The position numbers and the translations under genes are program-made. The notes under the pieces were generated by a model. The model saw only the letters and a list, made by a program, of their open reading frames with translations. It did no database searches and was not told where the DNA came from. From Gammaproteobacteria bacterium (GTDB lineage: Bacteria > Pseudomonadota > Gammaproteobacteria > Thiohalomonadales > Thiohalomonadaceae), in NCBI GenBank assembly GCA_026196575.1, contig JAPHSX010000018.1, positions 1 through 50,461 on the forward strand: a stretch of DNA of 50,461 nt, written 5' to 3'. This document shows, in pieces, positions 1-50,461 of this stretch; positions within the stretch are counted from its first letter, which is position 1; each line of letters opens with the position of its first letter.

Positions 1-96
1 ATCGCCCCGATCGCGATGGAAGATGGCTTGCGCTTCGCTATTCGCGAGGGTGGTCGTACCGTTGGTGCTGGTGTTGTTGCCAAGATTATCGAGTAA
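1..96 (+). CDS. tuf: Elongation factor Tu, C-terminal end (partial)
   Basis: Frame 1 encodes the last 31 residues of EF-Tu, including the family's closing segment [14 protein letters not shown], and ends in TAA at 94-96. EF-Tu is the GTPase that delivers aminoacyl-tRNA to the ribosome; only part of its C-terminal beta-barrel domain 3 is here and the rest lies upstream of the window. The stop is only 5 bases before rpsJ. The str operon therefore appears to run straight into the S10 operon, leaving no room for the long S10 leader known from E. coli. Confidence 0.97.
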
Positions 97-101
97 TTAC
101 T

Positions 102-413
102 ATGTCTAATCAGAAAATTCGTATCCGTCTCAAGGCCTTCGATCACCGTCTGCTGGATCAGTCCGCGCGTGAGATTGTGGAAACCGCAAAGCGTACCGGG
201 GCTCAGGTCAAGGGTCCCATTCCCCTTCCCACCAAGAAGGAGCGCTATACCGTGCTGATCTCCCCGCACGTCAACAAGGATGCACGTGATCAGTATGAAC
301 TGCGCACCCACAAGCGACTGATGGACATCGTTGATCCAACCGACAAGACGGTCGATGCACTGATGAAACTTGATTTGGCCGCAGGGGTCGACGTTCAGAT
401 CAAATTGCAGTAA
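102..413 (+). CDS. rpsJ: 30S ribosomal protein S10 (NusE)
   Basis: This 103-residue protein has the standard length and the opening [18 protein letters not shown] typical of S10. S10 is part of the head of the small subunit and, as NusE, also joins the NusB antitermination complex on boxA RNA. The ATG follows tuf by five bases. About 100 bases then separate it from rplC, the longest gap in the first half of this operon, and that gap holds a strong hairpin. Confidence 0.98.
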
Positions 414-436
414 ACTGCGCGTCCGTTTTTAGGATT

Positions 437-470
437 CCGCCCCGGTCTTCGGCCGGGGCGGTTGATTTTT
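437..470 (+). terminator. GC-rich hairpin with T-tract between rpsJ and rplC (attenuator or terminator candidate)
   Basis: A nine-base arm CCGCCCCGG (437-445) pairs perfectly with CCGGGGCGG (453-461). The seven-base loop TCTTCGG can extend the stem as a C(UUCG)G tetraloop with a bulged T. TTGATTTTT follows at 462-470. This is the form of an intrinsic terminator, yet it lies inside the S10 operon, so partial termination or attenuation is more likely than a full stop. Its use in vivo is an inference. Confidence 0.6.
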
Positions 471-513
471 AGCACTGGTCAATCGTAATCGGTGCGTTAA
501 AGAGGTCAGAATA

Positions 514-1167
514 ATGGCAATAGGTGTTATTGGTCGCAAATGCGGCATGACACGCATCTTCACTGAAGATGGTGTCGCTGTCCCTGTGACTGTAGTAGAG
601 GTTGAGCCCAACCGTGTCGCCCAGGTGAAAACTGTCGACACCGATGGCTACAACGCGCTGCAGGTTACGGTTGGCAGTCGTCGTGCCAGTCGCGTCATCA
701 AGCCCCAGGCAGGTCATTTTGCCAAGGCGGGTGTCGAGGCCGGTCGTACCCTGATGGAGTTCCGCCTTGCCGATGGCGAGGGTGAAGGCCTGCAGGCCGG
801 CTCCGAGATTAAGGTCGACATCTTCGAGAATGGTCAGATCGTTGACGTGTCCGGCACAACCATCGGTAAGGGTTTTGCGGGTGTCGTCAAGCGCCACCAC
901 TTCCGCACCCAGGATGCCACTCACGGCAACTCCCTGTCACATCGCGTGCACGGTTCGATTGGTCAGAACCAGACCCCCGGTCGGGTCTTCAAAGGCAAGA
1001 AAATGGCCGGTCATATGGGCAGCAGAAAACGCACCATGCAGAATCTGGAGATTTTCCGTGTGGATGCCGAACGCAATTTGCTGCTGATCAAGGGCGCCGT
1101 CCCCGGTTCCAAGGGCAACGACGTTGTCGTGCTGCCCGCCGTGAAGACCAAGAGACAAGGGGTGTGA
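514..1167 (+). CDS. rplC: 50S ribosomal protein L3
   Basis: The 217-residue protein starts [16 protein letters not shown] and carries the L3 segment [23 protein letters not shown], here split as [10 protein letters not shown] then [14 protein letters not shown]3 is an early assembly protein that binds 23S rRNA near the peptidyl transferase centre and the sarcin-ricin region. The ATG is preceded by AAGAGGT. Its TGA lies two bases before the ATG of rplD, so the two are probably translated in a coupled way. Confidence 0.98.
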
Positions 1168-1169
1168 CC

Positions 1170-1790
1170 ATGGAATTGAAGTTAACTACCGCAACTGGTC
1201 GTGCATCTACAAACAGTGTCGAGCTCTCGGACGGCAATTTTGGTCGCGACTTCAACGAGACGCTGGTTCATCAGGTTGTCACCGCCTATATGGCCGCCGC
1301 GCGTGCGGGAACCAAGGCGCAGAAGACCCGCTCCCAGGTCAGCGGCGGCGGCATCAAACCCTTCCGCCAGAAGGGGAGTGGCCGTGCCCGTGCCGGTACC
1401 ATTCGCAGCCCGCTGTGGCGCTCCGGTGGCGTCACCTTTGCTGCAGTACCGCGTAGCTACGAGCAAAAGGTTAATAAGAAGATGTATCGCGCGGCCCTCC
1501 GTTCGATCCTCTCCGAGCTGGTACGTCAGGAGCGCCTGGTGGTGGTCGACAAGTTTGAACTTGAGGCACCCAAGACCAGGCAGCTCAGCGAAAAACTCAA
1601 GGCGATGGCGCTCGATAACGTGCTGATTGTTGACCAGGCGATCGCCGACAATCTGTTTCTGTCCGCACGCAATCTGCCGCATGTGGATGTGGTTGAGGCG
1701 AAGCGTGTGGATCCGGTTAGCCTGGTGCGCTTCGAGAAAGTCATTTTGACCAAAGCTGCGGTGACTGCCCTGGAGGAGATGCTGGCATGA
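1170..1790 (+). CDS. rplD: 50S ribosomal protein L4
   Basis: L4 of 206 residues if the ATG at 1170 is used; a GTG at 1164 would add two residues but overlaps the rplC stop. The conserved loop [18 protein letters not shown] at about residues 63-80 lines the nascent-peptide tunnel. In E. coli free L4 represses the S10 operon through its leader. No such leader fits before rpsJ here, so any L4 control would have to act elsewhere, for example at the rpsJ-rplC hairpin (inference). Confidence 0.97.
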
Positions 1791-2086
1791 ATGAAGAGCG
1801 CTTAATGAAGGTTCTGGTCGCACCGCTTATCTCCGAGAAGAGCAGCGTGGCCGCCGAAAAGAACAACCAGTATGTATTCAAGGTTACCACTGACGCCACC
1901 AAGCCTGAGATTAAACAGGCCGTCGAGCTGCTGTTCGATGTCAAGGTGGAAGCCGTCAAGGTTGCCAACATGAAGGGCAAAACCAAACGTTTCGGCCAAA
2001 AAATGGGCCGTCGTAGCGATTGGAAAAAAGCTTACATCTCACTGCAGGCGGGTCAGGAAATCGACCTCCTCGGTGGTGCTGAATAA
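1787..2086 (+). CDS. rplW: 50S ribosomal protein L23
   Basis: L23 of 99 residues, with the family core [19 protein letters not shown] near the start and [18 protein letters not shown] near the end. It lies at the tunnel exit and is the docking site for trigger factor and SRP. The ATG at 1787 overlaps the rplD stop in the form ATGA. An internal ATG at residue 7 is a possible alternative start. Confidence 0.97.
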
Positions 2087-2097
2087 GGGAGCGTCCG

Positions 2098-2925
2098 ATG
2101 CCATTAGTTAAACTTAAACCGACGTCTCCAGGTCGCCGCTTTGTTGTCAGAGTGGTCAACCCCGAGCTTCACAAAGGTGCCCCGCATGCTCCTCTGGTAG
2201 AGAAAAAGAGCAAGAACGGTGGCCGTAACAACAATGGTCGTATCACTACCCGTCATCAGGGTGGTGGGCATAAACAACACTATCGGGTGATTGACTTCAA
2301 ACGCGGCAAGGAAGGGATCCCCGCTGTCGTTGAACGTCTCGAGTACGATCCGAATCGCACAGCCAATATCGCACTGCTGCTGTTTGCCGACGGCGAACGT
2401 CGCTACATTGTTGCACCCAAGGGCGTCTCCGCCGGTGATGAACTGATGAGCGGCTCGGGTGCTGCAATCAAGGCCGGCAACTGCCTGCCACTGCGCAGCA
2501 TTCCGGTGGGTAGTACCATTCACTGCATCGAGATGAAGCCAGGCAAGGGGGCGCAGATTGCTCGCAGTGCCGGCACTTCGGCCCAGCTGGTTGCCCGCGA
2601 AGGGGCGCACGCCACGCTGCGTCTGCGCTCTGGCGAAATGCGCAAGGTGCCGTCTGACTGCAAGGCCACCATCGGCGAGGTAGGTAACACGGAGCATAGC
2701 CTGCGCAAACTGGGCAAGGCTGGCGCATCGCGCTGGCGCGGTGTTCGCCCCACGGTTCGTGGCGTGGTCATGAACCCGGTGGATCACCCGCATGGTGGTG
2801 GTGAAGGTCGTACCTCTGGTGGTCGCCACCCGGTAAGTCCTTGGGGTGTCCCGACCAAGGGATACAAGACTCGTTCGAACAAGCGTACCGACGGCATGAT
2901 TTTGCGTCGTCGTAAACAGAAGTGA
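2098..2925 (+). CDS. rplB: 50S ribosomal protein L2
   Basis: L2 of 275 residues, close to the 273 of E. coli. It shows the highly conserved C-terminal loop [14 protein letters not shown], whose histidine lies near the peptidyl transferase centre, and the basic tail [13 protein letters not shown]2 is one of the largest core proteins of the large subunit and is needed for subunit association. It follows rplW by 11 bases with GGGAG as ribosome binding site. Confidence 0.98.
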
Positions 2926-2940
2926 TAGAGGGCGATATAG

Positions 2941-3213
2941 ATGCCACGCTCAATTAAAAAAGGCCCGTTCATTGACCACCATCTGGCGAAGAAGGTAGAG
3001 GCCGCCGCAGCAGCCAATGACCGTCGTCCGATCAAGACCTGGTCACGCCGTTCCATGATCATGCCAGAAATGGTTGGACTGACCATCGCTGTACATAATG
3101 GAAAGCAGCACATTCCGGTGATGGTCTCCGAGAATATGGTTGGTCATAAGCTGGGTGAGTTTTCTCCCACCCGTACCTTCAAGGGCCATGTTGCCGATAA
3201 AAAGGCAAGGTAG
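2941..3213 (+). CDS. rpsS: 30S ribosomal protein S19
   Basis: S19 of 90 residues, starting [19 protein letters not shown] and containing the conserved [16 protein letters not shown] and [15 protein letters not shown]. It sits in the head of the 30S subunit beside S13 and contacts the A-site region. It lies between rplB and rplV in the standard S10 operon order. Confidence 0.98.
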
Positions 3214-3225
3214 GGGAGACTGATG

Positions 3226-3561
3226 ATGGAAACAGTAGCTAAGCTGTCGAATGCACGTATCTCTGCACAGAAGGTGCGTCTGGTCGCCGATCAGGTGCGC
3301 GGACTACCCATTGATCAGGCGCTGCAGATTCTTGCCTTCAGCCCCAAAAAGGCTGCCACTCTGGTGAAGAAGGTTCTGGAATCGGCAATTGCCAATGCCG
3401 AACACAACGATGGTGCCGACATTGACGAGCTGAAGGTCGCCCGGATCTATGTTGACCAGGGGCCCTCGCTGAAACGTATGCGGGCTCGTGCCAAGGGTCG
3501 CGGTAACCGTATTGTCAAGCGTACCAGCCACATCACTGTGGCCGTTGCCGATAAGAAATAG
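3226..3561 (+). CDS. rplV: 50S ribosomal protein L22
   Basis: L22 of 111 residues. Two adjacent ATG codons (3223 and 3226) are possible starts. The second gives METVAK, matching E. coli METIAK, and is better spaced from GGGGAGA at 3213-3219. The basic hairpin ending in [20 protein letters not shown] reaches into the nascent-peptide tunnel and is the region where macrolide-resistance changes arise in other species. Confidence 0.97.
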
Positions 3562-3571
3562 AGAGGTCGAA

Positions 3572-4249
3572 ATGGGACAGAAAGTTCATCCGACAGGTAT
3601 TCGTCTTGGTATTACCAAAGACTGGACCTCGAAGTGGTACGCCGATTCCAAGCATTACGGCGAGTATCTGCATACTGATCTCAAGGTGCGCGATTACCTG
3701 CAGAAAAAATTGGCGGCAGCATCGATTAGTCGTATTCAAATTGAGCGTCCGGCCAATAATGCGCGGATCACCATTCATAGTGCCCGCCCCGGCCTCGTGA
3801 TTGGTCGCAAGGGCGAGGACATTGACCGCCTGCGTAATGATGTTTCCAAGATGATGGGTGTGCCCGTGCACATCAACATCGAGGAGATCCGCAAGCCGGA
3901 GCTGGACGCCACGCTGGTGGCGCAAAGCATCGCGCAACAGCTGGAAAAACGCATTATGTTTCGCCGCGCCATGAAGCGTGCGGTAACCAACTCGATGCGG
4001 CTTGGTGCCCAGGGCGTCAAGATCAATGTAGGCGGTCGCCTCAACGGTGCGGAGATCGCACGCAGTGAGTGGTATCGCGAGGGTCGTGTGCCGCTGCACA
4101 CCTTGCGTGCGGATATTGACTATGGTGTCGCCGAGGCCAACACCACCTATGGCATCATTGGTGTCAAGGTGTGGATCTTCAAAGGCGAAATTTTCGAGCG
4201 CCTTGAAACGTCGGCCGTCGCTGAAAGCGACAAGACTGCCGCGAAGTAA
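3572..4249 (+). CDS. rpsC: 30S ribosomal protein S3
   Basis: S3 of 225 residues. The ATG at 3572 gives the universal start [14 protein letters not shown] and follows GAGAGGT; the same frame is open 28 codons further upstream over rplV, but that extension is not S3. The KH domain carries [11 protein letters not shown] (GXXG) around residues 80-90, and the C-terminal half has [10 protein letters not shown] and [15 protein letters not shown]3 shapes the mRNA entry tunnel. Confidence 0.97.
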
Positions 4250-4263
4250 TGGAGTGAAAAAAA

Positions 4264-4677
4264 ATGCTTCAGCCTAAACGTACAAAATTTCGCAAGGTCC
4301 AGAAGGGACGCAATCGCGGCATGGCCCAGGTTGGCAACAAGGTAAGCTTCGGCGAATACGGTCTGAAGGCCGTTGAACGTGGACGTATTACCTCACGCCA
4401 GATCGAGGCTGCACGCCGCGCCATGACGCGTCACGTCAAACGTGGCGGCAAGATCTGGATTCGTGTTTTCCCGGACAAGCCGATCACCGAGAAGCCTCTC
4501 GAGGTACGGCAGGGTAAGGGTAAGGGCAATGTCGAGTACTGGGTAGCCCAAATTCAACCTGGCCGCATGCTTTATGAAATGCAGGGCGTCACCGAGGAAC
4601 ATGCTCGCGAAGCCTTCCGTTTGGCGTCAGCCAAGCTGCCGCTGAAGACCACATTTGTAACTCGCACGGTGCTGTGA
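4264..4677 (+). CDS. rplP: 50S ribosomal protein L16
   Basis: L16 of 137 residues starting [19 protein letters not shown], with the conserved [13 protein letters not shown] and RMGKGKGN-like segment (here RQGKGKGN). It lies at the A site and central protuberance and is needed late in 50S assembly. Its TGA (4675-4677) overlaps the rpmC ATG by one base, which suggests translational coupling. Confidence 0.97.
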
Positions 4678-4868
4678 TGAAAGCTAATGAACTCAAAAAC
4701 AAGAGTGTCGAAGAGCTGAACAACGAACTGAAAGGGCTTCTTCGTGAACAGTTCAATCTTCGCATGCAAAAGGGGATTGGGCAGTTGCCGCAGCCTCATC
4801 GTGTTAAGCAGGTTCGTCGCGAGGTCGCTCGCGTGAAGACCATTTTGAACCAAAAGGCTGAAAAATGA
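4677..4868 (+). CDS. rpmC: 50S ribosomal protein L29
   Basis: L29 of 63 residues, the same length as in E. coli, with the hallmark [11 protein letters not shown] in a two-helix hairpin. The ATG at 4677 is preferred over a GTG at 4674 because it gives MKANELK, matching MKAKELR of E. coli. L29 is at the tunnel exit next to L23. It overlaps rpsQ by four bases (ATGA). Confidence 0.96.
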
Positions 4869-5125
4869 GCGAGCAAGATATCAATACTCGTACGGTCACT
4901 GGCCGCGTAGTCAGCAACAAAATGGACAAGTCCATTACGGTGCTGGTGGAGCGTAAGGTGCCTCACCCCCTTTACGGAAAGTATGTAAAGCGTTCCACCA
5001 AGCTGCACGCACATGACGAGCAGAATGAGTGCAACGAGGGTGACACGGTCTCTATTGAGGAGTGCCGGCCGATTTCTAAGTCCAAGTCTTGGCGTCTGGT
5101 CAAGGTGTTGGAAAAGGTTAGCTAA
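4865..5125 (+). CDS. rpsQ: 30S ribosomal protein S17
   Basis: S17 of 86 residues, an OB-fold protein binding 16S rRNA in the 30S body; [14 protein letters not shown] and [22 protein letters not shown]-type segments mark the family. It is the last gene of the S10 operon. A 139-base gap with a promoter follows before rplN, exactly where E. coli divides S10 from spc. Confidence 0.97.
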
Positions 5126-5177
5126 CTGTAGCTGACTTCACATCGCTGGTGGCAGCGTTAAGCCCGAGACAAAAGTG

Positions 5178-5206
5178 TTGGGCTTTGCGTCGTTTAGTGG
5201 TACTAT
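5178..5206 (+). promoter_or_regulatory. Predicted sigma70 promoter of the spc operon
   Basis: TTGGGC (5178-5183) and TACTAT (5201-5206) are separated by 17 bases and lie 59 bases before the rplN ATG. The position matches the spc promoter of E. coli. A short inverted repeat, AAGCCC (5160-5165) with GGGCTT (5180-5185), overlaps the -35 box. It has no T-run behind it, so I do not call it a terminator. Confidence 0.6.
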
Positions 5207-5264
5207 CTCGCGCCCTTAGATATGGCGCTGTAACCAGCAAAATGATTGTGCGGAGAGTTTTTCC

Positions 5265-5633
5265 ATGATTCAGATGCAGACACGACTGGATGTGGCTGAT
5301 AACAGCGGAGCCCGCGTTGTCCAGTGCATTAAGGTACTTGGCGGTTCCCATCGTCGATATGCCGGTATTGGTGACATTATCAAGGTTAGCGTTAAAGAAG
5401 CGATACCACGTGGTAAAGTCAAAAAGGGTGATGTCTACAACGCCGTTGTAGTTCGTACTCGTAAGGGTGTGCGTCGTGCCGACGGCTCGCTGATTCGTTT
5501 CGACGGAAATGCTGCGGTGCTGCTTAATACCAAGCTGGAGCCGATCGGTACCCGCATCTTTGGTCCTGTGACCCGTGAGCTGCGTGGAGATCGATTCATG
5601 AAGATTATATCTCTGGCACCTGAAGTGCTGTAA
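5265..5633 (+). CDS. rplN: 50S ribosomal protein L14
   Basis: L14 of 122 residues starting [19 protein letters not shown] and ending [10 protein letters not shown], both diagnostic. It sits on the subunit interface, contacts h14 of 16S rRNA and is the docking site of the silencing factor RsfS. It is the first gene of the spc operon, with GGAGAG upstream of the ATG. Confidence 0.98.
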
Positions 5634-5650
5634 GGCGAAGAGAGACTGAG

Positions 5651-5971
5651 ATGCGTAAGTTAAAGAAAGGTGACGAGGTAATCGTCCTTACTGGTAAAGA
5701 CAAAGGTAAGCGTGGCACCATCAATCAGGTGATCGTGGCAAAAGATCGTGTTCTGGTGAGTGGCGTCAACATGGTTAAAAAACATCAAAAGCCCAATCCG
5801 GCTGCTGGTGCTCCCGGTGGCATTGTGGAGAAGGAGATGTCGATGCATATATCCAACGTCGCCATCTTTAACGCCGCTACCGGCAAGGCTGACCGAGTCG
5901 GTATCAAAACTCTCGAGGATGGCCGCAAGGTACGCATCCTTAAGTCCAACAACGAAGCAATTGATGCTTAA
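5651..5971 (+). CDS. rplX: 50S ribosomal protein L24
   Basis: L24 of 106 residues with a KOW motif at the start ([19 protein letters not shown]). It is one of the two assembly initiator proteins of the large subunit and binds the 5' end of 23S rRNA. Fourteen bases separate it from rplE. In E. coli this junction is the S8 repressor site, but I could not identify the S8 fold by eye here. Confidence 0.97.
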
Positions 5972-5985
5972 GTCGGGTTAAGAAG

Positions 5986-6525
5986 ATGGCAAGACTGCAA
6001 GATTTCTACCGCGATACCGTGGTAAACCAGCTGAAAGAACAGCTGAACTGTGCCAATGTCATGGAGGTACCGCGCATCACCAAGATTACACTCAATATGG
6101 GTGTGGGCGAGGCTGCCGCGGACAAAAAGGTTCTTGAGCACGCTACCGCGGACATGGTCAAGATTGCCGGGCAGAAGCCGGTCATCACCAGGGCGCGCAA
6201 TTCCGTTGCGGGCTTCAAGATCCGTGAGGATTGGCCAATCGGTTGCAAGGTGACCCTGCGTAGTGAGCGCATGTATGAATTCCTTGATCGACTGATCAGC
6301 ATCGCCATCCCCCGCATTCGTGACTTCCGTGGCCTGAATGCCAAGTCGTTTGATGGGCGCGGTAACTACAGCATGGGTGTCAAGGAGCAGATCATCTTCC
6401 CGGAAATCGATTACGACAAAATCGACAAGCTGCGTGGCATGGATATCACCATCACCACCACGGCAAAGACGGACGATGAAGCTCGCGCGCTGCTCAAGGC
6501 GTTCAACTTCCCGCTTAAAGGTTGA
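5986..6525 (+). CDS. rplE: 50S ribosomal protein L5
   Basis: L5 of 179 residues, identical in length to E. coli, with [22 protein letters not shown] split by the family's central loop and [10 protein letters not shown]. It binds 5S rRNA together with L18 in the central protuberance and touches P-site tRNA. Confidence 0.98.
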
Positions 6526-6534
6526 GGATTAGGC

Positions 6535-6840
6535 ATGGCAAAGACATCAATGGTTGAGCGCGAGAAGAAACGCGCAAAGCTGGTAAAAAAGTTTGCTGCA
6601 AAGCGTGCAGAAATTAAAACTCAGATGAAAAATCCCGATCTGGGTATGGAGGAGCTGACGGCGCTGGTCGTCAAGCTGCAAAAGTTGCCGCGTGATTCCA
6701 GTCCGGTGCGTAAGCGTAATCGCTGCAACCTGACCGGCCGTCCGCACGGTTACTACAGAAAATTCGGCCTTGGCCGTAACAAGCTGCGCGAAGCTGCAAT
6801 GCGTGGTGACGTACCCGGCTTGCGTAAGGCCAGCTGGTAA
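6535..6840 (+). CDS. rpsN: 30S ribosomal protein S14 (zinc-free form)
   Basis: S14 of 101 residues in the long, proteobacterial form. The C-terminal [19 protein letters not shown] has a single cysteine instead of the two CXXC pairs of the zinc-binding form, so this copy needs no zinc. This contrasts with S4 in the same cluster, which keeps four cysteines. It lies between rplE and rpsH in the usual spc order. Confidence 0.97.
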
Positions 6841-6886
6841 TAGTCGGCTGCACGACAGCTGAATCATCGTTTAGGAGCATAACCGC

Positions 6887-7282
6887 ATGAGCATGACTGA
6901 TCCTGTTGCAGATCTGCTTACCCGTATTCGTAACGGGTTATCTGCAAACAAGACCGAGGTGACAATGCCTCTGTCGAAGGTGAAGGTATCTATCGCCCAG
7001 GTGTTGAAGGGCGAGGGTTACATTGGTGACTTCACCACCGGGGATATCGATGGCAAACCTGCACTCACTATTAGCCTTAAATACTACCAGGGTAAGCCTG
7101 TAATTGAGCAGATCAAGCGCATTAGCCGCCCGGGTCTGCGGGTATATAAAGGTAAGAGTGAGTTGCCCAAGGTGCTTAACGGCCTCGGTATCGCAATTAT
7201 TTCCACCTCCGCCGGAGTGATGACAGACCGTGCTGCACGCAAGGCTGGTCTCGGTGGTGAAGTGCTTTGCGCTGTATCATAA
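6887..7282 (+). CDS. rpsH: 30S ribosomal protein S8
   Basis: S8 of 131 residues starting [17 protein letters not shown] and ending with the S8 signature [24 protein letters not shown]. It binds helix 21 of 16S rRNA and in E. coli represses the spc operon by binding its own mRNA. GGAG at 6873-6876 is the likely ribosome binding site. Confidence 0.98.
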
Positions 7283-7295
7283 GGGGGGGTGAGGT

Positions 7296-7826
7296 ATGTC
7301 CAGAGTATTAAAAGCAATTGCAATACCTTCCGGCGTTAGCGTGAGTGTTAGCGGGCAGAATATCGATGTCAAGGGCGCCAAGGGCGCACTGCAGCATGTG
7401 GTTCATGATGTTGTGGAGGTCAAGCAGGACGGCGACACTATTTCCTTTGCGCCGCGTGCCACGGGCAAGCCAGCCATGGCCTTGACCGGTACCACCCGTG
7501 CCATGATCAGCAATCTCATCACTGGCGTAACCAATGGTTTTGAGAAAAAGTTGCAATTGATCGGTGTCGGTTATCGTGCGCAGGCCCAGGGCAATGTCCT
7601 GAATCTGACCCTGGGTTTTTCGCATCCGGTCAATCATCAGATGCCGGAAGGGGTTAGTGTTGAGACGCCGAGTCAGACCGAGATTGTGGTCAAGGGTATC
7701 GACAAGCAAAAAGTAGGACAGGTTGCCGCGGACATTCGCGGGTATCGTCCTCCGGAACCTTACAAGGGCAAGGGTGTGCGTTATGCAGACGAGCACGTTG
7801 TCCGTAAGGAAGCGAAGAAGAAATAG
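7296..7826 (+). CDS. rplF: 50S ribosomal protein L6
   Basis: L6 of 176 residues, made of two related alpha/beta domains; the C-terminal signature [15 protein letters not shown] is clear. It lies at the base of the stalk near the factor-binding site. It follows rpsH by 13 bases with GGGGTGAGG as ribosome binding site. Confidence 0.97.
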
Positions 7827-7837
7827 GGCTATCAACG

Positions 7838-8194
7838 ATGAAATCGAAAAAGTTAACTCGTTTGCGCCGTGGTATGCGGGGCCGTGCAAAGATTCGTTCA
7901 CTGGGCGTCTATCGTCTGTGTGTTAACCGCACGCCGCGCCATATCTATGCTCAGGTGATAGCCCCGACGGGTTCGGAAGTTATCGCTACCGCCTCTACCG
8001 TGCAGGCGGACGTGAAAGCCGGCGTCAAATACACCGGTAATATCGAGGCGGCTGCCGCGGTCGGCAAGATGATCGCGGAGAAGGCCAAGGCAGCCGGTAT
8101 CACCAAGGTTGCATTTGACCGTTCTGGTTTTAAATATCATGGTCGTGTCAAGGCTCTTGCAGATGCCGCGCGCGAACACGGTCTGGAATTCTAA
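7838..8194 (+). CDS. rplR: 50S ribosomal protein L18
   Basis: L18 of 118 residues, with [26 protein letters not shown] and the ending [26 protein letters not shown] (given here in parts: [26 protein letters not shown]) close to E. coli L18. It binds 5S rRNA with L5 in the central protuberance. Confidence 0.97.
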
Positions 8195-8204
8195 GGGTTA
8201 GGTT

Positions 8205-8714
8205 ATGGCTGGATTTGAGAGTTCACAAAGTACCGACGGCTTGATTGAAAAGCTGGTCGGTGTCAACCGCGTAGCCAAAACGGTAAAGGGTGGTCGTATC
8301 TTCTCCTTCTCGGCCTTGGCCGTAGTGGGTGATGGAGAGGGTAACGTTGGCTTTGGCACCGGCAAGGCGCGCGAGGTTCCCGCCGCCATCCAGAAGGCAA
8401 TGGAAGAGGCCAGGCGCAATATGCGCAAGGTGCACATTACCAAAGGTGGTTCGTTGCATTATGCGGTAACCGCCCGTCACGGCGCTGCCAAGGTGTATAT
8501 GCAGCCTGCCTCTGAAGGTACAGGTGTTATCGCCGGTGGTGCGATGCGCGCCGTACTTGAAGCCGCGGGAGTACACAATGTGTTGTCCAAATGTATCGGC
8601 AGCACCAATCCGATTAACGTCGTTCGCGCCACCCTGGTAGGCCTGACCTCTCTCTCTTCTCCCGAAGAAGTGGCGGCCAAGCGTGGTTTGAGCGTTAAAG
8701 AGATCCTGGAATAA
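8205..8714 (+). CDS. rpsE: 30S ribosomal protein S5
   Basis: S5 of 169 residues. The N-terminal RNA-binding domain shows [15 protein letters not shown] and [17 protein letters not shown], and the C-terminal half has [20 protein letters not shown]5 lies at the mRNA entry pore, and the region around [11 protein letters not shown] is where spectinomycin-resistance and ribosomal ambiguity changes map in other species. Confidence 0.98.
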
Positions 8715-8717
8715 GCC

Positions 8718-8906
8718 ATGGCCGACAAGAAGATGATCAAGGTTAAGCTGGTGCGTAGCGTCCACGGTCGTATTGCCTCGCACAAGGCCTGCGTGTCAGG
8801 TCTTGGGCTGCGTCGTATGCACCAGACCGTTGAGGTTGAAGACACCCCATGCACGCGTGGCATGATCAATAGAGTCTATTACATGGTCAAGGTTGTGGAG
8901 GACTGA
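8718..8906 (+). CDS. rpmD: 50S ribosomal protein L30
   Basis: L30 of 62 residues, a small protein on the solvent side of the 50S subunit; [19 protein letters not shown] and [17 protein letters not shown] follow the family. It begins three bases after rpsE and ends one base before the rplO ATG, in the usual rpsE-rpmD-rplO order. Confidence 0.96.
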
Positions 8907-8907
8907 T

Positions 8908-9342
8908 ATGCAGCTTAATACTCTTAAATCCGCACCTGGGGCGCGGAAAGTTGCCAAGCGTGTCGGTCGTGGTATCGGCTCCGGCTTGGGTAAAACCTGT
9001 GGCCGTGGGCACAAGGGGCAGCATTCTCGCTCCGGTGGCTCTCACAAGGCGGGGTTCGAGGGCGGCCAGATGCCGCTGCAGCGCCGTCTGCCGAAGTCTG
9101 GTTTTGCCTCGCGCACCGGGCGCTTTGCCGCTGAGATCCGTCTCCATGAACTTGCCAAGGTTGAGGGTGGTGTAGTTGACCTCGTTGCACTGAAGGCAGC
9201 CAATCTGGTGCGTCAAAATGTGAAGCGCGTAAAGGTTATTGCCTCTGGCGAGCTGGGTGTAGCGGTTACGGTTCGTGGGCTGGGTATCACTGCCGGTGCC
9301 AAGGCGGCGATCGAGGCGGCTGGCGGCAAGATCGAGGCCTGA
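8908..9342 (+). CDS. rplO: 50S ribosomal protein L15
   Basis: L15 of 144 residues with the ATG at 8908, giving [14 protein letters not shown]; an in-frame ATG 15 bases upstream lies inside rpmD and is not used. The glycine- and basic-rich N-terminus ([20 protein letters not shown]) threads into 23S rRNA, and [18 protein letters not shown] is diagnostic. Confidence 0.97.
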
Positions 9343-9343
9343 T

Positions 9344-10684
9344 ATGGGTGCTTCTGCTTCAGCTATGGCCCGTTCGATGGCGGGTGGCGGTAAATTGACC
9401 GAACTGAAGCAGAGGCTCCTCTTTCTGCTCGGGGCGTTACTGGTCTTTCGTATCGGTGCACATATACCGGTGCCCGGGATCGATCCGGTGGCGTTGGCTA
9501 AGCTGTTTGATTCGCAACGTGGCACCATCATTGACATGTTTAACATGTTTTCCGGTGGTGCCCTGGAGCGCTTCTCCGTGTTCGCGCTGGGTATCATGCC
9601 CTACATCTCGGCCTCCATTATTATTCAGCTGCTGACCAAGGTCTCGCCGAAGCTGGAGCAGCTGAGTAAGGAAGGGGCGTCGGGTAAACGCAAGATCACC
9701 CAATACACCCGTCTGAGTACGTTGGTGCTGGCCACCTTTCAGGCCTTTGGCATTGCGGTCATGCTCATGCAGCAGCAGGGTGGCCTGGTAATTATGGCGC
9801 CCAACCTGTTCATCTTTACTACGGTGGTCACACTGGTGACCGGCACCATGTTCCTGATGTGGCTGGGTGAACAGGTGACGGAGCGGGGGATCGGCAACGG
9901 TATATCGATGATTATTTTCGCCGGTATCGTCGCCGGGCTGCCTTCTGCCATTGGCGGCACACTGGAGCTGGCCTCAAGTGGGCAGCTTAATGGTGCGCTG
10001 GTGGTGCTGTTGTTTGTCTTCTCGGTGCTGGTTACCGCCGCGGTGGTTTTTATCGAGCGTGGTCAGAGACGCATTACTGTTAACTATGCCAAACGCCAAC
10101 AGGGGCGGAAGATGTTTGCGGCGCAGACCAGCCATTTGCCACTAAAGGTGAATATGGCCGGGGTTATTCCGCCAATCTTCGCCTCCAGCATTATTCTCTT
10201 TCCGGCAACGCTGGCCGGATGGTTTGGCAGCACCGAGGGGATGGGTTGGTTGCAGGATATCTCGGCCAGTCTGTCGCCGGGCCAGCCGCTGTATGTACTG
10301 ATGTATGCGGTTGCGATTATTTTCTTTTGTTTCTTCTATACGGCGTTGATGTTTAACCCCAGGGAGACGGCGGAAAATCTGAAAAAATCGGGCGCCTTTG
10401 TGCCGGGTATTCGTCCAGGTGAACATACGGCCCGCTACATCGACAAGATTTTGGGACGTTTGACGCTGGCTGGTGCCATTTACATCACCGCGATCTGCCT
10501 GATCCCCGAGTTCCTGATTCTCTACTGGAATGTGCCGTTCTATTTTGGTGGGACTTCACTGCTGATTATTGTTGTCGTGGTGATGGACTTTATGTCACAG
10601 ACGCAGGCGCACTTGATGTCGCATCAGTATGACAGTCTGATGAAAAAGGCAAATTTGAAAGGTTATGGTCGTCGCGGTTTGTAG
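9344..10684 (+). CDS. secY: Protein translocase subunit SecY
   Basis: SecY of 446 residues, the channel of the SecYEG translocon in the inner membrane, with about ten hydrophobic segments. [60 protein letters not shown] and the ending [17 protein letters not shown] are conserved. The ATG at 9344 lies one base after the rplO stop; a second in-frame ATG at 9365 is possible. Longer upstream readings fall inside rplO. It is the usual last large gene of spc. Confidence 0.97.
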
Positions 10685-10725
10685 CCTGACGGTTGTGACA
10701 AAGTTTTTTTTCGGAGAGTAAGACA

Positions 10726-10842
10726 ATGAAAGTTCGTGCCTCAGTAAAGAAGATGTGCAGAAACTGCAAGATTATTCGGCGCAACGGTAGCGTGCGGGTG
10801 ATTTGTTCTTCTGACGCCCGCCACAAGCAGCGTCAGGGTTAA
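10726..10842 (+). CDS. rpmJ: 50S ribosomal protein L36 (zinc-ribbon form)
   Basis: A 38-residue protein starting [20 protein letters not shown], with Cys11, Cys14, Cys27 and His33 as the zinc site of the C+ form of L36. It binds 23S rRNA near L6 and L16. CGGAGAG lies just before the ATG. It closes the spc operon, as in E. coli. Confidence 0.96.
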
Positions 10843-10886
10843 CGTTTAGTGTCCCGAATGGTCGTTGTAAGGCGGCCAATCAGGGC

Positions 10887-10915
10887 TTGATCAATTTATT
10901 ATTTGGCTATACTAT
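10887..10915 (+). promoter_or_regulatory. Predicted sigma70 promoter of the alpha operon
   Basis: TTGATC (10887-10892) and TACTAT (10910-10915) are 17 bases apart; an overlapping TATACT at 10908 could also serve with 15-base spacing. It lies 58 bases before rpsM, where E. coli has its alpha-operon promoter. The -10 hexamer and spacing are the same as in the spc promoter candidate. Confidence 0.6.
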
Positions 10916-10973
10916 GGCGCGTTTTCACGGCGCGTCATGTGTTTGTGCTGTTGTGAGTTTAGGGAGTGGCTAA

Positions 10974-11330
10974 ATGGCCCGTATTGCTGGTATCAATATT
11001 CCGGTGAACAAGCATACCGTGATCGCCCTGCAGGCAATCTACGGTATCGGTTCAACCCGCGCTAAGCAGATCTGCGAAGTGGCTGGGGTACAACCCCATG
11101 TTGCGGTAAAGAATCTGTCCGAGGCAGAGGTCGAGACGCTTCGTGGCGAAGTGGCGAAGTTCACCGTCGAGGGCGATCTTCGTCGTGAGGTCTCCATGAA
11201 CATCAAACGTCTGATGGATTTGGGCTGCTATCGCGGTATTCGTCACCGTCGTGGTCTGCCACTTCGTGGTCAGCGTACAAAAACCAATGCGCGTACCCGT
11301 AAGGGGCCGCGTCGTCCGATCAAGAGATAA
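10974..11330 (+). CDS. rpsM: 30S ribosomal protein S13
   Basis: S13 of 118 residues: [20 protein letters not shown], the helix-turn-helix region [12 protein letters not shown], and the basic tail [19 protein letters not shown]. It sits in the head of the 30S subunit at the bridge to L5. It is the first gene of the alpha operon. Confidence 0.98.
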
Positions 11331-11382
11331 TTTTTTTAGTTATCTAAGCGCTTGATTTAAAGCTGTTATTAGGAAACAGGTT

Positions 11383-11772
11383 ATGGCAAAAGCGAGTACT
11401 CGCACCCGTAAGAAGGTGAAAAAGAATGTAGTGGATGGTGTTGCACATGTTCACGCATCTTTTAATAACACCATCATCACGATTACTGACCGTCAGGGTA
11501 ACGCCCTCTGTTGGGCAACCTCTGGTGGTTCCGGCTTCCGTGGTTCACGCAAAAGCACCCCGTTTGCCGCTCAGGTAGCTGCCGAACGTGCCGGTGCCGT
11601 GGCCCAGGAATTTGGCATGAAGAATATGGAAGTCAACGTCAAGGGTCCGGGTCCGGGTCGTGAGTCCGCCGTGCGTGCCTTGAATAACCTGGGTTTCAAG
11701 ATCATTAACATTACCGACGTGACGCCGATTCCGCATAATGGTTGTCGTCCTCCCAAGAAACGTCGTGTGTAA
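11383..11772 (+). CDS. rpsK: 30S ribosomal protein S11
   Basis: S11 of 129 residues with [21 protein letters not shown] in two parts ([21 protein letters not shown]), [14 protein letters not shown] and the ending [17 protein letters not shown]. It forms part of the platform near the E site and anti-Shine-Dalgarno region. Confidence 0.98.
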
Positions 11773-11789
11773 GCGAGAGGACTGAGAAA

Positions 11790-12416
11790 ATGGCAAGGTA
11801 TATCGGTTCAAAGTGTCGTCTCTGCCGCCGTGAGGGCTCGAAGTTGTTCCTCAAGGGCGAGAAGTGCTACACCAGCAAGTGTGCAATTGAAAATCGTCCC
11901 TTCCCTCCGGGGCAGCACGGCCAGCGTCGTACCCGCCTTTCCGAGTACGCCGGACAGCTTCGCGAGAAGCAGAAAGTCCGCCGTATTTATGGCGTACTGG
12001 AAGGACAATTCCGCAGCTACTATAAAGAAGCCGACCGTCGCAAGGGTTCAACCGGTGAAAACCTGCTGCAACTCCTCGAATCGCGCCTCGATAACGTGGT
12101 TTTCCGCATGGGCTTTGGCGTTTCCCGTACTGAGGCACGTCAGCTGGTGCGTCACAACGGTATTACCGTCAATGGCAGCAAGGTCAACATCCCTTCCTAT
12201 CAGGTTAAGGCCGGTGATGTTGTGGCTGTGGCGGACAAGGCGAAAGAGCAACTGCGCGTGAAGGCCTCTGTCGATTTCTCGCAACAACACGGCGTTGCCG
12301 AGTGGCTGGATGTGGATGCCAAGAAGTTCCAGGGCACCTTCAAGTCAATTCCTGAGCGCAGTGAGTTGCCCAGCGATATCAATGAACAACTGATCGTCGA
12401 GCTGTACTCCAAGTAA
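11790..12416 (+). CDS. rpsD: 30S ribosomal protein S4, four-cysteine zinc form
   Basis: S4 of 208 residues; the ATG at 11790 gives [16 protein letters not shown], and the longer open frame upstream overlaps rpsK. Cys9, Cys12, Cys26 and Cys31 make the CXXC...CX4C zinc knuckle of the Bacillus/Thermus-type S4, which E. coli and Pseudomonas S4 have lost. The S4 RNA-binding domain ([14 protein letters not shown] onward) is intact. S4 starts 30S assembly and in E. coli represses the alpha operon. Confidence 0.97.
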
Positions 12417-12486
12417 AGAATAGCGTGCAGCGCCAGCTGCAGTGCTGAATGTCGGGTAGAACTCGATAGTGTAAAGAGGATTATTC

Positions 12487-13488
12487 ATGCAAGGCACAGG
12501 TTTGGAATTGCTTAAACCTCGTATGGTAGGTGTGCAGAAGATCAGCGACACTTGCGCCAGGGTGACCATTGAGCCGCTGGAGCGTGGCTTCGGTCATACG
12601 CTGGGTAATGCGATGCGTCGCATCTTGCTCTCCTCTATGGTCGGTAGTGCGATTACCGAAGTGAGCATCGATGGCGTACTGCACGAATACACCGCTATGG
12701 AAGGTGTGCAGGAGGATATCATTGATATTCTGCTCAACCTCAAGGGTGTCTTCATTCGCATGGCCGACCGTTCCAGCGCGACGCTGCAGCTGAAGAAGAA
12801 GGGGCCAGGACCGGTTACCGCCGGTGATATTACGCTGGATCATAACGTTGAAATTATGAATCCCGAGCATGTCATTGCCAACCTGACCAAGGCTGGTGAG
12901 TTGAACATGACCCTGAAGATCGAGTCAGGTCGTGGCTACCATGCCTCCAATACCCGCTTTACGGCGGAGGATGAGACCCGTCCTATCGGCACTCTGCAAC
13001 TCGACGCCTCCTTCAGTCCGGTCAGTCGCGTGGCCTATTCGGTAGAGCGGGCGCGTGTTGAGCAGCGCACGGATCTCGACAAGCTGGTTATCGAGATTGA
13101 TACCAATGGCACCATTGAGCCAGACGATGCCATTCGCCGTGCCGCCACCATTCTGCAGGATCAGCTGTTTACATTTGTCGATCTGCAGGGCAAGGAGCAG
13201 TCGGTACAACAGAGCGCCGAGCCGGAGATCGATCCCATCCTGTTGCGTCCGGTTGACGATCTTGAACTCACGGTACGTTCTGCTAACTGCCTCAAGGCGG
13301 AGAATATTTTCTACATCGGTGATCTGATTCAGCGTACCGAGGTTGAGCTGCTGAAGACCCCGAATTTGGGTAAAAAGTCGCTTACCGAAATTAAGGATGT
13401 ATTGGCTTCACGCGGCCTCTCTCTGGGCATGCGCCTGGAAAACTGGCCACCGGCCAGCCTGAAAAACGCGGAAGAGGCCAGGGCCTAA
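12487..13488 (+). CDS. rpoA: RNA polymerase subunit alpha
   Basis: RpoA of 333 residues. The N-terminal domain (about 1-235) that dimerises and assembles beta and beta' has [22 protein letters not shown] (in parts [17 protein letters not shown] and ILLSS). The C-terminal domain (about 250-333) that contacts UP elements and activators has [18 protein letters not shown] and [15 protein letters not shown]. It lies between rpsD and rplQ, as in nearly all proteobacteria. Confidence 0.99.
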
Positions 13489-13542
13489 CGCCCAAGCCAT
13501 TTTTCGGCAAACAAGTATTAACGGTATTTAAGGAACACTTCA

Positions 13543-13950
13543 ATGCGTCATCGTCAATCCGGTCGTCAACTGAACCGTAACAGCAGCAGCCGCAAGGCCA
13601 TGTTCCGTAATATGGCCTCCTCGCTGTTTCGTCACGAGCTGATTAAGACCACGCTGCCCAAGGCCAAGGAGCTGCGTCGTGTCGCCGAGCCGCTGATCAC
13701 CATTGCCAAGCAGGACAGTGTTGCCAATCGGCGCCTGGCCTTTGCCCGTATGCGTGATCGCGACATGGTTACCAAGTTGTTTAACGAACTGGGTCCCCGT
13801 TATCAGGCACGTCCTGGCGGTTATCTGCGGATCCTTAAATGTGGATTCCGCAGCGGCGACAATGCGCCGATGGCGTATGTTGAACTGGTTGATCGCCCGC
13901 TGCTGGACGAGGAGGCTATTGATGACTCTGCCGTGGCTGTTGCCGAGTAA
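13543..13950 (+). CDS. rplQ: 50S ribosomal protein L17
   Basis: L17 of 135 residues starting [20 protein letters not shown], with [23 protein letters not shown] in two family blocks and GGYLRILK near the end. It lies near the tunnel exit. It is the final gene of the alpha operon and is followed 22 bases later by a strong terminator. Confidence 0.98.
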
Positions 13951-13972
13951 TCGGTACCGCTTCTGCGCAGAG

Positions 13973-13999
13973 AAAAAACCGGGTTTATCCCGGTTTTTT
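13973..13999 (+). terminator. Rho-independent terminator of the alpha operon
   Basis: Arms AAAAAACCGGG (13973-13983) and CCCGGTTTTTT (13989-13999) pair perfectly around the loop TTTAT. The A- and T-runs on both sides let it work in either direction. It marks the end of the ribosomal supercluster. Confidence 0.92.
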
Positions 14000-14019
14000 G
14001 CTTTTCCGGCAGATCAATC

Positions 14020-14760
14020 ATGATCGTTCTCTTTACCGATTTTGGTTTGAGCGGCCCCTATGTCGGGCAGATGAAGGCCAGGATCCATGACATCGCCCCG
14101 GCCCTGCCAGTGATCGATCTGTTTGCCGATGCCCCGGCGCACAACATTCGTGCCAGCAGTTATCTGTTGGCCGCCTATGCGCAGGCGTTTCCCGTGGACA
14201 CCGTGTTTCTTGCCGTGGTCGACCCCGGGGTCGGTAGCGCCCGCCGCTTGCCGGTCGCGCTGCAGTGTGACGGTCGCTGGTTTGTCGGGCCGGGTAATGG
14301 CCTATTTGATGTAGTGGGCAAACGGGCCCGGCGGTGTGAACAGTGGGTGATTCGCTGGCGGCCTGCAGTGCTCTCCAGCAGTTTTCATGGCCGGGATCTG
14401 TTTGCCCCGGTGGCGGCCATGTTGGCCACGGGTCGACCTCCTGAACTCGAACCCATGGCCGTGGAGCTGGACGAACTGGCGCGCTTGCCCGAGGAGCTGG
14501 AGGAGATTGTCTATATCGACCACTTTGGCAATCTGCTCAGCGGTATTCGTGCCGCAGCCGTAGCGCAGGGCGCCTCACTTGCCTATCAGGGGCAGGCAAT
14601 ACCCCCACGTCAGACCTTTGTCGATGTCGCCCCCGGTAGCCCGCTCTGTTATGAAAACGCCAACGGTCTGTTGGAGATCGCCGTCAATCAGGGGCGGGCG
14701 GTGGACTATTTTGGTGCGCAGATCGGAGACCGTCTGGCGCTTGTGGCCCCGGTGGGTTAG
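14020..14760 (+). CDS. SAM hydroxide adenosyltransferase (DUF62 / SAM hydrolase family)
   Basis: A 246-residue protein of the DUF62 family, related to fluorinase and chlorinase but usually converting S-adenosylmethionine and water to adenosine and methionine. FTDFG (5-9), AVVDPGVGSARR (65-76), GPGNGLFD and SSFHGRDLFAPVAA are present. Asp68, Arg75 and His123 match the Asp-Arg-His triad of the hydrolases, so halogenation is unlikely. It starts only 20 bases after the rplQ terminator with no clear ribosome binding site, and converges on uvrA with five bases between stops. Its physiological role is not settled in the family. Confidence 0.88.
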   Translation: MIVLFTDFGLSGPYVGQMKARIHDIAPALPVIDLFADAPAHNIRASSYLLAAYAQAFPVDTVFLAVVDPGVGSARRLPVALQCDGRWFVGPGNGLFDVVGKRARRCEQWVIRWRPAVLSSSFHGRDLFAPVAAMLATGRPPELEPMAVELDELARLPEELEEIVYIDHFGNLLSGIRAAAVAQGASLAYQGQAIPPRQTFVDVAPGSPLCYENANGLLEIAVNQGRAVDYFGAQIGDRLALVAPVG

Positions 14761-14765
14761 GCCCT

Positions 14766-17582
14766 TTACAGCAACGGACGCAAAAAACGGCCGGTGTGTG
14801 ACGCCTCGCAGGCGGCCACCGTCTCCGGCGTGCCGGCGATCAGCAGGGTGCCCCCCTGGTCTCCCCCTTCTGGCCCCATGTCCAGAATCCAGTCGGCGGT
14901 CTTGATTACATCCAGGTTGTGTTCAATGACGACGATGGTGTTGCCGTGGTCGCGCAGGCGGTGCAGTACCTCCAGCAGCTGCTTGATGTCGTGAAAGTGC
15001 AGCCCGGTGGTGGGCTCGTCGAGGATATAGAGGGTGCTGCCGGTATCGCGTTTGGAGAGCTCCCGCGCCAGCTTTATCCGCTGCGCCTCGCCGCCGGAGA
15101 GGGTGGTGGCGCTCTGCCCCAGTTTGATATAGCTCAGCCCCACGTCGAGCAGGGTTTGCAGCTTTCTTGCCAGTACCGGCACCGGGTCGAAAAAGGTGCG
15201 TGCCTCCTCCACCGTCATCTCCAGCACCTCATGGATGGTGCGCCCCTTGTACTTTACCTCCAGCGTTTCGCGGTTGTAGCGTTTGCCCTTGCAGATGTCG
15301 CAGGCGACATAGACATCGGGCAGAAAGTGCATCTCCACCTTGATGAGACCATCGCCCTGACACGCCTCGCACCGCCCGCCCTTCACGTTGAAACTGAAGC
15401 GACCGGGGTTGTAGCCCCGGGTGCGCGCCTCCTGGGTGCCGGCGAAGAGCTCGCGTATGGGCGTGAAGAGTCCAGTATAGGTGGCGGGATTGGATCGTGG
15501 GGTGCGACCGATGGGGCTCTGGTCGATATCGACCACCTTGTCGCACAGCTCCAGGCCGATGATCTCGGCACAGGGGGAGGGCTCCACACTGGCGCGGTTG
15601 ATCTCAATGGCGGCATGGCGGTAGAGGGTGTCGTTGATCAGGGTCGACTTGCCGGAGCCCGAGACGCCGGTGACGCAGGTCATCAGCCCCAGCGGAATGT
15701 CGGCATTCACCCCCTTGAGGTTGTTGCCACTGGCGCCGCGGATCTGCAGCTGCCGCCGTAGGTCGGGCGGGACGCGTGTGGCGGGCAATCCGATCGTGAG
15801 CTTGCCGCTCAGATACTGGCCGGTGAGTGACGCAGGGTTGGCGATCACCTCGGCCGGTGTCCCCTGGGCGATCACCTCCCCGCCGTGGCTACCGGCGCCA
15901 GGGCCAATGTCGACCACATGGTCGGCGCGGCGGATCGCCTCCTCATCGTGCTCGACCATGATCACCGTGTTGCCCATGTCACGCAGGCGGAAGAGGGTGG
16001 CAAGCAGCCGCTCGTTGTCACGCTGATGCAGACCGATGGAGGGCTCGTCTAGGATGTACATCACCCCTACCAGCCCGGCGCCGATCTGACTGGCCAGGCG
16101 GATACGTTGCGCCTCGCCACCGGAGAGGGTGTCGGCGCTGCGATCCAGGCTCAGATAGTCGAGCCCGACATTGACCAGAAAGGTGAGGCGGTCATTCACC
16201 TCCTTGACCACCTTGGCGGCGATCTCGCCGCGCCATCCCGGCAGGATGAGGTTCTGGAAGAGTTCGCGCGCCCGCCCTACCGGCAGATGGCTCACTTCCG
16301 GCAGGGTGCGCCCGGCGATAAAGACGTGGCGTGCCCCCTTGTTAAGGCGGGTGCCCGCGCACTGGGGGCAGGCGTGCTGGCTCAGGTACTTGCTCAACTC
16401 CTCGCGTACCGCGCTCGATTCGGTCTCGCGGTAACGCCGCTCCATGTTGGGCAGCACCCCCTCAAAGGGGTGCTCCCGCGTTACCACCCCGCTGCGCCCG
16501 CCGTGGTAGTGGAAGCGGATGCTCTCCTCCCCGCTGCCGTACAGAATCGTCTGGCGCACCGGGGGCGGCAGCTCGGCAAAGGGGGTGTCGATCTCAAAGT
16601 GGTAGTGTTTGGCCAGAGCGCTAAGTAGCTGGAAGTAGTAGGCATTGCGCCGATCCCAACCACGCACGGCACCGGCGGCCAGACTGAGCTCAGGGTGAAC
16701 CACGATGCGTGCGGGGTCGAAGAACTGCTTTACCCCCAGCCCGTCGCAACTGGGGCAGGCGCCAGCGGGGTTGTTAAAGGAGAAGAGGCGCGGCTCAAGC
16801 TCGGCTAGTGAGTAGTTACACACCGGGCAGGCGTATCGGGAGGAGAAGAGCAGCTCGTCGCGTGGCTCATCCATGAAGGCGATGCGCACCATGCCATCGG
16901 CCAGTTGCAGCGCAGTCTCCAGAGAGTCGGCCAGGCGCTGTTTGATCTCGTCACGTACCTTGAAGCGATCCACCACCACCTCGATGGTGTGCTTTTTGCG
17001 CAGCTCCAGCGCGGGGGGGTGATCGAGCTCCACCACCTCGCCGTTGACCCGCGCGCGCACATAGCCGGCGGCCCGCAGTTCATCGAATACCTGGTGGTGC
17101 TCTCCCTTGCGTCCCTGCACCACCGGGGCCAGCAGCATCAAGCGGCTTCCCTCGGGCAGGGCCAGCAGCTGATCGACCATCTGGCTCACCGTCTGTGCCT
17201 GCAGCACGGTGTCGTGCTCGGGGCAGTGCGGCTCACCGGCACGGGCAAAGAGCAGACGCAGATAGTCATGGATCTCGGTGACGGTGCCGACAGTCGAGCG
17301 CGGGTTGTGGGAGGTCGATTTCTGTTCGATGGCGATCGCCGGCGAGAGCCCCTCGATGTGGTCGATGTCGGGTTTTTCCATCATCGACAGGAACTGGCGT
17401 GCGTAGCTGGAGAGCGATTCGACATAGCGCCGCTGCCCCTCGGCATAGATGGTGTCGAAGGCGAGTGAGGACTTACCCGAGCCGGAGAGTCCCGTGATCA
17501 CGATGAGTTTGTTGCGTGGCAGATCGAGGTCGATGTTCTTCAGGTTGTGGGTTCGGGCGCCCCGAAGTTTGATGGTATCCAT
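14766..17582 (-). CDS. uvrA: Excinuclease ABC subunit A
   Basis: UvrA of 938 residues (E. coli 940), the damage-recognising ATPase of nucleotide excision repair, working as a dimer with UvrB. Two ABC modules are visible: Walker [10 protein letters not shown] at 31-39, signature [14 protein letters not shown], second Walker [10 protein letters not shown] and signature [20 protein letters not shown]...CPSC and CEAC...CDIC are the zinc modules. It is transcribed leftward and diverges from yajR. No E. coli-type LexA box (CTG-N10-CAG) was found upstream. Confidence 0.98.
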
Positions 17583-17611
17583 GCTCGTTTCCGCCAGTGT
17601 TCGAACCTGCT

Positions 17612-17641
17612 AATATACGTCGTTTATCGACCACGACGCAA
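17612..17641 (-). promoter_or_regulatory. Candidate uvrA promoter
   Basis: On the minus strand TTGCGT (17641-17636) and TATATT (17617-17612) are 18 bases apart and about 30 bases before the uvrA ATG. An inverted repeat CGTCGT (17618-17623) with ACGACG (17633-17638) fills the spacer and could be an operator. The match is moderate and the regulator is unknown. Confidence 0.4.
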
Positions 17642-17690
17642 AGAGAAACCCGCTTTTTACGGGGTTTACCCTTCGGGATACCCGCATACC

Positions 17691-19061
17691 ATGTCCGCAG
17701 TAAAGATGACGCCGTTTGAGCGCCGCGCCGCCCTCTCCCTGGCCTCGATCTTCGCCCTGCGCATGCTCGGCCTCTTCATGATCCTGCCGGTCTTTGCCCT
17801 CTACGCCGAGCACCTTGCGGGGGTCACGCCACTGCTGGTGGGGGTGGCCATTGGCGTCTATGGCCTCACCCAGGCACTGTTACAGCTCCCCTTCGGCATG
17901 GCCTCCGATCGCATCGGGCGCAAGCCGGTGATCGCCGTCGGCCTGCTGATCTTTGCCCTTGGCAGTGTGGTGGCGGCGATGGCCGACACCATTCACGGGG
18001 TCATCCTTGGTCGTGCACTGCAGGGGGCCGGCGCGGTGGCGGCGGCGATCATGGCGCTGGCGGCCGACCTTACCCGTGAAGAGCATCGCAGCAAGGCGAT
18101 GGCGGTGATCGGCATGACCATCGGTCTCTCCTTCCTGCTGGCGATGGTGGCCGGACCATTGCTTGGGCGCTGGATCGGGGTGCCCGGTATTTTCTGGCTG
18201 ACGGCGCTGCTCGCGCTGGGTGGTATCGGTGTGCTCTTCGTTTTGGTGCCAACGCCGCAACAGAGCCGATTTCATCGCGATACCGAGCCGGTGCCGGCGC
18301 AGTTCGGTCGGGTGTTGCGCGAGCCTGAGCTGTTGCGCCTGGACCTTGGGATCTTTGTGCTCCACATGGTGCTCACTGCCACTTTTATTGCGGTGCCGCT
18401 GGCGTTGCGTGATGCGGGCCTTGCCGCCCCCGATCACTGGCAACTCTACCTGCCGGTGATGGTGCTGGCGATGGGGCTGGCGGTGCCATTTATCATCATT
18501 GCCGAGGCGAAACGGCGGCTGAAGGGGGTATTTGTCGGAGCGGTTGCCTCGCTGTTGCTGGCGCAACTGCTGCTCGCCTGGTCGCACTCCGGGGTGGTCC
18601 TAATGGGGCTGTTGCTGCTGCTCTTCTTTGCCGCCTTCAACCTGCTGGAGGCAACACTCCCCTCCTTGGTCAGCAAGGTGGCCCACGCCGACAGCAAGGG
18701 CACCGCGATGGGGGTCTACGCCAGCTCGCAATTTATGGGGGCCTTCATCGGTGGCGTGTTGGGGGGGTGGGCCTACGGCGTCTGGGGCAGCAGTGGCGTC
18801 TTTCTTGGCAATGCCGCGCTGTTGCTGCTTTGGGCCGTGGTGGCGGCTACGATGCGTCCGCCGCGCTATCTCAGTAGTGAGCTGCTGCGGGTCGGCACGC
18901 AGACGGCGCAAAGTGCCGCTTCCCTGGAGCAGGAGCTGATGGCGATACCGGGCGTGGTGGAGGCCAGCGTCTGCACCGACGATGGGGTGGCCTACTTGAA
19001 GCTGGACAGGCAGCTGGTTGAGATGGAGGCGCTGCAGCGTTTTTCCGTGAGCGAAAGCTGA
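17691..19061 (+). CDS. yajR: MFS transporter of the YajR type
   Basis: A 456-residue major facilitator with 12 hydrophobic segments; the ATG at 17691 gives MSAVKMTPFERRAAL, close to the start of E. coli YajR. MFS motif A appears as GMASDRIGRKP. The region after the last membrane segment (about 395-456, SLEQELMAIPGVVEASVC) resembles the ferredoxin-like YAM domain that sets YajR apart from other drug-efflux-type MFS proteins. The substrate is unknown. It diverges from uvrA and precedes ssb, a common arrangement. Confidence 0.88.
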   Translation: MSAVKMTPFERRAALSLASIFALRMLGLFMILPVFALYAEHLAGVTPLLVGVAIGVYGLTQALLQLPFGMASDRIGRKPVIAVGLLIFALGSVVAAMADTIHGVILGRALQGAGAVAAAIMALAADLTREEHRSKAMAVIGMTIGLSFLLAMVAGPLLGRWIGVPGIFWLTALLALGGIGVLFVLVPTPQQSRFHRDTEPVPAQFGRVLREPELLRLDLGIFVLHMVLTATFIAVPLALRDAGLAAPDHWQLYLPVMVLAMGLAVPFIIIAEAKRRLKGVFVGAVASLLLAQLLLAWSHSGVVLMGLLLLLFFAAFNLLEATLPSLVSKVAHADSKGTAMGVYASSQFMGAFIGGVLGGWAYGVWGSSGVFLGNAALLLLWAVVAATMRPPRYLSSELLRVGTQTAQSAASLEQELMAIPGVVEASVCTDDGVAYLKLDRQLVEMEALQRFSVSES

Positions 19062-19163
19062 ACGCGCTTCGCTATTCGGTATAGAATGGATGGTGCAGGG
19101 AGAGGCAGCGAATTGAAGATTGGGTATCCGTACTACGCGAGAAGAGAGTTGGGGGAATAGAAC

Positions 19164-19676
19164 ATGGCAAAAGGTATCAATAAAGTGATCATCGTTGGCA
19201 ACCTTGGCAAGGACCCGGAGGTGCGCTACAGCGCAGGCGGCGCGGCCATCGCCAACCTGACCATCGCCACCAGCGAGCAGTGGACAGACAAGCAGAGCGG
19301 CCAGAAGCAGGAGAAGACCGAGTGGCATCGCGTGGTGATGTTCAACCGCCTGGGCGAGATCGCCGGTGAGTACCTGAAGAAGGGGTCACAGGTCTATATT
19401 GAAGGCAAGTTGCAGACCCGCAAGTGGCAGGACAACAACGGCCAGGATCGCTACACCACCGAAATCGTTGCCAATGAAATGCAGATGCTGGGTGGCCGCA
19501 GCGGCGGTGCTGCCGACTTTACTCCAAGCCAGGGCAGCGGCAGCTACGATGGCGGACAGCAACCGTCGGCAGCCCCCGCGCAGAACCGTGGCGGAGCGGC
19601 CCCGCAACAGAACAGCGGCGGCGCACCGTCGGGCGGCAGTAATTTTGACGATTTTGACGACGATATTCCGTTTTAG
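19164..19676 (+). CDS. ssb: Single-stranded DNA-binding protein
   Basis: SSB of 170 residues: OB-fold domain about 1-110 ([20 protein letters not shown]), a Gly/Gln/Ala-rich disordered linker about 111-160, and the acidic tip DFDDDIPF that binds repair and replication partners. The ATG at 19164 follows GGGGGAA. Its short upstream gap shows no convincing promoter; TATAGA at 19080 lacks a -35 box. Confidence 0.98.
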
Positions 19677-19696
19677 AAAACGGAACGGAAGATGCG

Positions 19697-19722
19697 GCTA
19701 AGCCCCCATTGCGGGGCTTAGC
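19697..19722 (+). terminator. Terminator after ssb
   Basis: GCTAAGCCCC (19697-19706) pairs perfectly with GGGGCTTAGC (19713-19722) around the loop CATTGC. The T-run behind it is short (TGTTT), so termination may be incomplete. It separates ssb from the convergent tRNA gene. Confidence 0.7.
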
Positions 19723-19750
19723 TGTTTATGGCGGAAGATAATTGAGAATT

Positions 19751-19827
<77 letters not shown>

Positions 19828-19838
19828 AAAAGCTGATG

Positions 19839-20807
19839 CTAGAAACTGCGTTGAACCGAGTAGTCGGCCAGGGCAATGAGGGCATCCTTGTAGGGTGACT
19901 CCTCAATAATTGACAGTGCCGCGATGGCCCTGTCGGCCTCCCCCCGAGCAGTGCGCGCAGTGTACGCTATGGCCCCGACAGATTCAATGGCCTGGCGGAC
20001 CTCTTCAATCCTCCCGATGCCGCCTTGTTCCACCGCCTCGCGCACCAGTGCGGCCTGCTCGTCGCTGCCGTGGTTGATGGCGTAGATGAGGGGCAGTGTG
20101 GGTTTGCCCTCGGCCAGGTCATCGCCGATATTCTTGCCCAGCTCCTCACTGCTGGCGGAGTAGTCCAGCACGTCATCCACCAGCTGGAAGGCGGTGCCCA
20201 GATGCATGCCGTAGTGGGCCATCGCCTCCTCCTCGGCCGCGCTGCGGTGGCAGAGCACCGCCCCCAGCTGTGCCGCCGATTCAAAGAGCTTGGCGGTCTT
20301 GTAGCGAATGACCTCCAGATAACCCTCTTCGTCGAGGTCGGCATTGTGCACGTTGAGCAGCTGCATCACCTCGCCCTCGGCGATGATGTTGGTGGCCTCG
20401 GAGAGGATCGCCATCACCCGCATGTTCTGCACATCGACCATCATCTGAAAGGCGCGGGAGTAGAGAAAGTCGCCGACCAGTACACTTGGGGCGTTGCCCC
20501 AGACGTTGTTGGCGGTCTCCTTGCCACGGCGCATGTCGGACTCGTCCACCACGTCGTCGTGCAGCAGGGTGGCGGTATGGATGAACTCGACCACCGCCGC
20601 CAGTTCGTGGTGATGCGCCCCCTGATAGCCGAAGGCGCCGGCGCTGAGCAGCACCAGCACCGGGCGCAGGCGCTTGCCACCGCTATTGATGATATATTCG
20701 CTGACCTGGTTGATGAGCACGACGTCGGAGCGCAGGCGTTGGCGGATGAGGGCATCCACGGCCTCCCGATCCTCGGCGACCAGATTGTAGAGTTGCTGGA
20801 TATCCAT
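19839..20807 (-). CDS. ispB: Octaprenyl diphosphate synthase
   Basis: A 322-residue long-chain trans-prenyltransferase that builds the ubiquinone side chain from farnesyl diphosphate and isopentenyl diphosphate. The two aspartate-rich motifs are DDVVD (84-88) and DDVLD (211-215), with GGKRLRP at 43-49. The segment before the first motif, [19 protein letters not shown], closely matches E. coli IspB, supporting a C40 product, though chain length cannot be read with certainty. It diverges from rplU. Confidence 0.95.
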
Positions 20808-20924
20808 CGGCGGCGGGTTTACTGGAATTAAAGAGTCGGAATGCTAGGTAGCGGCGGGGCGGCTGTCAAGGCGAAAAAAGTGGGATCACCCGCCACAGCG
20901 TGTTGATTCAGTGCTGATCAGTGA

Positions 20925-20953
20925 TTGACCTGCGTGGTGCAAGCCGCTAAAAT
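20925..20953 (+). promoter_or_regulatory. Predicted sigma70 promoter of rplU-rpmA
   Basis: TTGACC (20925-20930) and TAAAAT (20948-20953) are 17 bases apart and five of six bases match consensus in each. The site is 50 bases before the rplU ATG. Confidence 0.75.
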
Positions 20954-21003
20954 CGCCGGTCTTTCGTTAGTCGAATACAGATTTTTGTTTTGGAGAAGCG
21001 GCA

Positions 21004-21315
21004 ATGTACGCGGTAATTAAGACCGGTGGCAAACAGTATCGTGTGACCGAGGGGCAGACCCTTCGTGTTGAGAAACTTGAGGAAGATGTCGGTGCGAACC
21101 TGGATCTTTCCGAGGTATTGATGGTTGCCAATGGCGACGACATCAAAATTGGCGCCCCCCTGCTGGCGGGCGGCAAAGTAACCGCGACGGTAAAGAGCCA
21201 TGGTCGTGAAGACAAGGTCACCATCATCAAGTTCAAGCGTCGTAAGCATCATATGAAGCGCCAGGGGCATCGCCAGTACTATACTGAGCTGCAGATCACC
21301 GGCATCAGCGCTTAA
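21004..21315 (+). CDS. rplU: 50S ribosomal protein L21
   Basis: L21 of 103 residues ([35 protein letters not shown] in two parts) on the solvent face of the 50S subunit. The ATG follows TGGAGAAG. It forms the conserved rplU-rpmA-obgE group, which links ribosomal proteins to a ribosome-assembly GTPase. Confidence 0.98.
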
Positions 21316-21339
21316 TTCAAGATTCAGAGGTAGAGAAGA

Positions 21340-21597
21340 ATGGCACATAAGAAGGCAGGCGGTAGTACACGCAACGGTCGCGATTCAGAATCGAAACGCC
21401 TTGGCGTGAAGGTTTTCGGCGGCCAGAAGGTTGTTGCCGGTAACATCATCGTGCGTCAGCGCGGCACCCGTTTTCATCCCGGGAAAAATATCGGTTGTGG
21501 TCATGACCACACCCTCTTCGCCACCGCCGATGGCGAGGTGGTGTTTGAGGTAAAGGGTCCCAAGAATCGTAAATTCGTAAGCATCATTCCTGCTTAA
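21340..21597 (+). CDS. rpmA: 50S ribosomal protein L27
   Basis: L27 of 85 residues starting [20 protein letters not shown], without the cleavable N-terminal extension found in Firmicutes. Its N-terminal tail reaches the peptidyl transferase centre. A good terminator follows 22 bases after the stop. Confidence 0.98.
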
Positions 21598-21610
21598 GAG
21601 TTTGCCCTGA

Positions 21611-22726
<1,116 letters not shown>

Positions 22727-22764
22727 CCCTCTTCCTGTGTCGTTGATTCCGCTAATTTCTCGCC

Positions 22765-23892
22765 ATGATTACGCGCCAAGAGATCACCACCACCAACCGC
22801 TGGGTCGTCAAGATCGGCAGCGCCCTGCTGACCAACGATGGGCGCGGTCTCAACCAGCAGGGGATCGCCACCTGGGTTGAGCAGCTCGCCCAGTTACGTC
22901 GCCAGGGGCATGAGCTGATTCTGGTCTCCTCCGGCGCCGTCGCCGAGGGGATGAGCCGCCTGGGCTGGACCACGCGCCCCCATGAGCTGCACCAGCTGCA
23001 AGCCGCCGCCGCCGTTGGCCAGATGGGACTGGTGCAGGCCTATGAGTCGTACTTCCAGCGTCACGGCATGCATACCGCGCAGGTGCTATTGACCCACGAC
23101 GACCTCTCCAACCGTGGCCGCTACCTCAATGCCCGCTCCACCCTGCGTACCCTGCTCGACCTCGGCGTGATCCCCATCATCAATGAGAATGATACGGTGG
23201 TGACCGATGAGATCCGCTTTGGTGACAATGACACCCTGGGGGCGCTGGTGGCGAATCTGATCGAGGCCGATCTGCTGGTGATCCTGACCGATCAGGCGGG
23301 GATGTGTGACAAGGATCCGCGCCAGCATCCCGATGCCAAATTAATTCATCAGACCTCGGCCAATGCCCCCGGGCTGGAGGCGATGGCCAGTGGCGCCGGG
23401 GGGGCGTTGGGGCGTGGCGGTATGCTGACCAAGGTGAGGGCGGCTCGTCTGGCGGCCCGCTCCGGCAGTGCGACGGTGATCGCCGCCGGGCGGGAGGAGA
23501 ATGTCCTGCTGCGGCTGGCCGCGGGAGAGGAGCTGGGCACCCTGTTCGTCGCGGATCAGGAGCCGATCGCCGCCCGCAAACAGTGGCTGGCCGGCCACCT
23601 GCAGGTGCGTGGCACGCTGACGCTGGACGGCGGCGCGGTGCGGGTGTTGCGCGAGTCGGGCAAGAGCCTGCTGCCGGTCGGGGTGAAGGCGTTGAGTGGG
23701 GCCTTCCTGCGTGGCGAGATGGTCTCCTGTGTCGATGAGGCGGGGCGCGAGGTTGCCCGCGGCCTGGTCAACTACAGCGCTCAGGACACACGCCGTATTC
23801 AGGGCCAGCCCAGCAGCCGTATCGAGGAGCTACTCGGTTATGTGGGGGAGCCGGAGTTGATTCATCGCGACAACCTGATTCTCTGTTCATAA
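22765..23892 (+). CDS. proB: Glutamate 5-kinase
   Basis: ProB of 375 residues, catalysing the first step of proline synthesis. The kinase domain starts [18 protein letters not shown] and contains [28 protein letters not shown] and the glycine-rich [12 protein letters not shown]. The C-terminal part (about 280-375) is a PUA domain ([21 protein letters not shown]). No strong ribosome binding site is visible before the ATG. Confidence 0.97.
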
Positions 23893-23994
23893 GCCTTGGT
23901 GCGAGGAGTGGTTTTTCGCCGAGGGCTGGTTTTTCGATGGTAACTCACCCCTGACATAGCTACCACCTCTCCACATCGGGGCAACGATAAAAAC

Positions 23995-24061
23995 AAGGAG
24001 CGCCTATGGCGCGATGGGCCGGTGGCTCCCTCACCCTCTATCGCGGCAGAGCCGCTCTTAC
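23995..24061. repeat. Inverted pair of REP palindromes (REPIN), family A
   Basis: Copy 1 (23995-24015, + strand) begins AAGGAG and has the hairpin GCGCC-tat-GGCGC followed by GAT. Copy 2 (24040-24061, - strand) begins GTAAGAG and has GCGGC-tct-GCCGC followed by GAT. Both fit the RAYT-associated REP pattern GTAGGAGCG...CGCGAT and face each other across 24 bases. No RAYT transposase is in the window. The pair lies in the 259-base gap between proB and rpsT; nothing else but the rpsT terminator was seen there. Confidence 0.72.
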
Positions 24062-24102
24062 GAAACAGCGATACCTATGGGAGTAGTTACTTTCGATGAA
24101 TA

Positions 24103-24133
24103 AAAAAAGGCCGGTCAATGACCGGCCTTTTTT
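24103..24133 (-). terminator. Terminator of rpsT (bidirectional)
   Basis: AAAAAAGGCCGGTC (24103-24116) pairs perfectly with GACCGGCCTTTTTT (24120-24133), loop AAT. With A- and T-runs on both sides it can end rpsT on the minus strand and also proB read-through on the plus strand. Confidence 0.92.
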
Positions 24134-24151
24134 CGGCATCGTGGTTGGCGC

Positions 24152-24415
24152 TTAGGCCATGGCACGAATGCGGGTGTTGAGGCGGCTCTTCTGGCGGGCG
24201 GCGGTATTTTTGTGCAGATGGCCCTTGCCCGCGCCGGCGTCGATCGCCGGTACGGCGTTCTTGTAGGCGGCCTCAGCGCCAGTCTTGTCACCCGCCTCAA
24301 TGGCGTTGATGACCTTCTTGACGATGCTGCGCATGGCAGAGCGCTGTGAAGAGTTGTTAAGGCGACGGTTGTCTGCCTGACGGGCGCGCTTTTTGGCTTG
24401 TGCTGAGTTGGCCAA
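24152..24415 (-). CDS. rpsT: 30S ribosomal protein S20
   Basis: S20 of 87 residues starting MANSAQAKKRARQADNRRLN, a three-helix basic protein binding 16S rRNA at the foot of the 30S subunit. It is a single-gene unit here, with its own promoter and terminator, and diverges from murJ, as in many gammaproteobacteria. Confidence 0.97.
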   Translation of the reverse strand: MANSAQAKKRARQADNRRLNNSSQRSAMRSIVKKVINAIEAGDKTGAEAAYKNAVPAIDAGAGKGHLHKNTAARQKSRLNTRIRAMA

Positions 24416-24456
24416 GGTTCTTACTCCAAAAAATTCCTAAGGTTCAAGGGGGCCAT

Positions 24457-24485
24457 ACTATGCATGTTCCGCCCCCTTATGTCAA
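24457..24485 (-). promoter_or_regulatory. Predicted sigma70 promoter of rpsT
   Basis: On the minus strand a perfect TTGACA (24485-24480) is followed after 17 bases by CATAGT (24462-24457), which matches the -10 consensus at four positions. It lies about 40 bases before the rpsT ATG. Confidence 0.65.
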
Positions 24486-24585
24486 CGGCTCCGACAGGAC
24501 CAATAGATGATCCATGGCTGACCGCCACCGAGCGCGCTATTATGCCCGACTTGGCCCACAGGTACTACTTAAACAACACACGACC

Positions 24586-26145
24586 ATGAGTACGCGTCTC
24601 CTCAAGTCCACCGCCACGGTGGGCGGCTTTACCCTCATCTCGCGCATCCTGGGCTTTGCGCGTGATATGGTCTTCGCCAACCTATTTGGTGCCGGGGCGG
24701 CCACCGATGCCTTTTTTGTCGCCTTCAAAATCCCCAATTTCCTGCGCCGCCTGTTTGCCGAGGGGGCCTTCTCCCAGGCCTTCGTGCCGGTGCTCTCGGA
24801 GTACAAGACGCGCCGCAGCGAGGCCGAGGTGCGGCTGCTGGTGGCCAATACCAGTGGCACCCTCGGCGTGATCCTGCTGTTGCTGACGCTGCTGGCGATG
24901 GTTGGGGCGACGCCGCTGGTGACGCTGTTTGCCCCCGGCTTTCGCGGTGACGAGGCGAAGTTTGCCCTTACCGCCGAGATGTTGCGCATCACCTTTCCCT
25001 ACCTGCTGCTGATTTCACTCACCGCCCTCTCCGGCGGCATCCTCAACAGTTACGGCCGCTTTGCCATACCGGCGGTGACCCCGGTGTGGCTCAACCTTGC
25101 GCTGATTGGCGCCGCCTTCTTTCTCGCCCCGCAGTTTGAACCGACGGTGGTGGGGCTGGCCTGGGGGGTGTTGATTGCCGGGGTGTTGCAGCTGCTGTTC
25201 CAGTTTCCGTCGCTGCTGCGCCTGGGGCTGTTGCCGCGGCCGCGCTGGGGCTGGCACGATGAGGGGGTGCGGCGCATCCTGAGGTTAATGCTGCCGGCCA
25301 TCTTTGGCTCCTCGGTGGCGCAGATCAATCTGCTGCTCGATACCATCATCGCCTCCTTTCTGGTGAGCGGTAGCGTCTCCTGGCTCTACTATTCGGATCG
25401 TCTGGTGGAGTTTCCGCTGGGGATCTTCGGTATCGCCCTGGCCACGGTGATCCTGCCGAGCCTGTCACAACGCCATGCCGAGGCCGACCCGCAGGCCTTC
25501 AGCCGTACCCTCGACTGGGGGCTGCGTTGGGTCTTTCTTATCGGCACCCCGGCGGCAGTGGGACTCATTCTGCTGGCCGCGCCGATGCTGGCCACGCTGT
25601 TTCACTACGGCGCCTTTGGTGAGCAGGATGTGGCGATGGCCGCGCTCAGCCTGATGGCCTACGGTGTCGGTCTGCTCGGTTTTATGCTGGTCAAGGTGCT
25701 GGCTCCCGGATTTTATGCCCGCCAGGATACCCGCACCCCGGTACGCTTCGGCATCTACTCGATGGTTGCCAACATGGGGCTGAATCTGCTCTTTGTGGTG
25801 CCGATGGCGCTGGCCGGGATCGAGGGGTCGCATGCGGGGCTGGCGCTGGCGACGGCGCTGGCTGCCTTTTTCAATGCTGCCCTGCTGTTTCGTCAGCTGC
25901 GCCGCAGCGGGGTGTTTGTGGCGCAGGCGGGGTGGGGGCGGTTTTTTCTGCGCCTGTTGTTTGCCAATCTCGCGATGGCGCTGCCGCTGTGGTGGCTGCG
26001 CGGGCCGCTGGAGCAGTGGTTGAGTTGGGGAGCCTCGGCGCGCGCGCTCTATCTGGGGGAGTTGGTGCTGCTCGGCATCGGGATCTATTTTGTCGCCCTC
26101 TGGCTGGTGGGGGTGCGCCCGCGCATGTTGCTGGGGCGTGGATAA
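24586..26145 (+). CDS. murJ: Lipid II flippase MurJ
   Basis: MurJ of 519 residues, an inner-membrane MOP-superfamily protein that moves lipid II across the membrane for peptidoglycan synthesis. The ATG at 24586 gives MSTRLLKSTATVGGFTLISR; the open frame continues 24 codons upstream but lacks family similarity. GFARDMVFANLFGAG and AFFVAFKIPNFLRRLFAEGAF-type segments (AFKIPNFLRRLFAEGAF) carry the conserved arginines of the central cavity. About 14 hydrophobic segments are present. A TATTAT at 24538 could be its -10 box. Confidence 0.96.
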   Translation: MSTRLLKSTATVGGFTLISRILGFARDMVFANLFGAGAATDAFFVAFKIPNFLRRLFAEGAFSQAFVPVLSEYKTRRSEAEVRLLVANTSGTLGVILLLLTLLAMVGATPLVTLFAPGFRGDEAKFALTAEMLRITFPYLLLISLTALSGGILNSYGRFAIPAVTPVWLNLALIGAAFFLAPQFEPTVVGLAWGVLIAGVLQLLFQFPSLLRLGLLPRPRWGWHDEGVRRILRLMLPAIFGSSVAQINLLLDTIIASFLVSGSVSWLYYSDRLVEFPLGIFGIALATVILPSLSQRHAEADPQAFSRTLDWGLRWVFLIGTPAAVGLILLAAPMLATLFHYGAFGEQDVAMAALSLMAYGVGLLGFMLVKVLAPGFYARQDTRTPVRFGIYSMVANMGLNLLFVVPMALAGIEGSHAGLALATALAAFFNAALLFRQLRRSGVFVAQAGWGRFFLRLLFANLAMALPLWWLRGPLEQWLSWGASARALYLGELVLLGIGIYFVALWLVGVRPRMLLGRG

Positions 26146-26150
26146 AGCAC

Positions 26151-26179
26151 TGATGAACGCCGACGGATCGGGTTATAAT
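26151..26179 (+). promoter_or_regulatory. Candidate promoter of the ribF-ileS operon
   Basis: A perfect TATAAT lies at 26174-26179, 44 bases before ribF. The matching -35 position (TGATGA at 26151-26156, 17 bases away) is poor. It would drive ribF and probably ileS-lspA-fkpB-ispH. Confidence 0.5.
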
Positions 26180-26223
26180 CAGCGGCTTTTCTGTCTGCTG
26201 TCCCTGCAATTAACGGCTGTCCC

Positions 26224-27162
26224 ATGGAACTGATTCGCGGTCTCTACAATTTGCGTCCCCGCCACCGGGGCTGTGTTGCCACCATCGGTAACTTTGACGG
26301 CGTGCATCTGGGGCATCAGGCGGTATTGGGTCAGTTGGCCGAGAAGGCACAGGAGTTCGGCCTGCCGACGGTGGTGATCACCTTCGAGCCGCAGCCGCAG
26401 GAGTACTTCAGCCACGGTGAGATCCCGCCGCGTCTGACCCGTTTGCGTGAAAAGTTGCGGGCGCTGCGCCGTTTTGCGATAGATCGGGTGCTGGCACTGC
26501 GGTTCAACCAGGGGCTGGCCGGGTTGAGTGCCGATGCCTTCATCCAGCAGGTGTTGCTTGACGGGCTCGATGTGCGTTACCTGGTGGTGGGTGATGATTT
26601 TCGCTTTGGCCGGGGACGTGAGGGCGACTTTGCCCTGCTGCAGCGAGTGGGTGCGGCAAATGGTTTTGAGGTGGTGCATATGCACACCTTCAGCCTGGGC
26701 GGGGCGCGGGTCAGCAGCACCCGCATCCGCGAGGCGTTGCAGCGAGGCGACCTGCTGCAGGCGGAGCAGATGCTGGGACGGCCCTATCGCATGTGTGGGC
26801 GGGTGGCCCACGGCAACAAGCTCGGGCGCACCATCGGCTTTCCTACCGCCAATATTTTTTTGCATCGCAAGAAGACCCCGGTGGACGGAGTCTTCGCGGT
26901 GGAACTGTTCGGCATTGAGGGTGAGCCGGTGGCCGGGGTGGCCAATGTCGGCACTCGCCCCACGGTGGATGCGACGGGCACCCGCACGCTGCTGGAGGTG
27001 CACCTGTTTGACTTTGCCGCTGACATCTACGGACGTTATGTCCAGGTCGATTTCTTGCATCGCATCCGCGAGGAGCGTCGCTTCGACTCCTTCGAAGCCC
27101 TGAAGGCGCAGATCCTCCATGATGCGGAGGAGGCGCGGGCCTTTTTCGCTGCGCGCCGTTAA
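26224..27162 (+). CDS. ribF: Bifunctional riboflavin kinase / FAD synthetase
   Basis: RibF of 312 residues, converting riboflavin to FMN and FMN to FAD. The N-terminal adenylyltransferase domain has the nucleotidyl-transferase motif GNFDGVHLGH (22-31) and later RVSSTRIREAL. The C-terminal kinase domain has GNKLGRTIGFPTANI. It lies 33 bases before ileS in the usual murJ-ribF-ileS-lspA order. Confidence 0.97.
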   Translation: MELIRGLYNLRPRHRGCVATIGNFDGVHLGHQAVLGQLAEKAQEFGLPTVVITFEPQPQEYFSHGEIPPRLTRLREKLRALRRFAIDRVLALRFNQGLAGLSADAFIQQVLLDGLDVRYLVVGDDFRFGRGREGDFALLQRVGAANGFEVVHMHTFSLGGARVSSTRIREALQRGDLLQAEQMLGRPYRMCGRVAHGNKLGRTIGFPTANIFLHRKKTPVDGVFAVELFGIEGEPVAGVANVGTRPTVDATGTRTLLEVHLFDFAADIYGRYVQVDFLHRIREERRFDSFEALKAQILHDAEEARAFFAARR

Positions 27163-27195
27163 TACCCTATTTTGATTTGATGAAGTGAGAGTGCC

Positions 27196-30069
27196 GTGAC
27201 GGACTATAAAGAGACATTGAACCTGCCGCAGACCGATTTCGCGATGCGCGGCAATCTGGCGCAGCGCGAGCCGGAGATGCTCAAGGCGTGGCAGCAGAAA
27301 GACCTTTACGGGATGATCCGCCAGGCGATGGCCGGGCGCGACAAGTTCATCCTGCATGACGGCCCCCCCTACGCCAATGGCGACATCCACATTGGCCACG
27401 CGGTGAACAAGGTGCTCAAGGACATTATCGTCAAGTCCAAGACCCTGAGCGGTTTCGATGCCCCCTATGTGCCGGGCTGGGACTGTCACGGCCTGCCCAT
27501 CGAGCTGCAGGTGGAGAAGAAGATCGGCAAGGCGGGCGTTGCCGTCTCCCCTGACAAGTTCCGCGCCGCCTGTCGCGACTACGCCCGCGGCCAGGTCGAT
27601 GGGCAGCGCGAGGATTTCAAACGCCTCGGCATCTTTGGTGAGTGGGACAATCCCTATCTCACCATGGACTTCAGGGTTGAGGCCGACATCATTCGCACCC
27701 TCGGCCAGGTGATCGAGCGGGGCCACCTGCACAAGGGCTCCAAGCCGGTGCACTGGTGTACCGACTGTGGCTCGGCACTGGCCGAGGCGGAGGTGGAGTA
27801 TGAGGACAAAACCTCCCCGGCGATCGACGTGCGCTTCGAGGTGCTGGACGATGAGGCGCTGCTGAGTCGGGTGCAAAAGAGCGAACCCCACCCCGGCGAG
27901 GGGCCAATCTCGCTGGTGATCTGGACCACCACCCCCTGGACCCTGCCCGCCAACCAGGCGGTCGCGCTACACCCCGAACTTGCCTATGTGCTGGTGCAGT
28001 GTGCGGGCGTCTCCGGGTACGGTGCCGAGCGGTTGCTGCTGGCCGACGGTCTTTTGAAGGAGGCGATGGGGCGCTACGGGGTGGAGGCGTACCGGGTGAT
28101 CGCCACCTGCAGCGGCGCCGATCTGGAGGGGCTCAAGTTGCAACACCCCTTCTACCAGCGTGAGGTGCCGGTGATCCTCGGCGACCACGTCACCCTCGAC
28201 GCCGGTACCGGTGCTGTGCATACCGCCCCCGGCCACGGTCAGGAGGACTATGTGGTTGGCATCAAATACCACCTCAAGGTGGACAACCCGGTGGGGGGCG
28301 ACGGCAAGTTCCTGCCCGGCACCGAACTCTTTGCAGGGCAGCATGTGTTCAAGGCCAACGATGCGGTGCTGGAGGTGCTGCGCGAGCGCGGCAAGCTGGC
28401 CCACGCCCGCGCCCTGCGCCACAGCTACCCCCACTGCTGGCGCCACAAGACCCCGATTATCTTCCGCGCCACCCCGCAGTGGTTTGTTTCGATGGAACAG
28501 AATGGCCTGCGTCCGGCGGCACTGGCGGCGATCAAGAATACCGAGTGGATGCCCGACTGGGGCCAGGCGCGCATCGAGGGGATGGTCAACAACCGCCCCG
28601 ACTGGTGCATCTCGCGCCAGCGTACCTGGGGGGTGCCGATCCCCCTCTTTGTGCACAAGCTCTCCGGCAAGCTCCACCCCGATACCGCGAGCCTTATCGA
28701 ACAGGTGGCTAAACGGGTGGAGGAGCAGGGGATCGATGCCTGGTTCGATCTCGACCCCGCCGAGCTGCTGGGGATGGAGGCCGCCGAGTACGACAAGGTG
28801 GCCGACACCCTCGATGTCTGGTTCGACTCCGGCGTCACCCATGCCAGTGTGCTGGCGCGGCGCGACAACCTGCAGCGCCCCGCCGACCTCTACCTGGAAG
28901 GCTCCGATCAGCACCGCGGCTGGTTCCAGTCATCGCTCTTGACCGCCGTTGCCACCACCGGCAAGGCCCCCTATAAGTCAGTGCTCACCCATGGCTTTAC
29001 CGTTGATGCCAAGGGGCAGAAGATGTCCAAGTCCAAGGGTAACGTGGTGGCGCCGCAGAAGGTGGTGAACAGCCTTGGCGCCGACATCCTGCGCCTCTGG
29101 GTCGCCTCCACCGACTATACCAGCGAGATGACCGTCTCCGATGAGATCCTCAAGCGCACCGCCGATGCCTACCGGCGTATTCGCAACACCGCCCGTTTCC
29201 TGCTGGCCAACCTGGGCAAGGCCGGTGAGGGCGCCGATGGGGATGTAGGCGCCTTTGACCCGGCGAAGAATCTGGTCGCGACCGACCAGTTGCTGCCGCT
29301 CGACGCCTGGGCGGTGGCCCGTGCCACCGAGCTGCAGGGCGAGCTGCAGGCCGCCTACGAGAGTTACGAGTTTCACCTTATCTACCAGAAGCTGTTGCGT
29401 TTCTGCTCCATCGACATGGGCTCCTTCTACCTCGATGTGATCAAGGATCGCCAGTACACCTGCCAGCCCGACTCACTGGCGCGCCGTTCGGCACAGAGCG
29501 CGATCTATCACGTGGTCGAGGCGATGAGCCGCTGGATGGCGCCGATCCTCAGCTTCACCGCCGAGGAGGTGTGGCAGCATCTGCCGGGCGAGCGCAGCCC
29601 ATCAGTGTTCCTGGAGGGGTGGTATCGCTTCCCCGAGCTGAACCTCGGCGAACTGGGCCTTGGCTACTGGTCCGAGGTGATGGCGGTGCGTGATGTGGTC
29701 AACCGCGAGCTGGAGCAGCTGCGCAACGCCGGCGAGATCGGTGCCAACCTGCAGGCCGAGGTGCGCCTCTACTGCGGGCGCGAGATCCACGACAAGCTGG
29801 CGCGCCTCGGTGACGAGCTGCGCTTCGTCCTCATCACCTCGACCGCCGAGCTCCAGCTGGTGGCCGAACAACCGCCCGCTGAGGCGGCCCACTACACCCT
29901 GGAGTCGGGCGATGATCTGTGGGTGGCGGTCTCCGCCAGCGCCCAGCAGAAGTGTGCCCGTTGCTGGCACTATCGCGAGGATGTGGGCAGCCATGCCGAC
30001 CATCCGGAGCTCTGCGGTCGCTGCGTGCAGAATGTGGATGGCGACGGCGAGGAGCGTGAATTTGCATAA
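27196..30069 (+). CDS. ileS: Isoleucyl-tRNA synthetase
   Basis: IleRS of 957 residues, class I. The GTG at 27196 gives [20 protein letters not shown], close to E. coli [20 protein letters not shown]. HIGH is at 65-68 ([11 protein letters not shown]), KMSKS at 609-613, and the bacterial C-terminal zinc-binding end has [12 protein letters not shown] and [15 protein letters not shown] lies directly after its stop, inside the operon. Confidence 0.98.
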
Positions 30070-30073
30070 CCAT

Positions 30074-30138
30074 GCAGGGTGGGCACTGCCCACCAAAGCT
30101 GTGATCGATATTTGCGCGGTGGGCAGTGCCCACCCTAC
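30074..30138. repeat. Inverted pair of REP palindromes (REPIN), family B
   Basis: Copy 1 (30074-30094, + strand) is GCAG followed by the palindrome GGTGGGCACTGCCCACC. Copy 2 (30118-30138, - strand) is GTAG followed by the identical palindrome. They face each other over 23 bases and fill the space between the ileS stop and the lspA ATG. The GTAG head plus short palindrome is the REP form. Both hairpins would be transcribed in the ileS-lspA message. Confidence 0.8.
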
Positions 30139-30147
30139 GGCTTGAAC

Positions 30148-30612
30148 ATGCTCAGATGGGTCTGGATCTCGGTGCTGGTGTTGGCCCTCGACCAGCTCAC
30201 CAAGCAGCTGGCGACCAGCTATCTTAACTATGCCGAGCCGCTGGCGGTGATGCCGCTCTTCAACCTCACCCTGGTGCACAACAGCGGCGCCGCCTTCAGC
30301 TTTCTCGCCCAGGCGGGGGGGTGGCAGCGCTGGTTCTTCGTCGCCATGGCGCTGCTGGTCAGCACGGGAATCATCATTTGGCTCAAGCGCCTGGGACGCG
30401 AGCAGCACTGGGAGGCGCTGGCGTTGGCGCTGGTGCTGGGCGGGGCCGTTGGCAATGTCTGGGATCGTATCCTGCTGGGGTATGTGGTCGACTTTCTCGA
30501 TTTCTACTACGGTGGCTGGCACTGGCCGGCCTTCAACGTGGCGGATATCTCCATCTTTATCGGTGCCGCCCTGTTGATTATCGACAGCCTGCGCTCACAC
30601 AAACAATCCTGA
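30148..30612 (+). CDS. lspA: Signal peptidase II (prolipoprotein)
   Basis: LspA of 154 residues, the four-helix aspartic protease that cleaves lipoprotein signal peptides in the inner membrane. The ATG at 30148 gives MLRWVWISVLVLALDQLTKQ; an earlier in-frame ATG at 30079 lies inside the REPIN and is rejected. Conserved LVHNSGAAFS, GNVWDR and FNVADISI supply the catalytic aspartates. It works with Lnt, which is also in this window. Confidence 0.96.
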   Translation: MLRWVWISVLVLALDQLTKQLATSYLNYAEPLAVMPLFNLTLVHNSGAAFSFLAQAGGWQRWFFVAMALLVSTGIIIWLKRLGREQHWEALALALVLGGAVGNVWDRILLGYVVDFLDFYYGGWHWPAFNVADISIFIGAALLIIDSLRSHKQS

Positions 30613-30658
30613 CAGCTGTGGTAGACTACTTTTTCTCTCTGATACCGAGGTGAGCCTC

Positions 30659-31129
30659 TTGTCCGACAAAGTACCCGTCATCGCCCCCGGCAGCCGCGTG
30701 GTGATGCACTACCGCCTCGCGCTGGAGGATGGCAGCGTGGTCGACTCCACTTGGGACGACGACGATCCCATCGCCTTTGCCATTGGCGATGGCACCATGG
30801 CCTCCGGGTTGGATGATGCCCTGCAGGGGCTGAAGAGTGGTGATCACGTCACCCTCCACCTCTCCCCGAATCAGGCCTTTGGCGACAAGGACACCGCTAA
30901 CATTCACACCCTGGCGCGCGAGGAGTTTGACCCGCAGATGCCGCTGGAGCCGGGGCTGGTGATTGGCTTCACCCTGCCCAACGGCGAGGAGCTGCCGGGG
31001 ATGGTGCTGGAGGTGGAGGAGGAGTCGGTGCTGGTCGACTTTAACCACCCCCTCTCCGGTCACCATATTATGTTCGAGGTGCTGATCCTCTCCATCGAGA
31101 ATCTCGGCGCTGCCAACGACGAAGAGTAG
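30659..31129 (+). CDS. fkpB: FKBP-type peptidyl-prolyl isomerase, FkpB/SlpA-like
   Basis: A small FKBP of about 156 residues with an insert-in-flap chaperone domain, as in E. coli Fkp[30 protein letters not shown] and [18 protein letters not shown]. The start is uncertain. A TTG at 30659 is preferred because GAGGTGAG lies just before it and it gives MSDKV, while a GTG at 30650 overlaps that site. It sits between lspA and ispH, its standard place. Confidence 0.9.
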
Positions 31130-31136
31130 GCCTCGC

Positions 31137-32069
31137 ATGCAGATCGAACTTGCCAACCCCCGTGGCTTCTGCGCCGGCGTGGATCGCGCCATCGCTATCG
31201 TCGATCGCGCGCTGGAGCTGTTTGGTGCCCCCATCTACGTGCGCCATGAGGTGGTGCACAACCGCTACGTGGTCGATGGCCTGCGCGAGCGCGGTGCTGT
31301 CTTTGTTGAAGAGCTCGACGAGGTGCCGGACGGCGCCACCGTGATCTTCAGCGCCCACGGCGTCGCGCTGGCGGTGCAGCAGGAGGCCGAGCGGCGCGGC
31401 CTCACCGTCTTCGACGCCACCTGTCCGCTGGTCACCAAGGTCCACCTGGAGGTGGTGCGCCACGCCCGCGCCGGGCGCGAGGTGGTGCTCATCGGCCACG
31501 CCGGTCACCCCGAGGTGGAGGGCACCATGGGCCGTTACGATGCGAGCGGCGGCGGGGCGATCTACCGGGTCGACTCCATCGACGAGGTGGCGGCGCTGCA
31601 GGTCAACAACCCCGATGAACTCGCCTTCGTCACCCAGACCACCCTCTCGGTGGATGATGCACGCCTCATCATCGAGGCGCTGAAACAGCGCTTCCCGCGC
31701 ATTATCGGCCCGAGGAAGGATGATATCTGCTACGCCACCCAGAACCGGCAGGACGCGGTGCGTGCCCTGGCGGCGCGTTGTGATGTGGTGCTGGTGGTCG
31801 GCTCTCCCAATAGCTCCAACTCCAACCGTTTGCGTGAGGTGTCGGAGCGCAGTGGCACCCCGGCTTACCTCATCGACAACGCCGATGAGTTGCGCGAGGA
31901 GTGGCTGCAGGGGAAGAGGGTGATTGGCGTCACCGCCGGTGCCTCGGCCCCCGATATTCTGGTGCAGCAGGTGCTGGCACGCCTGCAAACCCTGGGTGCG
32001 GAGGAGCTGACCGTTGAGGCAGGGGTGACGGAGCATCACGCCTTCCCCTTGCCCAAGGAGCTGCGTTGA
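31137..32069 (+). CDS. ispH: 4-Hydroxy-3-methylbut-2-enyl diphosphate reductase
   Basis: IspH of 310 residues, the iron-sulfur enzyme of the last MEP-pathway step, giving IPP and DMAPP. The three cluster ligands Cys12, Cys96 and Cys198 and the substrate-binding His41, His74 and His124 are all visible, with NPRGFCAGV at the start and NSSNSNRL near the end. Its products feed IspB and the dimethylallyl group modified later by MiaB. Confidence 0.97.
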
Positions 32070-32162
32070 TGTCGCCAGTAGAGTGTCCAGCAGGCTGTCG
32101 GGTTATTGTGCAAGCACATTATGCCAAGTAAACTGACCGGCCCTTTTTCCGCCGGATAGACC

Positions 32163-33485
32163 ATGCCCCGCACCCTCTATATAAAGACCTTTGGCTGCCA
32201 GATGAACGAGTACGATTCGGCACGCATGGCCGATGGTCTCAGTGTCGCCTGTGGTCTGGAGGTGGTGGAGGGTCCGGAGGAGGCCGATGTGCTGCTGCTC
32301 AACACCTGCTCGGTGCGCGAGAAGGCGCAGGAGAAGGTCTTCTCCCAGCTGGGGATGTGGCGGCCGCTGAAGGAGAAGAACCCCAACGTCATTATTGGCG
32401 TCGGCGGCTGCGTGGCGAGTCAGGAGGGGGCGGCGATTCAGGCGCGCGCGCCCTTCGTCGACATCGTCTTCGGCCCGCAGACCCTGCACCGCCTGCCGGA
32501 GATGCTGGGCGAGGTGATCGCCCACCGGGGCAAGGTGGTCGATGTGAGCTTCCCCGAGATCGAGAAGTTCGATCGCCTGCCGGAGCAGAAGGCGGAGGGG
32601 CCCACCGCCTATGTCTCGATCATGGAGGGGTGCTCCAAATACTGCACCTTCTGCGTCGTCCCCTACACCCGCGGCGAGGAGGTGAGTCGTCCCTTCGATG
32701 ATGTGATCGCCGAGGTGGCCGGGCTCGCCGCGCAGGGGGTACGCGAGGTCAACCTGCTGGGGCAGAACGTCAACGCCTATCGCGGGCGGATGCACGATGG
32801 GGATACCGCCGACTTGGCGCTGCTCATCCACTACGTCGCCGCCATCGACGGCATTGACCGCATCCGCTACACCACCTCTCACCCGGTGGAGCTCTCCGAC
32901 TCGCTTATCGCCGCCTACGGCGAGGTGCCGCAGCTGGTCTCCTTCCTCCACCTGCCGGTGCAGTCGGGGGCCGATCGCATCCTCGCCCTGATGAAGCGCG
33001 GCCACACCGCGCTGGAGTACAAGTCGAAGATCCGCCGCCTGCGCGAGGTGCGTCCCGATATCAACATCTCCTCCGACTTCATCATCGGCTTCCCCGGCGA
33101 GAGCGAGGCGGACTTTGAACAGACGATGAGGCTCATCGAGGAGGTCGGCTTCGACCACTCCTTCAGCTTTATCTACTCGCCGCGCCCCGGCACCCCGGCG
33201 GCCGATCTGCCCGACGATGTCCCCCTGGAGGTGAAAAAGGCGCGCCTCGCCCGCCTGCAGGCCAAGATCAACGAGCAGGCCCGCGCCATTAGCGAGGGGA
33301 TGGTGGGCACTGTGCAGACCATCCTGGTCGAAGGGGTCTCGCGCAAGAGCGAGGACGAGGTCTCTGGCCGCACCGGGAACAACCGCGTGGTCAACTTCCC
33401 TGCCGACAAATCGGTCATCGGCCAGTTTGTCGAGGTGCGCATCACCGCGGCCTATCCCAACTCGCTGCGCGGCGAGCTTCTTTGA
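32163..33485 (+). CDS. miaB: tRNA-2-methylthio-N6-dimethylallyladenosine synthase
   Basis: MiaB of 440 residues, a radical-SAM methylthiotransferase acting on i6A37 of tRNA. The N-terminal MTTase domain has cluster cysteines 12, 49 and 83; the radical-SAM motif [15 protein letters not shown] gives Cys158, 162 and 165; a TRAM domain closes the protein. The upstream gap (32070-32162) has a small palindrome, TGTGC-AA-GCACA at 32107-32118. MiaB heads the miaB-phoH-ybeY-corC-lnt group. Confidence 0.97.
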
Positions 33486-33559
33486 TGATTCACCGCAAAG
33501 CCGTAGCTCATGTTGCGACAGCTACGTGAGATCAACACTGCAACCGGTTATCTGAATCC

Positions 33560-34543
33560 ATGAACAATACTACTGAAAGCCTCGATATCACCCTGGAACC
33601 GGCCGATAACACGCGCCTCGCCAATCTCTGTGGTCAGTTCGATGAGCACCTGCGCCAGATCGAGCGCCGCCTGGGGGTGGAGATCAATAATCGTGGCAAC
33701 AACTTTCGCCTCATCGGCGACGGTGAGTCGGTACGCGCCGCCGCCGGGGTGTTGCAGGAGCTCTACCGGCTCTCCGCCGCCGAGCCGTTGAGCCCTAGCC
33801 GCGTCCACCTCTACCTGCAGGAGTCGGGGGTGGAGGCGCTGCTGGAGGAGGTGGCGGAGGTCGAGGAGGTAGTGATCCGCACCAAACGCGGCGTGGTGAA
33901 GGGGCGCGGCCCCAACCAGCAGCGCTACCTGCACAACATCGTTACCCACGATATCAACTTCGGCATCGGCCCGGCCGGTACCGGCAAGACCTATCTCGCC
34001 GTCGCCTGCGCGGTCGAGGCGCTGGAGAAGGACCTGGTGCGCAAGGTGGTCCTCACCCGTCCGGCGGTGGAGGCGGGCGAGAAGCTCGGTTTCCTGCCGG
34101 GTGATCTGGCGCAAAAGGTCGACCCCTACCTGCGCCCGCTCTACGACGCCCTCTACGAGATGATGGGCTTTGAGCGGGTGGCCAAGCTGATGGAGCGCAA
34201 CGTCATCGAGGTGGCGCCCTTGGCCTACATGCGCGGACGTACCCTCAACGAGGCCTTCATCATCCTCGATGAGGCGCAGAACACCACCCCGGAGCAGATG
34301 AAGATGTTCCTCACCCGCATCGGCTTTGGTTCCACCGCCGTCATCACCGGCGATGTCACGCAGGTTGACCTGCCACGCGGCACCAAGTCGGGGCTGCGCC
34401 AGGTGATCGAGGTGCTCAAGGATGTGGATGGCATCAGCTTTGCCTTCTTTCTCGCCAAGGATGTGGTGCGCCACCCGCTGGTGCAGCGTATCGTCGGCGC
34501 CTACGACAAGTTCGACCGCGAGCAGGGCACCACCCATGGTTGA
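33560..34543 (+). CDS. ybeZ: PhoH-like ATPase (YbeZ)
   Basis: PhoH-family protein of 327 residues: an N-terminal KH-like part, then Walker A GPAGTGKT (137-144) and Walker [10 protein letters not shown]. The family consists of ATPases with predicted or shown RNA-helicase activity, and YbeZ is associated with YbeY in RNA maturation. It overlaps ybeY by eight bases. An inverted repeat CGTAGCT/AGCTACG (33502-33526) lies in the gap before it. Confidence 0.95.
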
Positions 34544-34994
34544 GCTGGATCTGCAAAATGCCCTGGCCTCCGACCCCGAAGGGCTGCCGGCCGAGGCCGA
34601 TTTTCGGCGCTGGGTCGAGGTGGCGCTGCAGGCGTGCGCGCCAGAGCGGGAGGGGGCCGAGCTGACCATTCGCCTGGTCGAGGAGGCGGAGATCACCGAG
34701 CTTAACGCCACCTATCGTCAGCAGCACAAACCGACCAATGTCCTCTCCTTCCCCTTCGAGGCCCCGCCCGGTATCGCTCTCCCCCTGCTTGGCGATATCG
34801 TCATCTGCGCCGCCGTGGTGGCACGCGAGGCGGCGGAGCAGGGGAAGCCACTGGCCGCCCACTGGGCCCATCTGGTGATCCACGGTACCCTCCATCTGCT
34901 CGGTTACGACCATATCGAAGAGGGGGAGGCCGAGGAGATGGAGGGGCTTGAAATCGCCCTGCTCGGTGCCCTAGGCTATGCAAACCCGTACTAG
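34536..34994 (+). CDS. ybeY: Endoribonuclease YbeY
   Basis: YbeY of 152 residues, a zinc-dependent RNase needed for 16S rRNA 3' maturation and ribosome quality control. The metal-binding HX3HX5H motif is His116, His120 and His126 in [11 protein letters not shown], with TNVLSFPFE before it. The ATG at 34536 ([10 protein letters not shown]) overlaps the end of ybeZ; earlier in-frame starts lie deep in that gene. Confidence 0.96.
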
Positions 34995-35009
34995 TGAGAC
35001 CCACACCCC

Positions 35010-35924
35010 ATGAACGAAGATCGACCTAGCGGAGCCGCCCAGGAGGGGCGGCCCCGCAACTGGCTGGAGCGTATCGGCCAGATTCTTGCCGCGGAACCCA
35101 GGGACAAGGAGGAGCTGTTGCAGATGCTAAAGGATGCGCAGCGGCGCAACCTGCTGGATCGCGAGGCGGTTGGCATGATCGAGGGGGTGCTGGACGTCTC
35201 CGAGATGCAGGTGCGGGACATCATGATCCCGCGCTCACAGATGGAGATGATCGAGCGCGACGCCTCTCTGGCGGAGTTTCTGCCGATCATCATCGACTCG
35301 GCCCACTCCCGTTTTCCGGTGATTGGCGAGAGCAAGGATGAGGTGGTGGGGATCATCCTCGCCAAGGATCTGCTCCCCTACGCCGCGCAGCGCGACGGCA
35401 GTGAATTCAATATGCGCGACCTGCTGCGCCCGGTGATGGTGGTGCCGGAGAGCAAACGGCTCAATGTGATGCTCAAGGAGTTTCAGACCAGCCGCAACCA
35501 CATGGCCATCGTGGTGGACGAGTATGGCGGTGTCGCCGGTCTCGTTACCATCGAGGATGTGCTGGAGCAGATCGTCGGCGAGATCGAGGATGAACACGAT
35601 ATTGACGCCGATGAGAGCTACATCCTCCCCGCCAGGGAGGGGCACTTTTCGGTGCGCGCCCTCACCCCCGTGGAGGAGTTTAATGAGTTCTTCAAGAGCC
35701 AGCTCAGCGATGAGGAGTTCGATACCATCGGTGGTCTGGTGTTGAGTGCCTTCGGCCGCATGCCCAAGCGGGGTGAGTTGGTCGACCTGGCGGGTTTCCG
35801 CTTTGTCGTGCAGCGCGCCGACAATCGCCGCGTCCACCTGCTGGATGTCAGTCCGGCCCCCGAACCGGCCGCGGCCGGAAATGGCGAGGATGGCGGCCCG
35901 CTTGATGAATCTCCGCACGGCTGA
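35010..35924 (+). CDS. corC: CBS-domain protein CorC/YbeX
   Basis: A 304-residue cytosolic protein with two CBS domains (about 65-190, [17 protein letters not shown] and [20 protein letters not shown]-type blocks) and a C-terminal transporter-associated CorC/HlyC domain (about 205-285, [20 protein letters not shown]). It is linked to magnesium and cobalt efflux and, in E. coli, to ribosome function. It lies in the conserved order before lnt, which it overlaps. Confidence 0.95.
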
Positions 35925-37446
35925 GGCGCGCCCGCTCTTCATTGCCCTAGTGGCCGGGGCGCTGCTGCCCCTGGCCTTTGCCCCCTTCGGCCTCTACCCC
36001 CTGGCCCTCCTCTCCCCCGCCATCCTCTTCGCGCTCTGGCGTGAGGTCACCCCTGCACAGGCCACCTGGCGCGGCTTTCTCTTTGGCCTCGGCCAGTTTG
36101 GTGTCGGCGTCTCCTGGGTCTATGTGGCGATCCACGACTTCGGCCATTCGTCCTTTATCGTTGCGGCGCTGTTGACCCTGATGTTTGTCGCGCTGCTGGC
36201 CGCCATTCCGGCACTGGTCGGCTATCTGGTCACGCGTCTGCGCCGCGGGCGTGGCGTCGAGGAGTGGCGTTTGGCCCTGCTCTGGCTGCCCGCCTGGTGG
36301 ACGCTTGGCGAATGGTTGCGCGGCTGGCTCTTTACCGGCTTTCCCTGGCTCAATCTCGGTTACAGCATGATCGATGCCCCCCTGGCGGGCTATGCACCGC
36401 TGCTGGGGGTTTACGGTGTAACGCTGGCCGTGGCCCTGAGTGCCGGGGCACTGCTCTGGCTGTGGCAGGAACCGCGCCGTGGCTGGCGGCTGGCACTGCC
36501 ACTGCTGCTTGTGCTGTGGGGCACAGGCTCGCTACTGGGGCGCATCGAGTGGACCACCCCGGTGGGTGAGCCGATTCGGGTCACCCTCATCCAGGGCAAC
36601 GTACCGCAAATCACCAAGTGGGACCCGGAGCAGATCCGTGTGCGCCTGCAGACCTATGCCGACCTGACACGCCCGCACCTGGGCAAGAGTGACCTTGTCA
36701 TCTGGCCGGAAAATGCCATCACCGTCTTCTACCACGACATCGCCGATGACTATTTCGCCCCACTTGCCGAGGAGGCCCGCGCCAGCAACACCGATATTAT
36801 CCTCGGCGTGCCCGAACTCGACGCCGACGGCCAGCGCTACTACACCACCATGATGAGTCTCGGCCGCCACCACGCCTTCTATCGCAAACGCCATCTGGTG
36901 CCGTTTGGTGAGTTTGTCCCGCTGGAGGGGGTGCTGCGTGGCCTGGTCGACTTCTTTGATATGCCGATGTCGAGCTTTAATCCCGGTAGCCGGCAACAGC
37001 CGCTGCTGCAGGCCGCGGGCCACAAAATCGCCGCCACCGTCTGCTATGAAGACGCCTTTGGTGAGGAGCTGATCGACTTTTTGCCCGCCGCTACCCTGCT
37101 GGTCAACGGCAGCAACAACGCCTGGTATGGCGACTCCCTCGCCCCCCACCAGCACTTGCAGATTTCACGCATGCGGGCACTGGAGACGGGGCGGCCGATG
37201 CTGCGGGCCACCACCAACGGGATCTCTGCCATTATCAATCAGGATGGAGATGTTGTGACAAAGTCCAGACAGTTCGAGAGAATGACATTGCACTCGACCG
37301 TCCAGGCAATGCAGGGGGCCACGCCGTATAGTATATATGGGAATATATTACTTCTGATTATTCTAGGAGGCGCAGTGGTAAGTGTGGTGCTCAGTAAAGG
37401 CAACCTGCGAACAAGATGTCATGGCAAGTGTGGTAACGCAAAATGA
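35905..37446 (+). CDS. lnt: Apolipoprotein N-acyltransferase
   Basis: Lnt of about 513 residues, adding the third acyl chain to lipoproteins after Lgt and LspA. Hydrophobic segments form the N-terminal half, and a nitrilase domain follows with the triad Glu269 (WPENAI), Lys328 (KRHLVPFGEF) and Cys380 (TVCYEDAF). The start is uncertain: 35881 and 35890 are also possible, all inside corC. GC falls from about 68% (37141-37200) to about 38% (37321-37380) by hand count, so the last 60 or so codons look foreign. Its stop overlaps the next gene as ATGA. Confidence 0.94.
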   Translation: MNLRTAEARPLFIALVAGALLPLAFAPFGLYPLALLSPAILFALWREVTPAQATWRGFLFGLGQFGVGVSWVYVAIHDFGHSSFIVAALLTLMFVALLAAIPALVGYLVTRLRRGRGVEEWRLALLWLPAWWTLGEWLRGWLFTGFPWLNLGYSMIDAPLAGYAPLLGVYGVTLAVALSAGALLWLWQEPRRGWRLALPLLLVLWGTGSLLGRIEWTTPVGEPIRVTLIQGNVPQITKWDPEQIRVRLQTYADLTRPHLGKSDLVIWPENAITVFYHDIADDYFAPLAEEARASNTDIILGVPELDADGQRYYTTMMSLGRHHAFYRKRHLVPFGEFVPLEGVLRGLVDFFDMPMSSFNPGSRQQPLLQAAGHKIAATVCYEDAFGEELIDFLPAATLLVNGSNNAWYGDSLAPHQHLQISRMRALETGRPMLRATTNGISAIINQDGDVVTKSRQFERMTLHSTVQAMQGATPYSIYGNILLLIILGGAVVSVVLSKGNLRTRCHGKCGNAK

Positions 37447-38294
37447 TAAACAGTGAACACCAACTGGTCTCTATCGGCATGCCGATTTATAACGAAGAAA
37501 GGTTTCTTCGCGTCGCGCTGGATGCCATTGTGGCGCAGGATTACCCAAATATTGAACTGATTATCTCTGATAATTGCTCCACGGATGGCTCGGCAAATAT
37601 CTGCCAGGAATATGCAAGGAAATATGAATGGATCACCTATCATCGTTATGAAAGCAACACCGGTCCTGCAAGGAATTTTTCCCATGTGCTCAATGCGTCT
37701 AGGGGTAAATATTTTATGTGGGCCGCGGGTCATGACCGGTGGGACGCCAACTATATTCATGCATGCGTGAAGATGTTGGAGAAGCACCCGCAGGCGGCCA
37801 TTGCCTATGGTAGTTCAGTCTGGATCGATGAACGTGGTGGTTTGTATGGGCGGGAATCCGGCTACTCCGATACCCGTGGCATGAATGAGGTGGCACGCTA
37901 TTTCACCGTGCTTTGGGGGAATATGCATCCAATTCTTGGTGTGATTCGCAAAGAGTACATTATGCATTCTCCGCTGCTGAATATGGTGGGTTCCGATCTT
38001 GTGATGCTGAGCAGGTTGTCACTGATTGGGGATTTCTTGCATGTGTCTGATAGCTGCTGGTATCGGCGCGAATTTCGTGCGGAGAGCAGTTATGGGGATA
38101 AGTTGAAGCGTTACAAAAGCGATAGCTACGGTCTTGCGAATACCCGTGTCAGTAAATTGTTTCCGTTGCTGCAACTCCCTTTTGAGCTTGTGAGGGTGGT
38201 ATGGGGGGCGAACCTCGCAGTGGTGACCAAGGTGATGATATTGCTGTTGCTGTTACCATCATTTCCCGCCAGGTATTTTGCGGCAAAACGCTGA
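37443..38294 (+). CDS. Family 2 glycosyltransferase
   Basis: A 283-residue GT-A glycosyltransferase: VSIGMPIYNEERFL at the start, IISDNCSTDGS as the nucleotide-sugar-binding block and AAGHDRWD in place of the usual DXD. A hydrophobic stretch near residues 245-275 probably anchors it to the membrane. It starts inside the lnt stop (ATGA), so it is likely read from the lnt message. Codon use is AT-richer than in lnt. Acceptor unknown; the convergent nucleotide-sugar genes next to it suggest the donor. Confidence 0.9.
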   Translation: MINSEHQLVSIGMPIYNEERFLRVALDAIVAQDYPNIELIISDNCSTDGSANICQEYARKYEWITYHRYESNTGPARNFSHVLNASRGKYFMWAAGHDRWDANYIHACVKMLEKHPQAAIAYGSSVWIDERGGLYGRESGYSDTRGMNEVARYFTVLWGNMHPILGVIRKEYIMHSPLLNMVGSDLVMLSRLSLIGDFLHVSDSCWYRREFRAESSYGDKLKRYKSDSYGLANTRVSKLFPLLQLPFELVRVVWGANLAVVTKVMILLLLLPSFPARYFAAKR

Positions 38295-38311
38295 GTGAGC
38301 ATGACTTTCAG

Positions 38312-39202
38312 GTGAGCATCCACGCCGCAGTGAAAAGAATATTAAATTTATCGAAACGAGCATTCGTTCTGCTGGCGATCGCTTATGTCGGGTATTTTGC
38401 CTTGACGTCAAGGGAGTTGCTGTTTGGCCTGTTTACAACGGCGAATCCCATGTTTGTTTTCCTGAGTCTGCTTTGTTGGGTGCTGGCGCATTTCATTATT
38501 CCCGCGTTTACGGTGCGCGCTATGAGTGGATTCTCAACTTCATTAAGTTATCGTGAAGCCTTTCATATTCACGCCAGCAGACTTCCCGCAAAGTACCTGC
38601 CAGGAGGCATTTGGCATACGGTCGCAAGGGCTGCGGATTATAAGAGTAAAAATATCTCTACAACGGGTATTGGTTATTATTTGTTGCTGGAGCACCTGGT
38701 GGCTGCGGCGGTGACACTGTTCGTTGGCGGAGGCATTGTATTAACGGTTGGTACGGTCAGTGGAAACTGGCTGGGGCTGATTCAAGTGATTGTTGCTGCC
38801 GCCGGCATTGCGCTGTTTTTGCTGCCGCAAGCACTTGTGTTAATCAGGCCGTACAGGGTGCATGCGATCTCACTTGGTGGTTATATTCAAGGCGTAGCAC
38901 TGGTTATGGTTTTTTGGCTGGCTGCTGCCGCCGCCTTTGTGTTTTTTATCAAGGCGTTTGATGTCCTGACGGCTGATTATTCGATGATTGATATGGGAGG
39001 GATCTATATCTTCTCCTGGGGTATAGGCTTTGTGGCAATTTTCGCCCCTCAGGGGATTGGTGTCACGGAGTTTGTCTCGGGCAGCCTGTTGCGCCCGGAT
39101 ATTCCACTTGGCAGTTTTATGGTTCTTTTGGCCAGTTTCCGCATAAATGTTTTCTTGGCGGATATGGCAACATGGATGATCTCCTTGAAATGGCGTGCTT
39201 AG
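38312..39202 (+). CDS. Polytopic membrane protein, LPG-synthase TM / UPF0104-like
   Basis: About 296 residues with seven or eight hydrophobic segments. RLPAKYLPGGIWHTVARAAD and FAPQGIGVTEFVSG resemble the lysylphosphatidylglycerol-synthase membrane domain family (UPF0104), members of which are often beside glycosyltransferases and are suspected lipid or lipid-sugar transporters. The GTG at 38312 is my choice; an ATG at 38201 with GAGGG would overlap the glycosyltransferase by 94 bases. Function is not known. It converges on the next gene with 17 bases between. Confidence 0.75.
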   Translation: MSIHAAVKRILNLSKRAFVLLAIAYVGYFALTSRELLFGLFTTANPMFVFLSLLCWVLAHFIIPAFTVRAMSGFSTSLSYREAFHIHASRLPAKYLPGGIWHTVARAADYKSKNISTTGIGYYLLLEHLVAAAVTLFVGGGIVLTVGTVSGNWLGLIQVIVAAAGIALFLLPQALVLIRPYRVHAISLGGYIQGVALVMVFWLAAAAAFVFFIKAFDVLTADYSMIDMGGIYIFSWGIGFVAIFAPQGIGVTEFVSGSLLRPDIPLGSFMVLLASFRINVFLADMATWMISLKWRA

Positions 39203-39219
39203 CGTGACTTGTCGTCAGT

Positions 39220-39999
39220 CTATGATATGCGCTTTAAATAGCCATCTGGGGCAACTGTGAGTAACAATTTGTGCTGGATGCCCTTGTCGATTTCAAATTC
39301 GGGGTGGGCTTTAAGATACTCCCATACGGCGGTTTTAGGATTGTCGCCGGGTCCCCAGGGCCGATCAGGAAACATTTCCTTTGGCAAGTCCTCAATGATG
39401 GTATCGAATACGACGCAGTAACTGCCGACACTGGTCAGTACTGCATAGGCTTCCAGTTCGGCAAGGACATGCTCGTGAGTGTGGTTGGAGTCAAGGCAAA
39501 CTAAAATACGTTGGTAGTCTTTGGCTACACGTTTGACCTCTTCAATAATTTCTGGCGCGATGCTGGAACCTTGAATCATTTGAATCCGTGTGGCCATGGG
39601 ATGAGCCTCAATGGCTGCACGGTTATGGGTGCGAATATCAATGTCGATACCCAATACTTTGCGCCTGGAGTTTTTGGGATCGAGCGTACTGCCTGCATCG
39701 ATGGCATCGCACATATCCAATAGTGCCAGCATGGATGCGCTGAAAATCAACGAACCACCATGGGCAATGCCGGTCTCGATGATCAGATCTGGTTTGATTC
39801 GCCAGATGAGTTCCTGCATGGCGATCATGTCCTGTGGGTACTGGATGATCGGGCGCCCTTGCCAGGAGAAGTTGTAAGAATATTTATGCTTAAGGGTGTC
39901 TCTAACCCATATTCTTGTCAGATCTTGCATATCCCGGTCTCTAGCAAGCCCGCTAATATTGAGCATCACTTCTTCTTGAAATTCTTCATGGTGTGTCAT
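39220..39999 (-). CDS. CmcI/rhamnosyl O-methyltransferase family protein
   Basis: A 259-residue SAM-dependent methyltransferase of the cephalosporin hydroxylase (CmcI) family: the SAM-binding region IIETGIAHGGSL at 73-84, the acidic LGIDIDIR at 116-123, and LVCLDSNHTHEHV. Despite the name, most members in polysaccharide clusters are thought to O-methylate sugars. It is the last gene of the leftward sugar cluster, six bases after the acyltransferase gene. The substrate is inferred from context only. Confidence 0.82.
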   Translation of the reverse strand: MTHHEEFQEEVMLNISGLARDRDMQDLTRIWVRDTLKHKYSYNFSWQGRPIIQYPQDMIAMQELIWRIKPDLIIETGIAHGGSLIFSASMLALLDMCDAIDAGSTLDPKNSRRKVLGIDIDIRTHNRAAIEAHPMATRIQMIQGSSIAPEIIEEVKRVAKDYQRILVCLDSNHTHEHVLAELEAYAVLTSVGSYCVVFDTIIEDLPKEMFPDRPWGPGDNPKTAVWEYLKAHPEFEIDKGIQHKLLLTVAPDGYLKRIS

Positions 40000-40005
40000 G
40001 CAAAT

Positions 40006-40662
40006 CTATTTCCCATTAATAAGTGGTTTAGCAGGATTCCCAACTACTGTGACACCTGCCGGCACGTTACGGGTGACCACTGCGCCGGCACCGATTACTG
40101 CATTGGAACCAATTGAAATATGGGGCAGTACAATAGCACCAGCGCCGATAAAAACATTGTCAGCCAGTTTTACGCAGCCGCATAGGGTCGCGCCAGGTGC
40201 TATATGTGCCCCATCACCAATCTGACATTCGTGGTCGACAGAGGCAAAGTGGTTGATGATACAAGCCTTGCCGAGGCGGGCGTCAGCAGCGACATTAGCT
40301 TGGGCCAGTACTTGGCTACCAGCACCAAGATAAGCGCTTGAGCTGATCACCGCAGCAGGATGGACGAGTATCGGGATATCAAGACCATATCCGAAAAAAA
40401 ATGCTTGGATGGCTAGACGGTCATGCCCGCGGTTGCCACCAATTGCAGCAAGGCCGGCGATACCCTTCAGGTCGCCTTGTGTTTCAACCCAGCTGCGAAA
40501 GCCTGCTTCACCACGATACACCGTCACGCCCGGCAGGGCCGATGGGAGCTGCCTGTTATCGAACAAGGCAAGCACACTGCCGCTTCTGAGAGAAATAATT
40601 TCTGCCAATACCTTAGCATGGCCGGCGCTGCCCCAGAGTACGAATTTGTTGGGTTTAGCCAT
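40006..40662 (-). CDS. PglD/NeuD-type sugar O- or N-acyltransferase
   Basis: A 218-residue protein with an N-terminal Rossmann-like part (FVLWGSAGHAKVLAEII) and a left-handed beta-helix of hexapeptide repeats. ASVDHECQIGDGAHIAPGA holds His144, which aligns with the catalytic His of PglD. Its start overlaps the aminotransferase stop by eight bases. This pairing is typical of enzymes that make a 4-amino sugar and then N-acetylate it, so N-acylation is the likelier role. Confidence 0.88.
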   Translation of the reverse strand: MAKPNKFVLWGSAGHAKVLAEIISLRSGSVLALFDNRQLPSALPGVTVYRGEAGFRSWVETQGDLKGIAGLAAIGGNRGHDRLAIQAFFFGYGLDIPILVHPAAVISSSAYLGAGSQVLAQANVAADARLGKACIINHFASVDHECQIGDGAHIAPGATLCGCVKLADNVFIGAGAIVLPHISIGSNAVIGAGAVVTRNVPAGVTVVGNPAKPLINGK

Positions 40663-41764
40663 TCAGTAATTCCTTAATCACGGCGATTACACGAACTTGG
40701 TCGGCATAGTTCATATCGTGGTAGCTAGGCAAGTTGATTGCCCTATCTGGAATTGACCATGCGTGGATATTCTTGAGAACCGGATCGAACATCGGCAAGC
40801 TGGACAATGGCCAAAAGAACACCCGCGCATCGGCATTTTCGGACGCAAAGGCCGCCTGTAGGTTTTCTCGCGTGATACCGGTTTCCGGGGCGAAGACCAC
40901 CGTTGGCATCCACGCGCCATTCACTGTCCCTTTTGGTTCCGGGTTCATGCTGATCCCTGGTAGTCCTGCCAACCGCTCGCGATAGGTGGCTAGAATTTCA
41001 CGCTTTCGGCTGGTCAGTTCCTCGATGCGCTCCATCTGGGCGCAGCCGATGGCGGCCTGGATATTCGACATCTTGTATTTGAAACCGATCATGTCGGGCC
41101 AGAACTGTTTGGTTTGCCCCCTTGCCCGACCGTGGTTGCTCAAGGTGAGAACATGCTCGTAGAGTTCCGGGTCGTTGGTGACGAACATCCCCCCCTCTCC
41201 TGTCGTCAGGGTCTTGGTTCCGTGAAAGGAGAATGCCCCGAACGCCCCCATCGATCCTGCTCGCTTGCCGTGATAGACCGAGCCGATGGCCTCGGCGGCA
41301 TCTTCGATGACAGGTATGCCATGCTTTTCGCCGATTGCCAACAGACGATCCATGTCGCACAAATTACCATACAGGTGAACTGCAACGATAGCCTTGGTGC
41401 GTGGCGTAATAGCCCTCTCAACTTGCTCCGGGTCGATACACCATGAATCTTCAAGGATGTCGACAAATACCGGTTTTGCCCCAAGATTGACAATCGGCGA
41501 GGTGGTGGCAACCCAGTTGGTATCCGCCATGATGACTTCATCACCGGAACCGATACCCAATGCCGCCATTCCCATATGCAAGGCGCCGGTGCAGCTTGAG
41601 GTGGCTATGGTGTACTTAACGCCAAGATGTTCCTTGAAGGCGGCCTCGAAACGGTTGATATAGTCGTAACAATGATCGCCCCACCCGTTGGCAGTGGCAT
41701 CGGTTGCATAGCGCACTTCAAGTTCTGTAATGGATGGTTTGGTGTAGAGAATTCGACTGCTCAT
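40655..41764 (-). CDS. DegT/DnrJ/EryC1/StrS sugar aminotransferase
   Basis: A 369-residue PLP-dependent aminotransferase acting on keto-sugars of nucleotide sugars. ATSSCTGALHMGMAALGIG binds the cofactor phosphate, VIEDAAEAIGS supplies Asp155, and SFHGTKTLTTGEGGMF has the Schiff-base Lys184. The expected substrate here is the C4 (or C3) ketone of a CDP-6-deoxyhexose. The gene lies 40 bases after the C-methyltransferase gene. Confidence 0.92.
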   Translation of the reverse strand: MSSRILYTKPSITELEVRYATDATANGWGDHCYDYINRFEAAFKEHLGVKYTIATSSCTGALHMGMAALGIGSGDEVIMADTNWVATTSPIVNLGAKPVFVDILEDSWCIDPEQVERAITPRTKAIVAVHLYGNLCDMDRLLAIGEKHGIPVIEDAAEAIGSVYHGKRAGSMGAFGAFSFHGTKTLTTGEGGMFVTNDPELYEHVLTLSNHGRARGQTKQFWPDMIGFKYKMSNIQAAIGCAQMERIEELTSRKREILATYRERLAGLPGISMNPEPKGTVNGAWMPTVVFAPETGITRENLQAAFASENADARVFFWPLSSLPMFDPVLKNIHAWSIPDRAINLPSYHDMNYADQVRVIAVIKELLNG

Positions 41765-41804
41765 GGCTATTGTTTCACATAAGTCGGCGCTGGCGGAGCG
41801 GCGT

Positions 41805-43031
41805 TTAATCGAGAATCACCAGGTTGGGCACGGCAGTGACGAACTGGGTGCCTTGTGCGTTAAGTGTTGCATTTTGTTGCCTGACTTCCGTGGCGATATT
41901 CCAAGGCAGGATCAGGACGAAATCCGGTTGTTGCGCCCGCAATGCCTGTGGTGACAGGATCGGGATGTGACTGCCCGGCATAAATTTCCCCTGCTTGGCC
42001 TCTGCCGCATCGCATACAAAGGGTAACAGATCTGGTTTGATGCCGGCGTAATTGAGTAGGGTGTTGCCTTTGGCGGCGGCACCGTAGGCAGCCACTTTGT
42101 TGCCGGCACGTTTTTGTTCGATCAGGAATAGCAGCAAATCGTCTTTGACCCTGTCCGCTTTTGCCTGGAAGGTTTGATAGGTCTCAAGCGCCCGCAGGCC
42201 GCGGTCACTCTCTTCGTCAATCAGTTTGGCTACTGCCCCACCGGTCTGTCGTGGATCATCTTCGTGGCATCCATAGATGCGCAGGCTGCCACCATGAGTA
42301 GGCAGCTCTTCAGCGTGCCAGAGACGCAAACCTGCGGCTTGGAATATGCGGCTTGTGGTATGGAGCGAGAGGTAGGAGAAGTGTTCGTGGTAGACCGTGT
42401 CGAATTGGGTGTGCTCAATCAGGCGCATCAGGTGCGGGAATTCCAGGGTGATAGTGCCGCCCGGTTTGAGTGCGGCCTTGAGGCCTTTGGTGAAATCGTT
42501 GATGTCCGGTACATGGGCATAGACGTTGTTGCCCGCGATCAGATCGGCTTGTTTTCCGTCAGCGGCGAGTTGTTTGCCCAGTGCTTCGCCGAAAAATTTC
42601 CGCAGTACGGGGATGCCGAGTTGTTCCGCCGCCTTCGCCGTACTGTCGGTGGGCTCGATGCCGAGGCATGGGATACCCGCGGCGACAAAATTTCTGAGCA
42701 GGTAGCCATCGTTGGACGCGACTTCGATTACACGACTCTCACTGTTGAGACCTAACTCCTCGATCATCTTGTCCGAATAGCGCTTGGCGTGAGCCAGCCA
42801 GCTTGATGAGGTGCTGGAGAAGTAGGCGTAATCGGGGCTGAACAGCTCATCAACCTGGGCATAGTCCTCCGTCTGCACCAGCCAGCACTGGTCGCAGACC
42901 CTGACCTTGAGTGGGTAATATTTTTCGGGACGGTTCAGATCCTCTGCCGTCAGGTAGGCATTCGAGGGCGGGGCGAAGCCAAGGTCGAGAAAGGTATGGA
43001 TAAGCGGGGCTTCGCAGTGGCGACAATTCAT
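41805..43031 (-). CDS. Sugar C-methyltransferase (NovU/TylC3/EvaC type)
   Basis: A 408-residue three-part methyltransferase: N-terminal zinc site Cys3, Cys6, Cys46 and Cys49; SAM-binding domain with VIEVASNDGYLL (101-112); catalytic-type YHEHFSYL with Tyr214, His215, Glu216 and His217; and the C-terminal domain with NKVAAYGAAAKGNTLLNY. These enzymes add a methyl to carbon 3 or 5 of 4-keto-6-deoxy sugars to make branched sugars. It overlaps the epimerase gene as ATGA. Which carbon is used cannot be told from sequence. Confidence 0.88.
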   Translation of the reverse strand: MNCRHCEAPLIHTFLDLGFAPPSNAYLTAEDLNRPEKYYPLKVRVCDQCWLVQTEDYAQVDELFSPDYAYFSSTSSSWLAHAKRYSDKMIEELGLNSESRVIEVASNDGYLLRNFVAAGIPCLGIEPTDSTAKAAEQLGIPVLRKFFGEALGKQLAADGKQADLIAGNNVYAHVPDINDFTKGLKAALKPGGTITLEFPHLMRLIEHTQFDTVYHEHFSYLSLHTTSRIFQAAGLRLWHAEELPTHGGSLRIYGCHEDDPRQTGGAVAKLIDEESDRGLRALETYQTFQAKADRVKDDLLLFLIEQKRAGNKVAAYGAAAKGNTLLNYAGIKPDLLPFVCDAAEAKQGKFMPGSHIPILSPQALRAQQPDFVLILPWNIATEVRQQNATLNAQGTQFVTAVPNLVILD

Positions 43032-43579
43032 GCCGGGATTCCGTGAAAGTCGGCTGTAAGAAGAGGGTGGTGCGCGTCACGCGGCGAGAGATCGGTAACC
43101 GGTAGTGGCCAACGAATGCCGAGCCGTGGATCGTCGTGGCGCACCCCGTCCTCCGCCTCTGGGACATAGAAGGCTGTGTGAAGATAGAGTAATTCGCTCT
43201 CTTCGTCGAGTACCTGGAAACCGTGGGCACAGCCCTCCGGAATGATTAGCATGTATGCGTTTTCTGGGGTGAGCTCCTCGGCGTGCCACTTGAGGAAGCT
43301 TGGTGAGTTTCTGCGCAGGTCAATGGCGATGTCCCACACGCGGCCCCTGAGACAACGTACCAGCTTCATTTCGGCATGAGGCGGGTTCTGATAGTGCATA
43401 CCGCGCACGGCGCCAACCTTGGCGGTTCGGGAGTGGTTGATCTGCACAATGCGGCGCGAACCCAGGAGGGAGGCCAATTCGCGTTCGCAGTAGAGGCGCG
43501 TGAAGGCGCCGCGTGGATCAATGTGTGGCGTAACCTCGATCCGCATGACTCCCGGAATAGCGGTAGTGGCGATCCTCAT
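43028..43579 (-). CDS. RmlC-type 4-keto-6-deoxy-hexose 3- and/or 5-epimerase
   Basis: A 183-residue cupin of the dTDP-4-dehydrorhamnose 3,5-epimerase family; the ATG at 43579 (MRIATTAIPGVMRI) overlaps the rfbG stop, and the longer frame upstream lies in rfbG. VRGMHYQNPP holds His62 and LLYLHTAFY holds Tyr132, the residues expected for catalysis. Since the neighbours make CDP- rather than dTDP-sugars, the substrate is probably CDP-4-keto-6-deoxyglucose or its methylated form. Confidence 0.88.
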   Translation of the reverse strand: MRIATTAIPGVMRIEVTPHIDPRGAFTRLYCERELASLLGSRRIVQINHSRTAKVGAVRGMHYQNPPHAEMKLVRCLRGRVWDIAIDLRRNSPSFLKWHAEELTPENAYMLIIPEGCAHGFQVLDEESELLYLHTAFYVPEAEDGVRHDDPRLGIRWPLPVTDLSPRDAHHPLLTADFHGIPA

Positions 43580-44655
43580 TGGCGTGCCCACGCGATATTG
43601 GCTTGTCTGGCGTCCTCGATGTAGGTGGCCAACTGTTGACGGCTGATGGTCTCCCCGTCTTCCAGCTGGGCGCGATACCACTTCGCGGTGGCTGCAAGCG
43701 TGGTGTCGAGTTGCCACACCGGTTGCCAGTCGAGTGTGCGGCGTGCCTTGGCGCTGTCCAGATAGAGCAGGGTGGCCTCGTGCGGCTGCGGTGTGGAGAT
43801 GATCTCCCAGTGCATGGCAGGCCAGTGCCGGCTGAGTTTCTGCAACACCTCGGCTACGCTGCGGTTGCCTTCCGGTTCCGGGCCAAAATTCCAGGCTGCC
43901 GCGAATGTTCCGTCTTTCTCCAGCAGGCGTTGGCCAAGCATGAGATAGCCGCTGAGCGATTCCAGCACATGTTGCCAGGGACGCGTGGCTTCGGGTGAGC
44001 GAATTTCGAGGGATTGTCCCGTGGTGACGGCGCGCACCAAGTCGGGGATCAGGCGATCCTCGGACCAGTCGCCGCCGCCGATGACGTTGCCGGCGCGGGC
44101 GGTGGCGAGCAGCGGTGCATCGGGCATATTGAAGAAGGCGCTACGATAGCTGGCGGCAACCAGTTCAGCCCCGGCTTTCGAGGCGCTATAGGGATCATGG
44201 CCGCCGAGACGGTCGTTCTCGCGGTAGCCCCAGGGCCACTCCTGGTTTTCGTAACATTTGTCGGTGGTGATGGTGACGATGGCGCGCACGCTGGGCTCTT
44301 GGCGGCAGGCTTCCAGCACGTTCGCCGTTCCCATGACATTGATGGACCAGGTCTCCAGCGGCTCCCGGTAGGACCGCCTGACCAGGGGCTGGGCGGCCAG
44401 ATGGAATACGATCTCTGGCCGTGTTTCACTGAACACATGGCGGATCGCATCCACGCCGCGAATGTCGAGGCGACGATCGTCAATGGGTAATTTGAGCAGA
44501 TCCCAGTGGTTGGGCTGGCCTTCCGGTGGTAGCGAAACGCCCGTCACCTCGGCGCCGAGTTCATGCAGCCAGAGGGCGAGCCAGCTTCCCTTGAAACCGG
44601 TATGGCCGGTGAGCAGAACACGCTTGCCACGATAGATGTCGGCGAACGGTGTCAT
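43576..44655 (-). CDS. rfbG: CDP-glucose 4,6-dehydratase
   Basis: A 359-residue extended short-chain dehydrogenase that turns CDP-glucose into CDP-4-keto-6-deoxyglucose. The NAD-binding GHTGFKG (17-23), Thr131-Asp132-Lys133 and Tyr156...Lys160 (DPYSASK) are present. The match to RfbG is stronger than to RmlB: LTGHTGFKGSWLALWL and the CYEN segment are typical. It overlaps rfbF by ATGA at its start and the epimerase by ATGA at its end. Confidence 0.94.
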   Translation of the reverse strand: MTPFADIYRGKRVLLTGHTGFKGSWLALWLHELGAEVTGVSLPPEGQPNHWDLLKLPIDDRRLDIRGVDAIRHVFSETRPEIVFHLAAQPLVRRSYREPLETWSINVMGTANVLEACRQEPSVRAIVTITTDKCYENQEWPWGYRENDRLGGHDPYSASKAGAELVAASYRSAFFNMPDAPLLATARAGNVIGGGDWSEDRLIPDLVRAVTTGQSLEIRSPEATRPWQHVLESLSGYLMLGQRLLEKDGTFAAAWNFGPEPEGNRSVAEVLQKLSRHWPAMHWEIISTPQPHEATLLYLDSAKARRTLDWQPVWQLDTTLAATAKWYRAQLEDGETISRQQLATYIEDARQANIAWARQ

Positions 44656-45425
44656 TCCCAGCACTTCCAGGGTGCGTTACCGGAGTCCCATCGTTGTTCG
44701 AGGTGGGTCTTGTCGCGCAGGGTATCCATGGGTTGCCAGAATCCCCGATGCTCGAAGGCCTTGAGTTGACCCTGATTGGCGATGGCCGTCAGTGGCGCCC
44801 CTTCCCATGAGGTCTTGTCACCCTCGATGAAGTCCAGCACCTTGGGATTCAGAATAAAGAAACCACCGTTGATCCAGGCGCCATCACCCGGGGGTTTCTC
44901 CTGAAAGCCGAGCACGGCATCACCTGCGCGCACCAAGGCACCATAGCGGCCAGGAGGTTGTACTGCGGTGACGGTGGCCAGTTTGCCATGGCGCTGATGA
45001 AAATCGAGTTGGGCTGTAATGTCTATATCCGCGACGCCGTCACCATAGGTGAAGCAAAAGGCCTCGTCATTTTTGATGTATTCGGCCACACGTTTCAGGC
45101 GTCCACCGGTAAGGGTTTCGTCACCTGTATCCACCAGGGTGACTCGCCACGGTTCGGCCTTCCTTTGATGAACCTCCATTTGGTTGTTGTTCATGTCGAA
45201 GGTGACGTCGGACATGTGCAGAAAGTAGTTGGCGAAGTACTCCTTGATAACATAACCCTTGTAGCCGCAGCAGATGATGAAATCATTCACGCCATGGGCG
45301 GAATAAATCTTCATGATGTGCCATAAAATAGGACGGCCGCCAATTTCGATCATGGGCTTTGGCTTGAGGTGTGTCTCTTCGGAAATTCGGGTGCCAAGGC
45401 CACCGGCGAGAATGACGGCTTTCAT
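44652..45425 (-). CDS. rfbF: Glucose-1-phosphate cytidylyltransferase
   Basis: A 257-residue nucleotidyltransferase making CDP-glucose from CTP and glucose-1-phosphate. MKAVILAGGLGTRISEETH, KPKPMIEIGGRPILWHIM and FCFTYGDGVADID are family hallmarks. The ATG at 45425 is preferred; an in-frame ATG at 45449 would add eight residues, and neither has a clear ribosome binding site. It heads the leftward sugar operon. Confidence 0.95.
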   Translation of the reverse strand: MKAVILAGGLGTRISEETHLKPKPMIEIGGRPILWHIMKIYSAHGVNDFIICCGYKGYVIKEYFANYFLHMSDVTFDMNNNQMEVHQRKAEPWRVTLVDTGDETLTGGRLKRVAEYIKNDEAFCFTYGDGVADIDITAQLDFHQRHGKLATVTAVQPPGRYGALVRAGDAVLGFQEKPPGDGAWINGGFFILNPKVLDFIEGDKTSWEGAPLTAIANQGQLKAFEHRGFWQPMDTLRDKTHLEQRWDSGNAPWKCWE

Positions 45426-45463
45426 AGGGATAAGTCTGTTTTCACCCATGTTATTGATTGAAC

Positions 45464-45469
45464 ATTATA
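45464..45469 (-). promoter_or_regulatory. Candidate -10 box for the CDP-sugar operon
   Basis: The minus strand reads a perfect TATAAT at 45469-45464, which would place the transcription start about 30 bases before the rfbF ATG. No good -35 box lies 16-18 bases upstream, so the promoter may be weak or need an activator. Confidence 0.4.
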
Positions 45470-45568
45470 TGGCAATTGGCTGCCCAGGATTGTGAAACAT
45501 ATCCGGGTTTTATATTCATACCACTGCCCTGAAATGCACTCCTCACCGGTTTTGGGGCGGTTGCGCGC

Positions 45569-46087
45569 TTACCGTGTCCGAGCAGAGGTGCGACGATACT
45601 TCGTCCCATGGCACTTGGGGCAGGGGGGGATGTGGCCGGTATGGTGAAAGTGCAGATGCTCGCCGCACCCCTTGCACTCCAGGGTGCCGATGCCGACGAT
45701 CTCCCCGGTGTGCCATTCGCCAAGGGCGGTGGCGCGTTGTTCCAGCCGGTCTAGTTCCAGCCGGGTCTGATCGACCATCTGCGCGAACATATCGGCCAGA
45801 CTCTGCTCCACCACCTCCAGGTCGAAGCGCAACCAGTCGCGCAGTTCGTTGCCCGACTGGTTGATGAAGTCGGCGGCATCGTGCAGGTCGCGCAGTACAT
45901 ACTCACTCACCTCTTCGGCCTCCTCGCGGCTCAGCTCCCCCAGCTCGGTGGCTTTCTCCATGGCGGCATCGACGCCGTGACGCAGCCCTTGGCCGGCTGC
46001 TGCCATGGTTTCGCGCGCGCGCTCCAGCATCAGGTTGTAGGCGACGGTCAGTTTGCTATCCAGCCCCGGAATGTTTTTGTCGCTCAT
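45569..46087 (-). CDS. ybeL: Zinc-ribbon protein YbeL (DUF1451)
   Basis: A 172-residue protein with a long, mostly helical and acidic N-terminal part (about 1-130) and a C-terminal zinc ribbon, LECKGCGEHL then PPCPKCHGTKYRR. It matches the DUF1451/YbeL family, of unknown function, which is found beside leuS in E. coli as well. It diverges from leuS, with 143 bases between. GC and codon use return to the level of the surrounding chromosome here. Confidence 0.88.
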   Translation of the reverse strand: MSDKNIPGLDSKLTVAYNLMLERARETMAAAGQGLRHGVDAAMEKATELGELSREEAEEVSEYVLRDLHDAADFINQSGNELRDWLRFDLEVVEQSLADMFAQMVDQTRLELDRLEQRATALGEWHTGEIVGIGTLECKGCGEHLHFHHTGHIPPCPKCHGTKYRRTSARTR

Positions 46088-46215
46088 GATTCTCTCCCCT
46101 GTCGGCTTGTCATGGCCTCAGTGTGAACCATGCACCGGTTCGTGCCAAGGGTGTGCGCTCTCTGTTGTTCCGCCGCGTGCGGGTGCGGTATCCTTGCAGG
46201 CTTGTTTTCAGTTAA

Positions 46216-48750
<2,535 letters not shown>

Positions 48751-48759
48751 GAGTTGCTG

Positions 48760-49329
48760 ATGCCGCGCCCTCGCTACCTTGCGTTCGTCCTGTTGTTTCT
48801 GCTGCTGAGTGGTTGCGGTTTTCACCTGCGCGGCAGCGTGGTGCTGCCGCAAGTCATGGCCCGCACCCACATCGTGGCCGAGCGTGCCGTCGCGCTCGGT
48901 TATGAGCTGGAGGGGATGCTGCGGGCGGCGGGCGGCGAGGTGGTGCGCGAGCGGGCCGAGGCGACGGCCGTGCTGACACTGCACGAGGAGCGGCTGGGCA
49001 GCCGTGTACTCACCCTCGATGCACAGGGTCGTGCCAGTGGTCAGCTGCTGACCCTGCTGGCGAGTTACAGTCTGGTGGACGGTGCAGGGGTGCCGCTGGT
49101 TGAGGGCGAGGGGGTGCGTATCGAGCGCGAATACAGCTTTGACCCGGACAATGTCCTCGCCCAGGGGGGCGAGACGGCGCAACTGCACGAGGAGATGCGC
49201 CGTCAGGCGGCGCAACAGATCCTGCGCCGGGTGCGTGCCCTCAGCCGCCTGGCGGGTCAGAACAGTGCAACACTCAGCAGCCAGGACGCCGCCCCGCCCA
49301 GTGGCCAGAGCGACGCTCTGGAGCAATGA
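48760..49329 (+). CDS. lptE: LPS-assembly lipoprotein LptE
   Basis: LptE (RlpB) of 189 residues, the outer-membrane lipoprotein that plugs the LptD barrel and helps place LPS at the surface. The signal peptide ends in the lipobox LLSGC with Cys19, followed by GFHLRGS, which is diagnostic. The ATG at 48760 follows AGGAG at good spacing; a TTG at 48754 is less likely. It overlaps holA as ATGA. Confidence 0.94.
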   Translation: MPRPRYLAFVLLFLLLSGCGFHLRGSVVLPQVMARTHIVAERAVALGYELEGMLRAAGGEVVRERAEATAVLTLHEERLGSRVLTLDAQGRASGQLLTLLASYSLVDGAGVPLVEGEGVRIEREYSFDPDNVLAQGGETAQLHEEMRRQAAQQILRRVRALSRLAGQNSATLSSQDAAPPSGQSDALEQ

Positions 49330-50351
49330 AACTCTATCTGGAGAAACTACACGACCACCTGCAACAGGGGCTGCGTCCGCTCTATCTGCTGAGTGGCGAT
49401 GAGCCGCTGCAACTGGGCGAGGCGGCCGATGCGATCCGCGCCGCCGCCCGCGCCCACGGCTTCGCCGGGCGCGAGGTGATGCACGCCGAGGGCAACTTCG
49501 ACTGGAGCGCCCTCGCCAGCGCCTCCAACACCCTCTCCCTTTTTGCCGAGCAGCGCCTCATCGATCTGCGCCTGCCGAGCGGCAAGCCCGGCAAGGAGGG
49601 GGGGGCGGCGCTCAGCGACTACGCCGCCAACCTGCCGCCCGATACGGTGCTGCTGGTGAGCAGTGGCAAACTCGACAAGACGGCGCAGAACAGCAAGTGG
49701 TTCAAGGCGCTGGACAAGGTGGGGGTGACACTACAGGTGTGGCCCGTGGAGCCGGCGGCGCTGCCGCAGTGGGTGGCGCAGCGTATGCGCACACGCGGTC
49801 TTGCCGCCACACCGGAGGCGGCCCGGCTGCTGGCCGAGCGGGTGGAGGGAAATATGCTGGCCGCCGCGCAGGAGGTGGAGAAGCTGCGCCTGCTCTATGG
49901 GGAAAAGGGGGGCGAGGCGACGGTCGATGTGGCGATGGTAGAGCAGGGGGTGGCCGACAGCGCCCGCTACGATATCTTTGAGCTGGTCGATACCGCCCTG
50001 CTGGGAGACGCCGCGCGGGTGGCCCGCGTGCTGGAGGGGCTCAAGGGCGAGGGGGTGGAGCCGATCCTCATTTTGTGGGCACTGGTGCGCGAAATTCGCG
50101 CGCTGGAGGAGATGGCCTGGGAGGTGGAGCACGGCGCCAGTGTCGATGCGGTGCTGAAGGCGCGCTGGGTGTGGGAGAAGCGCAAGCCGGCGGTGCGGGC
50201 CGGGCTGAAGCGCCACAACACGCGCCGCTGGTCGCAGTTGCTGCGCCGCGCGGCGCGTATCGACCGTATGGCCAAGGGGGCCGAACCGGGTGAGCCACGG
50301 GACGAGTTGCTACAATTGGCGCTATTGATAGCCGGTGTCAGGTTATTCTAG
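49326..50351 (+). CDS. holA: DNA polymerase III subunit delta
   Basis: HolA of 341 residues (E. coli 343), the clamp-loader subunit that opens the beta clamp. LRPLYLLSGDEPLQLGEAADAIR at the N-terminus (in blocks LYLLSGDEPLQ and EAADAIR) and the segment GLAATPEAARLLAERVEGNM mark the family. It ends the leuS-lptE-holA unit; nadD, which often follows, is not within the window. Confidence 0.95.
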   Translation: MKLYLEKLHDHLQQGLRPLYLLSGDEPLQLGEAADAIRAAARAHGFAGREVMHAEGNFDWSALASASNTLSLFAEQRLIDLRLPSGKPGKEGGAALSDYAANLPPDTVLLVSSGKLDKTAQNSKWFKALDKVGVTLQVWPVEPAALPQWVAQRMRTRGLAATPEAARLLAERVEGNMLAAAQEVEKLRLLYGEKGGEATVDVAMVEQGVADSARYDIFELVDTALLGDAARVARVLEGLKGEGVEPILILWALVREIRALEEMAWEVEHGASVDAVLKARWVWEKRKPAVRAGLKRHNTRRWSQLLRRAARIDRMAKGAEPGEPRDELLQLALLIAGVRLF

Positions 50352-50357
50352 GGGGCC

Positions 50358-50384
50358 GGTGACGGTGACAGGTGACAGGTGACA
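50358..50384. repeat. Tandem heptamer GGTGACA, about four copies
   Basis: GGTGAC at 50358 is followed by three complete GGTGACA units up to 50384. The array starts six bases after the holA stop. No gene is visible. Confidence 0.9.
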
Positions 50385-50406
50385 GTCGATTTGGCAGTTA
50401 TACTTT

Positions 50407-50461
50407 CCAGCAACCAGCAACCAGCAACCAGCAACCAGCAACCAGCAACCAGCAACCAGCA
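50407..50461. repeat. Tandem heptamer CCAGCAA, running off the window
   Basis: Seven perfect CCAGCAA units (50407-50455) and six bases of an eighth reach the window edge, so the true copy number is unknown. The unit has no relation in sequence to the GGTGACA array 22 bases upstream, but has the same length. Confidence 0.95.

Follow-up and report, generated by a model that had tools for sequence, protein, structure and literature searches.

Analysis of a 50,461-nucleotide stretch from a member of the Thiohalomonadaceae (contig JAPHSX010000018.1; hereafter the window) points to an acquired gene cassette that supplies an unusual sugar for pilin glycosylation, the other half of the system being encoded elsewhere in the genome (probability about 0.6). 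This would be a three-component glycosylation system with a new flippase class. The first-pass annotation dealt with a GT2 gene and a membrane protein gene beside lnt; it missed seven convergent CDP-sugar genes that belong to the same cassette, and type IV pilin as the likely target.

An 8-kb island between lnt and a DUF1451 gene

The island spans ∼8 kb (37443-45449) and comprises the GT2 gene, the membrane protein gene and the seven convergent CDP-sugar genes, none of the nine being a deacetylase gene by Pfam. Its genes and host flanks are as follows.

35881-37446, plus strand: lnt, encoding apolipoprotein N-acyltransferase; flanking host gene with its start set by homology (TIGR00546, 330.6 bits, cut-off 132.9)
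37443-38294, plus strand: GT2 glycosyltransferase, 283 aa (PF00535, E 3.4e-26); its relatives adjoin the membrane gene
38312-39202, plus strand: membrane protein of modelled MprF fold, divergent UPF0104 relative, 296 aa; GTG start, alternative at 38330
39220-39999, minus strand: RMNT/CmcI-type O-methyltransferase (PF04989, E 3.8e-102), convergent with the membrane gene
40006-40662, minus strand: NeuD/PglD-type sugar acyltransferase (TIGR03570, 179.9 bits, cut-off 160.8)
40655-41764, minus strand: DegT/DnrJ/EryC1/StrS sugar aminotransferase (PF01041, E 5.6e-127)
41805-43031, minus strand: keto-sugar C-methyltransferase, Methyltransf_13 + 23 + 14 (PF08484, E 3.6e-62; PF08421, E 3.4e-25)
43028-43717, minus strand: RmlC-type sugar epimerase (TIGR01221, 159.2 bits, cut-off 155.75); the real start is probably near 43573, since the domain begins at residue 49
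43576-44664, minus strand: CDP-glucose 4,6-dehydratase, DdhB/RfbG (TIGR02622, 484.5 bits, cut-off 278.45)
44652-45449, minus strand: glucose-1-phosphate cytidylyltransferase, DdhA/RfbF (TIGR02623, 478.7 bits, cut-off 300.25)
45569-46087, minus strand: DUF1451 zinc-ribbon gene (PF07295, E 1.1e-46); host flank on the far side of the island

At the junction, the GT2 start codon (ATG, 37443-37445) overlaps the lnt stop codon (TGA, 37444-37446) in an ATGA, as the first-pass annotation had read it. Its 17-base gap between the GT2 and membrane genes is exact for a GT2 stop at 38294 and a GTG start at 38312, and depends on the start chosen, because there are several candidates: ATG 38201, where the automatic open reading frame opens, GTG 38312 and GTG 38330. 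A promoter scan of 37000-39400 returned 3 sites against 3.1 expected, and promoters and terminators showed no excess over shuffled sequence.

The overlap is what favors a role for the GT2 and membrane proteins together with Lnt, in which co-translation would couple lipoprotein acylation to a sugar-lipid step. Comparison with other genomes makes this extremely unlikely. In none of 79 loci is lnt near the pair. A search of 20 genomes, the window's own counted, matched lnt itself in 17, and the pair is absent from 11 lnt regions of other genomes. In two relatives (L132 and L134) lnt directly adjoins the DUF1451 gene, leaving an empty site, and GC content drops from ∼0.64 to 0.49 where lnt meets the island. 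A functional tie between the pair and lnt was therefore rejected: the proximity is an accident of insertion and purely positional, a caveat that the first-pass annotation had itself raised.

The 79 loci were divided into 51 near and 28 distant ones, a split of our own based on phmmer score, with the exception of L106 (56 bits), which was counted as near as it shares a contig with L019, already compared. Some sampling is repeated: L016, L017 and L019 reappear as the contigs L044, L055 and L106, L061 and L075 come from a single genome, and L040 is closely related to L064. Culturable carriers are represented by L034 (Sedimenticola hydrogenitrophicus SN1189), L064 (Alcanivorax sp. 1008) and L051 (Lysobacter silvestris AM20-91). 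The proposed search for the pair away from lnt found the GT2 gene immediately 5' of the membrane gene at 34 of the 51 near loci. Of these 34, 22 have the complete set ddhA, ddhB, rmlC and C-methyltransferase, and contig ends truncate several of the rest; of the 17 remaining near loci, 2 have the set, both at contig edges. The O-methyltransferase gene accompanies the pair in 26/34 loci.

Family and fold of the membrane protein

As a single sequence, the membrane protein has no Pfam or NCBIfam match at E 0.001. Extending the Pfam search to E 10 gave one chance match (STING_TM, 0.21) and no PF03706, a PDB sequence search gave one chance match (E 0.96), and the plasmid records and viral contigs searched gave none. 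The curated cut-off of PF03706 (LPG_synthase_TM, UPF0104) is 33.4 bits; the near relatives in L015, L016 and L018 score below it (18.9, 25.7 and 19.2 bits) and that in L017 has no match. Hence, with no match of its own and near relatives under the cut-off, the protein is not a formal member of PF03706. Kinship is apparent through relatives: phmmer links it at 32.6-45 bits to the proteins of L020, L022 and L023, all three of which exceed the cut-off, and hhalign against four above-cut-off members gives 99.5% (E 7.5e-23, 273 columns). The label "UPF0104-like" thus stands through relatives, profile comparison and fold, and fails on the single sequence. The PAKYLPGGIWH motif named in the first-pass annotation occupies residues 92-102.

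An AlphaFold model (pLDDT 78.9; thin alignment of 6 sequences) was compared with known structures. The best three Foldseek matches are all MprF (probability 1.00), and VIA-align placed six MprF entries at Z 17.7-20.4, the next at Z 5.3, with rmsd 4.5-4.9 over 279-286 aligned residues. By this model, the protein has the fold of the MprF flippase domain over nearly its full length.

This fold bears on two alternative functions. The first is that the membrane protein holds the GT2 at the membrane or aids it there without flipping a lipid, consistent with the closeness of the two genes, whose frames often overlap, and with the report that mutating gpgF does not abolish GlcN-PG synthesis (PMC12713373). 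A flippase-domain fold over the full length argues against mere anchoring. So do 14 near loci in which the membrane gene occurs without this GT2, and to which it is therefore not specific; in some of these (L066, L069 and L071) it lies directly 3' of the polyprenyl glycosyltransferase gene. Anchoring is accordingly very unlikely.

The second is a membrane glycolipid, in which the GT2 would transfer the CDP-derived sugar to phosphatidylglycerol or diacylglycerol and the membrane protein would flip the finished lipid, a scheme proposed for GpgSDF and HexSDF. In Pseudomonas aeruginosa, GpgSDF joins a glycosyltransferase to a putative flippase of the UPF0104 family and produces GlcN-PG (PMC12713373), the protein of nearest fold, MprF, flips modified phosphatidylglycerol (PMC5898192), and no acceptor enzyme lies beside the pair within the window. 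GpgS, however, is a GT4 that works with a deacetylase, which the island lacks, and pilA, GT-C and polyprenyl-phosphate glycosyltransferase genes, which would be superfluous for a simple glycolipid, abound in the near loci. With a GT-C gene in almost every carrier genome (see below), this alternative is judged unlikely.

For flipping of a polyprenyl-linked sugar, no Wzx of the PF01943 family was found in the window's genome, which makes the pair plausible as an alternative to Wzx. A single GtrA gene (PF04138) on contig C32, unlinked to the island, could be the flippase instead.

Linkage to type IV pilin genes

At least one of three pilus-side genes (pilin, GT-C/TPR protein or polyprenyl glycosyltransferase) occurs in 31 of 51 near loci versus 8 of 28 distant ones, and pilin alone in 21/51 versus 2/28. 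The 20 near loci with none of the three include many that are short or cut. The polyprenyl glycosyltransferase is a weak marker, as it is also found in 8/28 distant loci. Pilin and GT-C genes are same-strand neighbors in 22 of 53 loci examined, and in L015 and L035 the pilin, GT-C, glycosyltransferase, GT2 and membrane genes follow in that order on one strand.

In the window's own genome, pilA, the GT-C gene and a glycosyltransferase gene are consecutive on contig C4, where the latter two are as follows.

57976-58815, contig C4: polyprenyl-phosphate glycosyltransferase candidate, ArnC/DPMS/AglJ-like, with two C-terminal hydrophobic segments
58851-60761, contig C4: GT-C/TPR protein

The first matches ArnC (1.3e-14), DPM synthase (2.8e-10) and AglJ (2e-33, below the AglJ cut-off), so that its sequence marks it as a candidate polyprenyl-phosphate sugar synthase. 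The island GT2 has a single hydrophobic segment by hydropathy, at 252-270 near the C terminus. The first-pass annotation had proposed that the pair forms a lipid-linked sugar and flips it; the conserved pairing away from lnt and the MprF fold support this in part. The polyprenyl-phosphate sugar is more likely made by a different GT2, encoded beside pilA.

For the GT-C/TPR protein, a PDB sequence search returned nothing up to E 0.1. A model of its relative in L034 aligns with OST, PMT, ArnT and PglB at Z 14.7-18.3 for roughly the first 420 residues, and has TPR-type matches past residue 430; since TPR proteins crowd the Foldseek list, the GT-C assignment is drawn from this structure alignment. 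Two aspartates (DD, 38-39) are invariant in 19 relatives.

Of 49 genomes carrying the membrane gene, 47 matched the GT-C profile, versus 118 of 369 genomes of the class (p 6e-19). The profile was made from loci of the same scan and is biased toward finding GT-C there, and 118/369 may be an underestimate, as up to 25 first-look candidates were scored per membrane-gene genome and three per class genome. Within the class searches alone, 14 genomes match the membrane gene and 10 of them have a GT-C gene (p 0.0024), as do 6/6 of those with the nearest matches (p 0.001). Most carriers of this common GT-C family have no membrane gene, so other flippases must act there.

The pilA neighborhood could reflect nothing but a shared insertion site, with the sugar going to LPS or another envelope glycan in a GtrABS-like manner. 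Trios of GtrB, GtrA and a GT-C protein are classical for O antigens (PMC11127046), and the position between lnt and DUF1451 indicates that the cassette enters unrelated places. Yet in the 22 loci where GT-C adjoins pilin, those with another sugar cassette are included (L043, L066, L069, L071 and L072), and the arrangement repeats across Gammaproteobacteria, Betaproteobacteria, Desulfobacterota and Zixibacteria, for which a shared site alone is a poor explanation. This destination is quite unlikely, and pilin glycosylation is the preferred reading. Because the two halves lie on different contigs, the pilus-side link in the window's genome is drawn from relatives.

Proposed pathway and known systems

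From the gene content, the pairing, the folds, the pilA/GT-C/GT linkage of relatives and the trio in the own genome, we infer the reactions, lipid carrier, flipping, acceptor and glycan of the following route. The 8 kb cassette (37443-45449) would have been acquired horizontally. Its seven convergent genes would yield a CDP-activated 6-deoxy sugar, a C-methylated CDP-amino-sugar, through cytidylylation of glucose-1-phosphate, 4,6-dehydration and epimerization, followed by C-methylation, transamination, N-acylation and O-methylation; the late reactions are placed in a guessed order. The ArnC/DPM-like glycosyltransferase encoded beside pilA would make a polyprenyl-phosphate-linked sugar, to which the cytoplasmic GT2 would add the sugar from its CDP form. 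The MprF-fold protein would then flip the lipid-linked glycan into the periplasm, and the GT-C/TPR protein, also encoded beside pilA, would attach the glycan to the major type IV pilin.

More broadly, we put at even odds that MprF-fold (UPF0104-like) proteins form a third flippase class for polyprenyl-phosphate-linked glycans, beside SMR (GtrA) and MATE (Wzx-like) types, serving a widespread pilin glycosylation in which a TMTC-like GT-C/TPR transferase sits beside pilA and exchangeable cassettes set the glycan. Searches of open-licence literature turned up no account of pilin glycosylation with a UPF0104/MprF-fold flippase, nor a demonstration that an MprF-fold protein flips polyprenyl-linked glycans. 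Few UPF0104 proteins have an assigned cargo, and in three-component systems the flippase of the polyprenyl-phosphate sugar is the component with the weakest proof (PMC11127046). A small set of linked genes whose effect can be read on pilin would open both to testing. If true, the model would also assign a function to prokaryotic TMTC-like proteins (the prokaryotic homologs of TMTC are noted as poorly characterized; PMC7801869), and show how cassette transfer may swap pilus coats; such coats can give protection from phages, as stated for TfpO and TfpW (PMC11841053).

Similar in design are the three-component extracytoplasmic glycosylation systems GtrA/GtrB/Gtr-C and Citrobacter ORF15/ORF14/ORF12, in which a flippase likewise works between a synthase of polyprenyl-phosphate sugar and a transferase of GT-C type (PMC11127046). 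Their flippases, as that source describes them, are of SMR type (GtrA, Rv3789) or MATE type, whereas the candidate here has the MprF/UPF0104 fold, with an extra cytoplasmic GT2, a CDP-sugar cassette and pilin as the proposed acceptor. TfpW, which acts in pilin arabinosylation in Pseudomonas paraeruginosa, is a GT-C protein encoded beside pilA, with its glycan encoded elsewhere in the genome and pilin as acceptor (PMC11841053, PMC12369383); by gene position, contig C4 and the 22 loci with adjoining pilin and GT-C genes are alike. The TfpW sugar is D-arabinofuranose, and the passages drawn on in those papers mention no MprF-fold gene. GpgSDF (GlcN-phosphatidylglycerol) and HexSDF also contain a glycosyltransferase and a predicted flippase of the UPF0104 family, but use a GT4, a deacetylase and a phospholipid acceptor, and the operon as described in the passages drawn on has no pilin or GT-C gene (PMC12713373). 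Animal TMTC proteins share the order of a GT-C domain followed by TPR repeats (PMC7801869), the protein here being encoded beside type IV pilin genes. Finally, the MprF flippase domain (PDB 6lvf, 7duw, 9goe) has the same fold as the model across nearly all 296 residues; at 13-16% identity, the protein described here differs from MprF in lacking the lysyl-PG synthase domain and in its expected cargo, a glycan lipid.

The gene pair and its membrane protein

The first-pass annotation had described the glycosyltransferase family 2 (GT2) gene as starting within the lnt stop codon and the membrane protein gene as following 17 bases later, and this arrangement is correct. The GT2 start at 37443 and the lnt stop codon (37444-37446) share an ATGA overlap, and 17 bases separate the GT2 end from a GTG at 38312; a GTG at 38330 is an equally possible start for the membrane gene. 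Seven opposite-strand genes, assigned from Pfam and NCBIfam, converge with the pair and end 17 bases beyond it.

Features of the pair and the genes beyond it
37443-38294, forward strand: GT2, a clear PF00535 protein (Pfam)
38312-39202, forward strand: membrane protein
39220-39999, strand opposite to the pair: RMNT/CmcI-type O-methyltransferase
Strand opposite to the pair: NeuD-type acyltransferase
Strand opposite to the pair: DegT aminotransferase
Strand opposite to the pair: keto-sugar C-methyltransferase
Strand opposite to the pair: RmlC-type epimerase
Strand opposite to the pair: CDP-glucose 4,6-dehydratase
Strand opposite to the pair: glucose-1-phosphate cytidylyltransferase
Beyond the seven sugar genes: DUF1451 gene
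After the DUF1451 gene: leuS, named by comparison with a relative's lnt region (L132)

Single-sequence searches of Pfam, NCBIfam and the PDB returned no significant relative of the membrane protein. With an AlphaFold2 model built from six sequences (pLDDT 78.9, pTM 0.79), the top three Foldseek matches were MprF structures (probability 1.00), and VIA-align aligned 279-286 residues with six MprF entries at Z 17.7-20.4, against Z 5.3 for the entry ranked after them. The PF03706 match fell below the cut-off in three of four near relatives tested and passed it in four of six outer ones, and profile-profile comparison with PF03706 members gave 99.5%. By its modelled fold and these profile scores, the protein is a divergent UPF0104 relative with the MprF flippase fold, without formal PF03706 membership.

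Conservation of the pair and its sugar genes

Within the class, the membrane protein was matched in 14 of 369 genomes, the window's own counted. A scan of 84,980 species yielded 79 membrane-gene loci, which we divided into 51 near and 28 distant. In 34 near loci the window's type of GT2 gene immediately precedes the membrane gene, both being on one strand; of the other 17, three are cut at a contig end and 14 lack this GT2. A search for the pair away from lnt, as the first-pass annotation had proposed, thus succeeded, and Lnt accompanied the membrane gene in none of the 79 loci.

The full set of ddhA, ddhB, rmlC and the C-methyltransferase occurred in 22 of the 34 loci with the pair, versus 2 of the 17 other near loci, both cut at a contig end. 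This indicates that the GT2 travels with CDP-sugar genes, whereas other sugar genes, for a GT1/GT4 family protein and methyltransferases, can also accompany the membrane gene. DegT was found in 10/34 and NeuD in 3/34 loci with the pair, so the late sugar steps vary; other loci repeatedly carry a gene of the epimerase/reductase family.

The RMNT methyltransferase (26/34) is among the pair's most constant companions; such enzymes are known chiefly from mycobacterial glycolipids and antibiotic synthesis. A different cassette, with the GT1/GT4 family protein and small methyltransferases, accompanies the membrane gene in L031, L036, L043, L066, L069, L071 and L072.

A probable insertion beside lnt

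Among 20 genomes of the order, the membrane protein was matched in the window's own alone. A search of 20 genomes with Lnt gave matches in 17, own counted. The lnt regions fetched from 11 of the 16 other Lnt-positive genomes all lacked the GT2, membrane, RMNT methyltransferase and cytidylyltransferase genes. The DUF1451 gene directly follows lnt in L132 (90 bases) and L134 (about 67 bases), lies about 1.1-1.3 kb away in L135 and 3.1 kb in L136, and was not found within the fetched stretch in the other seven. Because lnt and DUF1451 adjoin in two relatives and none of the 11 regions carries the pair, the island (37443-45449) was most likely inserted between them. The ATGA overlap would most simply be a product of the insertion junction. 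At its very C-terminal end, the window's Lnt is unlike its relatives, which also differ there among themselves. The earlier suspicion that the lnt link is only positional gains weight from these regions and the 79 loci: the link is most likely accidental.

GC content is 0.63-0.65 as far as lnt and 0.49-0.50 across the pair and the O-methyltransferase, rises along the sugar genes to ~0.62 at the dehydratase, dips to 0.55 in the cytidylyltransferase gene and reaches 0.62-0.66 over the beginning of leuS. L135 and L136 carry other inserts (~1.3 and 3.1 kb) in the lnt/DUF1451 gap, which may therefore be a favoured insertion site.

A likely role in pilin glycosylation

Neighbour clustering and Pfam revealed three more recurrent families: a PF00114 type IV major pilin (21/51 near versus 2/28 distant loci), a ~640-residue protein with C-terminal TPR repeats (25/51 versus 2/28) and a second GT2 (29/51 versus 8/28). 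At least one occurs in 31/51 near versus 8/28 distant loci, and PilB-, PilC- and PilR-like genes also recur. L015 and L035 carry pilin, TPR protein, second GT2, GT2 and membrane gene in a row. In L066, L069 and L071, three of the loci with the different sugar cassette, the membrane gene stands immediately after the genes for pilin, GT-C and polyprenyl GT, as if cassettes could be exchanged.

A model of the TPR protein from 19 relatives (pLDDT 86.1) matches oligosaccharyltransferases, protein O-mannosyltransferases, ArnT and PglB over about residues 1-420 (Z 14.7-18.3) and TPR domains after residue 430; invariant residues include DD 38-39 and EHRN 362-365. The second GT2 is similar to ArnC, DPM synthase and AglJ and ends in two hydrophobic segments, the layout of polyprenyl-phosphate monosaccharide synthases.

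A single PF00114 pilin is encoded in the window's genome. It lies on contig C4, and after it come a TPR/GT-C gene that shares 36% identity with its L015 counterpart and a second GT2 (64%); on the pilin's other side are genes resembling PilR and PilS, named by reading. Both halves of the system are therefore present, on separate contigs. A GtrA gene lies on C32, and a second GT-C/TPR gene lies away from pilA (G000:C56:33703-35490). No PF01943 Wzx was found in this genome by a search positive in 13 of 14 control genomes.

The GT-C/TPR profile, itself made from loci of the same scan, was matched in 47 of 49 genomes with a near membrane gene versus 118 of 369 class genomes (one-sided Fisher p 6e-19), a background that may be too low, since up to 25 candidates per genome were scored in carriers and 3 in the class. 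Of the 51 near loci, 50 were entered (L075 omitted, sharing the genome of L061), and with the L046 genome left out 49 genomes remained; the profile was not found in those of L033 and L077. The family is greatly expanded in the genomes of L048 (17 matches), L063 (18) and L074 (23).

DdhA and DdhB presumably yield CDP-4-keto-6-deoxyglucose, and the remaining gene families point to a 4-amino sugar that is epimerised, C-methylated, N-acylated and O-methylated. In the most likely scheme, the second GT2 would load a first sugar onto polyprenyl phosphate, the window GT2 would attach the CDP-derived sugar, the MprF-fold protein would flip the lipid-linked product and the GT-C/TPR enzyme would transfer it onto pilin. 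The cassette's role is thus likely pilin glycosylation, and the first-pass reading of the pair as sugar transferase and flippase is well founded, though unproven.

There are parallels in the literature: UPF0104 proteins are predicted flippases in glycosylation (PMC5898192), GpgF, whose gene accompanies that of a glycosyltransferase, is predicted to be a UPF0104 flippase (PMC12713373), and TfpW is a GT-C enzyme encoded with pilA (PMC11841053, PMC12369383). The flippases of known three-component systems are described there as SMR or MATE proteins, with flipping lacking direct proof (PMC11127046), whereas the candidate flippase here is an MprF-fold protein.
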